In this document: one piece after another, positions 1-64,000 of the stretch
How positions within the stretch are numbered: the stretch's first letter is position 1
Layout of the letters: the number at the start of each line of letters is the position of its first letter
Source: an uncultured Flavobacteriales bacterium
Lineage (GTDB): Bacteria > Bacteroidota > Bacteroidia > Flavobacteriales_D > Parvicellaceae
Assembly (NCBI GenBank): GCA_943787535.1
Contig: CALSMU010000008.1
Span: 1 to 64,000 of the forward strand
Reading direction: 5' to 3'
DNA: 64,000 nt
Translations under genes and position numbers: made by a program
The notes under the pieces: generated by a model
Database searches by the model: none
Seen by the model: the letters and a program-made list of their open reading frames with translations, nothing else
What the model was told of the DNA's origin: nothing

Positions 1-32
1 CAATTGAAAAAATTGAAAACCTTTTTAACTAA
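1..32 (+). CDS. rplD: 50S ribosomal protein L4, C-terminal end (partial)
   Basis: The first bases, read in the frame beginning at base 3, give IEKIENLFN followed by TAA at 30-32. This resembles the end of bacterial L4, and rplD is the gene expected directly before rplW in the S10 operon. Only the last nine residues lie in the window, so the identification rests mainly on position. Confidence 0.65.
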   Translation, partial: IEKIENLFN

Positions 33-38
33 GAAAGA

Positions 39-335
39 ATGAAAAGGATTATAGAAAAGCCAATCTTAACGGAAAAAATGACTGCTCAAAGCGAAAAGTT
101 AAATCGCTACGGGTTTGTTGTTAGTAAAGACGCAAACAAGATTGAAATAAAAAACGCTGTCGAGAAGTTGTACGGGGTAGCAGTTGACTCCGTAAATACA
201 ATGAATTATGGTGGCGGTAAAAAGAAAATGAAGCATACGAACAAAGGTGTTATCTACCAAAGAAACAAGACTTACAAAAAAGCCATTGTTACTTTAGCTG
301 AAGGTGATACTATTGACTTGTATGAAAACATTTAA
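39..335 (+). CDS. rplW: 50S ribosomal protein L23
   Basis: L23 binds domain III of 23S rRNA near the polypeptide exit tunnel and is a docking point for trigger factor and SRP. The 98-residue product opens with the typical IIEKPILTEKM and contains the basic GGGKKKMKHTNKG loop. Length is normal for the family. It starts six bases after the rplD stop and 12 bases before rplB, so it sits inside the S10 operon. Confidence 0.97.
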   Translation: MKRIIEKPILTEKMTAQSEKLNRYGFVVSKDANKIEIKNAVEKLYGVAVDSVNTMNYGGGKKKMKHTNKGVIYQRNKTYKKAIVTLAEGDTIDLYENI

Positions 336-347
336 GAAAAACTGAAA

Positions 348-1178
348 ATGGGATTAAGAAAGTTAAAACCGACAACACCTGGACAACGTCACAAAATCGC
401 AAATGATTTTGCACCGTTGACAACTACTGCTAACAAGCCAGAGAAAAGCCTAGTAATAGGAAGGAAAAAGAACGGTGGTAGAAATAACACAGGTAAAATG
501 ACGATGCGTAATATAGGCGGTGGTCATAAGCAAAAAATTAGAATTGTTGATTTCAAAAGAAATAAACATGGAATTCCTGCCACTGTTAAAACATTGGAAT
601 ATGATCCAGGAAGAACTGCTTTTATTGCGCTGATAGTTTATGCAGATGGTGAAAAAAGATATATGTTGGCACCAGAAGGTTTGGAAGTTGGACAGAAAGT
701 ATTATCTGGTAAAGATGCAACTCCTGAAGTTGGAAATACAATGTTCTTGTCTGAAATTCCTTTAGGAACAATTATTCATAATATTGAAATGCAGCCTGGT
801 AAAGGTGGTGCAATTGCAAGAAGTGCTGGAGCTTATGCGCAGTTAAATGCAAGGGATGGTAAATATGCTATTATTAAACTTCCGTCAGGCGAAGTAAGAA
901 TGATATTGGTTACTTGTACTGCTACTATTGGTTCTGTATCTAATCAAGAGCATAGTCTTACTCGATCAGGGAAAGCTGGTCGCACAAGATGGCAAGGTAG
1001 AAGACCAAGAGTTAGAGGTGTTGCGATGAATCCAGTTGATCACCCAATGGGAGGTGGTGAAGGAAAATCATCAGGAGGTCACCCTAGATCAAGAACAGGA
1101 TTGGCTGCAAAAGGATTTAAAACTAGAAGTAAAACAAAAGCTTCAAATCGATTTATTATCGATAGAAGAAAGAAATAA
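348..1178 (+). CDS. rplB: 50S ribosomal protein L2
   Basis: L2 is a primary 23S rRNA binder close to the peptidyl-transferase centre. The 276-residue protein has the conserved C-terminal signature [13 protein letters not shown], including the histidine linked to peptidyl-transfer activity, and the lysine/arginine-rich tail. Full family length. rpsS starts seven bases downstream, as expected in the S10 operon. Confidence 0.98.
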
Positions 1179-1185
1179 TTGACAA

Positions 1186-1461
1186 ATGGCTAGATCACTA
1201 AAAAAACCTCCATTTATTCATTACAAACTCCTGAAGAGAGTTGATGAAGCACAGGAAAAAGGTAACAAATCTGTAATCAAGACTTGGTCGAGAGCTTCGA
1301 CTATCACTCCTGATTTTGTTGGATTAACAATTGCAGTTTATAATGGGAAAAAATTTATTCCTGTTTATGTTACTGAAAACATGGTAGGACACAAGTTAGG
1401 TGAGTTTTCACCAACACGTAACTACAGAGGACATGGAGGTAAAAAAGATAAAAAACGCTAG
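1186..1461 (+). CDS. rpsS: 30S ribosomal protein S19
   Basis: S19 forms a complex with S13 in the head of the small subunit, near the A-site tRNA. The 91-residue product begins [10 protein letters not shown] and contains [16 protein letters not shown], both diagnostic. It lies between rplB and rplV in the conserved order. Confidence 0.98.
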
Positions 1462-1485
1462 TAGTAGCGGTAAATAACTTTAGAC

Positions 1486-1881
1486 ATGGGCGCTAGAAAA
1501 AGAAATACAGCAGAAAAGAGAAATGAGGCTAAAAGTACAGTTGCAATTGCGAAACTGAACAATGTCCCGACATCTCCAAGAAAAATGAGATTACTTGCTG
1601 ATCTTGTTCGAGGTGAAAATATTTATTCTGCATTGAATATGTTGAAGTTTAATCCTAAGGAGGCTTCAAGGAATATGGAAAAGCTTTTGCTTTCAGCAAT
1701 TAATAACTGGGAACAAAAGAACGAAGGTAAAGATGCAACTTCTGCAGACTTAGTTGTTAAAGAAGTATTTGTTGATAGCGGTAGAGTTTTGAAAAGAATT
1801 CAGCCAGCTCCTCAAGGAAGAGCGCATAGAATTAAGAAAAGATCAAATCACGTTACTATCATTGTTGATAGTGCAAAATAG
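1486..1881 (+). CDS. rplV: 50S ribosomal protein L22
   Basis: L22 lines the narrow part of the exit tunnel with an extended beta-hairpin. The 131-residue protein has [17 protein letters not shown] near the N-terminus and the hairpin region [19 protein letters not shown] near the C-terminus. The first 20 residues are a basic extension before the conserved core, a modest addition to the approximately 110-residue family length. Confidence 0.96.
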
Positions 1882-1889
1882 TTGAGTAA

Positions 1890-2600
1890 ATGGGACAAAA
1901 AACAAACCCGATAGGAAACAGATTAGGATTCATTAAAGGATGGGATTCAAATTGGTTCGGTGGAAGAAATTACGCTGACAAGCTTGTTGAAGACGATAAA
2001 ATCAGAAAGTATTTGATGGCTCGTTTGAGAAAAGCAAGTGTGTCAAGAATTATAATCGAACGAACTTTAAAGTTGGTTACGATTACGATTAATACAGCTC
2101 GTCCAGGTGTTATCATCGGAAAAGGTGGTTCTGAAGTAGACAAATTGAAAGAGGAGTTGAAAAAGTTAACTAAGAAGGATGTTCAGATCAATATTTTTGA
2201 AATTAAACGCCCTGAACTAGATGCTCAATTGGTCGGAGACAGTATTGCTCGTCAAATTGAAGCAAGAATTTCTTTTAGAAGAGCTATAAAAATGGCTATT
2301 GCTTCTACGATGAGAATGGGGGCAGAGGGAATTAAAGTTAAAATATCTGGAAGGTTAAATGGAGCTGAAATGGCGAGAAGTGAGCAGTACAAAGATGGAC
2401 GAACTCCATTGCATACTTTTCGAGCAGATATAGATTATGCTTTGGCAGAAGCACAAACTACTTATGGTTTGATAGGTATTAAAGTGTGGATTTGCAAGGG
2501 TGAAGTATACGGTAAGAGAGATTTATCGCCAAATTTTGGTATGGCAAAAGGTGGAGCTAGAAAAGGTGGATCAGGAAACAAACAAAGAAAAAGAAATTAG
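1890..2600 (+). CDS. rpsC: 30S ribosomal protein S3
   Basis: S3 sits at the mRNA entry tunnel and contributes to helicase activity. The 236-residue product starts [13 protein letters not shown] and carries the KH-domain motif [14 protein letters not shown], then the C-terminal domain with [16 protein letters not shown] short Gly/Lys-rich tail ends it. It follows rplV by eight bases. Confidence 0.98.
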
Positions 2601-2620
2601 TACTTTAAAGAGTTGATATC

Positions 2621-3037
2621 ATGTTACAACCAAAAAGAACAAAATATAGAAAACAGCAAAAAGGAAAAATGAAGGGGAATGCTCAAAGAGGAGCACAAAT
2701 CGCCTTTGGTTCTTTTGCAATCAAAACGTTAGACGAAGCATTTTTGACTTCTAGACAAATTGAATCTGCACGTATTGCTGTTACTAGATATATGAAAAGA
2801 GAAGGTCAGGTTTGGATTCGTGTTTTTCCAGATAAACCGATGACGGCAAAACCAGCTGAAGTAAGAATGGGTAAAGGTAAAGGGGCTCCAAGTCATTGGG
2901 TTGCACCTGTAAGACCAGGGCGAATTTTGTTCGAATGTGATGGAGTTCCTTTTGATGTAGCTAAAGAAGCAATGCGTTTGGCGTCTCAAAAGTTACCGGT
3001 AAAAACTAAATTTGTAGTTCGTAAGGATTACGCTTAA
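2621..3037 (+). CDS. rplP: 50S ribosomal protein L16
   Basis: L16 helps place the tRNA acceptor arm at the A site. The 138-residue product starts [15 protein letters not shown] and has the family block [16 protein letters not shown], with the expected arginine just before it. Length and position between rpsC and rpmC are standard. Confidence 0.98.
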
Positions 3038-3048
3038 ATTGTCGAGAC

Positions 3049-3249
3049 ATGAAAGCATCAGAGATAAAAGAATTGACAAAAGAAGAGTTGATTGAGAACT
3101 TAGGAGATACACAAGCGTCTCTAAATAAGCTTAAAATTAACCATAAAATAGCAGAGCTTGAAAATCCAATTGAGGTGAGAGCGGTTCGTAGAACTATTGC
3201 TAGAATAAAGACTGAGTTAAGAAGTAGAGAACTTCAAGCGAATAAGTAA
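3049..3249 (+). CDS. rpmC: 50S ribosomal protein L29
   Basis: A 66-residue, two-helix protein that binds near the tunnel exit beside L23. The block [20 protein letters not shown] is typical of L29. It starts 11 bases after rplP and ends five bases before rpsQ. Confidence 0.95.
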
Positions 3250-3254
3250 GAGCC

Positions 3255-3506
3255 ATGAGAAACTTAAGAAAAGAAAGAGTAGGTGTTGTTGCTAGCAGCA
3301 AAATGGAAAAGTCCATTACTGTTGTTATCGAAAGAAAGGTAAAACACCCAAAATACGGGAAGTTTGTTAAGAAAACTTCAAAACTTGTTGCTCATGATGA
3401 AAAGAATGAGTGTAATGAAGGAGATACCGTAAGAATAATGGAAACTCGTCCATTGAGTAAAAGAAAGAATTGGAGACTAGTTGAAATAGTTGAAAGAGCT
3501 AAATAA
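3255..3506 (+). CDS. rpsQ: 30S ribosomal protein S17
   Basis: S17 is a primary 16S rRNA binder with an OB fold. The 83-residue product contains [14 protein letters not shown] and the family motif [16 protein letters not shown]. Normal length, in the usual rpmC-rpsQ-rplN order. Confidence 0.97.
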
Positions 3507-3514
3507 TAGTAGAA

Positions 3515-3883
3515 ATGGTACAACAGGAAAGTAGACTATTTGTTGCAGACAACAGCGGAGCGAAAGAAGTTCTTGTCATCCGAGTATTAGGAGGAACAGG
3601 AAGGCGTTACGCATCAGTAGGTGATAAAGTGGTAATTACAGTAAAAAATGCAATGCCTTCAGGAAATATTAAGAAAGGTGCGGTTTCTAAAGCTGTAGTT
3701 GTTAGAACAAAAAAAGAAGTTAGAAGAAACGATGGTTCTTACATCAGGTTTGATGATAATGCGGTTGTTCTTTTAGATGACGGTGGAGAAATGAGAGGTA
3801 CTCGTATTTTCGGCCCAGTTGCAAGAGAGTTAAGAGATAAGCAATTTATGAAAATTGTTTCTTTAGCTCCTGAAGTATTATAA
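3515..3883 (+). CDS. rplN: 50S ribosomal protein L14
   Basis: L14 lies at the subunit interface, contacts 16S rRNA, and is the docking site of the silencing factor RsfS, whose gene is also in this window. The 122-residue protein begins [18 protein letters not shown] and ends in [11 protein letters not shown], both highly conserved. Confidence 0.98.
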
Positions 3884-3903
3884 ATTAGGCAATAAGAATT
3901 GTT

Positions 3904-4227
3904 ATGCAAACAAAATTAAAGATCAAAAAAGGAGACACGGTGAAAGTAATTGCTGGGGCTGCAGTCGGTCAAGAAGGAAGTGTTCTTGACATTGATCACA
4001 AAAACGAACGAGTATTCGTTGAGGGATTAACTGTTTTAAATAAGAAGCATGTTAAACCACAATCGGATAAAGCTAATCCGGATGGAGGAATCGTTGACAA
4101 CGACAGAAGTATTCACATTTCAAATGTGATGCTAGTTCAAAACGGTGAGCCAACAAGGGTAGGCAGAAAGTTAGATGAGAATAAGAAACTTGTTCGTTAC
4201 GGAAAAAAATCAGGAGAGGTAATATAA
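3904..4227 (+). CDS. rplX: 50S ribosomal protein L24
   Basis: L24 starts large-subunit assembly through its KOW domain. The 107-residue product has the KOW motif [20 protein letters not shown] at its N-terminus and the conserved tail [21 protein letters not shown]. It ends one base before the rplE start codon, so the two are probably translationally coupled. Confidence 0.96.
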
Positions 4228-4228
4228 T

Positions 4229-4777
4229 ATGAGCTATCAACCAAGACTTAGAGAAACATATAGGAACGAAGTTGTTCCTGCTCTACAGAAAAAATTTGAG
4301 TACAAGTCGATTATGGAAGTTCCAAAAATCGAAAAGATTGTAATTAGCCAAGGAATCGGTGATGCAGTATCTGATAAAAAATTGGTGCAAACTGCAGCGG
4401 AGGAATTGATGGCAATTACTGGCCAAAAGGTGCTTGTTGTTAATTCAAAAAAGGATATTTCAAACTTTAAATTGCGTAAAGGAATGCCAATCGGTACTAA
4501 GGTTACGTTAAGAAGAACGAAAATGTATGAATTTTTGGACAGATTTATTGCTGTTGCTTTGCCAAGAACCAGAGACTTTAAAGGAGTAAATTCTAAAGGA
4601 GATGGGAGAGGAAACTTTACCGTTGGTATTACAGAACATATTATCTTTCCAGAAATTGATATAGATAAAGTTAATAAAATGTTAGGTATGGATGTTACAA
4701 TTGTAACTTCAGCTAAGACCAACGAAGAAGGGAGAGCCTTATTAGAAGAATTTGGATTTCCATTCGCAAAAAAATAA
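4229..4777 (+). CDS. rplE: 50S ribosomal protein L5
   Basis: L5 binds 5S rRNA and forms bridge B1b with the small subunit. The 182-residue protein shows [20 protein letters not shown], then [18 protein letters not shown], both typical. The overlapping minus-strand ORF in the track is a shadow. Confidence 0.98.
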
Positions 4778-4782
4778 AAAAG

Positions 4783-5070
4783 ATGGCTAAAGAATCAATG
4801 AAAGCAAGGGAAGTTAAGAGAGCAAAACTTACTGACCGATATGCAGCAAAAAGAGATGAGTTAAGAAAATTAGCTAACAAGGGAGATTGGGATGCAATGT
4901 TAGCATTACAAAAACTTCCAAAAAACTCAATGGCTATACGAAAGCATAATAGATGTCAACTGACGGGAAGACCTAGAGGTTATATGAGACAATTTGGAAT
5001 ATCTCGTGTTACTTTCAGAGAAATGGCTAACTCAGGGTTAATACCAGGAATTAGAAAAGCTAGTTGGTAA
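4783..5070 (+). CDS. rpsN: 30S ribosomal protein S14, zinc-free type
   Basis: S14 is a head protein required late in 30S assembly. The 95-residue product contains [19 protein letters not shown] and ends GIRKASW. It has one cysteine only, so it is the long form without the CxxC pairs of the short zinc-binding form. Confidence 0.97.
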
Positions 5071-5091
5071 AATAGATAATTAGAGAAAAGA

Positions 5092-5493
5092 ATGAAAGTT
5101 ACTGATCCAATAGCAGATTACTTAACCAGACTTAGAAATGCAATTTCTGCAGGACACAAAGTCGTAGAAGTACCTGCGTCGAACATGAAAAAAGAGATTA
5201 CTAAAATCCTTATGGATAAAGGGTATATTTTAAACTATAAGTTTATCGAAGATGATAAACAAGGGATTATTAAAATCGCTTTAAAATATCATGCGCAGAC
5301 AAAGAAAAATGCAATTACCGAATTGACAAGAGTTAGTAAACCCGGTTTAAGAGATTATAAAGGAGCTAATGAATTGCCAAGAGTTCTTAATGGGTTAGGA
5401 ATTGCAATTTTGTCTACTTCTAAAGGGGTTATCTCCAATAAAGAAGCAGCAACAGAGAATGTAGGTGGTGAAGTTTTGTGCTACGTTCATTAA
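5092..5493 (+). CDS. rpsH: 30S ribosomal protein S8
   Basis: S8 binds helix 21 of 16S rRNA; in enteric bacteria it also represses the spc operon. The 133-residue product starts [17 protein letters not shown] and ends [11 protein letters not shown], matching the family at both ends. Whether it regulates this operon cannot be read from the sequence. Confidence 0.97.
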
Positions 5494-5499
5494 TTAATT

Positions 5500-5505
5500 A
5501 GGAGG
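5500..5505 (+). promoter_or_regulatory. Canonical Shine-Dalgarno before rplF
   Basis: AGGAGG lies seven bases before the rplF ATG, in the short rpsH-rplF gap. It is the clearest Shine-Dalgarno sequence noticed in the window; neighbouring ribosomal genes have only A-rich leaders. It supports the start chosen for rplF. Confidence 0.75.
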
Positions 5506-5512
5506 AAAGAAA

Positions 5513-6064
5513 ATGTCAAGAATTGGAAAAGCAATAATTGAGATTCCGGAAGGAGTTGAAATTAATATATCTGAAGGTAATATAGTTTCTGTAAAAGGAA
5601 AATTAGGTGAGTTATCACAAAAGATTTATGCAGATTTGGAAGTGTTGATTACTGAAGGAGTTTTGGAGGTCAAAAGACCTAGTGACTCTAAATTGCATAA
5701 GGCGCAACATGGTCTGTCTAGAGCTTTAATTGCAAATATGGTAGAAGGAGTTTCTAATGGTTATTCTATCGAGCAAGAGCTTGTTGGTGTTGGATATAGA
5801 GCAAAAAATTCAGGCCAGTTATTGGAGTTAGCTCTTGGATTTTCGCATCCAATTATTTTTGAAATTCCGTCGGAAGTTAAAGTTTCTACGGTTTCAGAAA
5901 AGGGTAAAAATCCTCAAATTAAATTAGAATCTATGGATAAGCAGCTTGTTGGACAGGTCGCTGCAAAGATTCGTTCTTTTAGAAAACCGGAACCATACAA
6001 AGGTAAAGGTGTTCGATTTAAAGGAGAAGAAGTAAGAAAGAAAGCAGGTAAAACTGCTGGATAA
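5513..6064 (+). CDS. rplF: 50S ribosomal protein L6
   Basis: L6 lies at the base of the L7/L12 stalk. The 183-residue protein starts MSRIGKAIIEIPEGVEI and ends with the conserved RKPEPYKGKGVRF block. Unlike its neighbours it has a full AGGAGG ribosome-binding site, which suggests a different initiation efficiency or control. Confidence 0.97.
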   Translation: MSRIGKAIIEIPEGVEINISEGNIVSVKGKLGELSQKIYADLEVLITEGVLEVKRPSDSKLHKAQHGLSRALIANMVEGVSNGYSIEQELVGVGYRAKNSGQLLELALGFSHPIIFEIPSEVKVSTVSEKGKNPQIKLESMDKQLVGQVAAKIRSFRKPEPYKGKGVRFKGEEVRKKAGKTAG

Positions 6065-6092
6065 TAAGATTTGAATAATAAAAGCAAGAGTT

Positions 6093-6446
6093 ATGGCTTT
6101 ATCAAGAGAAGATAGAAGAATCAGAATTAAAAGAAGAATCCGTAAAACGGTTACAGGAACATCTTCAAGACCAAGGTTGTCAGTATTTAGAAGTAATAAG
6201 CAAATTTATGCTCAATTAATTGACGATGTAGCTGGTGTAACTTTGGGATCAGCGTCTTCAATAAAGAATGATGCTGCTCAAAAAGGTAACAAAATTGAAC
6301 AAGCTAAATTGATAGGAAAAGAAATCGCAGGAATAGCAAAAAAGGCAGGATTAGAATCTGTAGTTTTTGATAGAAATGGTTACTTATATCATGGTAGAGT
6401 AAAAGCTTTAGCAGAAGCAGCTAGAGAAGAAGGTATTAAATTTTAA
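6093..6446 (+). CDS. rplR: 50S ribosomal protein L18
   Basis: L18 binds 5S rRNA in the central protuberance. The 117-residue product has [20 protein letters not shown] and ends [23 protein letters not shown], both diagnostic. rpsE follows after six bases. Confidence 0.97.
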
Positions 6447-6452
6447 TAGGAA

Positions 6453-6971
6453 ATGGCACAATCAAAGATAAAAAACGTTAAGTCAGCAGACATTGAGTTG
6501 AAAGACAAGTTAGTTGCAATAAACCGTGTAACTAAAGTAACTAAGGGTGGTAGAACCTTCAGTTTTGCTGCAATTGTTGTCGTGGGAGACGAAAATGGTA
6601 CTGTAGGCCATGGTAAAGGTAAAGCAAAAGAGGTAGTAGAGGCAATTTCTAAAGCTATTGATAATGCAAAAAAGAACCTTATCAAAGTTCCGGTTATCAA
6701 TAATACTATTCCTCATACCCAAGTTGGTAAAGCTGATGGAGGTAGAGTGTTTTTAAAGCCAGCTTCTGAAGGTACCGGTGTTATTGCAGGTGGCGCGATG
6801 CGTGCAGTTTTGGAGAGTGCAGGTATACATAATGTACTAGCAAAATCACAAGGTTCTTCCAACCCTCACAATGTTGTGATGGCTACAATAGATGCTTTAT
6901 CTAAGATGCGTGATGCGAATGCAGTAGCTTATCAAAGAGGAGTTTCTTTAGATAAAGTATTTAACGGATAA
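6453..6971 (+). CDS. rpsE: 30S ribosomal protein S5
   Basis: S5 shapes decoding accuracy and the mRNA entry channel. The 172-residue protein has the double-stranded RNA-binding-like N-terminal domain ([15 protein letters not shown]) and the C-terminal block [19 protein letters not shown]. Length is standard. Confidence 0.97.
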
Positions 6972-6985
6972 TAATAGTTAGAGCG

Positions 6986-7171
6986 ATGGCAAAGATTAAA
7001 GTAATACAATATAAAAGCGGAATCAATAGACCGATGCGACAAAAGCTTACACTGGAAGCTCTTGGTTTTACCAAAAAAGGTAGCATGCATAAAGTTATTG
7101 AACACGAGGCTACTCCACAGATTTTAGGAATGGTTAAGAAGATTGGACATTTAGTGAAAATTGTAGATTAA
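6986..7171 (+). CDS. rpmD: 50S ribosomal protein L30
   Basis: A 61-residue L30 of the short bacterial form. It shows the typical KVIQYKSGINRPMRQK start and LGFTKKGSMHKVIEH core. Located between rpsE and rplO, as in most spc operons. Confidence 0.96.
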   Translation: MAKIKVIQYKSGINRPMRQKLTLEALGFTKKGSMHKVIEHEATPQILGMVKKIGHLVKIVD

Positions 7172-7192
7172 ACTACAAAAGAATTTATAGAA

Positions 7193-7639
7193 ATGAAATT
7201 ACATAATTTAAAACCTGCAGAAGGTTCCACAAAGAATAGAAAGAGAATTGCAAGAGGGCAAGGATCTGGACATGGCGGAACTGCAACGAGAGGACACAAA
7301 GGAGCTAAATCTAGATCAGGATATAGTAGCAAAATCGGATTTGAAGGTGGTCAAATGCCACTTCAGAAAAGAGTGCCTAAATTTGGATTCACAAATATTA
7401 ACCGTGTTGAATACAAGGGTATTAATTTGGATGCAATTCAGACCCTGATAGATTCTAAAAAGGTTAAGGAGATTACTCCGGAAATACTTATTGAAAATGG
7501 ACTTGTCAGTAAGAACGATTTAGTCAAAATTTTAGGAAGAGGAGAGCTGAAATCAAAAATTGGTATTAAGGCGAACGGATTTTCTGCTACTGCTAAAGCA
7601 GCTATTGAAGCAGCAGGAGGTACAGCAGAAGTAATATAA
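7193..7639 (+). CDS. rplO: 50S ribosomal protein L15
   Basis: L15 is a late-assembly large-subunit protein. The 148-residue product has the glycine-rich signature [20 protein letters not shown] and then [17 protein letters not shown]. The 66-residue ORF inside it in another frame is a shadow. Confidence 0.97.
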
Positions 7640-7655
7640 GTTATAGTTTACTTGG

Positions 7656-8981
7656 ATGAAAGGATTGATTACAACATTAAAGCACATTTGGGCAGTTGAA
7701 GAACTAAGGAAAAGAATTATTTATACTTTAGGGTTAATCCTAGTGTATAGAATAGGGTCTTTTATCGTTCTGCCTGGTGTTGATACGGCAGTACTTAATT
7801 CGCAAGCTGCGGATGGTGGAATCTTAAGTCTTATTAATATGTTTGCTGGTGGTGCATTTTCACGTGCATCAGTTATGGCTTTAGGGATCATGCCTTACAT
7901 ATCTGCTTCGATTGTTATGCAATTATTAGGGATGGCAGTTCCAGTAGTTCAGAAATTACAAAAAGACGGAGAAAGTGGAAGAAAGAAAATCAATCAATAT
8001 ACCCGTTATTTAACTATAGTTATTTGTTTGTTTCAAGCACCGGCTTATGTCTCTCAATTTGCTTTGGCAGGAGTAGCTGATCCATCTGTTTTATGGTGGA
8101 TACAAACATTAATGATTCTTACTGCTGGTACTATGTTCGTAACATGGTTAGGGGAAAGGATTACTGATAGAGGATTAGGAAACGGAATTTCACTGATAAT
8201 CACCATAGGTATTGTAGCTAATTTACCAGGGGCTTTCTTACAAGAATTAGGAGCGAAAGTAACTAACGGTGGTATGGTTATCTTGTTAGTTGAATTGGTC
8301 GTTTTATTGTTTGTGATATTGGCAACAGTTTTATTAGTGCAAGGCACACGTCGGATTCCTATTCAAACTGCAAAAAGAGTTATTGGTAGAGGGACAAGAC
8401 AAGCAGTTGCTGGTGGACAGAGAAGTTATATTCCTCTGAAAATAAACCAAGCGGGGGTAATGCCGATAATTTTTGCGCAAGCTTTAATGTTTTTGCCTTC
8501 AATGATTTTTCAAGGAACTGATCTAGGTGTGGAATTTGCAAATATGAAAGGGTTTTGGTACAACTTCACATTCTTTTTATTGATTGTTGTATTTACGTAT
8601 TTCTATACTGCAATGATGATGAATCCAAACCAAATGGCGGATGAATTAAAAAGAGGAGGATCATTTATTCCAGGTGTTAAACCAGGAAGAAAAACATCAG
8701 AGTTTATTGATTCATTATTGTCTAGATTGGTGTTACCTGGATCTATATTTTTAGGATTTATAGCTATATTGCCTGCTTTCGCTATGAACGCAGATATTAG
8801 CCAGTCATTTGCTTACTTCTTTGGAGGTACATCATTGTTAATTATGGTAGGTGTTGTTTTAGATACACTGCAGCAAATAGAAAGTCATTTATTAAACCGT
8901 CATTATGATGGGTTAATGAAAGGTGGGAGAATAAAAGGGCGTTCTACTTCATCGGCAGTGTCGATGCAGCAGTCGCTTTAA
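7656..8981 (+). CDS. secY: Preprotein translocase subunit SecY
   Basis: SecY is the channel of the Sec translocon in the inner membrane. The 441-residue protein has about ten hydrophobic segments. It contains the plug-region stretch GGAFSRASVMALGIMPYISASI and the cytoplasmic loop QGTRRIPIQTAKR. It lies between rplO and map with no adk between, an order seen in Bacteroidota. It supplies the export step that also feeds the type IX secretion substrates found downstream. Confidence 0.98.
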   Translation: MKGLITTLKHIWAVEELRKRIIYTLGLILVYRIGSFIVLPGVDTAVLNSQAADGGILSLINMFAGGAFSRASVMALGIMPYISASIVMQLLGMAVPVVQKLQKDGESGRKKINQYTRYLTIVICLFQAPAYVSQFALAGVADPSVLWWIQTLMILTAGTMFVTWLGERITDRGLGNGISLIITIGIVANLPGAFLQELGAKVTNGGMVILLVELVVLLFVILATVLLVQGTRRIPIQTAKRVIGRGTRQAVAGGQRSYIPLKINQAGVMPIIFAQALMFLPSMIFQGTDLGVEFANMKGFWYNFTFFLLIVVFTYFYTAMMMNPNQMADELKRGGSFIPGVKPGRKTSEFIDSLLSRLVLPGSIFLGFIAILPAFAMNADISQSFAYFFGGTSLLIMVGVVLDTLQQIESHLLNRHYDGLMKGGRIKGRSTSSAVSMQQSL

Positions 8982-8992
8982 TTTTTAGTCGT

Positions 8993-9769
8993 ATGGTTTT
9001 CTATAAGACTAAAGAAGAAATTGAACTATTAAGAGAAAGTTCTTTACTTGTTGGAAAAACTTTAGCAGAAGTTGCTAAGCTCATTAAACCGGGTGTAACT
9101 ACTCTGCAATTAGATAAAATTGCAGAAGAGTTTATTCGAGATAATGGGGCTGAACCTGGATTCCTAGGATACGGTGGATTTCCGAATACTTTATGTACTT
9201 CGGTAAATGAAGCGGTTGTTCATGGAGTTCCAAATGACAAACCACTGATAGATGGAGACATAGTTTCTGTTGACTGCGGTACGCTGATGAATGGCTTTTA
9301 TGGAGATTCAGCTTACACCTTCGAAATCGGAGAGGTAACGCCAGAGATTCATAAACTACTTGAAGTAACCAAAGAATGTTTGAATAAAGCTGTAGAAGCA
9401 GCAGTATCAGGCAATAGAATAGGTGATATTGGGTATGCCGTACAAAAACACGCAGAGCATAATGGATATGGTGTAGTTAGAGAATTAGTAGGTCATGGAT
9501 TAGGGAGAGGATTGCACGAAAAACCAGAAGTGCCAAATTATGGTAGGAGAGGTAGAGGACTAAAAATGAAAGAAGGTTTAGTTATCGCTATCGAACCGAT
9601 GATTAATTTGGGAGTTAAGGAAGTGTCTCAATTAGAAGATGGATGGACAATCGTTACGAAAGATAGAAAACCATCAGCTCATTTTGAACACGATGTAGCA
9701 ATAGCAAAAGGTAAAGCAGAAGTTTTGTCAACATTTAAATATATTGAAGAAGTATTAAATAAGAATTAG
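8993..9769 (+). CDS. map: Methionine aminopeptidase, type I
   Basis: Removes the initiator methionine from nascent proteins using two metal ions. The 258-residue product shows [13 protein letters not shown], the metal-ligand regions [20 protein letters not shown] and [13 protein letters not shown], and AIEPMI near the C-terminus. No N-terminal zinc-finger extension is present, so it is the short type Ia form. The next gene starts one base after its stop codon. Confidence 0.97.
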
Positions 9770-9770
9770 A

Positions 9771-9989
9771 ATGGCTAAACAAGCGTCTATAGAACAAGAT
9801 GGAACAATTATCGAAGCGTTGTCAAATGCAATGTTTCGTGTAGAGTTGGAAAATGGACATATTCTTACGGCTCATATTTCAGGAAAGATGAGAATGCACT
9901 ATATTCGCATTCTTCCTGGAGATAAAGTAAAGGTAGAAATGTCGCCATATGATTTAACAAAAGGAAGAATTTCGTTCAGATATAAGTAA
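9771..9989 (+). CDS. infA: Translation initiation factor IF-1
   Basis: A 72-residue OB-fold protein that occupies the A site of the 30S subunit during initiation. It shows [16 protein letters not shown] and [17 protein letters not shown], nearly invariant in bacteria. It starts one base after the map stop codon, so translation is probably coupled. Confidence 0.98.
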
Positions 9990-10022
9990 TCTGCGCGAAT
10001 CGGAATACATAAAACAAAAGAG

Positions 10023-10139
10023 ATGAAAGTAAGAGCATCAGTAAAGAAAAGATCATCCGACTGCAAAATTGTACGCAGAAAGGGTAGGTTGTACGTTATT
10101 AACAAAAAGAATCCTAAATTCAAACAACGTCAAGGATAG
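10023..10139 (+). CDS. rpmJ: 50S ribosomal protein L36, zinc-free type (not in ORF track)
   Basis: A 38-codon ORF between infA and rpsM, too short for the supplied track. It begins [15 protein letters not shown] and ends NPKFKQRQG, which is L36. Only one of the four zinc ligands of the C+ form remains (Cys14; the others are Ser11, Asn27 and Lys32), so it belongs to the C- form that does not bind zinc. Position infA-rpmJ-rpsM is the conserved one. Confidence 0.96.
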
Positions 10140-10154
10140 AAAACATTAAGTATT

Positions 10155-10532
10155 ATGGCAAGAATTGCAGGAATAGATGTACCAAACAATAAGAGAGGTG
10201 TAATAAGTTTAACTTACATCTACGGTATTGGTAGAAGTACAGCCGCTAAAATATTAGCTAAAGCGGGTGTAGACGAAAATATTAAGGTAGATGACTGGAA
10301 TGATGATCAGATCGGAGCAATCCGTAATGTGATATCTGAAGAGTATAAGGTTGAAGGATCTTTGCGCTCTGAAATACAGCTGAATATCAAGCGTTTAATG
10401 GATATTGGATGCCAAAGAGGGATACGTCATAGAAATGGCTTACCTTTGCGCGGCCAAAGAACAAAAAACAACGCGAGAACTAGAAAAGGAAAAAGAAAAA
10501 CTGTTGCTAATAAGAAAAAAGCAACGAAGTAA
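10155..10532 (+). CDS. rpsM: 30S ribosomal protein S13
   Basis: S13 contacts the P-site tRNA and the large subunit from the 30S head. The 125-residue product starts [15 protein letters not shown] and carries the C-terminal block [18 protein letters not shown]. The basic tail after it is rich in lysine. It heads the alpha-operon part of the cluster. Confidence 0.98.
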
Positions 10533-10547
10533 TAAATAAGCTTAATT

Positions 10548-10931
10548 ATGGCTAAGTCAGTAAAAAAGAAGAAGAAAGTTAAAGTTGATCCTGTTGGAGA
10601 AGCGCACATTCAGGCTTCATTTAATAACGTTATCATATCATTATGTAACGCAAGCGGTCAGGTAATATCTTGGTCTTCTGCCGGTAAAATGGGGTTCAGA
10701 GGATCTAAAAAGAATACACCTTATGCTGCACAAGTAGCAGCTGAAGATTGTGCTAAGGAAGCATTTGATTTCGGATTACGTAAAGTTAAAGTTTATGTAA
10801 AAGGACCTGGATCTGGTAGAGAGTCTGCCATCCGTTCTCTTCATAACAATGGAATTGAGGTAACAGAGATTAATGATGTTACACCTCAACCGCATAATGG
10901 TTGTCGTCCACCGAAAAGACGTAGAGTTTAA
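10548..10931 (+). CDS. rpsK: 30S ribosomal protein S11
   Basis: S11 lines the mRNA exit on the platform. The 127-residue protein has a short lysine-rich N-terminus, then [19 protein letters not shown], and ends [18 protein letters not shown], diagnostic for the family. Confidence 0.98.
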
Positions 10932-10952
10932 TTATTAGTAAATTATTATAAG

Positions 10953-11555
10953 ATGGCAAGGTACACAGGACCCAAATCGAAAATTGCAAGAAAATTCAAG
11001 GACCCTATTTTTGGTGCTGATAAAACTTTGGAGAAGAAAAATTATCCTCCAGGGATGCACGGACAAGGTAGAAGAAGAGGAAAACAATCTGAATATGCAG
11101 TTCAATTAGCTGAAAAGCAAAAAGCAAAATACACTTACGGTATATTAGAACGTCAATTTTCTAATCTATTTAAAAAAGCAAGTTCTAAATCTGGTATTAC
11201 AGGGGAACTTTTACTGCAATTGTGTGAAGCACGATTAGACAACATTGTATATAGATTAGGAATTGCTCCTACTCGTGATGCAGCTCGTCAATTTGTTTCT
11301 CATCGTCATATTACAGTGAATGGTCAGATTGTAAATATTCCTTCTTATTCAATTAAAGTAGGAGAAGTTATTGCAGTGCGTGAAAAATCTAAATCACTAG
11401 AAAAAGTAACTCTTTCATTGGCTAATAGAACTTCGTATGATTGGTTAGATTGGAATTCTAGTGAAATGTCAGGAGAGATGAAAATCACTCCTACAAGAGA
11501 TCAAATTCCAGAAAACATTAAAGAGCAACTTATCGTTGAATTATACTCTAAATAA
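10953..11555 (+). CDS. rpsD: 30S ribosomal protein S4, zinc-free type
   Basis: S4 starts 30S assembly and sits at the mRNA entry pore. The 200-residue product has the S4 RNA-binding domain with [20 protein letters not shown] and [13 protein letters not shown]. The N-terminal segment lacks the cysteine cluster of zinc-binding S4. Confidence 0.98.
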
Positions 11556-11584
11556 TAGAGGTTAACAAAATTAAAACTATAGAA

Positions 11585-12577
11585 ATGGCAATTTTAGATT
11601 TCCAAAAACCAGATAAAGTAATCATGATAGATTCTACAGACTATCATGGAAAATTTGAATTTCGTCCACTTGAACCAGGATATGGTATCACAGTAGGTAA
11701 CGCACTTCGAAGAATTCTTTTAAACTCTTTAGAAGGGTTTGCAATTGCTTCTGTTAAAATAGAAGGGGTTGATCATGAATTTGCAACTATTAAAGGTGTT
11801 GTTGAAGATGTAACTGAGATTATTTTGAATTTGAAACAAGTTCGTTTCAAAAGACAAATTGAGGATACTGATTATGAAAAAGTTGTTATTACATCATCAG
11901 GGCAAGAGACATTGACTGCTGGAGATATAGGGAAATTTACATCTGCATTTCAAGTACTAAACCCGGACCATGTCCTATGTCACATGGATTCTTCAGTGAA
12001 ATTGAATATTGAAATAACCATTAATAAGGGTAGAGGATATGTTCCTTCTGAAGAAAACAAATTGACGAATGCATCTGTTGGGACAATTTTTGTCGATTCT
12101 ATTTATACGCCAATTAAAAACGTTAAGTATTCTATTGAAAACTTTCGTGTTGAGCAAAAAACGGATTACGAAAAATTAGTAATGGAAATTGATACGGATG
12201 GATCAATAAACCCGAAAGATGCTTTAAAGGAATCAGCAAGAATCTTGATTCACCACTTCCAATTATTCTCAGATGAGAGAATCACATTGGATGATGATGA
12301 AAGAGCGGAATCTGAAGAGTTTGATGAAACGTCTTTACATATGCGCCAGTTACTTAAAACAAGATTGGTTGATATGGATTTATCTGTAAGAGCATTGAAT
12401 TGCTTAAAAGCTGCAGATGTTGAAACACTGGGAGAATTAGTTTCTTATAATAAAAATGATTTGTTGAAATTTAGAAACTTTGGTAAAAAGTCATTGACTG
12501 AGTTGGAAGACTTGATTGAATCAAAAGGACTTTCTTTTGGAATGGATGTTTCAAAATATAAGTTAGATAGAGAATAA
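11585..12577 (+). CDS. rpoA: DNA-directed RNA polymerase subunit alpha
   Basis: Alpha dimerises to scaffold the polymerase and its C-terminal domain contacts activators. The 330-residue protein has the N-terminal domain with [19 protein letters not shown] and, after an acidic linker at about residues 235-250, the C-terminal domain with [20 protein letters not shown] and [13 protein letters not shown]. The final gap to rplQ is 60 bases, longer than elsewhere in the operon, and contains a weak inverted repeat around GGTTAACC. Confidence 0.98.
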
Positions 12578-12637
12578 AAAAATACGTGTTTGATGGAGAG
12601 GTTAACCCTCATACCTAGAACATAAAATTGAATTGAA

Positions 12638-13282
12638 ATGAGACACGGTAAAAAAGTTAATCACTTAAGCAGAACAAGTTCGCACAGAAAAGCTATGTTA
12701 GCAAACATGGCGTGTTCACTTATTGAGCACAAAAGAATTAACACTACAATAGCGAAAGCAAAAGCACTTAAGAAGTTTGTTGAGCCTTTGATTACAAAAT
12801 CAAAGTCAGATACAACTCATTCGAGAAGGATGGTATTTAAAAGCTTAAGAAGTAAGCAAGGGGCTGCTGAATTATTCAGAGATGTTGCGCCAAAAATAGC
12901 GGATAGACCAGGAGGTTATACGAGAATAATCAAATTAGGAAGCAGATTGGGTGATAATGCTGAAATGGCGATGATCGAATTGGTTGACTTTAATGAGTTA
13001 TTACTTGAAAGCAAAGCTCCTAAGAAAAGATCTCGTAGAAGAGGTAAGAAGAAAACAGAAGCGGCTGTTGAAACTGCAGAAGTTATAGAAGAAGTGAAAA
13101 CTGAAGTAGTCGAAGAAGTAAAAGAAGAGACCAAAGCAGAAGAAGCTGTTGTAACTGAAGAAGTAGTAGCTGAAACGACTGAAGATGTTGTTGAAGAAAA
13201 AGCTCCAGAAGCTAAATCAGAAGACGCTGTTCCAGAAGAAGAAGAGAAGAAAGAAGAGGGTGACGATAAAAAAGAAGAATAG
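12638..13282 (+). CDS. rplQ: 50S ribosomal protein L17 with long acidic tail
   Basis: L17 surrounds the tunnel exit region of the 50S subunit. Residues 1 to about 125 are the normal L17 domain ([20 protein letters not shown]). A short basic linker ([11 protein letters not shown]) follows, then about 85 residues made mostly of Glu, Lys, Val, Ala and Thr. Total length is 214, against about 120-130 for L17 without such a tail. The tail DNA is low-complexity, and a minus-strand ORF of 134 codons over it is a composition shadow. It ends the operon before a terminator. Confidence 0.96.
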
Positions 13283-13307
13283 GAATTTATGATTCTTAAT
13301 TTATATA

Positions 13308-13339
13308 AAAAGGACAACATTTATGTTGTCCTTTTTTTT
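13308..13339 (+). terminator. Rho-independent terminator of the ribosomal operon
   Basis: A perfect stem AAAAGGACAACAT / ATGTTGTCCTTTT with a two-base spacer is followed by a T-run. It lies 25 bases after rplQ and marks the end of the S10-spc-alpha operon. Confidence 0.92.
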
Positions 13340-13396
13340 GTTAATAATTTTTAATTCTTGTTTATAGAAAAAGACAGATAAAATTAACAACATCAC

Positions 13397-13404
13397 TATT
13401 TTTG
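13397..13404 (+). promoter_or_regulatory. -7 box of carA
   Basis: TATTTTTG matches the Bacteroidota -7 consensus TAnnTTTG exactly and ends four bases before the carA ATG. A start site four or five bases beyond the G would fall on the ATG itself, predicting a leaderless mRNA. No TTG is seen about 20 bases upstream. Confidence 0.55.
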
Positions 13405-13408
13405 TGCT

Positions 13409-15860
<2,452 letters not shown>

Positions 15861-15883
15861 TAGGATTTAAATATTAATTATTG

Positions 15884-15928
15884 AAAAAGGTTTCCATCCC
15901 GATAACTATCGGGAGGAAACCTTTTTTT
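15884..15928 (+). terminator. Extended two-tier terminator after eno
   Basis: An outer stem AAAAAGGTTTCC / GGAAACCTTTTT encloses a perfect inner stem TCCCGATA / TATCGGGA, separated by a single bulged A, and ends in a T-run. The total of 20 base pairs is unusually long. The symmetrical A and T flanks could let it act on both strands. Confidence 0.92.
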
Positions 15929-16076
15929 ATGGAATAAAGAGCAATAAAAACGGACAAGACTTACTTTTTAAAGGATGAATGTGCAATAACTTGGTTTAAG
16001 TAAAAAAAATGTGATATTTAGGGCAACCTTTATTTAATTAGTCGTTTAAAAAAGTAACAACTTAATCAATAATACA

Positions 16077-16415
16077 ATGAAACAAGTTATTTATACTTTC
16101 GCATTTTTCCTGCTAATTCTTCCCACTTCTAGCTATAGTCAAAGTAATCTTACAGAAGAAGAAGCTACATCTTATGCTGAAAGGTTTAATCAAGCGGGAG
16201 GAACCTATCAAATTCAAATTATTGATTCAAGAGAAAAACCAGCAATAAATATTTCTTTAATAGATCAAATAGATGCTGTTAGAAAAGAAAATGATGTGGC
16301 ATATATTTCGGTTAATGACAATATTAGAATAAAGGTATTGCCAATTTCGGTAATTAATGCCCCTAATTTTACGGCTGTGGAAAGAGTTGTTTATTTGAAT
16401 TCATCTGATAAATAA
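16077..16415 (+). CDS. Small secreted protein of unknown function
   Basis: I do not recognise a family. The 112-residue product has a clear signal peptide (hydrophobic FAFFLLILPTSSYSQ, cleavage likely before Gln/Ser around residue 21) and then a polar region without cysteine. It starts 149 bases after the eno terminator and ends nine bases before the giant surface-protein gene on the same strand, so the two are probably co-transcribed. Its function may therefore be linked to that protein. Confidence 0.7.
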   Translation: MKQVIYTFAFFLLILPTSSYSQSNLTEEEATSYAERFNQAGGTYQIQIIDSREKPAINISLIDQIDAVRKENDVAYISVNDNIRIKVLPISVINAPNFTAVERVVYLNSSDK

Positions 16416-16424
16416 ATTTTAATA

Positions 16425-19400
16425 ATGAAAAAGGGTTTAATTTTTATAGTTTTTATCGTTTCAAGTTTTATTTTGTTTGGGCAATCAAATGATTGTGCAA
16501 CAGCAACAGTTATGGATTTGTCTTCAGGTAATGCCTGTGAAACAGGTACGACTTTGAATGCAACAAGTGCGAATGTATTATATGGGAATTGTAACCCGGT
16601 CTTTGGTGTAAATGAGGTGTGGTATACTTATGTTTCTAATGGTGCAGATAATTCATTTACACTAGATCCGCAAGGAATGACGGATGCTGAAATTGTAATT
16701 TACTCTGGAGGCTGTGGAGGTTTATTAGAACTTTGCGATATTGAAACAGGGGGTAATACTTTAACAGCTAATTGGGGTTTTCCTGCAGGTACCCAGGTAT
16801 GGATTGCGGTTGCATCTAATGGAGGTACTGAAGGCGCATTTGAATTATGTATTGAATCTGTAGAGCCCGATCCAACTGGAGGAAATGCTTGTTCAGGAGC
16901 TATACCAATTTGTGATCCTGCTGTTACTTTAAGCGTTGATATGGCAACAATGACTCCCTCTGGAATTTTTCCTAGTTGTTTTGTTGGAGCTGCTAATCAA
17001 GATGTTTGGTTTGAGTTTACGGTTCTAGAAACAGGTACTTTTGAGTGGGAGGCTATTCCAACAGCCGGAGTAGAGTTGGACTGGGCAATGTATGATATTA
17101 CTGGAGGAGGCTGCCCAGGAAATGAAATGGATTGTAATTATAATTGGGATGGGGCTAGTGGAGGAACTAATGGAGCTTCGTCTAACCCTCCAAATGGTCC
17201 ATCCGGTGATGAATACAACGCGCCGATGACTGTAACAGCAGGAAATACTTATGTTATTATTGTCGATTATTATACGCAAGCAACTACATCTTCTATCATG
17301 GATTTTAATGTTACTGGGGGATCGGCTGTTATTACACCTGTTGCCGATTTTACTATTAGTCCAACCACAGTGCAATGTGCTTCTTCGGTAGATATCACGA
17401 TAACAGATAATAGTATTGGAAACACTTCGTGGGTTTTTGGAAATGGTAATACTTACAATGGAAATAACCCGCCCGTTCAAACTTTTCCAGCTTCTGGAAC
17501 GTATGCTATAACTGCAACATCTACAGCAGGGGTGTGTACTTCCACAATGACAGAATTTGTTCAAGTATTTGGACCTTTGGTTAGTGTGCCTGATTTTACC
17601 GATGAAACATGCATTGGAGATTGCGATGGTAGTGCTTCTGTAGCTGTTACCGGTGGAAGCGGTACGTATGATTACTTTTGGACACCTAATGGAGAAACCA
17701 CGAACAATATTAACGGTTTATGCAGTGGACCTTTTTCGGTAACCGTTTCTGATGCGATTTGTGGAACGTCAATAACTGAAAATTATACTATTGGTGGAAC
17801 TAACTGCGCTACTTGTTTATTGACAAATATGACTTCGCTTACTTCTGCCTGTGATCCTGCTACTGATACATATACAACAAGTGGAATTGTGGAGTTTACG
17901 GACCCTCCAGTAACAGGAACACTTACAGTTTCCGACTGTAATGGAAACCAACAAGTTTTTAATGCTCCTTTTACAAGTCCTATCAATTATAACCTTACTG
18001 GTCAAACTGCGGATGGACTTGCTTGCGATATTACTGCAGTATTTTCAGATGATTTAACATGTACGCAAACATTAAATCCTACAGCACCGATCTGTCTATG
18101 CAATATGGATAACTTCTTTGCCTCAATTGGTTCTTGTGATGGTGTTCTGAATACATTTCAAGTTGCCGGTGATATGGCTTTTACATCTGCGCCCTCAAGT
18201 GGTGCATTAATTGTCGAAGTTGATAATGGAACAACTGTTTATGATACGATAATAAATCCTCCTTTTACTAGTCCTCAAACATATAGTATTTCTGGTATTC
18301 CAGCAGACGGTTCTGCTATTTCGGTTACGGTTTATTTTTCAGATAACCCTGCTTGTACTGCTACTTTAAATAGTAATGCGCCTGCGGACTGTTCTTGCGC
18401 TGCAGATGTTGGAACATTTACAACCAATAGTAATGTAATATGTTTTGGAGATCAAGTAGAAATAACAAGTAACTTGGACGGAACACCTCCAGGCGAGGCA
18501 ACGAATCCACCAGGACCAACCTATGATCCGGGAATAATTTATTTGGCATATACTTGCCCTCCTTCTGTCTTTCCACCAGATGATTTATGGGATGGAAATG
18601 GCGATCCAGTTGATCCTTGTTTAATAGGTGTTGTAAGTTTTGGAAATGATTATTCAGATCCAAATTCGAATGGAGCTCCGCCGAATTATGGTCTGCCATA
18701 TATTGATAACACCATCTACTATGTTCCAATTACCGGTTATAGTTTGGTGGATGGCTTTTATAGTTATACAAATACTAATGTAGCTTGTTATGATATGGGA
18801 GCTCCTATTGCAGTACAATATTTACCTGAAGTAATTGGAACACCAACAGAAGATTGTTTTGCAGGAACTGTAACTGTAGTAGTTAGTGGAGGTCTACCTG
18901 CTATTGATGGCTCACTATTTACGGGAACCAATCTTGTTCCTGGTACTGCTTCATTTACAAATGGAACTGCAGCAGATGGGGGAAGTATTTTGGTTTCAGG
19001 ATTGTTAGATGGCGATAATTATTCCTTTGATATTACTGATGCAAATGGATGTCCAATTACAATAACTGGAACATTTACAGGAGCTCCAGTTGCTGATGCT
19101 GGAACAGATGCTACAAGTTGTACTTTGTCTTATACTCTTAATCCAACGGTGAGTTTTGGAACAGGTACATGGACTGGTCCGGCAGGTGCTACTTTTGCAC
19201 CCAATGCGAATACTCCAAATGCAACAGTTACTGTTCCGGGAGAGGGGACATATTCATTTACTTGGACCGAAGATAATGGAGGAGGATGTTTATCTACCGA
19301 TGTAGTTTCTATCAACTTCTCTAATCTATCTCAATCATTTGTAGAAAACTGTCCTTCTACATTAACTTCAACAGTAACCGGAGGTTATATAGGTACAACG

Positions 19401-22400
19401 GGATTTAATACTGCTTCAAATTTAATTCCTGCCACAGCATTTTTTGTTAACACAACTGCTGCAAATGGCGGAACAATTGTGGTGGATGGATTGACAAATG
19501 GAGATATGTATTCGTTTGATATTACAGATGATAATGGATGCGTTGTAACTGTTTCTGGTGGTCCATATGTGGGGACACCTGTTGCAATTGCCGGCCCAGA
19601 TGATGTTAGTTGTGTCTTGAATTACACCTTAGCAGCAACGGCTAGTTTTGGAACAGGGACATGGACAGGCCCTGCTGGGGCAACATTTGCTCCAAATGCG
19701 AATACTGCTAATGCTGTTGTTACTGTACCTTCAGAAGGTTCTTATACTTTTACTTGGACCGAAGATGGTGGAGCAGGATGTATTAGTTCAGATGATGTGA
19801 TTATCGCTTTTTCAAATATGTCTCAAACATTTGTTGAGGATTGTCAAGGACCAACAGTGACAGCTACTATACAAGGAGCTTTTACTGGGACTTCAGGGGT
19901 TGTAACTGCTTCTAACTTGTTACCAGCAACTGCTTCATTTGCAAATAATACGGCACCAAATGGAGGTGATATTGTGGTTAACGGATTAGTAAACGGAGAT
20001 ATGTATTCGTTTGATGTAACAGATGACAACGGCTGTATTTTATCTATAACCGGCGGACCATTTTTAGGCGTGCCAATTGCTGATGCAGGAGCTGATGACG
20101 GTATTTGTGCTTTAGATTATGTGCTAGCGCCAAACGTGAGTTATGGAACAGGAACATGGACAGGGACTGGAGTAACTTTTGCTCCAAATGCAAATACTCC
20201 AGGTGCCACAGCTACTGTTGCAGCGGCAGGGGCATACACATTTACTTGGACCGAAGATAACGGAAATGGTTGTGTAAGTACTGATGATGTTGTAGTCCAA
20301 TTTTCAGACCTTAGTTATGTAGATGCCGTTGTTCAATCTACATGTGGAAATGCAGATGGTGAGATATTGTTAACTGCAAGTAATGGGATTGCACCTTATT
20401 CTTATTCTATTGATGGTGGAGCTACATTCACAAATACAACGGGGAGCTTTACCAGTTTATTAGCAGGAACCTACGATGTGGCTGTTCAAGATGCTTTGGG
20501 GTGTATTGTAACCGGAACAGTTTCTGTAACAGACCAAGGAGGTCCAATAATTAATACTGTTACTCCTATATCTCCATTGTGTAATGGTACATGTGATGGA
20601 TCTTTATCCATTGATGCTACTGGAGCAACGCAATTCAGTATCGATGGTGGAACAACATTTCAAGGTGTAAGTATATTTACTAATTTATGCGCTGGAAATT
20701 ACGATATAATGGTTGCGAATGCAATTGGTTGTCAAGCTTCAACAACAACAGTAATTTCAGAACCAGCTATTGTGTCTTATACGTTAGCAATTACAAATTT
20801 AGCATGCGCAAATCAATGTGATGGCATAATAGAAGTGATTGCTGCAGGCGGAACAGGAACTCTTGAGTACAGTATGGATAATGGAGGGACCAATCAATTG
20901 GGAAATACTTTTAATAACCTTTGCGCTGGAAACTATGATATATTGGTACAAGATGCAAATGGATGTCAAGCTGCTTCTGCGGAAATAGTTACCGAGCCTA
21001 TTGCTATGGCAATGACTTTGGGAATTACAGATCCTTTGTGTAATAATTCATGCGATGGTCTAATTAACTCAATTCCAACAGGTGGCGATGGGAACTATAC
21101 TTACACTTGGTCAAATGGTCAAAGTTTACCATTAATTCTTAACCTTTGTGCTGGAAGTTATTCATTAAATATTGAAGATGGAAACGGTTGTTTTATCGAT
21201 ACCACAGTCACTTTGGTTGGTCCTGCAGCTGCAGTGATTACTAATGTAATAGAGGTGGATGAATCTTGCCCAGGAATGTGCGATGGTTCTTTAGAGATTG
21301 TTGCTAGTAATGTTACCCAGTATAGTATAGATGGCGTTAATTTTGTAGCAGGTTCAATATTCACTAATTTATGTTCAGGGAGTTATACCGTATATGCCCA
21401 AGATGTTAATGGATGTTCAACAACTGCTCCAGCAGAGGTTTCAAGTCCAATAGTTGTTGGAGTATCTGTAACTGCTACTAGCCCAATTTGTATTGGCGGT
21501 TCCTCCTTCTTAGACGGAACGACCACAGGAGGTACTCAACCTTTTACTTATGCATGGTCTGACAATGCTGGATCAGTAGTTTTTGCTACTGAAGATGGAA
21601 ATGTTTCACCTGTTTTAGATGAGGTATATACATTTACTGCAACCGATGCAAATGGATGCTCTGCAGCAACGAATGTTTTAGTTCAAGTGAATGATCCTTT
21701 ATCCCTTTCAGTATTTGGAGATACTCCAATTTGTGATGGTTCAGCGTCAAGTCTTTCAGCACTGGCAAGTGGTGGTGATGGTGGTCCTTACACTTACACT
21801 TGGGATCAAGGTTTGGGTGTTGGGCAAAACCAAACAGTTTTTCCTACGCAAACAACAGTTTATACGGTAACAGTTACAGATGGATGTGAAACACCACCAA
21901 TTTCTGACCAAGTGACTGTAACGGTAAATACAGTTCCGGCAATTTCATTTACTGGCGATCAATTGTCTGGTTGCGTTCCAGTTACAACTAATTTTTCCGA
22001 TAACTTGGTTCCAGCTGGTTCATCTTGTTTATGGAATTTTGGTGATGGAGGAACAAGCACTCAATGTGGAAATCCTTCTTATGTTTTCACACAACCAGGT
22101 TGCTGGGATGTAACGCTTACCGTAACTACTGCAGAAGGATGTGTTGAAACGGTTACGATTCCAAATTATGTTTGTGTTTTTGAATACCCTACCGCTGACT
22201 TTACATTTGGACCGCAACCAACCACTGTAATGCATCCAACAATCGATTTCGATAATTTAAGCTCCAATGCGGATCTATATAATTGGACTTTTGATGTTGG
22301 GGGATTAGAAGACGAAAGCACTTTAGAAAATCCTCAGTATACTTTTCCGGGTGCAAACCCTGGAACTTATGAAGTGTGTTTAGAGGCTATTACGGTTGAA

Positions 22401-22730
22401 GGATGTGCTGATGCAATTTGTCAGAACGTTGCAATCGATGAGGAATTTCTTCTTTATGTTCCAAATGCTTTTACACCAGGCGGAGGCGATTTACTGAATA
22501 ACGAATTTAAACCCATTGTAAAAGGAGAAGATCCTTTGAAATATTCGTTTATGGTGTTTAACCGATGGGGAGAATTAATTTTTGAAACCTCTCACTCATC
22601 TGAAGGATGGGATGGCACCTATAAAGGGCTTATGTCTCAACAAGATGTTTATGTTTGGAAAGTAACTTGTACAGATGCTTCTTCGAAGGAGCCGCATGAA
22701 TATATTGGGCACGTAACGTTATTGAAATAG
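16425..22730 (+). CDS. Giant repeat-rich surface protein with type-B T9SS sorting domain
   Basis: A 2101-residue secreted protein. After a signal peptide (ends SFILFGQ) come two beta-sandwich-like segments to about residue 300, a PKD-like domain (about 306-385), an SprB-like repeat (about 388-460), and two related segments of about 95 residues (463-660). Then follow three tandem repeats of about 165 residues (about 804-1296), five SprB-like repeats with CxxxCDG motifs (about 1299-1680), and PKD-type domains with WNFGDGG near 1870. Residues from about 2009 form a gliding-motility-associated C-terminal domain: VPNAFTPGGG, FMVFNRWGELIFETSHSSEGWDGTYKG, and a final HVTLLK. That type-B domain implies type IX secretion to the cell surface. 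Many cysteines occur in pairs. Adhesin or gliding role is inferred. Confidence 0.9.
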   Translation: MKKGLIFIVFIVSSFILFGQSNDCATATVMDLSSGNACETGTTLNATSANVLYGNCNPVFGVNEVWYTYVSNGADNSFTLDPQGMTDAEIVIYSGGCGGLLELCDIETGGNTLTANWGFPAGTQVWIAVASNGGTEGAFELCIESVEPDPTGGNACSGAIPICDPAVTLSVDMATMTPSGIFPSCFVGAANQDVWFEFTVLETGTFEWEAIPTAGVELDWAMYDITGGGCPGNEMDCNYNWDGASGGTNGASSNPPNGPSGDEYNAPMTVTAGNTYVIIVDYYTQATTSSIMDFNVTGGSAVITPVADFTISPTTVQCASSVDITITDNSIGNTSWVFGNGNTYNGNNPPVQTFPASGTYAITATSTAGVCTSTMTEFVQVFGPLVSVPDFTDETCIGDCDGSASVAVTGGSGTYDYFWTPNGETTNNINGLCSGPFSVTVSDAICGTSITENYTIGGTNCATCLLTNMTSLTSACDPATDTYTTSGIVEFTDPPVTGTLTVSDCNGNQQVFNAPFTSPINYNLTGQTADGLACDITAVFSDDLTCTQTLNPTAPICLCNMDNFFASIGSCDGVLNTFQVAGDMAFTSAPSSGALIVEVDNGTTVYDTIINPPFTSPQTYSISGIPADGSAISVTVYFSDNPACTATLNSNAPADCSCAADVGTFTTNSNVICFGDQVEITSNLDGTPPGEATNPPGPTYDPGIIYLAYTCPPSVFPPDDLWDGNGDPVDPCLIGVVSFGNDYSDPNSNGAPPNYGLPYIDNTIYYVPITGYSLVDGFYSYTNTNVACYDMGAPIAVQYLPEVIGTPTEDCFAGTVTVVVSGGLPAIDGSLFTGTNLVPGTASFTNGTAADGGSILVSGLLDGDNYSFDITDANGCPITITGTFTGAPVADAGTDATSCTLSYTLNPTVSFGTGTWTGPAGATFAPNANTPNATVTVPGEGTYSFTWTEDNGGGCLSTDVVSINFSNLSQSFVENCPSTLTSTVTGGYIGTTGFNTASNLIPATAFFVNTTAANGGTIVVDGLTNGDMYSFDITDDNGCVVTVSGGPYVGTPVAIAGPDDVSCVLNYTLAATASFGTGTWTGPAGATFAPNANTANAVVTVPSEGSYTFTWTEDGGAGCISSDDVIIAFSNMSQTFVEDCQGPTVTATIQGAFTGTSGVVTASNLLPATASFANNTAPNGGDIVVNGLVNGDMYSFDVTDDNGCILSITGGPFLGVPIADAGADDGICALDYVLAPNVSYGTGTWTGTGVTFAPNANTPGATATVAAAGAYTFTWTEDNGNGCVSTDDVVVQFSDLSYVDAVVQSTCGNADGEILLTASNGIAPYSYSIDGGATFTNTTGSFTSLLAGTYDVAVQDALGCIVTGTVSVTDQGGPIINTVTPISPLCNGTCDGSLSIDATGATQFSIDGGTTFQGVSIFTNLCAGNYDIMVANAIGCQASTTTVISEPAIVSYTLAITNLACANQCDGIIEVIAAGGTGTLEYSMDNGGTNQLGNTFNNLCAGNYDILVQDANGCQAASAEIVTEPIAMAMTLGITDPLCNNSCDGLINSIPTGGDGNYTYTWSNGQSLPLILNLCAGSYSLNIEDGNGCFIDTTVTLVGPAAAVITNVIEVDESCPGMCDGSLEIVASNVTQYSIDGVNFVAGSIFTNLCSGSYTVYAQDVNGCSTTAPAEVSSPIVVGVSVTATSPICIGGSSFLDGTTTGGTQPFTYAWSDNAGSVVFATEDGNVSPVLDEVYTFTATDANGCSAATNVLVQVNDPLSLSVFGDTPICDGSASSLSALASGGDGGPYTYTWDQGLGVGQNQTVFPTQTTVYTVTVTDGCETPPISDQVTVTVNTVPAISFTGDQLSGCVPVTTNFSDNLVPAGSSCLWNFGDGGTSTQCGNPSYVFTQPGCWDVTLTVTTAEGCVETVTIPNYVCVFEYPTADFTFGPQPTTVMHPTIDFDNLSSNADLYNWTFDVGGLEDESTLENPQYTFPGANPGTYEVCLEAITVEGCADAICQNVAIDEEFLLYVPNAFTPGGGDLLNNEFKPIVKGEDPLKYSFMVFNRWGELIFETSHSSEGWDGTYKGLMSQQDVYVWKVTCTDASSKEPHEYIGHVTLLK
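18835..20310 (+). repeat. Three tandem ~165-residue repeats inside the giant protein
   Basis: The block FGTGTWTG...FAPNAN...FTWTEDxG recurs at about 19158, 19651 and 20145, a period of roughly 493 bases. The first two copies are close in protein sequence (FGTGTWTGPAGATFAPNAN is identical) and the third is shorter by a residue or two and more diverged. Codons differ between copies, so the duplications are not very recent. Confidence 0.85.
20318..21450 (+). repeat. Five SprB-like repeats inside the giant protein
   Basis: Five units of about 68-75 residues follow one another. Most carry a CxxxCDG motif (CNGTCDG, CANQCDG, CNNSCDG, CPGMCDG), a central YSIDGG-like strand, the phrase FTNLCAGNYD and a closing NGC. 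The first unit is the most diverged and has CGNADG. SprB-type repeats are known from gliding adhesins of Flavobacteriia. Confidence 0.8.
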
Positions 22731-22737
22731 TTATTAT

Positions 22738-23664
22738 TCAATAATGCCACATGTCGTGCTCTTTAATAAAGATTTCTTTCTTTATATCTTCAGCCTCTAA
22801 TAAAGCATCAATTCCATCTTTATAAGAGTTTATTGGTCGGTCACCCACGTTACTTTCTTTAGTTATATAACTTGAAAACTGTCTTTTCCAAAATAAATCG
22901 TCAAAACTCATACTCATAGCATCATTGCGTGAATTATATACTTTATGGTTTTGAAATATATACCTACACTCTGGAAAGTATAGCCAGAATAAGTTCTTCA
23001 ACCCCATAATATCTCCTGTTTCAGGATCTGTATAATATATTACTGGAGATATACCTATTATTCTTGTGTCTATTATAGATCTTTGCTTATCGAAAAAGCA
23101 ATCTTCTTTTATTTCGTATCGAATAATATCTCTAGCAGTAAATTCATTGAGGAATGTGTCTAATAAAACATCACCTGTTTCAGGATCAAACATTGGTTCG
23201 TCATTTTCATCCAAAACTTCAAATGTTTGCTCTTCTCCGAAGAAGGATAATAATTTCTTTCTAAAGATGGGGTCATTTGAGTTACCATTATCTGGTTTAA
23301 CAGGAAATCGAAATTGATCATCGAAATCATCACCTAACTCATAAATGGTTAGGCTTTGCTCTTGAAGTACGCTACATTTAATAATATCCCATAATGCGGC
23401 TCTATCAGATTGTGGTTCTTCCGGATAAAACAAAGGATGATTCATGCGTTCCCTCAAATCAATTGTTCTCCATACTCGTTTACTCCATAATACATCTCTT
23501 TCAGATAAATGGGCGTATGAAATAACCCGCTTGGTTAAGACATTTTCTTCAATATATCCCATATCTAATACACTACATGTAGCGTAGTTGTTATAACACG
23601 ATTGCGCATTGAAACGAGTTGATGAAATAAGTAAGATGAGTAGTGGAATGAATTTAATAACCAT
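22738..23664 (-). CDS. GldN/PorN-family type IX secretion protein
   Basis: GldN/PorN forms a periplasmic ring with GldK in the type IX secretion system. The 308-residue product has a signal peptide (ends RFNAQ). It shows the family hallmarks in order: RDVLWSKRVWRTIDLRERMNHP at about 57-78, KEDCFFDKQRS, RIIGISP, FWLYFPECR, DDLFWKRQFSSYITKESNVGDR, and the ending EHDMWHY. GldN is usually encoded at the end of gldKLMN, but no gldK, gldL or gldM is nearby; here it follows two outer-membrane barrel genes. It may be a paralogue or the only copy. It converges on the giant type-B substrate with a seven-base gap. Confidence 0.88.
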   Translation of the reverse strand: MVIKFIPLLILLISSTRFNAQSCYNNYATCSVLDMGYIEENVLTKRVISYAHLSERDVLWSKRVWRTIDLRERMNHPLFYPEEPQSDRAALWDIIKCSVLQEQSLTIYELGDDFDDQFRFPVKPDNGNSNDPIFRKKLLSFFGEEQTFEVLDENDEPMFDPETGDVLLDTFLNEFTARDIIRYEIKEDCFFDKQRSIIDTRIIGISPVIYYTDPETGDIMGLKNLFWLYFPECRYIFQNHKVYNSRNDAMSMSFDDLFWKRQFSSYITKESNVGDRPINSYKDGIDALLEAEDIKKEIFIKEHDMWHY

Positions 23665-23713
23665 AATTTACCGTTTCTTTTATAAGGGCAAAAAAACAGT
23701 TTGGTTACATACG

Positions 23714-25894
23714 CTAGAACTTAAACCTCACTTGTGCTCGAATTTCGGTCTTCGTATTTCCAACAATTTCACTCTGTCCACTACCAATTATATTTACATT
23801 GTTGAAATACCATTGGCTCCAACGTAACCAAACGTCTATACCTCTTCTAACCTTATACCGAGCCGTTAAATAAGTTCTAGTTCCTCTATTAGAATAAGCC
23901 GGAATGTTAAAGAAGTATAATACATCGTTTTCGTAACTATAGATTCTTGAATTATATGAATCTGTATCAAATAACGCATATCGAAAAGAAAAAGAAACAG
24001 GACTTGATTTAGGTTTATACATTACATCTTGATAAATTAAAAACCCTTGTTCTCTTTCGTTTTCCCCTCGTTTGTAAGTAGTGTATTCAATTCTATTTCG
24101 AAGTCGAACAGATTCAGATATTTTGTAAATGATATTGTATCGGATGTTCCACTGGTCAACCCTCACAGTATAATCGATATCATCCAAATCTTCGGTAGTG
24201 TTTTTTGGCTTGTTTCGATTTCTAACTCTAACATACATATCCAGATCTCTGCTAGGTTTGTACCTAGTTTGTAGAATGTAATCTGCTCCTCCAGTATTTG
24301 GTTGATCGGTTTGAAATCGCATCCAAGGAAAGGTAAATTGATCTGCATAAGCAGTTACTATCCAGTATTTTGAAGGTTTTGCTTCTAAGCCAATAAAAAC
24401 GCCTTTTTCATTTACATTTCTACTACTCTCTGCAAAGGCGGTGCTGAGTAATGATTGGTAATCCTTTTCATAATTTCGATACAATACAGATAATGCCAAT
24501 TTTGGATCTAAAGAGGCAAGCATACCATGTACTTGAGCCATCCCTCCATTTGCGCTTCTAGAAACTTCTCCAAAGAAATTAAAGTTTTGATGCAACAGAC
24601 TATAATCACCTCCCATAACAGTGTTTTGGTTGCTATTAAAATCAAATTGATTGTAGTATTGCAAAGTTCTTTCTAAATTTCCTCCATATACCGAATGCGC
24701 TCCGGTAACACCAATACTCAATTTTCTAGTGACAAAACGTGCATGGCCTCCCATGTGGGTTTCTTCAATGGCGTCTTTATCCTCTAATTCACCAACTGTA
24801 GAGTGAAGGCCTGTCGCTTGGAACGAAGTGAAATTAGGGCCATCAATAGTAGAAAGTGTATCCTCATTGTTGATGTTAGCATCAATCTTTTTTCTTGAGC
24901 CAAAGGCAGTAAATTCAAATTTCCCCAATCCAACGGTAGCAGCAGCACCTCTTAAAAACCGATTTTCATCTACTGAAGCATAGGGTCTAATTCCTAATGC
25001 ATTTCTTTTGGTTGACATAATATTCGTTGACTTTCCAAAAGCCAACCCAGACCAAAATGTTAATCCCTGACCAAATTGAACATGGTAGTCTCCAATTGCT
25101 AATCCTTTTATTTTTCCTATATTTTTGATATAAAAGTGAGCGGAATAATAGTCAAAACCTTTTTTCAATTTTATGCCAAATAATTCTTCTGCTTTCTTAT
25201 TGCCAAAAAATGATTCGCCAGCGTCTTTTTCCATGGTAAACCCAATACTTAAGTTGGTTAAGAACTTAAATCGATAACGCATGTATAATTTATCTTGAGA
25301 ACCTAATGTCCTTCTGTTGGGACTCGCTTTCCAAGCAGAGTCTGCAGCAGCATCAGAACTATATAGCTCTGTCAATCTATCTTGGTCGTAGAACCCCTCT
25401 TGATCTTCCAGAACGCGAGAATAACGAATAAAAGCTTCATTTGTAGCGCTTTTGAACATGTCGTCTATAGATATATGAGGGGAATAAAATTCGGTGTTAA
25501 CTGCAACAAAAGGCATAAGGTTCCTTATTGTTTGTGGATCAAACCCATCTATAGATTGCAGTTCGTAAATAGATATTAACTTACCGTTTTTCTTAACATG
25601 AGTTAATAAATTGTCGATTTGAAAATCGGATAATAATCTAATTTGCTGCAAGTCACTTTTAATTCCCTTGTGATTTAAGTTTATAGGTCTGTCATAGAAT
25701 ATACTGAGTAAGTCAAATAGTGTTGTATAGTCTGCATCCTCGGATTCAGAATTTTCAGCAATCATTTCGATACTCTGTTCGATTACAAAACTTTTTTGTG
25801 CTTCATATTCTAATTTGTGGTTTTTTTGAGAAAAGACATTGTTTCCAAAAAGACTACAAATACACAGGATCCATATTTTGAAAAAAGATTTCAT
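23714..25894 (-). CDS. Helix-hairpin-helix outer-membrane beta-barrel protein
   Basis: A protein of about 726 residues with a signal peptide (SLFGNNVFSQ). Next comes a helix-hairpin-helix-type module (about residues 80-130, with YELQSIDGFDPQTIRNLMPF), then a long region of alternating polar and aromatic strands ending in a terminal Phe (RAQVRFKF), typical of an outer-membrane barrel. Function is unknown; such proteins recur in Bacteroidota. The ATG at 25894 shares its A with the TGA of the upstream gene (TGATG), so I prefer it to the TTG one codon earlier used in the ORF track. Confidence 0.75.
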   Translation of the reverse strand: MKSFFKIWILCICSLFGNNVFSQKNHKLEYEAQKSFVIEQSIEMIAENSESEDADYTTLFDLLSIFYDRPINLNHKGIKSDLQQIRLLSDFQIDNLLTHVKKNGKLISIYELQSIDGFDPQTIRNLMPFVAVNTEFYSPHISIDDMFKSATNEAFIRYSRVLEDQEGFYDQDRLTELYSSDAAADSAWKASPNRRTLGSQDKLYMRYRFKFLTNLSIGFTMEKDAGESFFGNKKAEELFGIKLKKGFDYYSAHFYIKNIGKIKGLAIGDYHVQFGQGLTFWSGLAFGKSTNIMSTKRNALGIRPYASVDENRFLRGAAATVGLGKFEFTAFGSRKKIDANINNEDTLSTIDGPNFTSFQATGLHSTVGELEDKDAIEETHMGGHARFVTRKLSIGVTGAHSVYGGNLERTLQYYNQFDFNSNQNTVMGGDYSLLHQNFNFFGEVSRSANGGMAQVHGMLASLDPKLALSVLYRNYEKDYQSLLSTAFAESSRNVNEKGVFIGLEAKPSKYWIVTAYADQFTFPWMRFQTDQPNTGGADYILQTRYKPSRDLDMYVRVRNRNKPKNTTEDLDDIDYTVRVDQWNIRYNIIYKISESVRLRNRIEYTTYKRGENEREQGFLIYQDVMYKPKSSPVSFSFRYALFDTDSYNSRIYSYENDVLYFFNIPAYSNRGTRTYLTARYKVRRGIDVWLRWSQWYFNNVNIIGSGQSEIVGNTKTEIRAQVRFKF

Positions 25895-26709
25895 CAATTT
25901 TTTTCAAATACATACGTCAAAGAAACTTCAGGGATAAATCCTAAAACTTGATGGTAGGAAGAAGCGAGGTCAAGTTTTAGCCCCTTGTGATAAACTCCGA
26001 CTCCAAAAGTAGCAGCAGTAGGAGCAGCTCCAATACCACCTCTTAAATATATCTTGCTATTAGCTTTGTATTCAATTCCTGCCTTAAAATTTGCAGGATA
26101 GTCAATGTCCTTTTCTGCCTCCAAAGTGACAAATACTTTATTTGAAAAAGTGTAAGCCATTCCTAGGCGCATAATTGTAGGAATTCTTTCATCATTAAAG
26201 TCGTTGAGTTTTGCTTGCGTTGGATTAAATAGGTGCATCCCTAACTCTAAGTTTGAGGTTATTTTTGCCTGCATTCCCATTTCGGTAGATAGCACCGAAG
26301 CTGATCCATAATTGTTTCCTATACGTGTATTGTGATAATTAATTTGAACACCACCTGTAATTCGGTTACTAAATTTTAATCCATATCCAAGGCCAAGTTT
26401 GCTTTCTCCATATTGTGAATAACCGAAATTGGTAAACGACAAAGCAAAAGCTCCTGACTTTACAGGGTGAGCATAAGCAAACCCCATATAATTCATTTCT
26501 CTTACGAGAAACCTGTTTTGGGCAAATACACCTGCTTCTGCTCTCTTTAGCCATCCCAGTCCAGCTTGGTTATGGTGAGAACTCCATACATCACTCAGTG
26601 TAATTGAAGCATGTCCCATTCCTGCTGATCTTCCTCCAAAGTGAATGTTGTCATTTCCAGCAAAAAAGAATGATGGAAAAAATAATGATAACAATAAAAG
26701 CTTTTTCAT
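25894..26709 (-). CDS. PorV/PorQ-like (FadL-type) outer-membrane protein
   Basis: The 271-residue product has a signal peptide (LSLFFPSFFFAGN) and the opening GGRSAGMGHASITLSDVWSSHHNQAGLGWL, the pattern of FadL-type barrels of the PorV/PorQ group. PorV and PorQ are outer-membrane parts of the type IX attachment complex that hand substrates to the cell surface. It ends with aromatic strands (EVSLTYVFEKN). First gene of a three-gene minus-strand operon ending in the GldN homologue. PorQ or a lineage-specific relative fits better than PorV by length (271 against about 380). Confidence 0.75.
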   Translation of the reverse strand: MKKLLLLSLFFPSFFFAGNDNIHFGGRSAGMGHASITLSDVWSSHHNQAGLGWLKRAEAGVFAQNRFLVREMNYMGFAYAHPVKSGAFALSFTNFGYSQYGESKLGLGYGLKFSNRITGGVQINYHNTRIGNNYGSASVLSTEMGMQAKITSNLELGMHLFNPTQAKLNDFNDERIPTIMRLGMAYTFSNKVFVTLEAEKDIDYPANFKAGIEYKANSKIYLRGGIGAAPTAATFGVGVYHKGLKLDLASSYHQVLGFIPEVSLTYVFEKN

Positions 26710-26819
26710 GAATTACAATTGTTGTGTAATATTAGCTTCTAATGTAGTTAGAATTTTTTTAAAAACTGCATTGCAAGTGTATTGGCATTAAATGGATATG
26801 ATAAAATGACTATTTAAAC

Positions 26820-27497
26820 CTATGAAATAGTGAAACGACAATACTTAATGGTCTTTCCTTCTTTAAGCCATTTATTTTCGTAAAATGTGCGAATATTCAT
26901 TAAATCTTTTGTTGCTTGATCTGTTCGGTGTACAAATTCATTATATACATCCCAAGATTCCTCTTGTTTTTCATAATTGTTTTCCGCTATTTGTTCGAGC
27001 GTATATTCAAAAAGTAAATCACTGTCACATTTCAAATTGATGGTTCCTTTTGGTTTAAGAAGTTTTAAGTAACGCGCTATAAAAAGAGGTGATGTCAATC
27101 TTTTTCTAGCTTTTTTGGGTTGCGGATCTGAAAAGGTTAACCAGATTTCAGAAACTTCACCTTCTCCAAATAAGTTTTCTATAAAGTCAACTTTGGATCT
27201 TAAAAAAGCAGTATTGTTTATCCCTTCTATAATTGAAGTTTTAGCTCCCTTCCACATTCGAGAGCCTTTAATGTCTATTCCGATGAAGTTTTTATTAGGA
27301 AACATTTTAGCCATTCCAACTGTATATTCTCCCTTTCCACAGCCTAATTCTAAAACAATAGGGTTGTCATTTCTAAAATGGTCTTTATGCCAGTTCCCCT
27401 TTAGAGGAAACCCATTTAGCACTTCATCCATTGATGGTTGAATAACATTGTGAAATGTTTCGATTTCAGCGAATCGTTTTAGTTTATCTTTTCCCAT
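26820..27497 (-). CDS. trmB: tRNA (guanine-N7-)-methyltransferase
   Basis: Methylates N7 of G46 in tRNA using S-adenosylmethionine. The 225-residue product shows the SAM-binding motif VLELGCGKGEYTVGMAKMFP, then GIDIKGSRMWKGA and the catalytic-region motif LTFSDPQPKKARKRLTSP. Length is typical. It follows gldC on the same strand with a five-base gap, so it is probably in the gldB-gldC transcript. Confidence 0.95.
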   Translation of the reverse strand: MGKDKLKRFAEIETFHNVIQPSMDEVLNGFPLKGNWHKDHFRNDNPIVLELGCGKGEYTVGMAKMFPNKNFIGIDIKGSRMWKGAKTSIIEGINNTAFLRSKVDFIENLFGEGEVSEIWLTFSDPQPKKARKRLTSPLFIARYLKLLKPKGTINLKCDSDLLFEYTLEQIAENNYEKQEESWDVYNEFVHRTDQATKDLMNIRTFYENKWLKEGKTIKYCRFTIS

Positions 27498-27502
27498 TAG
27501 GA

Positions 27503-27850
27503 TTATTTGTCAAACTTACCAGTCGGTTGGATTACTTTCATTTTCTCTCCAAAAAATTCGGCAAAATCTCTCATAGCCATAGCCATTTGGTCTTCATTTG
27601 TTGCTTTTTCAAAAGTTTCAACCATCGTAATATATGTTTGAAAAAAGAATTTACTCATTTCCTCAACAGACATATCTTTGGTCCAAAGGTCGATGTTCAT
27701 AGTGTTCATTTCCTTGCTATCCCAGAGAGAAAGCAACATTGCTTTTGCATTTCTACTTCCATCTAGGTCGGTCGAATTCCATGTTATTTTTTCTGGAACT
27801 TTATTTGCATCTACCTCCACGGTGATGTTAATATTATTTTGTTTACTCAT
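27503..27850 (-). CDS. gldC: Gliding motility protein GldC
   Basis: A 115-residue soluble protein without signal peptide. The sequence matches GldC: an N-terminal beta region with NSTDLDGSRNAKAMLLSLWD and a C-terminal helical part with FFQTYITMVETFEKAT and MRDFAEFFGEKM. GldC supports efficient gliding in Flavobacterium; its molecular role is not settled. Its start overlaps the end of gldB by eight bases, the same order as in Flavobacterium johnsoniae. Confidence 0.93.
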   Translation of the reverse strand: MSKQNNINITVEVDANKVPEKITWNSTDLDGSRNAKAMLLSLWDSKEMNTMNIDLWTKDMSVEEMSKFFFQTYITMVETFEKATNEDQMAMAMRDFAEFFGEKMKVIQPTGKFDK

Positions 27851-28850
27851 TTGGATCGTATGATTTTAATATTTTTCTATGATTTGTTTCAGCCAGCAAA
27901 TCTACTATACTTGCTCCAGTATCTTCTACATAATCTCTAACCATTTGCCAGCCTATCCATAGACCAACCATAGAAGGAGATTCTTCAGGGAGCCCTTTTG
28001 TGAAAGGCCCATTTGCAGTAAACTGAGCAATTTTCTTTTGATCTTTGGAATAAAGTAATTCTTCATTTATCAATATTTCCCAAATATTAATTTCATTACT
28101 TTCGCACCAGGTTAGTTCTGCTTCGGTATATCCTATTTTAATTGCATCGCTTTTATTAGGTAAAATAGCGTCCATTAAGTACATTATTTTTCCTGAAGAA
28201 ATTATTTCTGCTAAGAAATCGTGATTGTCTTCCTTGAAAAAACGATTAAAAAGCCAATATTTGACGCCATCTGCAACTAAAAATTTTGTTTCCATTTTAT
28301 CCTTAATAAATTGCGGTAACGAGGCAGTTGGAATGCTTTTTACAATTTCATTGTCAGCGCCCAGATACATGTCTAATCCTATTCCTAATTGGCTTCCAAG
28401 TGGAAATGCATTCGCATTAAAGTTAGAGTAAAATGTTACAATTTCTGGAATTGTACTATCTGGGAAATAGTATTTATAATGTTTAAAAGCATCTATAAAC
28501 TCACTTTCATATGCACTAAAGTCATTAAACTTTGTGTCAATTTCAAGATAAAAGTTTTGCATGTCTTTATTTCCAATAAACTTTGCTAAATAGGTTGATG
28601 CCATGGGGTCATGAACGGAACCTTCTCCTAACATACTTTCAAAAAACAATTGATACAGTGCTCCGTATTTTTTTAATAGGTAATTATGTGTTTCTATTAT
28701 GTTATCAGACTCGGGTTGGAATAGTTCTTGCTCCATTCTTTCCACCTTTATTTCTGCCTCAATTGAGGAAATGTCAATATCTAGAGGCTTTGGTCCACAG
28801 CTAAATAGGCTTATTGTTAGTAGTAGTATAATTAACTCTTTGTTTAACAT
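27843..28850 (-). CDS. gldB: Gliding motility lipoprotein GldB
   Basis: A lipoprotein of 335 residues required for gliding and type IX function. I start it at the ATG giving MLNKELIILLLTISLFSCG, seven codons inside the track ORF, because this places the lipobox (SLFSC) at a normal distance. The mature part has ERMEQELFQP, FKHYKYYFPDSTIPE and the C-terminal GLWIGWQMVRDYV, all found in GldB. It is followed by gldC and trmB; nadE, often adjacent in relatives, lies divergently just upstream with one gene between. Confidence 0.92.
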   Translation of the reverse strand: MLNKELIILLLTISLFSCGPKPLDIDISSIEAEIKVERMEQELFQPESDNIIETHNYLLKKYGALYQLFFESMLGEGSVHDPMASTYLAKFIGNKDMQNFYLEIDTKFNDFSAYESEFIDAFKHYKYYFPDSTIPEIVTFYSNFNANAFPLGSQLGIGLDMYLGADNEIVKSIPTASLPQFIKDKMETKFLVADGVKYWLFNRFFKEDNHDFLAEIISSGKIMYLMDAILPNKSDAIKIGYTEAELTWCESNEINIWEILINEELLYSKDQKKIAQFTANGPFTKGLPEESPSMVGLWIGWQMVRDYVEDTGASIVDLLAETNHRKILKSYDPNE

Positions 28851-28940
28851 GTAGTTTTTTTTGTGGTGCAAATTAGTACAATTTATAATGATAGAAAGTA
28901 CTTCTACATCAATCTTACGTATATGAATTTAAAAATTGAT

Positions 28941-28948
28941 TATGTTTG
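28941..28948 (+). promoter_or_regulatory. -7 box upstream of outer-membrane barrel gene
   Basis: TATGTTTG matches TAnnTTTG exactly and lies 24 bases before the ATG at 28973. No convincing TTG at about -33. Confidence 0.5.
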
Positions 28949-28972
28949 TAATAGGATAATTAAGAAATATTT

Positions 28973-29815
28973 ATGAAAAAGATAATAACAGCTGTCATAA
29001 TAGTAGCATTAGGGTTCAATTCAAATGCGCAAGGAAATGAAAAAGATTTTCGGTTTGGCTTAAAAATAGAGCCCTCTTTTAATTGGTTAAAACCGGATAA
29101 TGCAAAGGATTTTACTAATGGAGGCCTTCAGTTGGGATTTGGAGTTGGAGCTATTACCGACTTTAAGTTAGCTGAGAATATTTGGTTGTCCACTGGTTTT
29201 TCATTGGACTTTAGTGGTGCTAAGTTAAATTATTTGGATAATGGCAATGATAGAGATACCACTGGATATTATGTATATGATGATGCAATCGTTGAAATAA
29301 GTGATATGGAGGGAGTTGACTCAGCAAGGTATGCTGATTATTTGTTCTATCAACTAAATAAAAGAGCATACAAGGTTAATTATGTGAATATACCAATGAT
29401 GCTAAAAATGAAAACAAATGAAATAGGATATTTAACATACTACGGTCAATTTGGCTTATTGACCTCTATTATGACAAAAGCAAGATCTACTGATGATGTT
29501 ACATTGAGTGGTACAGCAAGTTCTTTAGAGGATTTAAATATTGATTCTGAAGTTTCCTTAATGAAAGCATCCTTGTCAATTGGAGGTGGTTTTGAATATG
29601 CAATTTCTGAATCGACTTCAGCTTTTGTTACCGTTGCGTATAATTATGGTTTTACTAGTATTACAAAAAAGGAATCTAAACATGTTGTAGATTTTGATGA
29701 GTCCGATGTGCTAGACGCGGCCGGAAGTTTAGTCGATAATCCGACTTTCAATGGTTATACTCCTCAAAAAAATATACCGCATGCGGTAAGGTTAACCGTT
29801 GGAATCCTTTTTTAA
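28973..29815 (+). CDS. Outer-membrane beta-barrel protein
   Basis: A 280-residue product with a signal peptide (IVALGFNSNAQ), then alternating strands such as FGLKIEPSFNWLKP and GGFEYAISESTSAFVTVAYNYGFTS. It ends AVRLTVGILF with a terminal aromatic residue, as in PorT/OmpW-like barrels of Bacteroidota. A loop rich in acidic residues (about 85-115) is probably extracellular. Function unknown. Followed by a terminator, so probably monocistronic. Confidence 0.75.
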   Translation: MKKIITAVIIVALGFNSNAQGNEKDFRFGLKIEPSFNWLKPDNAKDFTNGGLQLGFGVGAITDFKLAENIWLSTGFSLDFSGAKLNYLDNGNDRDTTGYYVYDDAIVEISDMEGVDSARYADYLFYQLNKRAYKVNYVNIPMMLKMKTNEIGYLTYYGQFGLLTSIMTKARSTDDVTLSGTASSLEDLNIDSEVSLMKASLSIGGGFEYAISESTSAFVTVAYNYGFTSITKKESKHVVDFDESDVLDAAGSLVDNPTFNGYTPQKNIPHAVRLTVGILF

Positions 29816-29840
29816 ATCAGCACTAAGTAATCTGTATTTT

Positions 29841-29875
29841 GTCCTGACTTGAAATTTAAGTCAGGACTTTTTTTT
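29841..29875 (+). terminator. Rho-independent terminator before nadE
   Basis: Perfect ten-base stem GTCCTGACTT / AAGTCAGGAC, seven-base loop, then eight T. It ends only five bases before the nadE ATG, so nadE transcripts either read through it or begin within or before it. Confidence 0.92.
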
Positions 29876-29880
29876 GAAAG

Positions 29881-30651
29881 ATGAAGACAGCAACTGTTAT
29901 TAAACATATAGTCGATTGGTTAACGAATTATAGCAAAACCTCTTTTACCAAAGGATTTGTTGTTGGTGTTTCGGGAGGAGTAGATTCAGCGGTTACTTCT
30001 ACATTGTGCGCTTTAACTGGGAAAAATGTAATTGTGGTAAATATGCCAATATTACAACCTCCATCTCAATATCAGAGAAGTAATGAACATATCGAATGGC
30101 TTAAGGTTAAGTTTAAAAATGTAACTTCTTTCAATGTCGATTTAACATCCTCTTTTGAGCAAATTTCAGTTGATTTATCAAATGACATTCAAGACGACTT
30201 AACAATGGCGAATGTTCGAGCAAGATTGCGAATGACGACTTTATATGCATATGCAGGGCATTATGGCTATTTAGTTGCTGGTACTGGAAATAAAGTAGAA
30301 GATTTTGGTGTAGGTTTCTACACAAAATATGGAGATGGCGGTGTTGATATTTCGCCTATTGCTGACTTAATGAAGACTGAGGTGTTTGCCTTAGCCAAAG
30401 AATTGAATATAATTCAGTCGATTCAAGCAGCTAAACCTACGGATGGTTTATGGGACGATGATCGAAGCGATGAAGATCAAATAGGGGCAACCTATCCTGA
30501 ACTTGAATGGGCAATGACATTCGAAGGAGATGAGGGTGCTATTTCTAATCGAAAACAGGAGGTTTTGGCGATTTATCGAAAGCTACATAAAGCGAATCAG
30601 CATAAGATGATGCCAATCCCAGTATGTGTTGTCCCAGAAAGCTTAAAGTAA
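29881..30651 (+). CDS. nadE: NAD+ synthase, ammonia-dependent
   Basis: Adenylates and amidates nicotinate adenine dinucleotide to NAD+, the last step of NAD synthesis. The 256-residue product has the PP-loop motif GVSGGVDSAV at about 29-38, TGNKVEDFGVGFYTKYGDGG, and PIADLMKTEVFALAKEL. There is no glutaminase domain, so it should use ammonia or an external amidotransferase. nadE next to gldB/gldC is a neighbourhood known from Flavobacterium. The end faces the ferredoxin gene with one base between stops. Confidence 0.96.
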   Translation: MKTATVIKHIVDWLTNYSKTSFTKGFVVGVSGGVDSAVTSTLCALTGKNVIVVNMPILQPPSQYQRSNEHIEWLKVKFKNVTSFNVDLTSSFEQISVDLSNDIQDDLTMANVRARLRMTTLYAYAGHYGYLVAGTGNKVEDFGVGFYTKYGDGGVDISPIADLMKTEVFALAKELNIIQSIQAAKPTDGLWDDDRSDEDQIGATYPELEWAMTFEGDEGAISNRKQEVLAIYRKLHKANQHKMMPIPVCVVPESLK

Positions 30652-30652
30652 T

Positions 30653-31000
30653 CTACCAATCATCATCTGAGTCTTCTTCAACATAGGGAGCTAATTGCAC
30701 TTTAAGGCCTTCTAGTTCATTCGTTAGCTTTATTTGACAACCAAGTCTACTATTGTCCTCGACATTCCATGCCTCGTCAAGCATCGCTTGTTCATCATCA
30801 CTGCGCTCAATCGGAACATGGCCTGTTAAAATATACATTTGACATGATGCACACATAGCCATGCCTCCACAGGTTCCAGCAACCGGAAGTTCGTAGCTTT
30901 TACATAACTCCATCATGTTCATATTCATGTCAGTTGGAGCTTCTAATATATGTTCTTTACCTTCACGGTCGACGACAGTTATATTAATTATGTTCTCCAT
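30653..31000 (-). CDS. [2Fe-2S] ferredoxin, adrenodoxin type
   Basis: A 115-residue acidic electron carrier. Cys44, Cys50, Cys53 and Cys88 form the C-x5-C-x2-C...C pattern of vertebrate-type [2Fe-2S] ferredoxins (CGGMAMCASC, then LGCQI). The C-terminus is strongly acidic (EEDSDDDW). Its ATG overlaps the TAA of the reductase gene by one base, so the two proteins are made together and the reductase is the obvious electron donor. Confidence 0.93.
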   Translation of the reverse strand: MENIINITVVDREGKEHILEAPTDMNMNMMELCKSYELPVAGTCGGMAMCASCQMYILTGHVPIERSDDEQAMLDEAWNVEDNSRLGCQIKLTNELEGLKVQLAPYVEEDSDDDW

Positions 31001-32013
31001 TATTCAAATCCGTTTACCCCACTTACCGTAGTATATTTTAATACATTCTTTTTGTTTGGGTAAATTCTTTTAAATGCGGATTGAACCATCAGTGTAGCTT
31101 CATGAAACCCACATAGAATTAATTTTAATTTTCCGGGATAAGTATTCACATCGCCAATGGCATAAATACCCTCTCTATTTGTAGAATAATCTGTTGAATT
31201 GTCTACTTTAATTGCGTTTTTTTCAATCAAAAGTCCCCAATTTGCAATTGGACCTAGTTTGGGAGTTAGCCCAAATAGAGGTAGCCAGTTGTCAGCATTT
31301 AAGGTAATAGGTCCGTCGGCTTTTGTTGTTAGATGAATGTCTGAAAGTTCTCCGTTACCTCCTATAGATTTGACTTCAGCGTCAAGCAGCATCGTTATTT
31401 TACCCGATTTAGCCATGTCCATTGCCTTTTGTACGGAGTCTGGATGCGCTCTAAAACTTTGACTTCTATGAATTAAAGTTACTTTTTCCGCAACCCCCTC
31501 AGCTAAAAAAATAGCCCAGTCTAAAGCACTATCGCCACCACCACTAATTACAACATTCTTGCCTCTATAATCTTCAGGGTCTTTAATTATGTATTCTACC
31601 CCCTTACCCTCGAATTCTTTCAACTCAGGTACAGGCGGTTTTCTGGGAATAAAAACACCTAAACCACCTGCTATGGCAATGTTGGGAGCTTGATGCTTAA
31701 TTCCTTCTCTGGTAGTAACAATAAATTGATTATCTGCAGTTTCCTCTATGTCAATTGCTGGATCTCCTAATGTAAATCCGGGCTTAAAGGGTTCAATTTG
31801 CTTCAATAGGTCATTTACCAAGTCACCAGCTAATATTTCAGGAATACCAGGAATATCATAAATGGGTTTTTTCGGGTAGATTTCAGAGCATTGACCACCT
31901 GGCTGAGGCAGAGCATCAATTAGATGACACCGCAATTTTAATAAACCTGCTTCAAAAACGGTAAATAACCCTACCGGTCCGGCTCCAATTATTATTATAT
32001 CTGTTTCAATCAT
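31000..32013 (-). CDS. Ferredoxin--NAD(P)+ reductase, thioredoxin-reductase-like
   Basis: A 337-residue flavoprotein of the low-molecular-weight thioredoxin-reductase fold. It has the FAD-binding IIIGAGPVGLFTVFEAGL at the N-terminus, the NAD(P)-binding VVISGGGDSALDWAIFLAEG in the middle, and the C-terminal FAD motif GIYAIGDVNTYPGK. It lacks the CxxC redox centre of thioredoxin reductase, which places it with YumC-type ferredoxin reductases. First gene of a two-gene operon with the ferredoxin. Confidence 0.92.
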   Translation of the reverse strand: MIETDIIIIGAGPVGLFTVFEAGLLKLRCHLIDALPQPGGQCSEIYPKKPIYDIPGIPEILAGDLVNDLLKQIEPFKPGFTLGDPAIDIEETADNQFIVTTREGIKHQAPNIAIAGGLGVFIPRKPPVPELKEFEGKGVEYIIKDPEDYRGKNVVISGGGDSALDWAIFLAEGVAEKVTLIHRSQSFRAHPDSVQKAMDMAKSGKITMLLDAEVKSIGGNGELSDIHLTTKADGPITLNADNWLPLFGLTPKLGPIANWGLLIEKNAIKVDNSTDYSTNREGIYAIGDVNTYPGKLKLILCGFHEATLMVQSAFKRIYPNKKNVLKYTTVSGVNGFE

Positions 32014-32029
32014 TAGTCTGAAATTTCCA

Positions 32030-32037
32030 CAAAAATA
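32030..32037 (-). promoter_or_regulatory. -7 box of ferredoxin reductase operon
   Basis: On the minus strand TATTTTTG fits TAnnTTTG exactly. It lies 16 bases before the ATG at 32013, giving a leader of about 12 bases. Confidence 0.55.
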
Positions 32038-32443
32038 ACGTATATTTTAACGTTAAAAATAGGATATACATCATAAAAATATATTAATCGTTTTGTTGCT
32101 GCTTCGCTTTTAGGTTTTTGCCCGGGATAAAAGTTGAATTTTCAAGGTAGTCGTCAATTAGGAATCAAGATTGTGGACTTGTTCCTAGGCTCTTCCTGAG
32201 CGTTCTTTAATCCAGGGGGCTCTTTTGGTAAAGAATGCGTTTTCTATTGGCGCCTATAAAGGCAATACCGATTTTAAAGTTGCTTTCTGTTTGGTGGAAC
32301 ATGTAAAAGTAGTACGAACATAGTTAGATTAATGGTAGAACAATGATTTTAATGGATGAGTGCTCGGTAGGTCCTGTTTTAAATGTTGGTAAATTAATTG
32401 CTTAATTTAACGATTTTTATATTTTTTGTTATAAATTGGACGC
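32038..32443 (+). other. Intergenic stretch without a recognised gene
   Basis: About 400 bases between divergent genes. I find no ORF with a plausible start, no tRNA and no strong hairpin. The middle (about 32080-32330) is less AT-rich than typical spacers here and has short open stretches broken by stops in every frame, which might be a decayed gene or an untranslated RNA; neither can be shown. Confidence 0.4.
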
Positions 32444-34006
32444 ATGAATACAAAAATATATTTCACTTTAGCGCTAATAAGTCTCTTTGTTTTACCGCAA
32501 ACTTTTTCTGCACAATCTAAACGATACAACAAAAACCATAAAAAGATATGGTCCAAAGCTAATTGTTTTTACAAAGCTCAAGAATATGAAAAGGCTTTAC
32601 TTTTATATACCAATATTTACTCGTTAGACGAGAATTACGATGAAATTAACTATCGAATCGGTACGTGTTATTTCAATATTCCAGGAGAGAAAAAAAATTC
32701 TATTTCATATTTTAATAAGTCGAAAGCAGCTGGTAACACTGAAGCTTGTTTTTGGTTGGCAAGAGCATACCATGTTGAGAAAAAATTCTCGGAGGAAATA
32801 GAGAATTATCAAATTTATAAGGGAAAAGGTGATAAGTTGAAAGGCGAAAAAGAGATTAATCGATACGTTAATATTGCAAAAAGAGCCGAAAGGGCAATTG
32901 ACAATCCAGTTTTTGTGAAAATTGATAACTTAGGAGCTTCTATCAATACTGAATACTCTGAAGTTATACCCTTTATCACAGCAGATGAATCTAAATTAGT
33001 TTTTTCTTCAAAAAGACCAAGAAGTTATGGTGCAGAAAATATTCACAACAAGATTAGCGATATTTACATATCTGATAAAGAAGGGAATACCTGGATCAAT
33101 ACACACAAAATCGGTTTTGAAATTAATTCTGAAATGAATGATGTTGTAGTTGGTATGAATGATTTAGGAACTATCTTGTTAGTTAATCGAACGGAAATCG
33201 GTAACGATTATGGCAACTTATTTCTTTGCGAAAACAAAGGAGGTGAATGGTTGAAGCCATTAATGCTTAGTGAGAATATAAATTCCCAGCACAAAGAATC
33301 TAGTGCTTGCATAACTGCTGATGGCAAGTTTATTTATTTTTCATCTAATCGCCCAGGTGGATTTGGAGGAAAGGATATTTGGGGAGTTAAACAGCTTCCT
33401 AATGGAAAATGGGCTAAACCAGCTAATATAGGTGGGGTAATAAATTCATCATATGATGAAGAAGCTCCTTTTATTAGCCCAAATGGTCAAACCTTGTACT
33501 TTTCATCCAACGGTCACGAAACAATTGGAGGTTATGATGTTCATAATGCTGAGGCACAGACTGATGGAGGTTGGGAGGTTCCTAAGAATCTTGGTTACCC
33601 TATTAATAGTGTTGATGATGATATTTATTTTTCTGTAGGAGAGAATGATAAAAGGGCTTATTATTCGAGGTATGATGGTAATGGCTTTGGAGGAAGTGAT
33701 ATTTATGAAGTACATTTATTATACAAAGAAAATTACCTAACGCCAGTAAAGTTTATGGTGATAAACCCGAAAACGAAAGAACCAATTGAGGCAATGATTA
33801 AATTGTATGTTGAAGAAACGGGAGAGATTTATGGTGATTATTTGCCAAACGAAAAGGGTGAGTTTTTGTTTATAGTTAAGCCTGAAATAAAATTTAATAT
33901 GGAGATTTCTGCTGATGGTTTTACCACAAATAATGCAGCATTTCACATAACCACAGATGATGTTTCTGATGATTTATTGTTGCGAGAGATCATAATGTCA
34001 AATTAG
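32444..34006 (+). CDS. TPR and PD40 beta-propeller envelope protein
   Basis: A 520-residue exported protein: signal peptide (LPQTFSAQ), a TPR-like helical region (about 30-150, with KAQEYEKALLLYTNIYSLDENY), a PD40/WD40-like propeller (about 165-430, with repeats such as GKFIYFSSNRPGGFGGKDIWGV and GQTLYFSSNGHETIGGYD), and a carboxypeptidase-regulatory-like beta domain at the end. The order matches PorE, an outer-membrane-associated type IX component, but the OmpA-like peptidoglycan-binding domain that closes PorE is absent. PorE-like protein is a possibility, not a firm call. Confidence 0.75.
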   Translation: MNTKIYFTLALISLFVLPQTFSAQSKRYNKNHKKIWSKANCFYKAQEYEKALLLYTNIYSLDENYDEINYRIGTCYFNIPGEKKNSISYFNKSKAAGNTEACFWLARAYHVEKKFSEEIENYQIYKGKGDKLKGEKEINRYVNIAKRAERAIDNPVFVKIDNLGASINTEYSEVIPFITADESKLVFSSKRPRSYGAENIHNKISDIYISDKEGNTWINTHKIGFEINSEMNDVVVGMNDLGTILLVNRTEIGNDYGNLFLCENKGGEWLKPLMLSENINSQHKESSACITADGKFIYFSSNRPGGFGGKDIWGVKQLPNGKWAKPANIGGVINSSYDEEAPFISPNGQTLYFSSNGHETIGGYDVHNAEAQTDGGWEVPKNLGYPINSVDDDIYFSVGENDKRAYYSRYDGNGFGGSDIYEVHLLYKENYLTPVKFMVINPKTKEPIEAMIKLYVEETGEIYGDYLPNEKGEFLFIVKPEIKFNMEISADGFTTNNAAFHITTDDVSDDLLLREIIMSN

Positions 34007-34043
34007 ATTCTTTATTAATCTTCTCTTTTAAAATTGTCTGTTG

Positions 34044-34051
34044 TACATTTG
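34044..34051 (+). promoter_or_regulatory. -7 box of M16 peptidase gene
   Basis: TACATTTG matches TAnnTTTG exactly, 39 bases before the ATG at 34091. No clear TTG at about -33. Confidence 0.5.
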
Positions 34052-34090
34052 CGCGCTCTAATAATAATTAAGAAAGTAATTCTTGCGTAA

Positions 34091-35317
34091 ATGAAAACCT
34101 ATATTCTTTCAAATGGAATAAAAATAGTGCACAAGTACATGCCAGGAGTGGCTGTTTCTCATTGTGGATTAATCTTAAAGTTTGGTTCTCGCAATGAAAA
34201 AAAAACTGAGCATGGGATAGCTCATCTTATCGAACATTGTTTGTTTAAGGGAACAGAGAAAAGGAAGGCATTTCATATTTTGAGCAGATTGGATGCTGTT
34301 GGAGGAGAGTTGAATGCGTATACCACAAAAGAAGAGCTCTGTGTATATGCTTCTTATATTAACCAATATTACGAGAGAGCGATTGAGCTAATTTGTGATA
34401 TCACTTTTCATTCAACCTTTTTAGATAAAGAAATTGACAAAGAGAAAGAGGTGATCACGGATGAAATTCACTCCTATGCAGATAACCCTTCAGAAACAAT
34501 TTTTGAAGATTTTGAAACTATATTATACCCCAATCATGCTTTGGGTAGAACAATTTTAGGCACTGAAAAAAGTATAAAAAAATTCTCACAAAAAGACATT
34601 CAGCGTTTTCTAAATAGAATGATGGATACTTCTCAAATTGTATTTAGTTCTGTTGGAAACATTCCGTATGTTAAATTTGAAAAGTTAATTGAAAAGTATC
34701 TAGCTATTATCCCCGAGATATCTTCAAGTGATAAATTGAATACAGTTTCAAAATTTAAGCGCGACAACGTGGAGTTGAAAAAAGATTTGGTTCAAGCTCA
34801 CTGCATTATGGGATTGCCTTCTTATCCTCTAAAAAATGAAAAAAGAAAAGTACTTGTCTTGCTTGCAAATATTTTAGGAGGAAGTGGAATGAATAACCGA
34901 TTGAATTTAAATATTCGTGAAAAATATGGTTATACCTATAGCATTGAGTCCAATTATCAATCCTTTATCGATACAGGAAATTTTAATATTTACTTTAGTT
35001 CGGAGACGAAGAATTTTGATAAAATAATGAAGTTGATTAAGAAGGAATTAAATATTTTAAAAAGTAAGAAAATTGGTGCAACGCAGCTTTCTTTGGCAAA
35101 AAAACAATTGAAAGGACATATAGCTATTGGACATGATAATAATTCTAATTTGATGCTGTCAATAGGCAAAAGCATGTTGTATTTTGATGAGGTTGAAAGC
35201 ATTGAAGGTGTTTATGATAAAATCGATAGTATTAGTGCAGCATCATTATTAGAAGTAGCTAATGAGATGTTGGATATTGACAAGTTTTCAAGCCTTTCAT
35301 TTATTCCTAAAAAATAA
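34091..35317 (+). CDS. M16-family zinc metallopeptidase
   Basis: A 408-residue insulinase/mitochondrial-processing-peptidase-like protease without signal peptide. The inverted zinc motif HLIEH is at residues 45-49, with the distal glutamate in EKEVITDEI near residue 125, so this half is catalytically competent. A second M16 domain (about 215-400) has KYGYTYSIES. The compact two-domain form is common in bacteria. It is followed after eight bases by an O-methyltransferase gene. Confidence 0.92.
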   Translation: MKTYILSNGIKIVHKYMPGVAVSHCGLILKFGSRNEKKTEHGIAHLIEHCLFKGTEKRKAFHILSRLDAVGGELNAYTTKEELCVYASYINQYYERAIELICDITFHSTFLDKEIDKEKEVITDEIHSYADNPSETIFEDFETILYPNHALGRTILGTEKSIKKFSQKDIQRFLNRMMDTSQIVFSSVGNIPYVKFEKLIEKYLAIIPEISSSDKLNTVSKFKRDNVELKKDLVQAHCIMGLPSYPLKNEKRKVLVLLANILGGSGMNNRLNLNIREKYGYTYSIESNYQSFIDTGNFNIYFSSETKNFDKIMKLIKKELNILKSKKIGATQLSLAKKQLKGHIAIGHDNNSNLMLSIGKSMLYFDEVESIEGVYDKIDSISAASLLEVANEMLDIDKFSSLSFIPKK

Positions 35318-35325
35318 ATTAGCAG

Positions 35326-35967
35326 ATGGATTTTTTACCAAAAGAAATAGATGCTTATAGTGTCTCTCATACTACATCAGAAACGGAAGTTTTAAATGAT
35401 TTGAATAGGCAGACGAATATTCAAATATTGCAACCAAGAATGCTTTCAGGACATTTGCAAGGAAGGGTTTTAAGCATGTTTAGTAATATGATTCAACCGA
35501 CCAATATTCTTGAAATAGGCACATACACTGGTTACAGTGCAATCTGTTTGGCGGAGGGATTAAAGAAAGGCGGAAAAGTTGTTACAATTGATAGAAATGC
35601 TGAATTAGAAGATTTTGCATCTTCTTATTTTGAAATGGCAAATGTTTCCAAAAATATTGATTTTAGAATTGGAAATGCAATTGAAATTATTCCTACTCTA
35701 AAAGAAAAATTTGATTTGGTTTTTATTGATGCTGATAAGAGAAATTATTCAAATTATTTCGATTTGGTAATTGATAACCTCCCCACAGGTGCTTATATAA
35801 TTGCAGATAATGTATTGTGGAGTGGAAAAGTAGTTCAGAAAGTTGAAGAACTCGATATGGAAACAAAAGCAATCATAGAATACAATGAAAAAATTCATAA
35901 TGACCCTAGAGTGGAGAACATTCTATTCCCAATAAGAGATGGCTTAATGATAGCCAGAAAGTTGTAA
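35326..35967 (+). CDS. SAM-dependent O-methyltransferase
   Basis: A 213-residue class I methyltransferase of the caffeoyl-CoA/catechol O-methyltransferase group. It has the SAM motif ILEIGTYTGYSAICLAEGL, the acidic loop VVTIDRN, and FDLVFIDADKRNYSNYF, which includes metal ligands of the family, plus IIADNVLWSG. The natural substrate is unknown. Probably co-transcribed with the M16 peptidase. Confidence 0.9.
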   Translation: MDFLPKEIDAYSVSHTTSETEVLNDLNRQTNIQILQPRMLSGHLQGRVLSMFSNMIQPTNILEIGTYTGYSAICLAEGLKKGGKVVTIDRNAELEDFASSYFEMANVSKNIDFRIGNAIEIIPTLKEKFDLVFIDADKRNYSNYFDLVIDNLPTGAYIIADNVLWSGKVVQKVEELDMETKAIIEYNEKIHNDPRVENILFPIRDGLMIARKL

Positions 35968-36035
35968 TCTTCCCTATTGTATTATTGAAAGCAAAGTGCA
36001 TTAACTTCTCTAAATGCATTAATAATCAACAGAGC

Positions 36036-37664
36036 TTACTCAAACTTTATTGCTTTAATAGGACTAATTCGCGTTATCATATAAGATGGCAAAACTAAGG
36101 CTATAAAGCAGGTTACAAATGCACAAGCATCTACCAAAATAAGCGTAGTAACTGGAAATCCCATTGGCACTATGCTCACATAGTAATTGGCTTGTGGTAA
36201 GGTAAGAATGTGAAATTGGTTTTGAAGAACAATCATTCCTATTGCTAAAATATTCCCATATAACATTCCTTTGGTAATGAGGTAACCACCATTGTATAAA
36301 AATATTTTTCGGATGCTCCAATTTCCTTGTCCCAAAGCTTTTAGAATACCTATCATTTGAGTTCTTTCTAAAATGATAACTAATAGGGCTGAAGTCATAT
36401 TGATGATTGCAACTAAAATCATTAACCCAATTATTATGTAAACATTTAGATCCAGCATATTAAGCCAATTAAAGATTTCTTCATTTCGCTCAGTGATTGC
36501 TGATGCACTAAATTCTCTTGTAGTATGTTTTTTAATTAAATCTTTTGCAACAAACAAATCATTATAGTCTTTTAGTAAAATTTCAAATCCACCTGTATAA
36601 TATTTTGCACTTCCACCTGATGTTTTTAATGCTGTGGTAATCCTATTTCCGTTAAAGTTATATTCAAGTGTGTTATCATCAACCATGTCAAAATCAATTC
36701 TCATATCAGAAGATGAACAATCGCAAGAAAAGGTGCTATCCACTTTGATTGATAGCCAAGCAGTATCCGGTACAGACTTTTGCTCAGGTTCATCTAAGTA
36801 ACTGTAAGATTGAAAATCAGTCGCTATTAACTGAATTGTGGTGTCTCTTATAGGGCAAAGAATAATCTCGTATTCATCAGAATAGCTGCTTCCATTCCAA
36901 CTGTATCTGTAGTTTTCATTGCCTCCAATGACTTGCGCTTCAATTACAGGAAAGCCATTTTTACATTCATCTTTTAAAAATAAATTTGCAGTAATTCCCC
37001 AGTTATTTAATTTTCGAATATGATTGATGTCAATAATGGCAAATTGCTTATCGAAATCTTCCATTCCCGTTTCGTATATCCCTGCAATAATAAGATTGCG
37101 TTGTTTGGGTCCAGCCTCTTTTACGAAATAGATAGTTACTTTCTCATTGAGTTCAAGTTTTAATTTTTTTGCAACATAACTAGATATTAAAATACTATCA
37201 TTGATTGCTTCGTTTGTGTAAATTGGTATTTTACCGGTTACTAAATTTTTCTGAAAAAATGAAGGATCAAAATCTTGGGTAATTCCTTTAAAAATAACTC
37301 CTTGAATTTCTTTTTTCTTATCTCCACGCGTTTGAATTATGGCAGGTTTGTAGGCAAAGTTTTGAATGTGCTTCACCTTTTCTTCATTATAAATGTCTTT
37401 CAAAAAAGGTTGGTCCGCAATCATTGGAGTAGATTCAAAAGAAAGATTACCAAATTCCGGAGTGATTTGAATATGCGAACCAAAACCAATAACTTTATCC
37501 CGAATCTCTTTTTGGAAACCGGTCGCGATGGAAACCGACAAGAGCATGACCGCTATGCCTAAAGTAATGCCTATTATTGCAAGAGATACAATAGGACGTG
37601 AAATTTTCTTATTAGAAGATTTCCCTTTTAGCATGCGTTTTGCAATATATAGCTCAGTGTTCAA
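36036..37664 (-). CDS. LolE/LolC-like FtsX-family ABC permease
   Basis: An inner-membrane permease of about 542 residues. TM1 (PIVSLAIIGITLGIAVMLLSV) is followed by a large periplasmic domain and three C-terminal helices (NVYIIIGLMILVAIINMTSALL, then two more). The pattern fits the permease that releases lipoproteins with LolD, or another MacB/FtsX-type mechanotransmitter. No ATPase gene is adjacent. I start it at TTG 37664 (NTELYIAKRML), because the track start at 37688 overlaps the divergent namZ start. The choice is not certain. Confidence 0.85.
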   Translation of the reverse strand: MNTELYIAKRMLKGKSSNKKISRPIVSLAIIGITLGIAVMLLSVSIATGFQKEIRDKVIGFGSHIQITPEFGNLSFESTPMIADQPFLKDIYNEEKVKHIQNFAYKPAIIQTRGDKKKEIQGVIFKGITQDFDPSFFQKNLVTGKIPIYTNEAINDSILISSYVAKKLKLELNEKVTIYFVKEAGPKQRNLIIAGIYETGMEDFDKQFAIIDINHIRKLNNWGITANLFLKDECKNGFPVIEAQVIGGNENYRYSWNGSSYSDEYEIILCPIRDTTIQLIATDFQSYSYLDEPEQKSVPDTAWLSIKVDSTFSCDCSSSDMRIDFDMVDDNTLEYNFNGNRITTALKTSGGSAKYYTGGFEILLKDYNDLFVAKDLIKKHTTREFSASAITERNEEIFNWLNMLDLNVYIIIGLMILVAIINMTSALLVIILERTQMIGILKALGQGNWSIRKIFLYNGGYLITKGMLYGNILAIGMIVLQNQFHILTLPQANYYVSIVPMGFPVTTLILVDACAFVTCFIALVLPSYMITRISPIKAIKFE

Positions 37665-37677
37665 ATAAAATGAATTA

Positions 37678-38898
37678 ATGAAGTACAAGTTTAATAAAGT
37701 TTTTGGTCTACTGCTAGTACTAGCAGTAATGAATTCATTTCAATTAATAGCCCAGTATAAAACTACCATTAAAGTAGGAAGTGAAATGTTTGATCAATAT
37801 TTACCAATTATTAAAGAAAAACGCGTTGCTATTATTGGAAATCAAACTTCAACGGTTGGTTCAATTCACTTGGTAGATACCTTATTGTCATTAGGAATAG
37901 ATGTGAAAAAAGTTTTTGCTCCTGAGCATGGTTTTCGAGGAAATGCTGATGCAGGCGAAAAAGTTACAGATGGAAAAGATAGCAAAACAGGCTTACCTAT
38001 TTTGTCTCTTTATGGCAGAAAAAACAGAAAACCAAGTGTCGAAAAATTATTGGATGTAGATGTTGTAATATTCGATATTCAAGATGTAGGTGCGCGTTTT
38101 TACACCTATATAAGTACAATGCATTATGTAATGGAGGCATGTGCTGAACAGCATAAAAAAATGATTATTCTGGATCGACCCAATCCAAATGGTTTTTATG
38201 TAGATGGACCAATTCTTAAAAACGGAAATGAATCTTTTGTTGGAATGCACCCAGTGCCAATTGTACATGGGATGACGATTGGAGAATATGGGCAAATGAT
38301 TAATGGAGAAAAATGGTTAGCAAATGGTGTTCAATGTGACTTGCTTGTTGTTGAATGTCAGAACTATGAACATTCCGACTTTTACGAATTACCAATAAAA
38401 CCTTCTCCCAACTTACCAAACATGGCAAGTATTTATTTGTATCCTTCTTTATGTTTGTTTGAAGGAACGAATGTAAGCATAGGAAGAGGCACGCAGAAAC
38501 CGTTTCAGATGATAGGCTCACCCTTAATAGTGGAAACGGGTTTTTCGTTTACTCCGAAACCAACACCCGGAGCAAAGCACCCAAAATTGGATGGCGAAAA
38601 ATGCAACGGTTATGATTTGGAAGACTTTGGAGAGCACTACTTACGGAGCCTTGGAAAATTATATTTACATTGGGTAGTAGCAATTTATCAGGAATCATCG
38701 AATAAAACAGATTTTTTCAGAAAAGACGGCTTTTTTAAACTATTGACTGGAGATAAAAAAATTCGGGAAATGATTGAAACTGGAAAAGATGCAAATGAAA
38801 TTTGGGAAAGCTTCCAAGATGAGGTTAAGCTTTTTAAAATTACGCGAAAGAAGTATCTGCTCTATCCGGATTTTGAATGTATCGACATAAATTATTAG
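37678..38898 (+). CDS. namZ: Exo-beta-N-acetylmuramidase NamZ family (DUF1343)
   Basis: A 406-residue exported protein with signal peptide (VMNSFQLIAQ). The conserved region KKVFAPEHGFRGNADAGEKV is the hallmark of the DUF1343/GH171 family, whose characterised members release N-acetylmuramic acid from the non-reducing end of peptidoglycan fragments. Further family blocks are FDIQDVGARFYTYISTM and LDRPNPNGFYVDGP. It is divergent from the LolE-like gene, a pairing I associate with Bacteroidota. Confidence 0.88.
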   Translation: MKYKFNKVFGLLLVLAVMNSFQLIAQYKTTIKVGSEMFDQYLPIIKEKRVAIIGNQTSTVGSIHLVDTLLSLGIDVKKVFAPEHGFRGNADAGEKVTDGKDSKTGLPILSLYGRKNRKPSVEKLLDVDVVIFDIQDVGARFYTYISTMHYVMEACAEQHKKMIILDRPNPNGFYVDGPILKNGNESFVGMHPVPIVHGMTIGEYGQMINGEKWLANGVQCDLLVVECQNYEHSDFYELPIKPSPNLPNMASIYLYPSLCLFEGTNVSIGRGTQKPFQMIGSPLIVETGFSFTPKPTPGAKHPKLDGEKCNGYDLEDFGEHYLRSLGKLYLHWVVAIYQESSNKTDFFRKDGFFKLLTGDKKIREMIETGKDANEIWESFQDEVKLFKITRKKYLLYPDFECIDINY

Positions 38899-38975
38899 AA
38901 TATTCTGTTGTCCGTTTCCTTTCCATAATGAACAGCTAATTCAGATGTGTCTGTTGGTTGATTTGAATTTATTAT

Positions 38976-39824
38976 CTAGGTCCTTCCAAACTCCTTGTGC
39001 TGACTTTTCAGTTTTTTTCCAACTTCCGAAATCTCCATTGTTTTTTCAAATTCAACCATTAAACTATGGTCTGTAAGAATTTTAAAACTTGTATTTAGTT
39101 TGAATATTTCTTTATATACTTCCTTTTTAGTATTCAAGTCGTAGTCTTTGTTTTTTCGTAACCGTTTTTTATATGCTCGCCAATTGGAAAAATATATGAA
39201 AGGGTAAAAGATGAACAATAGAAAAAAGGAAGTTGATTTCATTCTTGTAAAATGAACCTCTTTAATTTTGAATCCAGAAAGCCGACCAAGAACCCGTAGT
39301 TTTTGAATTCCAACTAAAAAAATATGTCCATAATAGACTTCGCTGGTAATATCTTGCTTAGACATCCATACACTGTCCAATTCATTCGGTGCCATCATCG
39401 ATCCAAACCTTTCTGATTCTCCCGATAGATAACTCAATTTTGCTTTTAAATTAGAATAGTTAGGTGTTGTAATTAATAAGTTTCCACCTTTTTTTAATAC
39501 ACGGTTAAAGTTTTTAAAAGCTAATAACTGATCTGAAAAATGTTCGATACCTTCCTGACAAATAAGTATATCAGCGAATTCATCACCCAATGGAATTCCT
39601 TCATTAATATTTGCTCGATTGCAAGTTAATCCATCTATATTAAAGTATTCTGGGAATAAATCAAATGGGTATGGATCTGCCCCAAATTCTTTTATGATTC
39701 TTGATGTTACTCCATTGCCTGCAGGAAAATCGATAACTTTTTTATTCTTAAAGCGCTCTTGATTTTTACTTAAGAACTTTTTCACATGGAACTTGATGCT
39801 TTTAGGGTTGTCTTCAAAATTCAT
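38976..39824 (-). CDS. Class I SAM methyltransferase with membrane segment
   Basis: A 282-residue protein with a methyltransferase domain (motif I VIDFPAGNGVTSRIIKEFG, then LICQEGIEHFSDQ and LKKGGNLLITTPNY) followed by a hydrophobic stretch (FFLLFIFYPFIYFS, about 198-212) and a basic region. Such membrane-tethered methyltransferases often act on lipids, quinones or glycans, but the substrate is not indicated here. Monocistronic, with its own -7 box. Confidence 0.8.
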   Translation of the reverse strand: MNFEDNPKSIKFHVKKFLSKNQERFKNKKVIDFPAGNGVTSRIIKEFGADPYPFDLFPEYFNIDGLTCNRANINEGIPLGDEFADILICQEGIEHFSDQLLAFKNFNRVLKKGGNLLITTPNYSNLKAKLSYLSGESERFGSMMAPNELDSVWMSKQDITSEVYYGHIFLVGIQKLRVLGRLSGFKIKEVHFTRMKSTSFFLLFIFYPFIYFSNWRAYKKRLRKNKDYDLNTKKEVYKEIFKLNTSFKILTDHSLMVEFEKTMEISEVGKKLKSQHKEFGRT

Positions 39825-39846
39825 TTAACGCGTTTAAAATTTTTGA

Positions 39847-39854
39847 CAAAGATA
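39847..39854 (-). promoter_or_regulatory. -7 box of methyltransferase gene
   Basis: TATCTTTG on the minus strand fits TAnnTTTG exactly, 22 bases before the ATG at 39824. Confidence 0.5.
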
Positions 39855-39900
39855 TCTTATTAAATGTCCCTTTTTCCTGTTTTTCTGTTATAATAGCAAA

Positions 39901-40434
39901 GTGAAACCAATCAAAACATATTTACTATTTTTACCATTGTCTATCTCACATTTTTTTTTGGGTCAAAATAGTATGCTTACCCCAGAAGAGAAAGCAATTT
40001 TACACCACGTGGTAATTAAAAGTCCTGCACTAAACAGAAACCTTGGTGAATACTTTAAATACGCGGGTGATACAGTTTATTTCTTGTATAAAAGTAAAGG
40101 AGAGCAGCTGCGAGATTCAATAATTGATTATGATTCTATAGAGCAGGTTATCGTTTATGAACCTTCGTTGTTAGAGGTGAATTTTAATGAACTTAAAAAA
40201 GCTTCTCAAGGACTACTTTCTGAAGTAGCAACAAAAATGGCTTTACAAACTACTTATCGAGAGCTTAACAGGAGAGATGAAATAAAAAAAGAGGGAATAT
40301 CGGATAGCGTATATGTCAATTTTTTAAGAGAATTATCTACTAGTCTGCCGGATAAAGCAGTTCGAATAAAAAATGGTCAGCGTGATACCAATTTCGACGA
40401 TAATGAATGTTCTGGATCCAAATATTATTTTTAA
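39901..40434 (+). CDS. Secreted protein of unknown function (possible N-terminal part)
   Basis: I recognise no family. The 177-residue ORF starts with GTG and has a signal peptide (YLLFLPLSISHFFLG), then a helical, charged region. It has an out-of-frame overlap of 32 bases with the next gene. The second gene has no signal peptide of its own, and an A6 run at 40368-40373 sits near the junction. The pair could therefore be one exported protein split by a frameshift, or two coupled genes. Confidence 0.6.
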   Translation: MKPIKTYLLFLPLSISHFFLGQNSMLTPEEKAILHHVVIKSPALNRNLGEYFKYAGDTVYFLYKSKGEQLRDSIIDYDSIEQVIVYEPSLLEVNFNELKKASQGLLSEVATKMALQTTYRELNRRDEIKKEGISDSVYVNFLRELSTSLPDKAVRIKNGQRDTNFDDNECSGSKYYF

Positions 40435-42217
40435 TAATAGAGTGAAGGAATTAAATGAATTAAAGAATTTCAAGTTGGTTGAGCAACAAGAAATAGTCAA
40501 CGTTATTTCCGAATCAATACGAAAATTTATTCAGAACAAGTCGTATGAGTATTTTTTGAAAATAGGAGGTAAAAGTGGTTTTTACAAAAGTATTTTGTTA
40601 GCAGCCGGTGATGGAAGTGGAACAGCAGGTTTGCTGCATGAAAAAGAATTAATTAGGGGTAGAAGAAATAGTTTAGGGGTACCAAAAGGTGTGGGGTTAT
40701 TCACTTATGACACTAAAATAGTTTCTGGATATGAAAATATGCAGTCTATTGTGGCAAATCAGACTGCGGTAAGGGAGTTTGAAGCCATGAAAAATGGCTA
40801 TACAAATATTCACTTTAGCATTTGGGGTTTTAATTCTCGGCAGCAATCTACAGTGGTTGTAACTAGAGAAGGGCAGTCATATTTATTATATGCGTCGAAG
40901 CTTTCGAAAGAACTATCCCCTGATTCTGCGTTTGGAAATGGTCAAACTTTGCATACAAATATCAAAAGGTTGGAGTTTAAAAGTATTCCATTTGTAGACA
41001 ATGAAATTAATGGAGAGGAAGGATTAAAATACTGGGTAGAACACTATACAAAAGCATTGGACGAGAATCTATTGAAAATAAAGGAAACAGAATTTGAATT
41101 AGATAAAAATCGATATTCACAAAATAAAACCCAAAAGAAAACCACTTTGTTACAAGAAAGACTTTCGGCGTTGTATAATCGTAAACCCCAAATTGTAAAA
41201 CAATTGAAAAAAGCCAAAAAGGGATTAGCAATTGAAGAAGAGAGGTTGAAGCGATTTAGGTTTAGGCTTACAGAATTGAAAATGTTCAGGGGAGATTTTC
41301 AGGTAAAATATTCAAACTTTGGCTATGTTTACACGTATACGGATGGCTGTACTTTTAATGCATTTACGCAAAATTTTGTAATTCCCGATTCATTAAAATC
41401 TGAGGACTTTAAGGTACGGGTGATTACGATTGGCCCAGATGCTACTAGTGAACATGTAGATGAAGTGCAGTTACAAGTTGGTGTTACAACAGGGAAACCA
41501 GAAGATAAGTTGCCGAATGACTTTTATTTAGAATTTGAGGATGCATTTACTTCAGATCAATTTGAATTGGGTAGTTTTTCATTGAACCCCGTTGAATTGT
41601 ATGAAGTGAGTAAACAATTACACAGTAGTTATCTTCATGGAGGAGATGTTTATTTAGAGTTACTTGCAAACGGAATAGGTCAGGTAAGAGGAGGAGAACT
41701 AATTTCATCTTCGGCAAAGCAGCTAGATAATTATCCAGGGGATACCGATGAAGAAAAGATGGCCTCAAGAGAGTCACAAGAGTTTACCGAGCTCAGACGT
41801 GCATCCCTATCATTTAGAATGGAAAAAAATGATTTAGCCTTAACGATTAGCTCTTTTACTGATCCTGTCAAATCAAACTTTTCCAAAAAAAATATAGTGG
41901 CTAAACCTTTAAAAGAGAAATATTCTACACTATCAGAAAATGATTTATTGAGTGCGTTTCGAACTTTTTATATATGTGAAAGGTTTATGGGAGAATTATT
42001 ACGTGCTGTTTATTTTAATTTTGAAGGGAAAACGAAAACAAAAATGATGTCCTTGTTGAAACGTAAATTGGATAAGTCTGTAGTCAATGTTAAAAGCATA
42101 ACCATTGATTATGCCGAGTATTCAGACGTTGTTCATAATGATGTAGATTTTTTTTCTCATCTCTTAGAAAAGTTTAAAAAACAAAAGGAGCTAGAAAGTG
42201 CTATAATGGGAATTTAA
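40403..42217 (+). CDS. Unrecognised 604-residue protein
   Basis: No family recognised. I start it at the ATG giving MNVLDPNIIFNNRV; the track start ten codons upstream is also possible. There is no signal peptide. Residues about 215-290 are strongly charged and helical (KRLRFR-type, likely coiled coil). They divide an N-terminal part with a glycine-rich AAGDGSGTAGLLHEKE from a C-terminal part rich in beta structure (FGYVYTYTDGCTFNAF). Downstream lies the ilv promoter, so it shares at most a two-gene transcript with the preceding ORF. If fused with that ORF the product would be an exported protein of about 770 residues. Confidence 0.65.
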   Translation: MNVLDPNIIFNNRVKELNELKNFKLVEQQEIVNVISESIRKFIQNKSYEYFLKIGGKSGFYKSILLAAGDGSGTAGLLHEKELIRGRRNSLGVPKGVGLFTYDTKIVSGYENMQSIVANQTAVREFEAMKNGYTNIHFSIWGFNSRQQSTVVVTREGQSYLLYASKLSKELSPDSAFGNGQTLHTNIKRLEFKSIPFVDNEINGEEGLKYWVEHYTKALDENLLKIKETEFELDKNRYSQNKTQKKTTLLQERLSALYNRKPQIVKQLKKAKKGLAIEEERLKRFRFRLTELKMFRGDFQVKYSNFGYVYTYTDGCTFNAFTQNFVIPDSLKSEDFKVRVITIGPDATSEHVDEVQLQVGVTTGKPEDKLPNDFYLEFEDAFTSDQFELGSFSLNPVELYEVSKQLHSSYLHGGDVYLELLANGIGQVRGGELISSSAKQLDNYPGDTDEEKMASRESQEFTELRRASLSFRMEKNDLALTISSFTDPVKSNFSKKNIVAKPLKEKYSTLSENDLLSAFRTFYICERFMGELLRAVYFNFEGKTKTKMMSLLKRKLDKSVVNVKSITIDYAEYSDVVHNDVDFFSHLLEKFKKQKELESAIMGI

Positions 42218-42284
42218 AAATAGCTTCTTTTTTTTGGGGATTGTAAAAATAACTAATCAGACTTTTTATTTTTTAAAATAATTA

Positions 42285-42318
42285 GTTGGGGAAAATGCTT
42301 ACATAGGAGTTAAATTTG
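42285..42318 (+). promoter_or_regulatory. Promoter of the ilv operon
   Basis: TTG at 42285-42287 and TAAATTTG at 42311-42318, separated by 23 bases, fit the Bacteroidota -33/-7 pattern, with spacing at the long end. A start near 42323 would lie about five bases before the leader-peptide ATG. Confidence 0.6.
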
Positions 42319-42327
42319 TGCTTTGAA

Positions 42328-42390
42328 ATGAAACAAAAAATAAACATATCACTACTTACAGTCATTATTATTTCTTCGCCATGTTGGTGA
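42328..42390 (+). CDS. ilv operon leader peptide
   Basis: A 20-codon ORF with ATG at 42328 and TGA at 42388-42390, too short for the ORF track. The middle reads INISLLTVIII: five Ile, two Leu and one Val among eleven residues, exactly the amino acids made by the operon that follows. The end is PCW. A -7 box lies just upstream, and a hairpin plus terminator lie between it and ilvE. This is the layout of a ribosome-stalling attenuator peptide. Confidence 0.85.
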   Translation: MKQKINISLLTVIIISSPCW

Positions 42391-42393
42391 GAT

Positions 42394-42428
42394 AGGAAGA
42401 ATATTGCATTAATATTTAAAGCCTTTCT
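42394..42428 (+). promoter_or_regulatory. Predicted antiterminator of the ilv attenuator
   Basis: AGGAAG (42394-42399) can pair with CTTTCT (42423-42428, one G-U pair), and the adjacent AATATT (42400-42405) with AATATT (42411-42416). CTTTCT is part of the left arm of the terminator, so the two folds exclude each other. AGGAAG begins three bases after the leader stop codon, so a ribosome at the stop would cover it. Confidence 0.65.
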
Positions 42429-42449
42429 CAACAGAAAGGCTTTTTTTTT
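42418..42449 (+). terminator. ilv attenuator terminator
   Basis: Stem AAAGCCTTTCT / AGAAAGGCTTT with loop CAAC and a run of nine T. It lies before ilvE rather than after a gene of the same transcript, and 28 bases downstream of the leader stop codon. Confidence 0.9.
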
Positions 42450-42478
42450 GAAAAAATAAATTACTAAACAATAACAAA

Positions 42479-43369
42479 ATGTATTACAACGACGAAACAA
42501 TAATCTATTTGGATGGTGAATGGTTAAAAGCCAAAGAAACATCTACGAGCCTTTATTCACAAACTTTACACTATGGGTCTGGAGTTTTTGAAGGCATTAG
42601 GTCGTATAAAACAGAAGATGGTGCGAAAGTTTTTAAAGCCAAAGAGCATTACGAAAGATTGCTCTATTCAGCTGAGAAAATGCATATCCAATTGCAATAT
42701 TCAGTGGAGGAATTAACAGCCCTTACCTATCAATTATTAGAAAAAAACAACTTGGAGAATGCTTATATCAGACCATTAGTTTACCTCGGTGAAAACATGG
42801 CCTTGCAGCCAACCGATGAGGTGCATGTAATGCTATCCGCTTGGGAATGGGGTAAATACTTAGGTGATTCTCAATTGCGTTTAATGACTTCTTCTTTTCA
42901 AAGACCAAACCCGAAATCATGTTTTGTTGAGGCAAAAGTAACGGGTCACTACACAAATTCGATTTTAGCAACCACTGAAGCAAAACAAAAAGGGTTCGAT
43001 GAAGCTTTGTTATTAGATATGCATGAAAACGTTGCTGAAGGTCCAGGAGCAAATTTCTTTTATGAAAAAGAGGGCAAGCTTTTTACCGCTCCAGTAGGAA
43101 ATATATTAAATGGAGTAACTAGACAAACTATATTTGAGCTAGCTGATGAGTTAGGTTTTGAATTGGAAGAGAAGTTTTTCACTCCCGAAGAAGTCTATGA
43201 TGCTGATGGTGCTTTCTTTACGGGTACTGCCGCAGAAGTTGCAGGTGTGGAAAGTTTAGATGGTCATAAATTTAATTTTAGTTGGGAAGACACGATGGGA
43301 TTCGATTTGGCAAATGCTTATCAAAATCGTGTAAGAAAGAAGGAATACAAACAATTTGAATTAGTCTAA
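42479..43369 (+). CDS. ilvE: Branched-chain amino acid aminotransferase
   Basis: Performs the last, reversible transamination to Ile, Leu and Val with pyridoxal phosphate. The 296-residue fold-type IV enzyme shows [17 protein letters not shown], the lysine region [14 protein letters not shown], and [10 protein letters not shown]. First structural gene of the ilv operon, 30 bases beyond the attenuator T-run; ilvD starts one base after its stop codon. Confidence 0.96.
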
Positions 43370-43370
43370 A

Positions 43371-45041
43371 ATGAACAGATTTAGCAAAAGAGTAACACAA
43401 GACGATTCCCAGCCAGCAGCTCAAGCTATGTTGCATGCAATAGGACTGACTGAAGAAGATTTTTCGAAAGCTTTTGTTGGGATTGCAAGCACTGGATATG
43501 AAGGAAATCCATGTAATATGCATTTAAATGATCTCGCCCAAAAGGTTAAGCAAGGCACGAAAAATGCAAATTTAGTAGGTTTGGTGTTTAATACAATTGG
43601 TGTTAGTGATGGAATTTCTATGGGAACCCCAGGTATGCGGTTTTCTCTTCCATCTAGAGATGTTATAGCAGATTCGATGGAGACAGTTGTTGAAGGAATG
43701 TCTTACGATGGTTTGGTAACGGTTGTTGGGTGTGATAAAAATATGCCGGGAGCATTAATGGCAATGATACGTTTAAATAGACCAAGTATATTGGTGTACG
43801 GTGGAACAATTGCTTCAGGTTGTCATAACGACAAGCCGCTAGATGTGGTTTCAGCATTTGAAGCATGGGGTCAAAAGGTTGCAGGAACGATTGATGATAA
43901 GGAATACAAAGAGGTGATTAAAAAAGCTTGTCCTGGCGCTGGTGCTTGCGGAGGAATGTACACTGCAAATACAATGGCATCAGCTATAGAAGCGCTTGGA
44001 ATGTCATTGCCTTATAATTCTTCTAATCCAGCTTTGAGTGCTGAAAAGAAAATGGAAAGTGTAAAGGCTGGAGAAGCTATGCGCTTGTTGTTAGAGAAAG
44101 ACATTAAGCCAAGTGATATAGTAACAAGGAAATCATTGGAAAATGCAATAAGACTTGTGACAGTTTTAGGTGGATCAACAAATGCTGTTTTACACTTCCT
44201 CGCTATTGCTAAAGCCGCTGACATAGAATTTGAATTGGATGATTTTCAAAGAATATCTAATACTACGCCCTTTTTAGCAGACTTAAAACCAAGTGGTGAA
44301 TTTTTAATGGAGAATGTTCATCAAGTCGGAGGAATTCCTGCGGTATTAAAGTTCTTGTTGGAAAAAGGGATGTTGCATGGTGATTGTTTAACGGTAACAG
44401 GGAAAACATTAGCAGAAAACCTTGATGCTGTTCCTGGTTTGCTGGATGGTCAAAAAGTAATACGACCAATAGAAAATCCAATAAAACCAACAGGTCATTT
44501 ACGTGTATTAAAAGGAAATATTTCTCCTAAAGGAGCTGTAGCAAAAATAACAGGAAAAGAAGGGTTGGAGTTCACAGGAGCAGCGCGAGTTTTTAATTCC
44601 GAGTATGAAGCTACCGATGGAATTCGAAACGGTGAGGTTCAAAAAGGAGATGTTGTTGTGATTCGTTATGAAGGTCCCAAAGGTGGACCTGGAATGCCGG
44701 AAATGTTAAAGCCAACTGCTGCTATAATAGGCGCTGGTTTAGGTAATCATGTTGCATTGATAACGGATGGTAGGTTTTCTGGTGGTTCTCACGGGTTTGT
44801 CGTTGGGCATGTATCTCCAGAAGCGCAAGATGGAGGTCCTATTGCATTGCTCGAAAATGGAGATATTATTACCATAAATGCGGTTGAAAACACAATAAAT
44901 ATGGATGTTTCTGATGAAGAATTAACAACAAGAAAGGGTAAATGGAAAGCTCCCCAATTAAAGTTTAAAAAAGGAGTTATGTATAAATATGCTAAAACCG
45001 TTTCTTGTGCTTCAGAAGGTTGCGTTACAGATGAATTTTAA
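43371..45041 (+). CDS. ilvD: Dihydroxy-acid dehydratase
   Basis: Dehydrates 2,3-dihydroxy-isovalerate and its Ile-pathway analogue to the 2-keto acids. The 556-residue protein has the iron-sulfur cysteines in [17 protein letters not shown] and [16 protein letters not shown], and the C-terminal [19 protein letters not shown]. Length and motifs are complete. Confidence 0.97.
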
Positions 45042-45042
45042 A

Positions 45043-46776
45043 ATGAATGACATGGATACTATTGAAGTTAAAGATACAATGCCGAAACAAGGTTTAATGA
45101 CTGGTTCACAAGCAGTAGTTCAATCAATAATTGCTGAAGGTGTGAATTTAATGTTTGGATATCCAGGTGGTGCTATTATGCCAGTTTATGATGCATTATA
45201 TGATGTTGAACAGGAACTAACACATGTGTTAGCAAGACATGAACAAGGTGCGGTGCATGCAGCTCAAGGATATGCCAGAGCAACAGGAAAGGTTGGTGTT
45301 TGTATTGCAACTTCGGGTCCAGGAGCAACCAATTTGATAACCGGAATAGCGGATGCGCAAATTGATTCAACTCCTTTGGTTTGCATAACAGGTCAAGTTG
45401 CGAGTCATTTATTAGGGACAGACGCTTTTCAAGAAACGGATGTTGTTGGGATTTCAATGCCCGTGACCAAATGGAATTTTCAAGTTACTAGGGCAGAAGA
45501 AATACCAATGGCAATAGCGAAGGCATTTTACATAGCACGTTCTGGAAAACCAGGTCCAGTATTGGTCGATATAACGAAAGATGCGCAGTTTGAAGAGGTA
45601 GATTTTAACTATGTTCCATTCACTGGTATGAGAAGCTACCGCCCTAAACCAAAATTAGACTTGGATTCGGTAAAAGCAGCAGCGAATTTAATCAATAGTG
45701 CTAAACGTCCATTTATATTATTTGGTCAAGGAATAATCTTATCCAAAGCTGAGAAAGAATTTAAATCTTTTATCGAAAAAACTGGGATACCTTCTGCTTG
45801 GACAATACTAGGACTATCCGCACTTGAATCGGATCACTATTTAAATGTTGGAATGTTAGGAATGCATGGAAACTATGCGCCCAATAAACTCACCAACGAA
45901 TGTGACGTTTTGATAGCGATTGGGATGCGTTTCGATGATAGAATAACAGGTGATTTAAGCCGGTATGCAAAGCAAGCAAAAGTTGTACATATAGAAATAG
46001 ATCCGTCAGAGGTTAGTAAAAATGTGCATGCAAATATCCCTGTTATTGCGGATGCCAAAGAAGCATTGTTGGAATTATCTAAAATAGTAGATGAAAAAAC
46101 ACATCCAGATTGGCTGCAGAAATTTAGAGATTTAGAAATGGAAGAGTATGAATTGGTAATAGGAAATGAGCTTTACCCATCAACAGAAAAACTTACGATG
46201 GGTGAAGTGATAAATGAAATAAATATTCAGTCCGATCATAATAATATTATAGTAACAGACGTAGGGCAGCATCAAATGATGTCTTGCAGATATTTTAAAT
46301 TCCAACAAACCAAATCGATGATAACTTCCGGCGGTTTAGGTACTATGGGGTTTTGTTTGCCAGCTGCGATTGGAGCAAAAATGGGACAACCAAATAAACA
46401 GGTGATTGCTGTTATTGGTGATGGTGGTTTTCAGATGACGCTTCAGGAATTAGGAACCATGTTTCAATATGGTGTTGATGTCAAAATAGTAGTTCTGAAT
46501 AATGAGTTTCTGGGAATGGTTAGGCAATGGCAAGAGATGTTTTTTGAAAAGCGATATGCATCAACAACTATGGTTAATCCTGATTTTCAGAGGATTGTTT
46601 CGGGATATGGTATAGCAACTAAAAAGGTAGTAAAACGAGAGGAATTAGCTGATGCAATTAAGGAAATGTTAAATCATAAAGGAGCCTATTTTTTAGAGGC
46701 AATAGTTGGCAAAGAGAATAATGTTTTTCCAATGGTGCCAACGGGAGCTTCAGTGAGCGAGATAAGACTAAAGTAA
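45043..46776 (+). CDS. ilvB: Acetolactate synthase, large (catalytic) subunit
   Basis: ThDP-dependent synthesis of acetolactate or acetohydroxybutyrate. I start at ATG 45043, one base after the ilvD stop, giving 577 residues; the track start at 44989 lies inside ilvD and is rejected. Motifs: GYPGGAIMPVYDAL with the catalytic Glu in ARHEQGAVHAAQGYARATG, and the ThDP-binding VIGDGGFQMTLQELGT...VLNN. The regulatory subunit gene follows. Confidence 0.97.
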   Translation: MNDMDTIEVKDTMPKQGLMTGSQAVVQSIIAEGVNLMFGYPGGAIMPVYDALYDVEQELTHVLARHEQGAVHAAQGYARATGKVGVCIATSGPGATNLITGIADAQIDSTPLVCITGQVASHLLGTDAFQETDVVGISMPVTKWNFQVTRAEEIPMAIAKAFYIARSGKPGPVLVDITKDAQFEEVDFNYVPFTGMRSYRPKPKLDLDSVKAAANLINSAKRPFILFGQGIILSKAEKEFKSFIEKTGIPSAWTILGLSALESDHYLNVGMLGMHGNYAPNKLTNECDVLIAIGMRFDDRITGDLSRYAKQAKVVHIEIDPSEVSKNVHANIPVIADAKEALLELSKIVDEKTHPDWLQKFRDLEMEEYELVIGNELYPSTEKLTMGEVINEINIQSDHNNIIVTDVGQHQMMSCRYFKFQQTKSMITSGGLGTMGFCLPAAIGAKMGQPNKQVIAVIGDGGFQMTLQELGTMFQYGVDVKIVVLNNEFLGMVRQWQEMFFEKRYASTTMVNPDFQRIVSGYGIATKKVVKREELADAIKEMLNHKGAYFLEAIVGKENNVFPMVPTGASVSEIRLK

Positions 46777-46777
46777 A

Positions 46778-47311
46778 ATGAAAAAAGAAAGATATACAAT
46801 ATCGGTTTTTACCGAAGATATTGTCGGTATGCTTAACAGAGTAACAATAATATTTACTCGAAGGAAAATAAATATTGATAGTATTGCAGCATCAGAAAGT
46901 GAAATAGCTAATATTCATCGCTATACACTTGTAATAAGTGAAGCTGAAGACATGGTTAAGAAGGTTGTTCTTCAACTTGAAAAACAAGTTGAGGTTGTTA
47001 AGGCGGTTTATCACAAAGATTCCGAGGTGGTTTATCAGGAAATAGCCTTATACAAAGTGCCTACTGAAGTGCTTTTATCGGGTGGCGAGGCTGAGAAAAT
47101 AGTGAGAGCGCATCATGCTAGAGTTTTGTCGGTTGAACCTGCATTTACGGTTATTGAAAAAACGGGACACAAGGAGGAAACACAAGCACTATTTAATCAG
47201 TTAGAGCCCTATGGAATGCTGGAGTTTGTTAGGTCAGGAAGAGTGGCTATTACCAAGCCAATGAAAACGTTGAAGTCAATAGTTGAAGAATTAGAAAAAG
47301 TACAATATTAA
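46778..47311 (+). CDS. ilvN: Acetolactate synthase, small (regulatory) subunit
   Basis: Binds valine and activates and feedback-regulates IlvB. The 177-residue protein has an N-terminal ACT domain (YTISVFTEDIVGMLNRVTIIFTRR, with INIDSIAASESE) and the usual C-terminal domain (VEPAFTVIEKTGHKEE). It starts one base after ilvB ends. Confidence 0.95.
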   Translation: MKKERYTISVFTEDIVGMLNRVTIIFTRRKINIDSIAASESEIANIHRYTLVISEAEDMVKKVVLQLEKQVEVVKAVYHKDSEVVYQEIALYKVPTEVLLSGGEAEKIVRAHHARVLSVEPAFTVIEKTGHKEETQALFNQLEPYGMLEFVRSGRVAITKPMKTLKSIVEELEKVQY

Positions 47312-47323
47312 AAAATACAAGCA

Positions 47324-48799
47324 ATGGAAAATTATTACAATTCGCTATCACGAGAAGACCAACTTTTGCAGCTTGGAAAATGTGATTTTATGGACAGTGC
47401 CGACTTTGTTAATGGAGTTGAAAAACTTAAAAACAAAAATGTGGTCATAGTTGGATGTGGAGCGCAGGGATTAAATCAGGGGTTAAACATGAGAGATTCA
47501 GGATTAAAAGTTTCTTATGCATTGAGAAAAGAGGCAATTGAAACCAAGAGACAATCATACTTGAATGCGGTTAATAATGAATTTGAACTTGGTACTTACC
47601 AAGAAATGATTCCAACTGCGGATTTGGTAATTAATTTAACCCCGGATAAACAACACACCGATGTGGTCAAAAATATAATGCCATTCATGAAATTTGGAGC
47701 TACTTTATCCTATTCTCATGGGTTTAATATTGTTGAAGAAGGAATGAAGATTCGTAAAGATCTAACGGTTATCATGATGGCACCTAAATCTCCCGGTTCG
47801 GAGGTCAGAGAAGAGTATAAAAGAGGGTTTGGTGTTCCTACTTTAATAGCAGTTCACCCAGAAAACAATCCAAATGGCGATGGTTTGGAAATTGCAAAAG
47901 CTTATGCCGTTGCGACTGGAGGACATATGGCAGGAGTTTTAAACTCATCGTTTGTAGCTGAGGTTAAATCTGATTTAATGGGTGAGCAGACTATACTTTG
48001 TGGTGTCCTTCAAACAGGTTCAATTCTTTATTTTGATAAAATGATTGAAAATGGGATAGATCCGGGATATGCGGCCAAATTAGTTCAATATGGATGGGAA
48101 GCTATAACGGAAGAATTGAAGCATGGTGGTTTAACACAAATGATGAATAGATTGAATGGGGCTTCGAAAGTAAAAACCAATGAGTTGGCAAATGAATTAA
48201 AGACCCTGATGAAGCCTTTGTTTGAAAAACATATGAAAGATATTTTATCAGGAGATTTCTCTTTAATGATGATGAAAGATTGGAAGAATAATGACGCCGA
48301 ATTATTAACCTGGAGGAGGGAAACGGGAGAAACAGCATTTGAAAAAGCCGTTGAAACCAACGAAAATATTGCTAATCAGGAGTTTTTTGATAAAGGTTTA
48401 TTAATGGTTGCATTTACCAAAGCAGGAGTTGAATTGGCATTCGAAACAATGATAGAAAATGGAATAAAGGCGGAGTCTGCATATTATGAATCTTTGCACG
48501 AGGCGCCTTTAATTGCAAATACAATAGCCCGTAAAAAATTGTATGAAATGAATCGGGTAATATCCGATACTGCAGAATATGGTTGTTATCTTTTTAATCA
48601 TGCGTGTAAACCTTTACTAAAAGATTTTATGTCATCCGTGGATTTAGGCCTAATCGGTCAGCCATTTTTTGATTCAAAATACAATGATCCCGTTAAAATA
48701 AATGAATTAGACAATGAGTTAAAAAACCATCCAATAGAAAAAGTTGGCGCTTTACTCAGGTTGTCAATGACGGAAATGAAAAAATTGGAATTAAATTAG
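47324..48799 (+). CDS. ilvC: Ketol-acid reductoisomerase, class II (long form)
   Basis: Isomerises and reduces acetolactate with NADPH. The Rossmann motif [21 protein letters not shown] is near residue 40, and the duplicated knotted C-terminal domains make it 491 residues, the long enterobacterial and plant-like class rather than the 330-residue class I. Arg after the Rossmann strand ([15 protein letters not shown]) favours NADPH. Confidence 0.96.
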
Positions 48800-48803
48800 T
48801 AGA

Positions 48804-50054
48804 ATGAGGGCACAAGTTAGGTTAGAAAATGTAAAAAAAGCAGCATTGCTTTTAAATGATGTTGCCTTGAAAACACCTTTAATGCGGAATGAAAATTTAG
48901 CGCAACAATTTGAATCTAATATTGTATTAAAACGAGAAGATTTACAGCAAGTTAGGTCCTATAAAATAAGAGGGGCCTATAACAAAATTGCTTCTTTAAC
49001 AGAGAGTGAACTAAAGCAAGGAGTTGTTTGTGCAAGTGCTGGTAATCATGCGCAAGGGGTTGCTTTTTCTTGCTTTAAGCTAAAAGTAAAAGGGGTTGTT
49101 TTCATGCCGACTCCGACACCAAAACAGAAGATTGAACAAGTGAAAATGTTTGGTGGTGCGTTTATAGAAATAGTAATAGTAGGTGATACGTTTGACGATG
49201 CTTACGTTTGTGCAAATCAATATTGCGCAGATAATAAGATGACATTTGTACATCCGTTTGATGATGAAAAGGTAATTGAAGGTCAAGCGACAATTGCTTT
49301 GGAGATTTTAGAGCAATCCAAAAATGAGATTGATTATTTATTTGTGCCTGTTGGAGGTGGGGGAGTTGCTTCTGGCATCTCCTCTATATTTAATGAGCTA
49401 TCGCCAAATACAAAAGTTATAGGAGTTGAACCGTATGGTGCTCCCTCCATGTCCACTTCTTTGGAAAAGGGGGTTAATATTAAATTAGATTACATTGATA
49501 AATTTATTGATGGAGCCTCAGTTCAAAGAGTAGGAGATTTGAATTTTGATCTTTGTCAGCAGTATTTGTCTAGTATGTCTTGTGTAAAGGAAGGAGAGGT
49601 GTGTCAAACGATACTAGACTTATATAATAAAGAAGCAATTGTTGTGGAGCCAGCAGGAGCCCTTTCAATAGCTGTTTTGAATCAGTTTAAAGATGAAATA
49701 CGCGGAAAGAATGTTGTTTGCTTAGTTAGTGGAAGTAATAACGATATTACGCGAACCGAGGAGATAAAAGAAAGAGCTCTTTTGCATGCAAATTTGAAAC
49801 ACTATTTCATAATCAGTTTTCCACAAAGAGCGGGAGCATTGAAAGAATTTGTGGCAGATATATTAGGACCAAATGATGATATTACACATTTTGAGTATAC
49901 AAAAAAACATAACCGTAATATGGGTCCAGCTGTGGTTGGGGTTGAACTTCAAAATCCTTCAACACTTAAAGCGCTGGAGAAAAGAATGAAAGACAGAGGC
50001 TTTTTTGGAGAATACTTGAATGATAACCCAGATTTATTTCAGTTTTTGGTTTAG
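48804..50054 (+). CDS. ilvA: Threonine dehydratase (threonine ammonia-lyase)
   Basis: Makes 2-oxobutanoate from threonine, the entry to isoleucine. The 416-residue enzyme has the PLP lysine in SYKIRGAYNK, the glycine loop VPVGGGGVASG, and a single C-terminal ACT-like domain (HYFIISFPQRAGALKEFV) for allosteric control. Last gene of the ilv operon; its terminator lies inside the convergent small gene downstream. Confidence 0.95.
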   Translation: MRAQVRLENVKKAALLLNDVALKTPLMRNENLAQQFESNIVLKREDLQQVRSYKIRGAYNKIASLTESELKQGVVCASAGNHAQGVAFSCFKLKVKGVVFMPTPTPKQKIEQVKMFGGAFIEIVIVGDTFDDAYVCANQYCADNKMTFVHPFDDEKVIEGQATIALEILEQSKNEIDYLFVPVGGGGVASGISSIFNELSPNTKVIGVEPYGAPSMSTSLEKGVNIKLDYIDKFIDGASVQRVGDLNFDLCQQYLSSMSCVKEGEVCQTILDLYNKEAIVVEPAGALSIAVLNQFKDEIRGKNVVCLVSGSNNDITRTEEIKERALLHANLKHYFIISFPQRAGALKEFVADILGPNDDITHFEYTKKHNRNMGPAVVGVELQNPSTLKALEKRMKDRGFFGEYLNDNPDLFQFLV

Positions 50055-50055
50055 G

Positions 50056-50250
50056 TTATTTAATTTTATTACGCAATTGCTTGACGCGTATCATTGCGTC
50101 TTTTTTTGACTTATATTTTTCTTTCCCAACGAGAGATAATTTGGTTTTAAACTTTTTTTCAAGTTGTTTATGCGTTTCAATTAGGTCTTTGGTAAATCCA
50201 ATTTGAGTGACACCTATTTTTTTATTTTGAAAGATGTAAACTAAAAACAT
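50056..50250 (-). CDS. Small GIY-YIG-like protein, degenerate
   Basis: A 64-residue ORF whose layout follows the short GIY-YIG/UvrC-like nuclease domain: FLVYIFQNK where VYIL is expected, GVTQIGFTKDL where YYIGYTxDL is expected, and a basic end with VKQLRNKIK like the REKQLK block. The second tyrosine of the YIG motif is Gln and the catalytic Arg after the DL motif is missing, so it is probably inactive as a nuclease. It converges on ilvA with one base between stops. Confidence 0.55.
   Translation of the reverse strand: MFLVYIFQNKKIGVTQIGFTKDLIETHKQLEKKFKTKLSLVGKEKYKSKKDAMIRVKQLRNKIK
50071..50107 (+). terminator. Terminator of the ilv operon, inside the convergent gene
   Basis: ACGCAAT (50071-50077) can pair with ATTGCGT (50093-50099), or GACGC with GCGTC (50083-50100), followed by seven T. 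It lies within the 3' part of the minus-strand small ORF. Confidence 0.75.
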
Positions 50251-50277
50251 GTAACCCTTTTTTTGAGCAAAACTGTA

Positions 50278-50412
50278 TTAACACCAATTATATGGACAGT
50301 TTTTGCAAGCCTTTTTCTTTTTCTTTTTGAATTTTTCGCAACACTTATCTTTCTTTTTCAAGAAGACAGGTTTAGGGTTGTTGTGAGATATTATTTGTGT
50401 CTGGCGTTGCAT
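50278..50412 (-). CDS. Small cysteine/lysine-rich protein (not in ORF track)
   Basis: A 44-codon ORF: the first half is polar (MQRQTQIISHNNPK) and the second half is KDKCCEKFKKKKKKACKNCP with a last Cys at the end. The CC...CxxC arrangement could bind a metal ion. No signal peptide. A promoter with TTG, 20-base spacer and TATTTTTG lies directly upstream, which strongly supports a real gene. I recall similar tiny KCCEKxxKK...CxxCP proteins in Flavobacteriales but can name no function. Confidence 0.7.
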   Translation of the reverse strand: MQRQTQIISHNNPKPVFLKKKDKCCEKFKKKKKKACKNCPYNWC

Positions 50413-50422
50413 GATTCGAGTC

Positions 50423-50453
50423 CAAAAATAAATATTTGATGTATCTAGTGCAA
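50423..50453 (-). promoter_or_regulatory. Promoter of the small cysteine-rich gene
   Basis: On the minus strand TTG (50453-50451), a 20-base spacer and TATTTTTG (50430-50423) fit the Bacteroidota -33/-7 promoter exactly. The ATG at 50412 is 10 bases beyond the box, so the leader is about six bases. Confidence 0.75.
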
Positions 50454-50481
50454 TACCGTAAAAAGGGTAAAATCGAATAGG

Positions 50482-51441
50482 CTATAAAGCCGTGCAAAAC
50501 ACCCAATAGTATCCGTATAAACTATCCTTGTCATAGTAGAGTCCTATCCCTACTTTTTTACTTTTTCGGTTAAACATATTTTTATAATGACCGGGGCTGT
50601 TATACCACTGCGTATAAGTTCCATCAGGGGTAGAACTTCCTGCAGCTATATTTTCGGAATTAACGAATGTCTTGGAATAGAATCTATGAATTCGCGCAAA
50701 GGTTCCTCCAACTTTAATTAATTTACCATTTTTTCTGTCATAAGAGTTGTGGTTAAAATATTTTTGTGTTGCCAAATCATAGGCGTGATAACGCGCAGCT
50801 CGTGCTAAATCTTCTTCCCATATTAATTCTTGCATCCCTTGTTTTTTTCTTTCGGAATTAATAATGGCTAGTATTTCTTTTTCGTCTGTACGGCTAGCTG
50901 ATTTGATTTGTTCATTTCCACTAGGAAGTCCATAGTATATAATATTATTGTCTTCCGCAGCTAATTCATCTTTCAGGGGTTCCTTTTTTGGAGTTACTTT
51001 CTTTTTTGGAGAAGAATACTCAAGGCGGTTTAATTTTTTGGAAAGCTTTTCTGCTTTGTCTCCAAAATCAGCATTATTTAGGTCAGATATTAATGCTAAA
51101 GATTTATTTATAATCTCTTTTCTTTGCGACTTCCAATCTACCTTAGATTCTAATGCGTCATCATTTAGTTTGTCTAATTTGGTTCCATAAAAAATGCTGC
51201 GGCTCATTAAACTATATTTTTGCGATAATTTTGAGCTCTTATTGAACTTGTCTAAATAGATTTTGGAAGCAAAATAATAAGGAACACTTTTTTCGGGATG
51301 TTTAGTTATGTGTTTTTTGGAAACCTTTAAACATTTTTCAGTATTGGAAGTGTAGAGCTTTAATAAATGATTGTAACTTCTATCGCCGGCAATACTTTTT
51401 GAAGTAATCAAAACAACGAGAATAAAAGCTACGATTTTCAT
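50482..51441 (-). CDS. Exported CAP/SCP-domain protein
   Basis: A 319-residue protein with signal peptide (FILVVLITSKSIAG), a charged helical region (about 20-190), and a C-terminal CAP domain (about 195-319). The CAP domain has ILAIINSERKKQGMQELIW, ARAARYHAYDLATQKYFNH (cavity His), NSENIAAG and WYNSPGHYKNMFN (second His), as in YkwD-like bacterial CAP proteins. Their function is mostly unknown; a cell-wall or surface role is likely. Confidence 0.88.
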   Translation of the reverse strand: MKIVAFILVVLITSKSIAGDRSYNHLLKLYTSNTEKCLKVSKKHITKHPEKSVPYYFASKIYLDKFNKSSKLSQKYSLMSRSIFYGTKLDKLNDDALESKVDWKSQRKEIINKSLALISDLNNADFGDKAEKLSKKLNRLEYSSPKKKVTPKKEPLKDELAAEDNNIIYYGLPSGNEQIKSASRTDEKEILAIINSERKKQGMQELIWEEDLARAARYHAYDLATQKYFNHNSYDRKNGKLIKVGGTFARIHRFYSKTFVNSENIAAGSSTPDGTYTQWYNSPGHYKNMFNRKSKKVGIGLYYDKDSLYGYYWVFCTAL

Positions 51442-51510
51442 AAGTAGGGTTTTAGAAACACTACTTGTATAATTCTAGAAACAGAAAAAGGTACAAAACG
51501 GTTTTTACAC

Positions 51511-51987
51511 TTACTCCAACCCTAAGTGTTCTTCAACAAACTCTCTTAAGCAAGCATCTCCGCCTTTTCTTTCAAGAATGATATCTGCTGTATTCAATAT
51601 TCTTTTGCTAGAATCACTTGGGCATACTGAAACACCAACATGTTCCATAACGTTATTGTCGTTATTATCGTCTCCCAAAAAGGCTACTTCTTCCAAAGAG
51701 ATTCCCAGTTCAGATATCCATTTTTTAAGAATAGTAAGCTTGTCATCGCTTCCAACATAACAATGCTTAATGTTAAGCATATTCGCTCTTTCAGTAACCA
51801 TTTCAGTAGTCTTACTGTGACTGATTAACCCAACGTGATATCCATTTTGATAAAGCATTTTAACTGCCATACCATCCTTGGTATTGAAACGTTTGAAATG
51901 AGTGCCTTCTGATGTGATGTACATGCCACCATCGGTTAATGTTCCATCAACATCACAAACAACAAATTTTATATTACTTAATGCCAT
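51511..51987 (-). CDS. KdsC-type HAD phosphatase
   Basis: A 158-residue C0-type HAD phosphatase. The nucleophile motif VVCDVDGTLTDGGMYI gives Asp12 and Asp14; ISHSKTTEMV and FLGDDNNDNNVM supply the other HAD motifs. Relatives remove phosphate from Kdo-8-phosphate or acylneuraminate-9-phosphate. Its start codon overlaps the stop of the aldolase gene by one base, so its substrate is plausibly that enzyme's product. Confidence 0.88.
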   Translation of the reverse strand: MALSNIKFVVCDVDGTLTDGGMYITSEGTHFKRFNTKDGMAVKMLYQNGYHVGLISHSKTTEMVTERANMLNIKHCYVGSDDKLTILKKWISELGISLEEVAFLGDDNNDNNVMEHVGVSVCPSDSSKRILNTADIILERKGGDACLREFVEEHLGLE

Positions 51988-52985
51988 TATATGATTGTTT
52001 TTCCAACTGCATTAGCGATTGGGGCAAGAGAATTCTTCATTGCTTTAAACTCTTCAAAGTTCAATTGTTGACTTGCGTCTGATTTTGCCACTTTTGGATT
52101 TGGATGCATTTCAACTAATAGCCCGTCTATGTTCATTGCTGCACAAGCTCTAGCTAAATCAGGAACTCCAAAGGCATGCCCCATAGCATGACTAGGATCT
52201 AATATGAGTGGCAAGTTTGTTTTTTCTTTTAACCATGCAACGCCACAAAGGTCCAATGTAAATCTTGTCTTTGTTTCGAAAGTTCTCAGGCCTCTTTCAC
52301 AAAGAATAACATTTGGATTTCCAGATGATAATATAAATTCAGCACATTGAACAAACTCTTGAATAGTTGTTCCAAAACCCCTTTTTAAAAGAACAGGTTT
52401 GTTTTGTTTTCCACAAGCTTTTAAAATACCATGGTCATACATTGATTTTGCTCCGATTTGGATTACATCACTGTGTTCGATTATTGCATCTACATGCGTA
52501 GAGTCTCGAACCTCAGTAACGATTTTAAGCCCGTGTTTTTCTCTCATTTTCACCAACAGCATTAAACCCTCCATTCCTAAACCTTGAAATGAATAAGGAG
52601 TAGTTCTTGGTTTAAAACAGCCAGCTCTTAGTGTCTTTAATCCCATTGAGATTAAATGTTCAGCACTTGCATTTATTTGTTCTTCGGACTCTACAGAACA
52701 AGGTCCGCCAATCAAAACAGTGTTATTAGTGGTTCCTCCAATTTTAAATGTGTCGAAATCTATTTCTTTAATATCGCTTCTGTAATCTTTACTAGCTAAT
52801 TGAATATCTGAAGCCATCGTAAAGAACTCGTCGGTATAATCATCTAAAAAAGAAGGAAGTTCTTTAATGCTCGAAGAAGTTATTAAACGAGTATAGCTGC
52901 CTGTTTTTAACGCTATAGATTTGCTTTTTGCAGCAAGTTCTTCCACTTTATTTGCGTCAATATTTTCTTTTAAATGTATGATCAT
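51987..52985 (-). CDS. DAHP synthase, type I-beta (3-deoxy-7-phosphoheptulonate synthase)
   Basis: Condenses phosphoenolpyruvate with erythrose 4-phosphate at the head of the shikimate pathway. The 332-residue protein has an N-terminal ferredoxin-like domain (about 1-70), then GGPCSVES (93-100), AGCFKPRTTPYSFQGLG (121-137), VLLKRGFGTTIQEF, NVILCERGLRTFE and DPSHAMGHAFGVPDLA. These are DAHP-synthase motifs; Kdo-8-phosphate synthase has KASFDKAN-like residues in place of KPRT. It sits between an epimerase-CBS protein (4-base overlap) and a KdsC-like phosphatase (1-base overlap), an unusual setting for a shikimate gene. Confidence 0.88.
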   Translation of the reverse strand: MIIHLKENIDANKVEELAAKSKSIALKTGSYTRLITSSSIKELPSFLDDYTDEFFTMASDIQLASKDYRSDIKEIDFDTFKIGGTTNNTVLIGGPCSVESEEQINASAEHLISMGLKTLRAGCFKPRTTPYSFQGLGMEGLMLLVKMREKHGLKIVTEVRDSTHVDAIIEHSDVIQIGAKSMYDHGILKACGKQNKPVLLKRGFGTTIQEFVQCAEFILSSGNPNVILCERGLRTFETKTRFTLDLCGVAWLKEKTNLPLILDPSHAMGHAFGVPDLARACAAMNIDGLLVEMHPNPKVAKSDASQQLNFEEFKAMKNSLAPIANAVGKTII

Positions 52986-53992
52986 AATTCTCCTTTGATT
53001 AGGTTGAGGAAACTAACTATTCCTACTGTTTTGTTATGGTTATTGACTACCGGTAAATAGATTACGGGTTTAGTTTGTTTTTTGATAAATTGAAGCATTT
53101 GATGCACATTAATATTCTCATTAATCACTAAAGGATTAGGGTTTATCAGTTCTTGCATGTTCAAACTATTCAAATCATTTACATGTTTTAATAAGCCGTT
53201 TCGTAAATCTGCGTTTCCGATTATTCCTGCAAATTTGTCATTTTCATCATTAATTATTGCAAAACCTAAAGCTCCTTTTTTGAAAGTAAGTAATAAGCTT
53301 TCTAAGGTTAAATCCTTGCTATTGATAACAGGGGAAGAATCCGTTTTCTGCATGAAATCTTTCACTAAAAAATGTGATTCAATTTCATTTAGTTTTAAGT
53401 TCAACAATGCAGATCCAATAGAGACCGAGTTGAACAAATAAGATCCAGAAACAGAAAGGTAAACCCCCATGTTTCTGAGAATAAAGGAAACTTCTGCGTT
53501 TACACCTCCATCAACATGAATTTTTTTCTCAGGATATTGCTGACTGAATTCACGAATTTTGGTAAAATTCGATTTATCGAACTTTCCTCCACTCTCACCT
53601 GGAATAGTTGCCATCATCAAGATGAAATCGAATGAATCTTTATAGTTCTCAAATACAGAGATATCCGTAAAGGTGGTTATGCCTATTCCTAACTTGCCTC
53701 TGTATTCAGTTGGAATTGTAAGCTTCTTTTCTATTAAATCCTCGTATTGAAACGTTACATAATCAATGTTGTGTTCAATAATTCCAGGGTAATATGCTTC
53801 CGGATTGTCTGTAATGATATGTAAATCAATCGGTAAATTAGAATTCTCACGAATAACTTTAATATCATCAAAAATAGATAGCCTGTTTTTACAGTCTACA
53901 TGGATTACATCCACATGATAGCTATTTAAGTTATCAATGGTAGTAAGAATGTTTTTCTCACTATCAGAAAAAATGGATGCTGAAATTTTCAT
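52982..53992 (-). CDS. Ribulose-phosphate 3-epimerase-like domain fused to a CBS pair
   Basis: A 336-residue protein, started at the ATG giving MKISASIFS; the track start 15 codons upstream adds an unconserved stretch. Residues 1-190 follow the Rpe barrel: SASIFS, IHVDCKN (His31, Asp33), PIDLHI (His58), MMATIPGESGGKF and HVDGGVN (Asp161), so all four metal ligands of Rpe are present. Residues about 208-336 are two CBS motifs with GFAIINDENDKFAGIIGNADLRNGL, like the CBS part of the arabinose-5-phosphate isomerase KdsD. I know no described Rpe-CBS enzyme. It overlaps the DAHP synthase gene by four bases. Confidence 0.82.
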   Translation of the reverse strand: MKISASIFSDSEKNILTTIDNLNSYHVDVIHVDCKNRLSIFDDIKVIRENSNLPIDLHIITDNPEAYYPGIIEHNIDYVTFQYEDLIEKKLTIPTEYRGKLGIGITTFTDISVFENYKDSFDFILMMATIPGESGGKFDKSNFTKIREFSQQYPEKKIHVDGGVNAEVSFILRNMGVYLSVSGSYLFNSVSIGSALLNLKLNEIESHFLVKDFMQKTDSSPVINSKDLTLESLLLTFKKGALGFAIINDENDKFAGIIGNADLRNGLLKHVNDLNSLNMQELINPNPLVINENINVHQMLQFIKKQTKPVIYLPVVNNHNKTVGIVSFLNLIKGEL

Positions 53993-54078
53993 GTTGCAAA
54001 GTAAGTTAGAAAAGAGGATTTTGCCAATGAAACACAAGTTTATTATCCTGATTTTCTATCTTCACAAAAAAATACAGA

Positions 54079-55236
54079 ATGATAAAAGTTGGAGTTATAG
54101 GATCTGGATCGATGGGAAGTGGAATTGCGCAAGTTGCTGCTACTGCCGGACATGAAGTTGTGCTATTCGATACCAATCAAGATGCGTTGGAGAAAGCAAT
54201 GAATAAATTGCAAAAGATTTTAGCTCGTTTGGTTGAAAAAGGAAGAATAGATGCGTCTACTTCTACTGAAATATTTGATAGAATTACTCCTGCATCCAAC
54301 TTAAACGAAATGCAAGGGTCTGGGATTGTTATTGAAGCAATTATCGAGAACTTGGAAATAAAGAAATCAGTATTTAGTCGGTTGGAAGAGATTTGTGGAG
54401 ATGATTGTGTTCTAGCCACTAATACTTCATCACTATCTGTTGCTGCAATTGCAGCAGCTTGTAAAAATCCAAATAGAGTAATAGGTGTTCACTTTTTTAA
54501 TCCTGCTCCTTTGATGCCATTGGTAGAAATTATTCCAGCCATTCAAACTAAAGAAGCGATTACATCAGCAACAAGAGAATTGGTAGGTAGCTGGAAAAAA
54601 GTAACTGTATTAGCAAAAGATACTCCTGGTTTTATTGTAAATAGAGTTGCCCGACCTTTTTACGGAGAAGCATTGCGAATTTATGAAGAGGGAATTGCGG
54701 ATTTTGCTACAATTGATTGGGCAATGAAAGAAATTGCAGGGTTTAGAATGGGCCCATTTACGCTAATGGATTTTATTGGTAATGATATAAACTATACGGT
54801 TACTGAGACTGTGTTTGCGGCGTTTTATTATGATCAACGATACAAACCTTCATTTACGCAAAAAAGACATTCAGAGGCTGGATGGTACGGTCGTAAATCG
54901 GGTAGGGGATACTATGATTATGCAGAAGGAGGAGAAATGCCTATTGCAAATGAAAATAAAGAGTTAGGAGATCAAATTGTATGGAGAGTACTAGTGATGT
55001 TGATTAACGAGGCAGCTGATGCTTTGTTCCTGAATGTAGCTTCCAAAGAAGATATAGATTTAGCAATGACAAAAGGAGTGAATTATCCTAAAGGGTTATT
55101 AGCTTGGGCAGATGAAATAGGAATTCAGAAATGTGTAGATGGCTTGGATGATTTGTACAATGAATATTTAGAAGATCGTTATAGGTGTAGTCCAATGCTT
55201 CGAAGAATGGCAAAATCTGGCAACACATTTTATTGA
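54079..55236 (+). CDS. 3-hydroxyacyl-CoA dehydrogenase
   Basis: NAD-dependent oxidation or reduction of 3-hydroxyacyl-CoA (fatty acid or butyryl-CoA metabolism). The 385-residue protein has the Rossmann motif GVIGSGSMGSGIAQVAATAGH, the catalytic-His block GVHFFNPAPLMPLVEII, DTPGFIVNRVARPF, and two C-terminal 3HCDH segments (about 185-280 and 295-385), which makes it longer than the 285-residue single-domain form. Followed by a bidirectional terminator. Confidence 0.93.
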   Translation: MIKVGVIGSGSMGSGIAQVAATAGHEVVLFDTNQDALEKAMNKLQKILARLVEKGRIDASTSTEIFDRITPASNLNEMQGSGIVIEAIIENLEIKKSVFSRLEEICGDDCVLATNTSSLSVAAIAAACKNPNRVIGVHFFNPAPLMPLVEIIPAIQTKEAITSATRELVGSWKKVTVLAKDTPGFIVNRVARPFYGEALRIYEEGIADFATIDWAMKEIAGFRMGPFTLMDFIGNDINYTVTETVFAAFYYDQRYKPSFTQKRHSEAGWYGRKSGRGYYDYAEGGEMPIANENKELGDQIVWRVLVMLINEAADALFLNVASKEDIDLAMTKGVNYPKGLLAWADEIGIQKCVDGLDDLYNEYLEDRYRCSPMLRRMAKSGNTFY

Positions 55237-55257
55237 TAGATAAGAATTATTAGACAT

Positions 55258-55287
55258 AAAAAAGCTCGGTATTTACCGAGCTTTTTT
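55258..55287. terminator. Bidirectional terminator
   Basis: A perfect 14-base stem AAAAAAGCTCGGTA / TACCGAGCTTTTTT with a two-base spacer. It serves the dehydrogenase gene on the plus strand and the cysteine-rich lipoprotein gene on the minus strand. Confidence 0.93.
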
Positions 55288-55306
55288 ATAATAAATCTAA
55301 AGTAGT

Positions 55307-55669
55307 TTATTCAACTTCTTCGGTTCCTTCTTCTTCTGTGTCACCTTCTTCACTCCCGTGCCCACATTTTCCTTCTCCACATTTCATGTCCGAACATTTA
55401 TGTTCCGCTTCCTGATTACAAGCAGCTTTACAAGCAGCTTTGCATTCGTCCGAACATTCTTCGTCAGTGCAATCAGCTGTACAGTTTTTTTTACATGTTT
55501 CTTTACATTCTTTAGAACATTCTTTGTCTTTAGAACAGCACTTTTCTGCGTCTTCACCTTCTTTCAATTCTGTTTTTTCATCTGTAGATTCAGCCTCTCC
55601 ACAAGAAGAAATTGTTGCAGTAGCAAATAACATTGCTAATATTCCGAATCCGAATAATATTTTTTTCAT
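55307..55669 (-). CDS. Cysteine-rich acidic lipoprotein
   Basis: A 120-residue lipoprotein: hydrophobic signal, lipobox ending at Cys23 (TISSC), then a mature part with 14 more cysteines. Between about residues 51 and 84 they recur mostly as C-x3-C (ECSKECKETCKKNCTADC), which would put them on one face of a helix, and the tail is GEGKCGHGS followed by a Glu-rich end. A metal-binding or thiol-buffer role is a reasonable guess only. The gene next to it on the same strand is also cysteine-rich. Confidence 0.75.
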   Translation of the reverse strand: MKKILFGFGILAMLFATATISSCGEAESTDEKTELKEGEDAEKCCSKDKECSKECKETCKKNCTADCTDEECSDECKAACKAACNQEAEHKCSDMKCGEGKCGHGSEEGDTEEEGTEEVE

Positions 55670-55702
55670 TTTTTTATTAGTTTAATAGTTGTATTTATAA
55701 TT

Positions 55703-55730
55703 AAAAAAAGCCAAGTTTTAGCTTGGCTTT
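55703..55730 (-). terminator. Terminator of the frameshifted Cys/Lys-rich gene
   Basis: On the minus strand AAAGCCAAG / CTTGGCTTT with a six-base loop runs into a T-run. It lies 15 bases past the stop of the restored reading frame and before the lipoprotein gene. Confidence 0.85.
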
Positions 55731-55744
55731 AATATCGTTTGTAA

Positions 55745-55982
55745 TTATTTAGAACTAGTTTCAGTCTTTTTAGCACAAGATTTTGCACCTTTCTTTTTAC
55801 AACATTTTTTTGTTGTAGTAGCGGCAGTTCCATTAGTAGCAGCTTTCTTCTTGCAACAAGATTTTTTAGCACAAGACTTTTTTCGTTTCTGTTTTTGTCA
55901 CTTCAGTAGTAGAAGTAGTTTGAGCAGAAACCCCAATTGCCATAAATGCAACAAGTCCGAATGATAAGATTACTTTTTTCAT
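55745..55982 (-). pseudogene. Frameshifted secreted Cys/Lys-rich small protein
   Basis: The start frame gives a signal peptide (SFGLVAFMAIGVSAQ) and TTEVTKTETKK, then reaches a TAA at 55868-55866 after 38 codons. If one A of the A6 run (T6 at 55878-55883 on the plus strand) is dropped, the frame continues as SCAKKSCCKKKAATNG, later KKCCKKKGAKSCAKK, to a TAA at 55747-55745, giving 78 residues. The regular KSCAKK and KKCCKKK units show that the second frame is the coding one. A -7 box and a terminator flank it. Real decay, phase variation or sequencing error are all possible. Confidence 0.8.
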
Positions 55983-56019
55983 ATATATTAGGTTTCAATT
56001 TTTTGAAATAATTATTTCT

Positions 56020-56027
56020 CAAATATA
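56020..56027 (-). promoter_or_regulatory. -7 box of the frameshifted Cys/Lys-rich gene
   Basis: TATATTTG on the minus strand fits TAnnTTTG exactly, 37 bases before the ATG at 55982, between that gene and psd. Confidence 0.5.
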
Positions 56028-56034
56028 CATTAAA

Positions 56035-56691
56035 TTAATCAAAAGTTGCCAGCACAGTTTGACTACCAACGACATTTTGATTTATTTTAACACTTATTGT
56101 GCTTTTTAAAGGGATGAAAACGTCTATTCTAGAACCAAACTTTATAAATCCAGCTTCTTTATCTTGCCGAGCTTCTTCTCCTTCTTTTCCAAAATAAACA
56201 ATCCTTCTAGCTACTGCTCCTGCAATCTGCCTGAATAAAATTTTTCTGCCTTCGGTGTCTTCAACAACTATAGTGGTTCTTTCATTTTCTGTAGATGATT
56301 TGGGGTGCCATGCGACTAAATACTTCCCGGGATGATATTTGAAATATTTTACAATTCCATTTATTGGGTACCACTGGCAATGGACATTTAAAGGGGACAT
56401 AAATATACTAATCTGTGTATATTTGTCATTTAAATATTCAGTTTCCATTACCTCTTCTATAACAACTACTTTTCCATCTGAGGGGGCAAGTATTTTATTG
56501 CCATCAATTGTTACACCTCTTTTTGGGACTCGAAAAAAGGATACTATAAGAAAAAAGAAAATAATAGATGCACCTACTAATATTGACCATATCCATACTA
56601 TAGGGATAAAATAGATAAGTGCACAATCTATTGCTGCTAGAAGTAAGAAAAATAGTGTGATAATTTTAAAACCTTCGTTATGTATTTTCAT
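56035..56691 (-). CDS. psd: Phosphatidylserine decarboxylase (short, PSD-B-like)
   Basis: Makes phosphatidylethanolamine by a pyruvoyl enzyme formed through self-cleavage. The 218-residue protein has two N-terminal membrane helices (about 9-50), SPLNVHCQWYPINGIV, and the cleavage site GFIKFGSRIDVFIP with Gly-Ser. It starts 16 bases beyond the cdsA stop, so ftsH-cdsA-psd probably form one transcript, with two phospholipid genes together. Confidence 0.94.
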   Translation of the reverse strand: MKIHNEGFKIITLFFLLLAAIDCALIYFIPIVWIWSILVGASIIFFFLIVSFFRVPKRGVTIDGNKILAPSDGKVVVIEEVMETEYLNDKYTQISIFMSPLNVHCQWYPINGIVKYFKYHPGKYLVAWHPKSSTENERTTIVVEDTEGRKILFRQIAGAVARRIVYFGKEGEEARQDKEAGFIKFGSRIDVFIPLKSTISVKINQNVVGSQTVLATFD

Positions 56692-56707
56692 GGATGTATT
56701 TAATAAC

Positions 56708-57547
56708 TTATATCAAATCTACAAAATGTAAATATGCTAATACGAATGGTGCGGAAAATAATACTCCGTCAAATCTATCTAGTATCCCTCCGTGTCCTGG
56801 TAGAATATTCCCTGAATCTTTTACGCCAGTGCTTCTTTTTATCTGGGACTCGGTTAAGTCTCCCAATGTTCCAAACACTACAATTAACAATGAGCAAGTC
56901 ATCCAATGCAAAATAGAACTTTCGGTAAAGAAGGCAAATAAAAATCCTGTAGCTAATGCAACAACAGCTCCGCCTATTGCCCCTTCCCATGTTTTGTTAG
57001 GTGAAATACGTTCGAATAATTTTGTTTTACCAAAAGCAGAGCCGGCTAAATACGCTCCCGTATCATTTGCCCATTGTATTACAAAGAATCCTAATAAAAA
57101 AACGTAATCATACCTATCATTGATTTCCAAAACTTCTTCATAGGGAGAACTATAAGCGAAAAAATTTAGTATGGAAAAAGGAATTACCACGTACATTACC
57201 CCCATTACAGAAAAGGCAAAGTTTGATACTGGTGTTTCACTCTTTCGAAAGAGTTCAATTACTACTAATAAGACTAACAAAGGAAAGATAAACAGTAAGT
57301 AAGAGAAATCTCCATATCCAAAACTAAAATAAACGATGATTCCATAAATTAGTCCGCCAACAACAGAGGAGATGCTCTTTTTTGGCTTAAAACCACCTTT
57401 TTCCATGAGTTTGAAAAACTCAAGCAAGCCAAGTATAGAAATAACGAAAAAGAGTCCCGCCACGGAATATTTATTCCAGACAATGGCACCAATCAATACC
57501 GCGACAAATACGGCTCCGGTGATTGCTCTTGTGAGTAATTCTTTCAA
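56708..57547 (-). CDS. cdsA: Phosphatidate cytidylyltransferase
   Basis: Makes CDP-diacylglycerol, the precursor of phosphatidylserine. The 279-residue protein has about eight membrane segments and the C-terminal family signature GDLTESQIKRSTGVKDSGNI followed by LPGHGGILDRFD. It starts six bases after the ftsH stop and precedes psd, consistent with a phospholipid operon. Confidence 0.95.
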   Translation of the reverse strand: MKELLTRAITGAVFVAVLIGAIVWNKYSVAGLFFVISILGLLEFFKLMEKGGFKPKKSISSVVGGLIYGIIVYFSFGYGDFSYLLFIFPLLVLLVVIELFRKSETPVSNFAFSVMGVMYVVIPFSILNFFAYSSPYEEVLEINDRYDYVFLLGFFVIQWANDTGAYLAGSAFGKTKLFERISPNKTWEGAIGGAVVALATGFLFAFFTESSILHWMTCSLLIVVFGTLGDLTESQIKRSTGVKDSGNILPGHGGILDRFDGVLFSAPFVLAYLHFVDLI

Positions 57548-57553
57548 ACTTGA

Positions 57554-59626
57554 TTAATTCGTTTTTTCTTCAGGTTTAAATTCATTATTATCATTTGAAT
57601 CAACTCCTTCTGGTTTTCCTTCCTTACTATCTTCGCTTTTTTCTATTGGATTTACTTCTGGTGCTTTGGGTATTTTAACTTTAGATTCTGCTTGTACTTC
57701 TTCGGTTTTTTCTTTTTCTACCCAAGCCCTTTTCCCAAAGACAGCTTCCAAGTCGTCTTTAAAGATAACCTCTTTTTCTAATAGTTTATCTGCTAATAGA
57801 GTTAGTTTGTCCTTGTTCTTTTCCAAGAGTTTTATTGCTCTTTGATATTGCTCTTCAATCATGTTTTTTACTTCATCATCAATTAGCTTTGCAGTGTCAT
57901 CGCTATAAGGTTTAGAAAACCCATAACCATCACCTTGAGAATTATAATAGGAAACGTTTCCAACTTTTTCATTTAAGCCATAAATACTAACCATTGCTGT
58001 AGCTGTTTTGGTTACTTTTTCCAAATCGCTTAATGCTCCTGTGGAAATTTTTCCAAAAGTTACTAATTCCGCTGCTCTACCTCCTAAAGCAGCACACATT
58101 TCATCCAGTAGTTGCTCAGTAGTGGTAATTTGTCTCTCTTCTGGCAAATACCATGCAGCACCTAAACTTTTTCCTCTTGGAACTATAGTTACCTTCACAA
58201 GAGGGTTTGCATGTTCAACCATCCAACTAACTGTAGCATGTCCAGCTTCGTGTATTGCAATTGCTTTCTTTTCTTCTTTGGAAATGATTTTATTTTTCTT
58301 TTCTAATCCACCAATAATTCGATCAACTGCATCTAAAAAGTCTTGTTTTTCGACTTGTTTCTTATCAAATCTTGCAGCAATCAGAGCTGCCTCGTTACAA
58401 ATGTTTGCAATATCTGCTCCACTAAAACCTGGTGTTTGTTTCGCCAAAAAGTCAATGTCAAGATCTGTTACTTTTTTCAGCGGCTTTAAATGAACGTCGA
58501 ATATTGCTCTTCGCTCATTTAAATCTGGCATATCAACATAAATTTGCCTGTCAAAACGCCCAGCTCTCAATAATGCTTTATCCAAAACATCAGCTCTGTT
58601 TGTAGCCGCAAGAATAATTACACCATTGTTCGTTCCAAAACCGTCCATTTCAGTTAAAAGTTGATTCAATGTGTTTTCTCTCTCATCATTCGATCCCATA
58701 TTAGGGTTCTTTCCTCTAGCGCGACCAATTGCATCAATTTCATCAATAAAGATTATGCTTGGCGCTTTTTCCTTGGCTTGTTTGAATAAATCCCTAACTC
58801 TGGATGCTCCAACTCCAACAAACATTTCGACGAAATCTGATCCAGAAAGAGAGAAGAAAGGGACCTCAGCTTCTCCGGCAACAGCTTTTGCAAGTAATGT
58901 TTTTCCTGTTCCAGGAGGTCCTACTAGTAATGCGCCTTTTGGAATTTTTGCTCCTAAATCAGTATATTTTTTAGGTTTTTTTAGAAATTCCACAATCTCT
59001 TGCACCTCTTCTTTTGCTTCTTCCAATCCCGCTACATCTTTAAAGCTGACATTGGTGCTTTTTCCTTTTCCAAATACTTGAGCTTTCGATTTTCCAATGT
59101 TAAAGATTTGACTTCCGCCTCCTCCAGCGCCTCCTCCAACACGTTTCATGATAAACACCCATACTGCAATCATGATTACAATAAAGATTAACCAGCTAAA
59201 AAGTTCTCTTCCATAGTTTTCTTCAGTAGTTCCTTTGACCTCTATTCCATATTGATTTTCCCAAATTGTAATATCATCCTTTAATTTCTCATCATTTAAA
59301 ATAGTAAAAAAGTAATGTGGACCCCTGTTACTGCCGCCAAATAAACTCTTTTCATCAAGGGTTTTATGCGTGTCATTACTCAATGATTCTTGCTTTATGT
59401 AAATCCGCACAATTTCCTTGTTGACAATCTCAAGTTTTGCAACTTGATCTTTTTCCAGCATTTCAGTCCGAAATTTTTGAGGAGTTATTTCTCTTACTCC
59501 TCCATCCCAATTGAACAGGTTGATTGAAATAAGAATAACGGCTATAATAGCATAAATCCAGTAAAAGTTAAATGCTGGTTTTTTTCCTTTACTATTTGTA
59601 GTTTTTTTTGGTTGCTTATTCGCCAT
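57554..59626 (-). CDS. ftsH: ATP-dependent zinc metalloprotease FtsH
   Basis: A membrane AAA+ protease for quality control of membrane proteins and regulators. The 690-residue protein has TM1 ([18 protein letters not shown]), a periplasmic region, TM2 ([18 protein letters not shown]) and a glycine-rich linker. Then come Walker A GPPGTGKT, Walker [13 protein letters not shown], the second region of homology LLRAGRFDR, and the zinc motif HEAGH. The last 45 residues are an acidic, low-complexity tail. Confidence 0.97.
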
Positions 59627-59684
59627 TTTAATGTTTTTTCAATGATATTGTTTCGTCTGATTATTTAGGACGAATCAAACCAAA

Positions 59685-60062
59685 TTATATTGTAATGTCT
59701 TCAATCTTTTCTATTTGAGCATCTCCCCAAAGACCTTCGATATTGTAAAATTCTCTAGCGTCACTGTAAAAGACATGGGCAACTACATCCACATAGTCCA
59801 ATAATATCCACTCCGCATTTGTTTTACCTTCTTGATGCCAAGGCTTCTGATTAATATCTGTTAGTGTGGTTTCAGCTATTGATTTTGATATTGCTTCAAC
59901 TTGTGTTGAAGAATTACCATGACAAATAACAAAAAAATCGGTTACTGCGCTCGGTATTTTACGTAAGTCAATACATACAATGTCGTGCGCATTTACCTCC
60001 TGCATTCCTTTTATAATCGCTTCTTTAAGCGCTTTAGAACTTATTTTTTTAGTTACTTTCAT
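59685..60062 (-). CDS. rsfS: Ribosome silencing factor RsfS
   Basis: Binds L14 and blocks subunit joining when nutrients are scarce. I start it at MKVTKKISSKALKEAI, nine codons inside the track ORF. The 125-residue protein shows DIVCIDLRKIPSAVTDFFVICHGNS and WILLDYVDVVAHVFYSDAREFYNIEGLW, both diagnostic. Precedes ftsH on the same strand; divergent from birA. Confidence 0.95.
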   Translation of the reverse strand: MKVTKKISSKALKEAIIKGMQEVNAHDIVCIDLRKIPSAVTDFFVICHGNSSTQVEAISKSIAETTLTDINQKPWHQEGKTNAEWILLDYVDVVAHVFYSDAREFYNIEGLWGDAQIEKIEDITI

Positions 60063-60086
60063 TAAGAAAATTAATTTTTTGTGCGG

Positions 60087-60094
60087 CAAAAGTA
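60087..60094 (-). promoter_or_regulatory. -7 box of rsfS
   Basis: TACTTTTG on the minus strand fits TAnnTTTG exactly, 24 bases before the rsfS ATG at 60062. Confidence 0.55.
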
Positions 60095-60148
60095 AATAAT
60101 TCTTGATTAGAAACCCTTATTTTCGACAATTATCAACACCTTTTAGAA

Positions 60149-60901
60149 TTGCCAGAAACATTGTACATAGGGAAAAATATCATTGAATTAGATGTAGTTG
60201 ATTCAACAAATAATTACGCTTCTAAATTAGTCGCAAATCAGGAGGCTTTGGATGGTACAGTTGTCGTGGCTCATTTTCAAGGAGAAGGAAAGGGGCAAAG
60301 AGGTAATGTGTGGAGTTCTGAACCGGGTAAAAACCTTACCTTTTCATTGGTGCTTAATCCAAAAAGAGTCGCACCAAGCGAAGCATTTGTAATTAGCAAA
60401 ATAGTTTCATTAGCAATATGTAAATATTTAGAATCGGTTATAGATGAGGATGTTTTTATAAAATGGCCCAATGATATTTATGTCGGTGAAAAGAAAATTT
60501 GCGGAATTTTAATTGAAAACCAATTTAAAGGTAACAATTTCGAATACGCAATAATTGGAATTGGATTAAATGTGAATCAAACTAATTTCCAAAATTTGCC
60601 TCGAGTGACAAGCTTATTCCTTGAATCGAAAAAAGAATTAGATTTAAAATCGGTGTTAAACGAACTTTTAAAAAGTATCGAAATATTTTATTTACGGTTT
60701 CAAAGGGAAGGTGTTTCTTCGATACATGAAGAATATCTTGCCAATCTATTGTTCGTTGATGAAATGCGCAGATACAAAACCTCGCAAGGAGATATTACAG
60801 GGAAAATTGTAAACGTACTTTCAAGCGGTCAATTAGAAATTAAAACAAAAGAGGGGCAGTTATTTAATTTCGACATCAAGGAATTAGAGTTTGTGTTTTA
60901 A
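60149..60901 (+). CDS. birA: Biotin--[acetyl-CoA-carboxylase] ligase
   Basis: Activates biotin and attaches it to the carboxyl-carrier protein. The 250-residue monofunctional form lacks the DNA-binding N-terminal domain of BirA repressors. Motifs: LDVVDSTNNYA, the biotin loop GEGKGQRGNVWSS, FIKWPNDIYVGEKKICGILIE and GIGLNVNQ. The start is TTG at 60149, the only start that keeps the N-terminal strand. Divergent from rsfS, as in relatives. Confidence 0.93.
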   Translation: MPETLYIGKNIIELDVVDSTNNYASKLVANQEALDGTVVVAHFQGEGKGQRGNVWSSEPGKNLTFSLVLNPKRVAPSEAFVISKIVSLAICKYLESVIDEDVFIKWPNDIYVGEKKICGILIENQFKGNNFEYAIIGIGLNVNQTNFQNLPRVTSLFLESKKELDLKSVLNELLKSIEIFYLRFQREGVSSIHEEYLANLLFVDEMRRYKTSQGDITGKIVNVLSSGQLEIKTKEGQLFNFDIKELEFVF

Positions 60902-61306
60902 ACTCCTTCTTTTACTTTAACCAACCTATCAGCCATATAGTCAAATAGGTTGTTTAGAGGTTTTTCAACCATCATTTTTAAGAATGGGTTGATGTCTGCT
61001 TCACATAATAGTTGTGCATCACAAGTAGCACCGGATTCTGTTAGGACAACGTTTAAGGAAAACGAAAATGGAGAATTTTCGCCACTTACCAAATGGATTT
61101 CATTGTGCGGTAACCCATTTTTGTAAACTAAGAGTTAGTTTATACGTCTTTTGAATTTTGAACGAACACTTTTTCTCGTCAGACTCCCAACTAGAAATTT
61201 TATCTTTTGGTAAAAGTAATTCGTAGTTATTTAAATCGGTTAGAAAAGTATAGCATTCTTCTGCACTACAAGCTACATTTACTTTTTTACTTTCTATTTT
61301 GGTCAT
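60898..61306 (-). pseudogene. SRPBCC/START-like protein split by a frameshift
   Basis: Two track ORFs form one gene. The first frame gives MTKIESKKVNVACSAEECYT through LTLSLQK and then hits TGA; the second, shifted by one base, gives NGLPHNEIHLVSGENSPF through MMVEKPLNNLFDYMADRL. Joined at the A5 run (T5 at 61118-61122) by dropping one A, they make a 135-residue polyketide-cyclase-like (SRPBCC) protein of the kind common in Flavobacteriales. It follows pyrE with a 17-base gap. Function of the family is unknown. Confidence 0.85.
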
Positions 61307-61323
61307 ACTATAAAGTTCTAAAT

Positions 61324-61968
61324 TTAATTCTGTTTCCAAGAAGATGGACTTGTTCTCCATTCTTTAAGAGATGAAATGTCTTTTTCATTGATGTAATTGG
61401 AAGCTGTAGCTTGTTTTAATAAGCAAGTATAGTCACTCAAAGTAGTTAATTTGCAGTTAGCCCCTTTAAAATTTTCCTGAGCAATGCCAAACCCATAAGT
61501 AAAGATAGCAGCCATTCCTTTAACCTTACATCCAATTTCTCTAATTGCTTCCAAAGCATCTAGGCTGCTTTTGCCAGAAGAAACTAAATCTTCAACGATT
61601 ACAACATTTTGACTAGAATCTAAAACCCCTTCAACTTTATTTTGAAGACCATGGCCTTTGGTGGACGACCGAACATATACAAAAGGAATCCCCATTTCTT
61701 CAGCTACCAATGCCCCAATTGCAATGCCTCCAGTAGCAACTCCTGCTATTACATCCGGCTTTCCATAAGTATCTAAAATCATCTCGACAAATTGCTGCCT
61801 TATGTAGGTTCTTATTTTTGGATAAGACAATATTTTTCTATTATCGCAATATATTGGTGAGTTCCATCCAGATGCCCACGTAAAAGGTTTGTTAGGCTGT
61901 AATTTAATCGCCTTGATTTGTAACAAAAATTCTGCTACTTTTAACCCGCATTCTTTATTATTAAACAT
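61324..61968 (-). CDS. pyrE: Orotate phosphoribosyltransferase
   Basis: Converts orotate and PRPP to OMP in pyrimidine synthesis. The 214-residue protein has the substrate region PFTWASGWNSPIYCDNR, GVATGGIAIGALVAEEMG and the PRPP motif VVIVEDLVSSGKSSLDAL. A -7 box ends directly before the ATG, predicting a leaderless mRNA. Its start is only eight bases from the divergent NUDIX start. Confidence 0.96.
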   Translation of the reverse strand: MFNNKECGLKVAEFLLQIKAIKLQPNKPFTWASGWNSPIYCDNRKILSYPKIRTYIRQQFVEMILDTYGKPDVIAGVATGGIAIGALVAEEMGIPFVYVRSSTKGHGLQNKVEGVLDSSQNVVIVEDLVSSGKSSLDALEAIREIGCKVKGMAAIFTYGFGIAQENFKGANCKLTTLSDYTCLLKQATASNYINEKDISSLKEWRTSPSSWKQN

Positions 61969-61973
61969 GACTG

Positions 61974-61981
61974 CAAATGTA
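61974..61981 (-). promoter_or_regulatory. -7 box of pyrE, overlapping the NUDIX start codon
   Basis: TACATTTG on the minus strand fits TAnnTTTG exactly and ends five bases before the pyrE ATG, so transcription would begin at or next to the ATG. The same bases contain the ATG of the divergent NUDIX gene. Confidence 0.6.
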
Positions 61982-62591
61982 TAAAGTTTTTATTAAGAAT
62001 AAGCCACTATTCTTCATCGAAAATGATGAAGATATTTCAATATTAGACGCTAAATTAGTTTATTCGATTAATAATGATGATGATAAAGAAATGTTATTGG
62101 ATAAGCATGCCTCTTCGGAGGACTCTATATACATACGAGGAAGCAGTTTTGATGTGCTGTGGAAATTATTTTTTGGTAAATATAAAACAGTTCAGGCTGC
62201 CGGTGGAGTGGTCATTAATAATAAAAATCAACTTCTTTTTATCTTTAGAAATGGTTTTTGGGATTTGCCAAAAGGAAAAGTGGAGGATGAGGAAGCAATT
62301 GAAGTTGCAGCTATCCGAGAAGTAGAGGAGGAATGTGGGATTAGAAAACCAACATTAATAAGCAAGCTATTAGTGACGTATCACACATATGATACTTACG
62401 GAGAAAATTGTATAAAGCCAACCCATTGGTATTTAATGAAATATGATGGTGATGAAGATTTATTGCCGCAAGAAGAAGAAGGTATAACAAACGTACAGTG
62501 GGTAAATCGAGAAGATATAGCGTCCAAGATGTTAAATACTTATGGCTCTATCATCGATGTGATAGAAGCTTTTAAGAATAATAAAGAGTAA
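61977..62591 (+). CDS. NUDIX hydrolase
   Basis: A 204-residue protein with an N-terminal domain of about 70 residues and a NUDIX domain. The NUDIX box spans residues 100-122 (GKVEDEEAIEVAAIREVEEE then CGI) and fits GX5EX7REUXEEXGU. Substrate unknown. Being divergent from pyrE may hint at a nucleotide-related role, but this is weak. Confidence 0.9.
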   Translation: MYKVFIKNKPLFFIENDEDISILDAKLVYSINNDDDKEMLLDKHASSEDSIYIRGSSFDVLWKLFFGKYKTVQAAGGVVINNKNQLLFIFRNGFWDLPKGKVEDEEAIEVAAIREVEEECGIRKPTLISKLLVTYHTYDTYGENCIKPTHWYLMKYDGDEDLLPQEEEGITNVQWVNREDIASKMLNTYGSIIDVIEAFKNNKE

Positions 62592-62614
62592 TTTTATAGA
62601 CCAATTTAGTAATA

Positions 62615-62968
62615 ATGTACATTAAAGTTATCAGTTGTCTTAAAGCTCCAAGTGGAGGTGTTGTTGCAGAATTGCAAATAGATCAAGAAGGTTTAAAGGC
62701 AAATAGCGTTTTATATTCTGCTAATTCAGGTAAAAGATGGAAAGTAGAGAGCAGGGTACTATACAGCTCTTTTAGAGAAGTTCAAAAGAGGTTTCCCTTT
62801 GAAAAAATACAAGTTATCCGGACCGAACTTTCAGATAAAAATAAAGAGAAATTGAAATTGGAAATGTGTGCAAAGGAAAATAAAAAAATATTCCAATATT
62901 ATATTAAAGCTGTTGGGCATAAACAAATCCCAGAGATTAATGAAAGTCTTATTTGCGCAGGGTATTAG
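62615..62968 (+). CDS. Protein of unknown function
   Basis: A 117-residue ORF without signal peptide or membrane segment. It starts 23 bases after the NUDIX gene on the same strand, so it is probably co-transcribed. The sequence APSGGVVAELQ, VLYSANSGKRWKVESRVLYS suggests an all-beta N-terminal part, followed by a lysine-rich helical end. I recognise no family. Confidence 0.65.
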   Translation: MYIKVISCLKAPSGGVVAELQIDQEGLKANSVLYSANSGKRWKVESRVLYSSFREVQKRFPFEKIQVIRTELSDKNKEKLKLEMCAKENKKIFQYYIKAVGHKQIPEINESLICAGY

Positions 62969-63156
62969 CTGTTTTTTTTTCTTTCCTGAATCATAAGCTG
63001 AATAATAGGTAGATGATAATTGTTTAAAGTCTATTTTTAGATTGTTTATTGTATAGAGTAATGAATTCATTTTCATATTCTGATTACTAAGACGCAGTCA
63101 TAATCTGTTTCCAAAAACATTTTTCAAAATACTGAATACTACCTTTTTGAAAATTT

Positions 63157-63164
63157 TACCTTTG
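63157..63164 (+). promoter_or_regulatory. -7 box of tyrS
   Basis: TACCTTTG fits TAnnTTTG exactly, 21 bases before the tyrS ATG at 63186. The 188 bases upstream of it contain no gene I can recognise. Confidence 0.6.
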
Positions 63165-63185
63165 TTGCATATTATCAAAAAGAGT

Positions 63186-64000
63186 ATGGGATTTATAGAA
63201 GAAATGAAATGGAGGGGTATGATTCATGATATGATGCCAGGAACTGACGAAGCGTTGAATAAAGAAATGACAGCAGCCTATATTGGTTTTGATCCAACAG
63301 CCGACTCGTTGCATATCGGTAGCTTGGTTCAAATTATGACATTGGTTCATTTCCAGCGTTCTGGTCACAAGCCTTTTGCTTTAGTTGGTGGTGCAACGGG
63401 TATGGTTGGAGATCCATCTGGAAAGTCACAAGAAAGGAATTTGCTAGATAGTAATACTTTGGACCATAACGTAGCTTGTGTCAAAAAGCAATTGGAGCAG
63501 TTTTTGGATTTTGATTGTGGAGATAATTCTGCAGAAATGGTGAATAATTATGATTGGTTTAAGGAGATGAATTTATTAGAATTTATCCGTGACATTGGTA
63601 AGCACATTACTGTCAATTATATGATGGCAAAAGACTCTGTTAAGTCTCGACTCGAGAGCGGGCTATCATTTACAGAGTTTTCATACCAGTTGGTTCAGGG
63701 GTATGATTTTTATTATTTGAACAAGAATAAAGGTTGTAAAGTTCAGTTAGGTGGTTCAGATCAGTGGGGTAACATTGTCACAGGAACCGAACTAATCCGA
63801 AGAAAAGGTGGTGGGGAAGCCTATGGCGTTACTACACCTTTGATTAAAAAGGCAGATGGTAGTAAATTTGGTAAAACAGAAGGAGGAAATGTTTGGTTAG
63901 ATAAAAATAGAACATCGCCTTATAAGTTTTACCAATATTGGATCAATTCAAGTGATGAAGATTCGGCTAAATATATTCGAATATTTACTTTGAAAACCAA
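63186..64000 (+). CDS. tyrS: Tyrosyl-tRNA synthetase, N-terminal part (runs off the window)
   Basis: Open from ATG 63186 to the window edge, so it has no stop and is missing from the track. The 271 visible residues include [20 protein letters not shown] with the HIGH-type signature, [46 protein letters not shown], and the KMSKS-type loop [14 protein letters not shown]. These define the class Ic synthetase TyrRS. The C-terminal S4 domain lies beyond the window. Confidence 0.96.

Follow-up and report, generated by a model that had tools for sequence, protein, structure and literature searches.

The 64,000-nucleotide window, taken from an uncultured Flavobacteriales bacterium, carries three overlapping genes on the minus strand, read in the order Rpe-CBS, aldolase, and KdsC-like phosphatase (Table 1). 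Their coordinates agree with the first-pass annotation, in which the three genes had been described as overlapping by four and one bases. A TTG at position 54037 would extend the Rpe-CBS ORF upstream. The ATGA junction between Rpe-CBS and the aldolase recurs in most of 47 loci examined. Within the window, the cassette is preceded by a divergent 3-hydroxyacyl-CoA dehydrogenase gene and followed by a CAP-domain gene; in the distant carriers examined, neither of these flanking genes belongs to the conserved set.

Table 1. Genes, overlaps, and protein domains of the cassette
Feature	Position	Strand	Description
Rpe-CBS gene	52982-53992	minus	ORF, 336 aa from ATG
Aldolase gene (type I-beta DAHP-synthase-like)	51987-52985	minus	ORF, 332 aa
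KdsC-like phosphatase gene	51511-51987	minus	ORF, 158 aa
Rpe-CBS/aldolase overlap	52982-52985	minus	4-base ATGA, from ORF coordinates
Aldolase/KdsC-like overlap	51987	minus	1 base, from ORF coordinates
Rpe barrel	residues ~1-198 of Rpe-CBS		ribulose-phosphate-3-epimerase family
CBS pair, KdsD-like	residues ~207-336 of Rpe-CBS		C-terminal

Rpe-CBS fusion protein and its gene neighbourhood

Domain searches with Pfam and NCBIfam models identified Ribul_P_3_epim (E=8e-22) and CBS domains in the first protein. The CBS half was matched better by the KpsF/KdsD model than by the CBS models of IMPDH or ProV, and TIGR00393 covered this half alone (model positions 157-267). The protein therefore carries the C-terminal CBS pair typical of KdsD, while no SIS isomerase domain was found over the cut-off in 40 carriers. 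An AlphaFold2 model (pLDDT 89) was compared with solved structures by Foldseek. The head matched Rpe structures with TM scores of 0.77-0.80 over the target. Among CBS structures, the best match was 4o9k, a KdsD CBS pair whose structure includes a ligand that we take to be CMP-Kdo. Together, these matches bear out the initial description of the CBS half as KdsD-like.

The head shares with Rpe the barrel fold, the phosphate-binding glycines, and the metal and catalytic tetrad (H31, D33, H58, and D161), which was invariant in all 46 Rpe-CBS sequences. Thus, the earlier proposal of an Rpe barrel with intact metal ligands also held. The protein scored 73.5 bits against TIGR01163, short of the equivalog cut-off of 212.6 bits, and differs from Rpe in its C-terminal CBS pair and in two elements of the barrel. 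In ordinary Rpe, three methionines cushion the 2,3-enediolate (PMC5312968). Two of these are replaced in Rpe-CBS (by N35 and I60), while M127 is kept; the FVPNISFG loop of ordinary Rpe is missing as well. Moreover, the genome from which the window derives encodes a separate, ordinary Rpe. Because the tetrad is invariant, two of the three methionines are replaced, the loop is missing, and an ordinary Rpe is present, Rpe-CBS is, as judged from its sequence, probably an active enzyme with a substrate other than that of Rpe.

We searched for relatives of Rpe-CBS in one genome per GTDB species and found 272 stretches, the best 80 of which were analyzed as cassette loci. The aldolase gene directly followed Rpe-CBS in 80/80 of these, and the KdsC-like gene came next in 76/76 loci that were long enough. 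With such counts, the cassette is not a chance arrangement. The carriers among the best 80 belong mostly to Crocinitomicaceae and other Flavobacteriales, with several Gammaproteobacteria, so that the cassette spans two phyla (Bacteroidota and Gammaproteobacteria). The tabulation of neighbours suggested in the first-pass annotation thus yielded a conserved set, and the possibility it had raised of a unique fusion did not survive. One carrier is an isolate, Thiohalophilus thiocyanatoxydans DSM 16326, and in another, G100, the cassette sits on a 2.49-Mb contig; these two exclude both a one-off fusion and contamination of gammaproteobacterial metagenome assemblies.

The gammaproteobacterial loci also place the cassette among known genes. 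In E. coli, the order is yrbG-kdsD-kdsC-lptC-lptA-lptB-rpoN. Two gammaproteobacterial loci (L100 and L271) carry yrbG, then KdsC2-aldolase-Rpe-CBS, and then a divergent kdsB-kdsC-lptC-lptA-lptB-rpoN. A third (L117) has the same kdsB-kdsC-lpt-rpoN side, with no yrbG seen within the locus. As shown by these gene orders, the cassette occupies the position held by kdsD in E. coli. The cassettes of Thiohalophilus and G100 continue into a heptosyltransferase-family gene and kdsB. In some Flavobacteriales, the gene directly upstream of the cassette encodes an MsbA-like transporter, for which MsbA was the best model with a score below its cut-off.

Aldolase and phosphatase

The second protein was matched by DAHP_synth_1 (E=1e-64) and exceeded the cut-offs of TIGR01361 and NF006421; its TIGR01361 score of 312.9 bits, compared to a cut-off of 267.75, places it among type I-beta enzymes. 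It shares the fold, the metal ligands (C96, H266, E292, and D303, all invariant), and the KPRT motif with the type I-beta DAHP synthases of T. maritima and P. furiosus. It differs in its signature, GAK[AS]MYD in place of GARNxQN, and in belonging to a clade separate from the housekeeping enzymes compared. The arginine of GAR is a completely conserved PEP ligand in reference DAHP synthases (PMC6362186), and its place was taken by Lys180 in 46/46 aligned cassette aldolases. Most PEP ligands and the erythrose-4-phosphate motif KPR[ST] are kept. The DAHP-synthase motifs noted in the first reading are supported by KPR[ST], the metal ligands, and TIGR01361, although GARNxQN is changed.

The aldolase shares a homologous fold with KdsA and would catalyze the same reaction. 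However, the acceptor motif of KDO8P synthases, KANRS, was absent from the aldolase, which has KPRTTP instead. None of the genomes with Rpe-CBS examined here contained KdsA. The window aldolase reached 113 bits with the KdsA model TIGR01362, and cassette aldolases in general about 110-135 bits, compared to a cut-off of 314. With KPR[ST] rather than KANRS, the sequence alone points to an acceptor like that of DAHP synthase. The structural model (pLDDT 92) showed the full type I-beta DAHP-synthase fold including the N-terminal domain, and was nearest to DAHP synthases, with KDO8P synthases more distant. The P. furiosus DAHP synthase, which is promiscuous toward five-carbon acceptors, was among the nearest solved enzymes. 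Judged from the predicted model, the nearest solved structures are uninformative as to the acceptor. In a quick tree, in which long branches were flagged, the cassette aldolases formed a clade separate from both KdsA and the housekeeping I-beta enzymes compared (SH-aLRT 98).

Eight relatives of the window's genome (G007-G009, G015, G016, G021, G022, and G045) encode an aldolase of this GxK-MYD clade together with KdsA but lack Rpe-CBS. The gene lies inside a kdsD-kdsA operon in four of the eight and is paired with KdsC in one.

The third protein scored 136 bits against TIGR01670 (KdsC/YrbI; cut-off 106.95) and contains the DxD motif as VCDVDGTL, while remaining below the equivalog cut-offs of both KdsC and KDN-9-P phosphatase. 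At least three of the gammaproteobacteria examined keep a second, canonical-type KdsC in the lpt operon. Thus, if the product is Kdo, the cassette phosphatase would be redundant in these species.

Distribution of the cassette relative to KdsA and KdsD

Rpe-CBS was present in 8 of 60 genomes related to that of the window, and neither KdsA (0/8) nor SIS-type KdsD (0/8) was found in these. KdsA was detected in 47 of the other 52 (43 over the cut-off; 4 cut or just below it), whereas the remaining 5 had neither cassette nor KdsA, 3 of them being at least 90 percent complete. All eight carriers encode KdsB (one copy is cut by a contig end) and seven encode WaaA, which was not found in carrier G043. 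G045, which has KdsA, and G055, which has the cassette, belong to one family. The same picture emerged from 40 further cassette genomes: KdsB was present in 40/40, and neither KdsA nor SIS-KdsD was found over the cut-off in any (0/40 each); the proteins that matched at the KdsA search threshold were exclusively of the DAHP-synthase type. Among 96 relatives of Thiohalophilus, 78 had KdsA, 10 a cassette-type aldolase, 8 neither, and none both. In the three carriers newly seen in this set, Rpe-CBS adjoins the aldolase. Of nine extra I-beta enzymes in the KdsA genomes of this set, four could be typed and showed ordinary GAR/GTR-MQN motifs. Fisher tests of cassette versus KdsA gave p-values of 5e-7 and 4e-9, which overstate the strength of the association because the compared genomes are related rather than independent; for the same reason, more weight should be given to the recurrence of this pattern in separate lineages.

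The enzymes that would act after the cassette bear on its product. The 38 KdsB positions that KdsA genomes, E. coli among them, have in common are all retained in carriers, and substitutions at other positions are mild. No consistent shift in specificity was detected in carrier KdsB or WaaA, which favors Kdo or a close analogue as the product. The first-pass annotation had stated that the cassette mimics a Kdo pathway. There is strong support for the link to the Kdo pathway, yet the cassette appears to go beyond mimicry and to be a replacement of KdsD and KdsA.

These data bear on two other readings from the same annotation. The genome of the window has three other DAHP-synthase (PF00793) loci, including a trp-operon copy that the present assembly breaks across reading frames but that is intact in relatives, and another DAHP synthase was found in 37/40 carriers. 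These loci rule out the cassette aldolase as the only DAHP synthase of its genome, a circumstance that had been named as a possible objection, and make it unlikely, on sequence grounds, to be the shikimate enzyme. Control of the flow of erythrose 4-phosphate into aromatic amino acids by the cassette, with its aldolase acting as the shikimate DAHP synthase, agrees with the clear type I-beta family scores and fold. It is nevertheless very unlikely given these additional loci, the lysine in place of the GAR arginine in all 46 aligned carriers, and gammaproteobacterial neighbours that are Kdo and lipopolysaccharide rather than aro genes. Nor would it explain why carriers lack KdsA and KdsD. An operon joining unrelated steps, for which we found no support, is harder still to credit, since the gene order is conserved in two phyla, in places close to kdsB, lpt, msbA-like, and heptosyltransferase-family genes, and since the absence of KdsA and KdsD is complementary to the cassette.

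Proposed pathway and its product

Kdo joins lipid A to the rest of the lipopolysaccharide in the Gram-negative outer membrane, and its synthesis is commonly viewed as an invariant route and as a target for antibiotics. We consider it very probable that the cassette replaces KdsD and KdsA in feeding KdsB. The likeliest reading, which we favor with some reserve, is an alternative entry to CMP-Kdo in which Kdo is made via arabinose 5-phosphate. The aldolase would take as its acceptor an aldose phosphate, most likely arabinose 5-phosphate, which Rpe-CBS would supply by a proton transfer beside the carbonyl, acting as either a ribose-5-phosphate 2-epimerase or a ribulose-5-phosphate isomerase. Since the conversion of ribose 5-phosphate to arabinose 5-phosphate is an epimerization beside the carbonyl, it would fall within Rpe chemistry, although we know of no enzyme of the Rpe family that forms arabinose 5-phosphate. 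The aldolase of DAHP-synthase lineage would condense the acceptor with PEP into a 3-deoxy-ulosonate phosphate, most likely Kdo-8-phosphate, and the KdsC-like phosphatase would remove the phosphate as the last cassette step. Ordinary KdsB and WaaA would then pass the product into lipopolysaccharide, with the CBS pair of Rpe-CBS predicted to bind CMP-Kdo and sense it as feedback.

The logic is that of the canonical KdsD/KdsA/KdsC route, with a CBS-bearing aldose-phosphate maker, a PEP aldolase, and an HAD phosphatase, the same downstream KdsB and WaaA, and the same locus in gammaproteobacteria. However, the canonical front end has a SIS head and KdsA, while the cassette has an Rpe barrel and an aldolase of the DAHP-synthase lineage. 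The cassette is thus a variant of the known Kdo pathway and not a new kind of system. We found no report of Rpe-CBS or of a non-orthologous Kdo front end in the open PMC literature, to which the search was confined, and it appears that neither Rpe-CBS nor a DAHP-synthase-like aldolase was previously known in this role. If correct, our proposal would account for genomes that have KdsB and WaaA without a known front end, and would extend the ribulose-phosphate-epimerase family by a new reaction and the DAHP-synthase family by a new specificity. Annotation based on scores would label these genes as ribulose epimerase and DAHP synthase.

A new 3-deoxy-ulosonic acid, suggested in the first reading of the locus, is a possible product. 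In one such scheme, a seven-carbon analogue, 3-deoxy-D-lyxo-heptulosonate, would have replaced Kdo in lineages of Bacteroidota and Gammaproteobacteria. Rpe-CBS would be a new aldose-phosphate 2-epimerase converting erythrose 4-phosphate to D-threose 4-phosphate. The aldolase would join this with PEP into 3-deoxy-D-lyxo-heptulosonate-7-phosphate, whose C4-C6 configuration is, by derivation, that of Kdo. KdsC, KdsB, and WaaA would treat the analogue as Kdo, and it would be attached to lipid A. Erythrose 4-phosphate equals ribulose 5-phosphate minus C1, so the spacing of carbonyl, epimerized carbon, and phosphate would be as in the Rpe substrate; the change of two of the three substrate-facing methionines and of the loop, with tetrad and phosphate-binding glycines in place, fits this scheme. 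So do the DAHP-synthase residues for erythrose 4-phosphate retained in the aldolase (KPR[ST] and D303), a motif that suits a four-carbon acceptor at least equally well. We regard this scheme as rather improbable. The conserved positions of KdsB and WaaA are unshifted (although a seven-carbon analogue with the same ring would be indistinguishable from Kdo by this measure), and GxK-MYD aldolases also occur without Rpe-CBS, where a source of threose 4-phosphate is not evident. To our knowledge, there is neither an enzyme of this kind nor a natural pathway to D-threose 4-phosphate.

The coexistence of GxK-MYD aldolases with KdsA is not easily accounted for by an isofunctional replacement of KdsA; such aldolases may be evolutionary intermediates or makers of a second sugar. 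Their presence beside KdsA in eight genomes, in one with a KdsC neighbour of its own, would suit a partial replacement, in which, for example, Rpe-CBS makes arabinose 5-phosphate, the aldolase makes a second 3-deoxy sugar, and Kdo-8-phosphate comes from an unrecognized enzyme. This is less probable again, as no KdsA exceeded the cut-off in the 40 carriers, where the threshold matches were of the DAHP-synthase type, and as the three genes stay together at every readable locus among the best 80.

Last, an independent head swap, which offers a precedent for the one proposed here, was seen in KdsA genomes that lack SIS-KdsD (e.g., G004, G010, G030, and G039). In these, the KdsD-like CBS pair carries a fructose-6-phosphate-aldolase-like head. 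This FSA-CBS fusion directly adjoins KdsA in G039, and in G017 the two genes share one short contig. It resembles Rpe-CBS in joining a non-SIS sugar-phosphate enzyme to a KdsD-like CBS pair, but its head is of the FSA/transaldolase type and, unlike in Rpe-CBS genomes, a true KdsA is kept. E. coli FsaA acts on arabinose 5-phosphate, with a reported specificity higher than that for fructose 6-phosphate (PMC6900487). Given this activity and the position of FSA-CBS beside KdsA, the KdsD-like CBS pair appears, from these sequences, to travel with whichever enzyme supplies the acceptor, and it is found on three unrelated heads, namely SIS, fructose-6-phosphate aldolase, and Rpe.

GxK-MYD aldolases alongside KdsA and a second CBS fusion

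In four loci, the GxK-MYD aldolase, the clade of the cassette aldolase, shares an operon with a true KdsA and a kdsD consisting of SIS only. An aldolase and KdsC-like pair lacking Rpe-CBS was found in a relative, G045, which has KdsA and KdsD as well.

A KdsD-like CBS pair was also found fused to a fructose-6-phosphate aldolase (TalC/FSA) head in genomes without SIS-KdsD, and in L065 KdsA adjoins this fusion, a candidate second substitute for arabinose-5-P isomerase.

Features by locus (positions within each locus)
Feature	Locus	Positions	Strand
GxK-MYD aldolase, kdsD-kdsA(-kdsB) operon	L080	3419-4411	+
Same	L235	1255-2244	+
Same	L245	1273-2268	+
Same	L247	3-746	-
Aldolase/KdsC-like pair	L078 (G045)	2079-3747	-
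TalC/FSA-CBS fusion	L065	2715-3728	-
Same	L067	2763-3773	-
Same	L068	602-1612	+
Same	L069	1570-2577	+
trp-operon DAHP synthase and next gene	L077 (own genome, contig C10)	3333-5069	+
KdsC with N-terminal extension	L036	2844-3542	-
Same	L037	7160-7834	+
Conserved ~405-aa protein, directly after KdsC	L036	1615-2832	-
KdsC-type phosphatase	L271	6207-6704	-
Same	L271	9817-10350	+

Other genes of the own genome and a relative

The trp-operon DAHP synthase of the own genome is followed by a phenylalanine-hydroxylase-like ORF, and in this assembly each is broken across reading frames, reflecting either assembly errors or decay. Both are intact in relative L081, and the synthase is also intact in relative L082.

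A WaaA search of relative G043, listed as 100 percent complete and carrying the cassette and KdsB, gave no match.

KdsC and its downstream neighbor

In most Crocinitomicaceae loci the cassette is likewise followed by the gene for the ~405-aa protein, which has no NCBIfam match and whose sole domain match is AlaDH/PNT N-terminal.

The KdsC of many carriers bears an N-terminal extension of ~60 residues, absent in the window's genus, which by eye resembles a small helical DNA-binding-like domain. Of the two KdsC-type phosphatases in gammaproteobacterial L271, one lies in the cassette and one in the lpt operon, the latter scoring over the KdsC equivalog cut-off.
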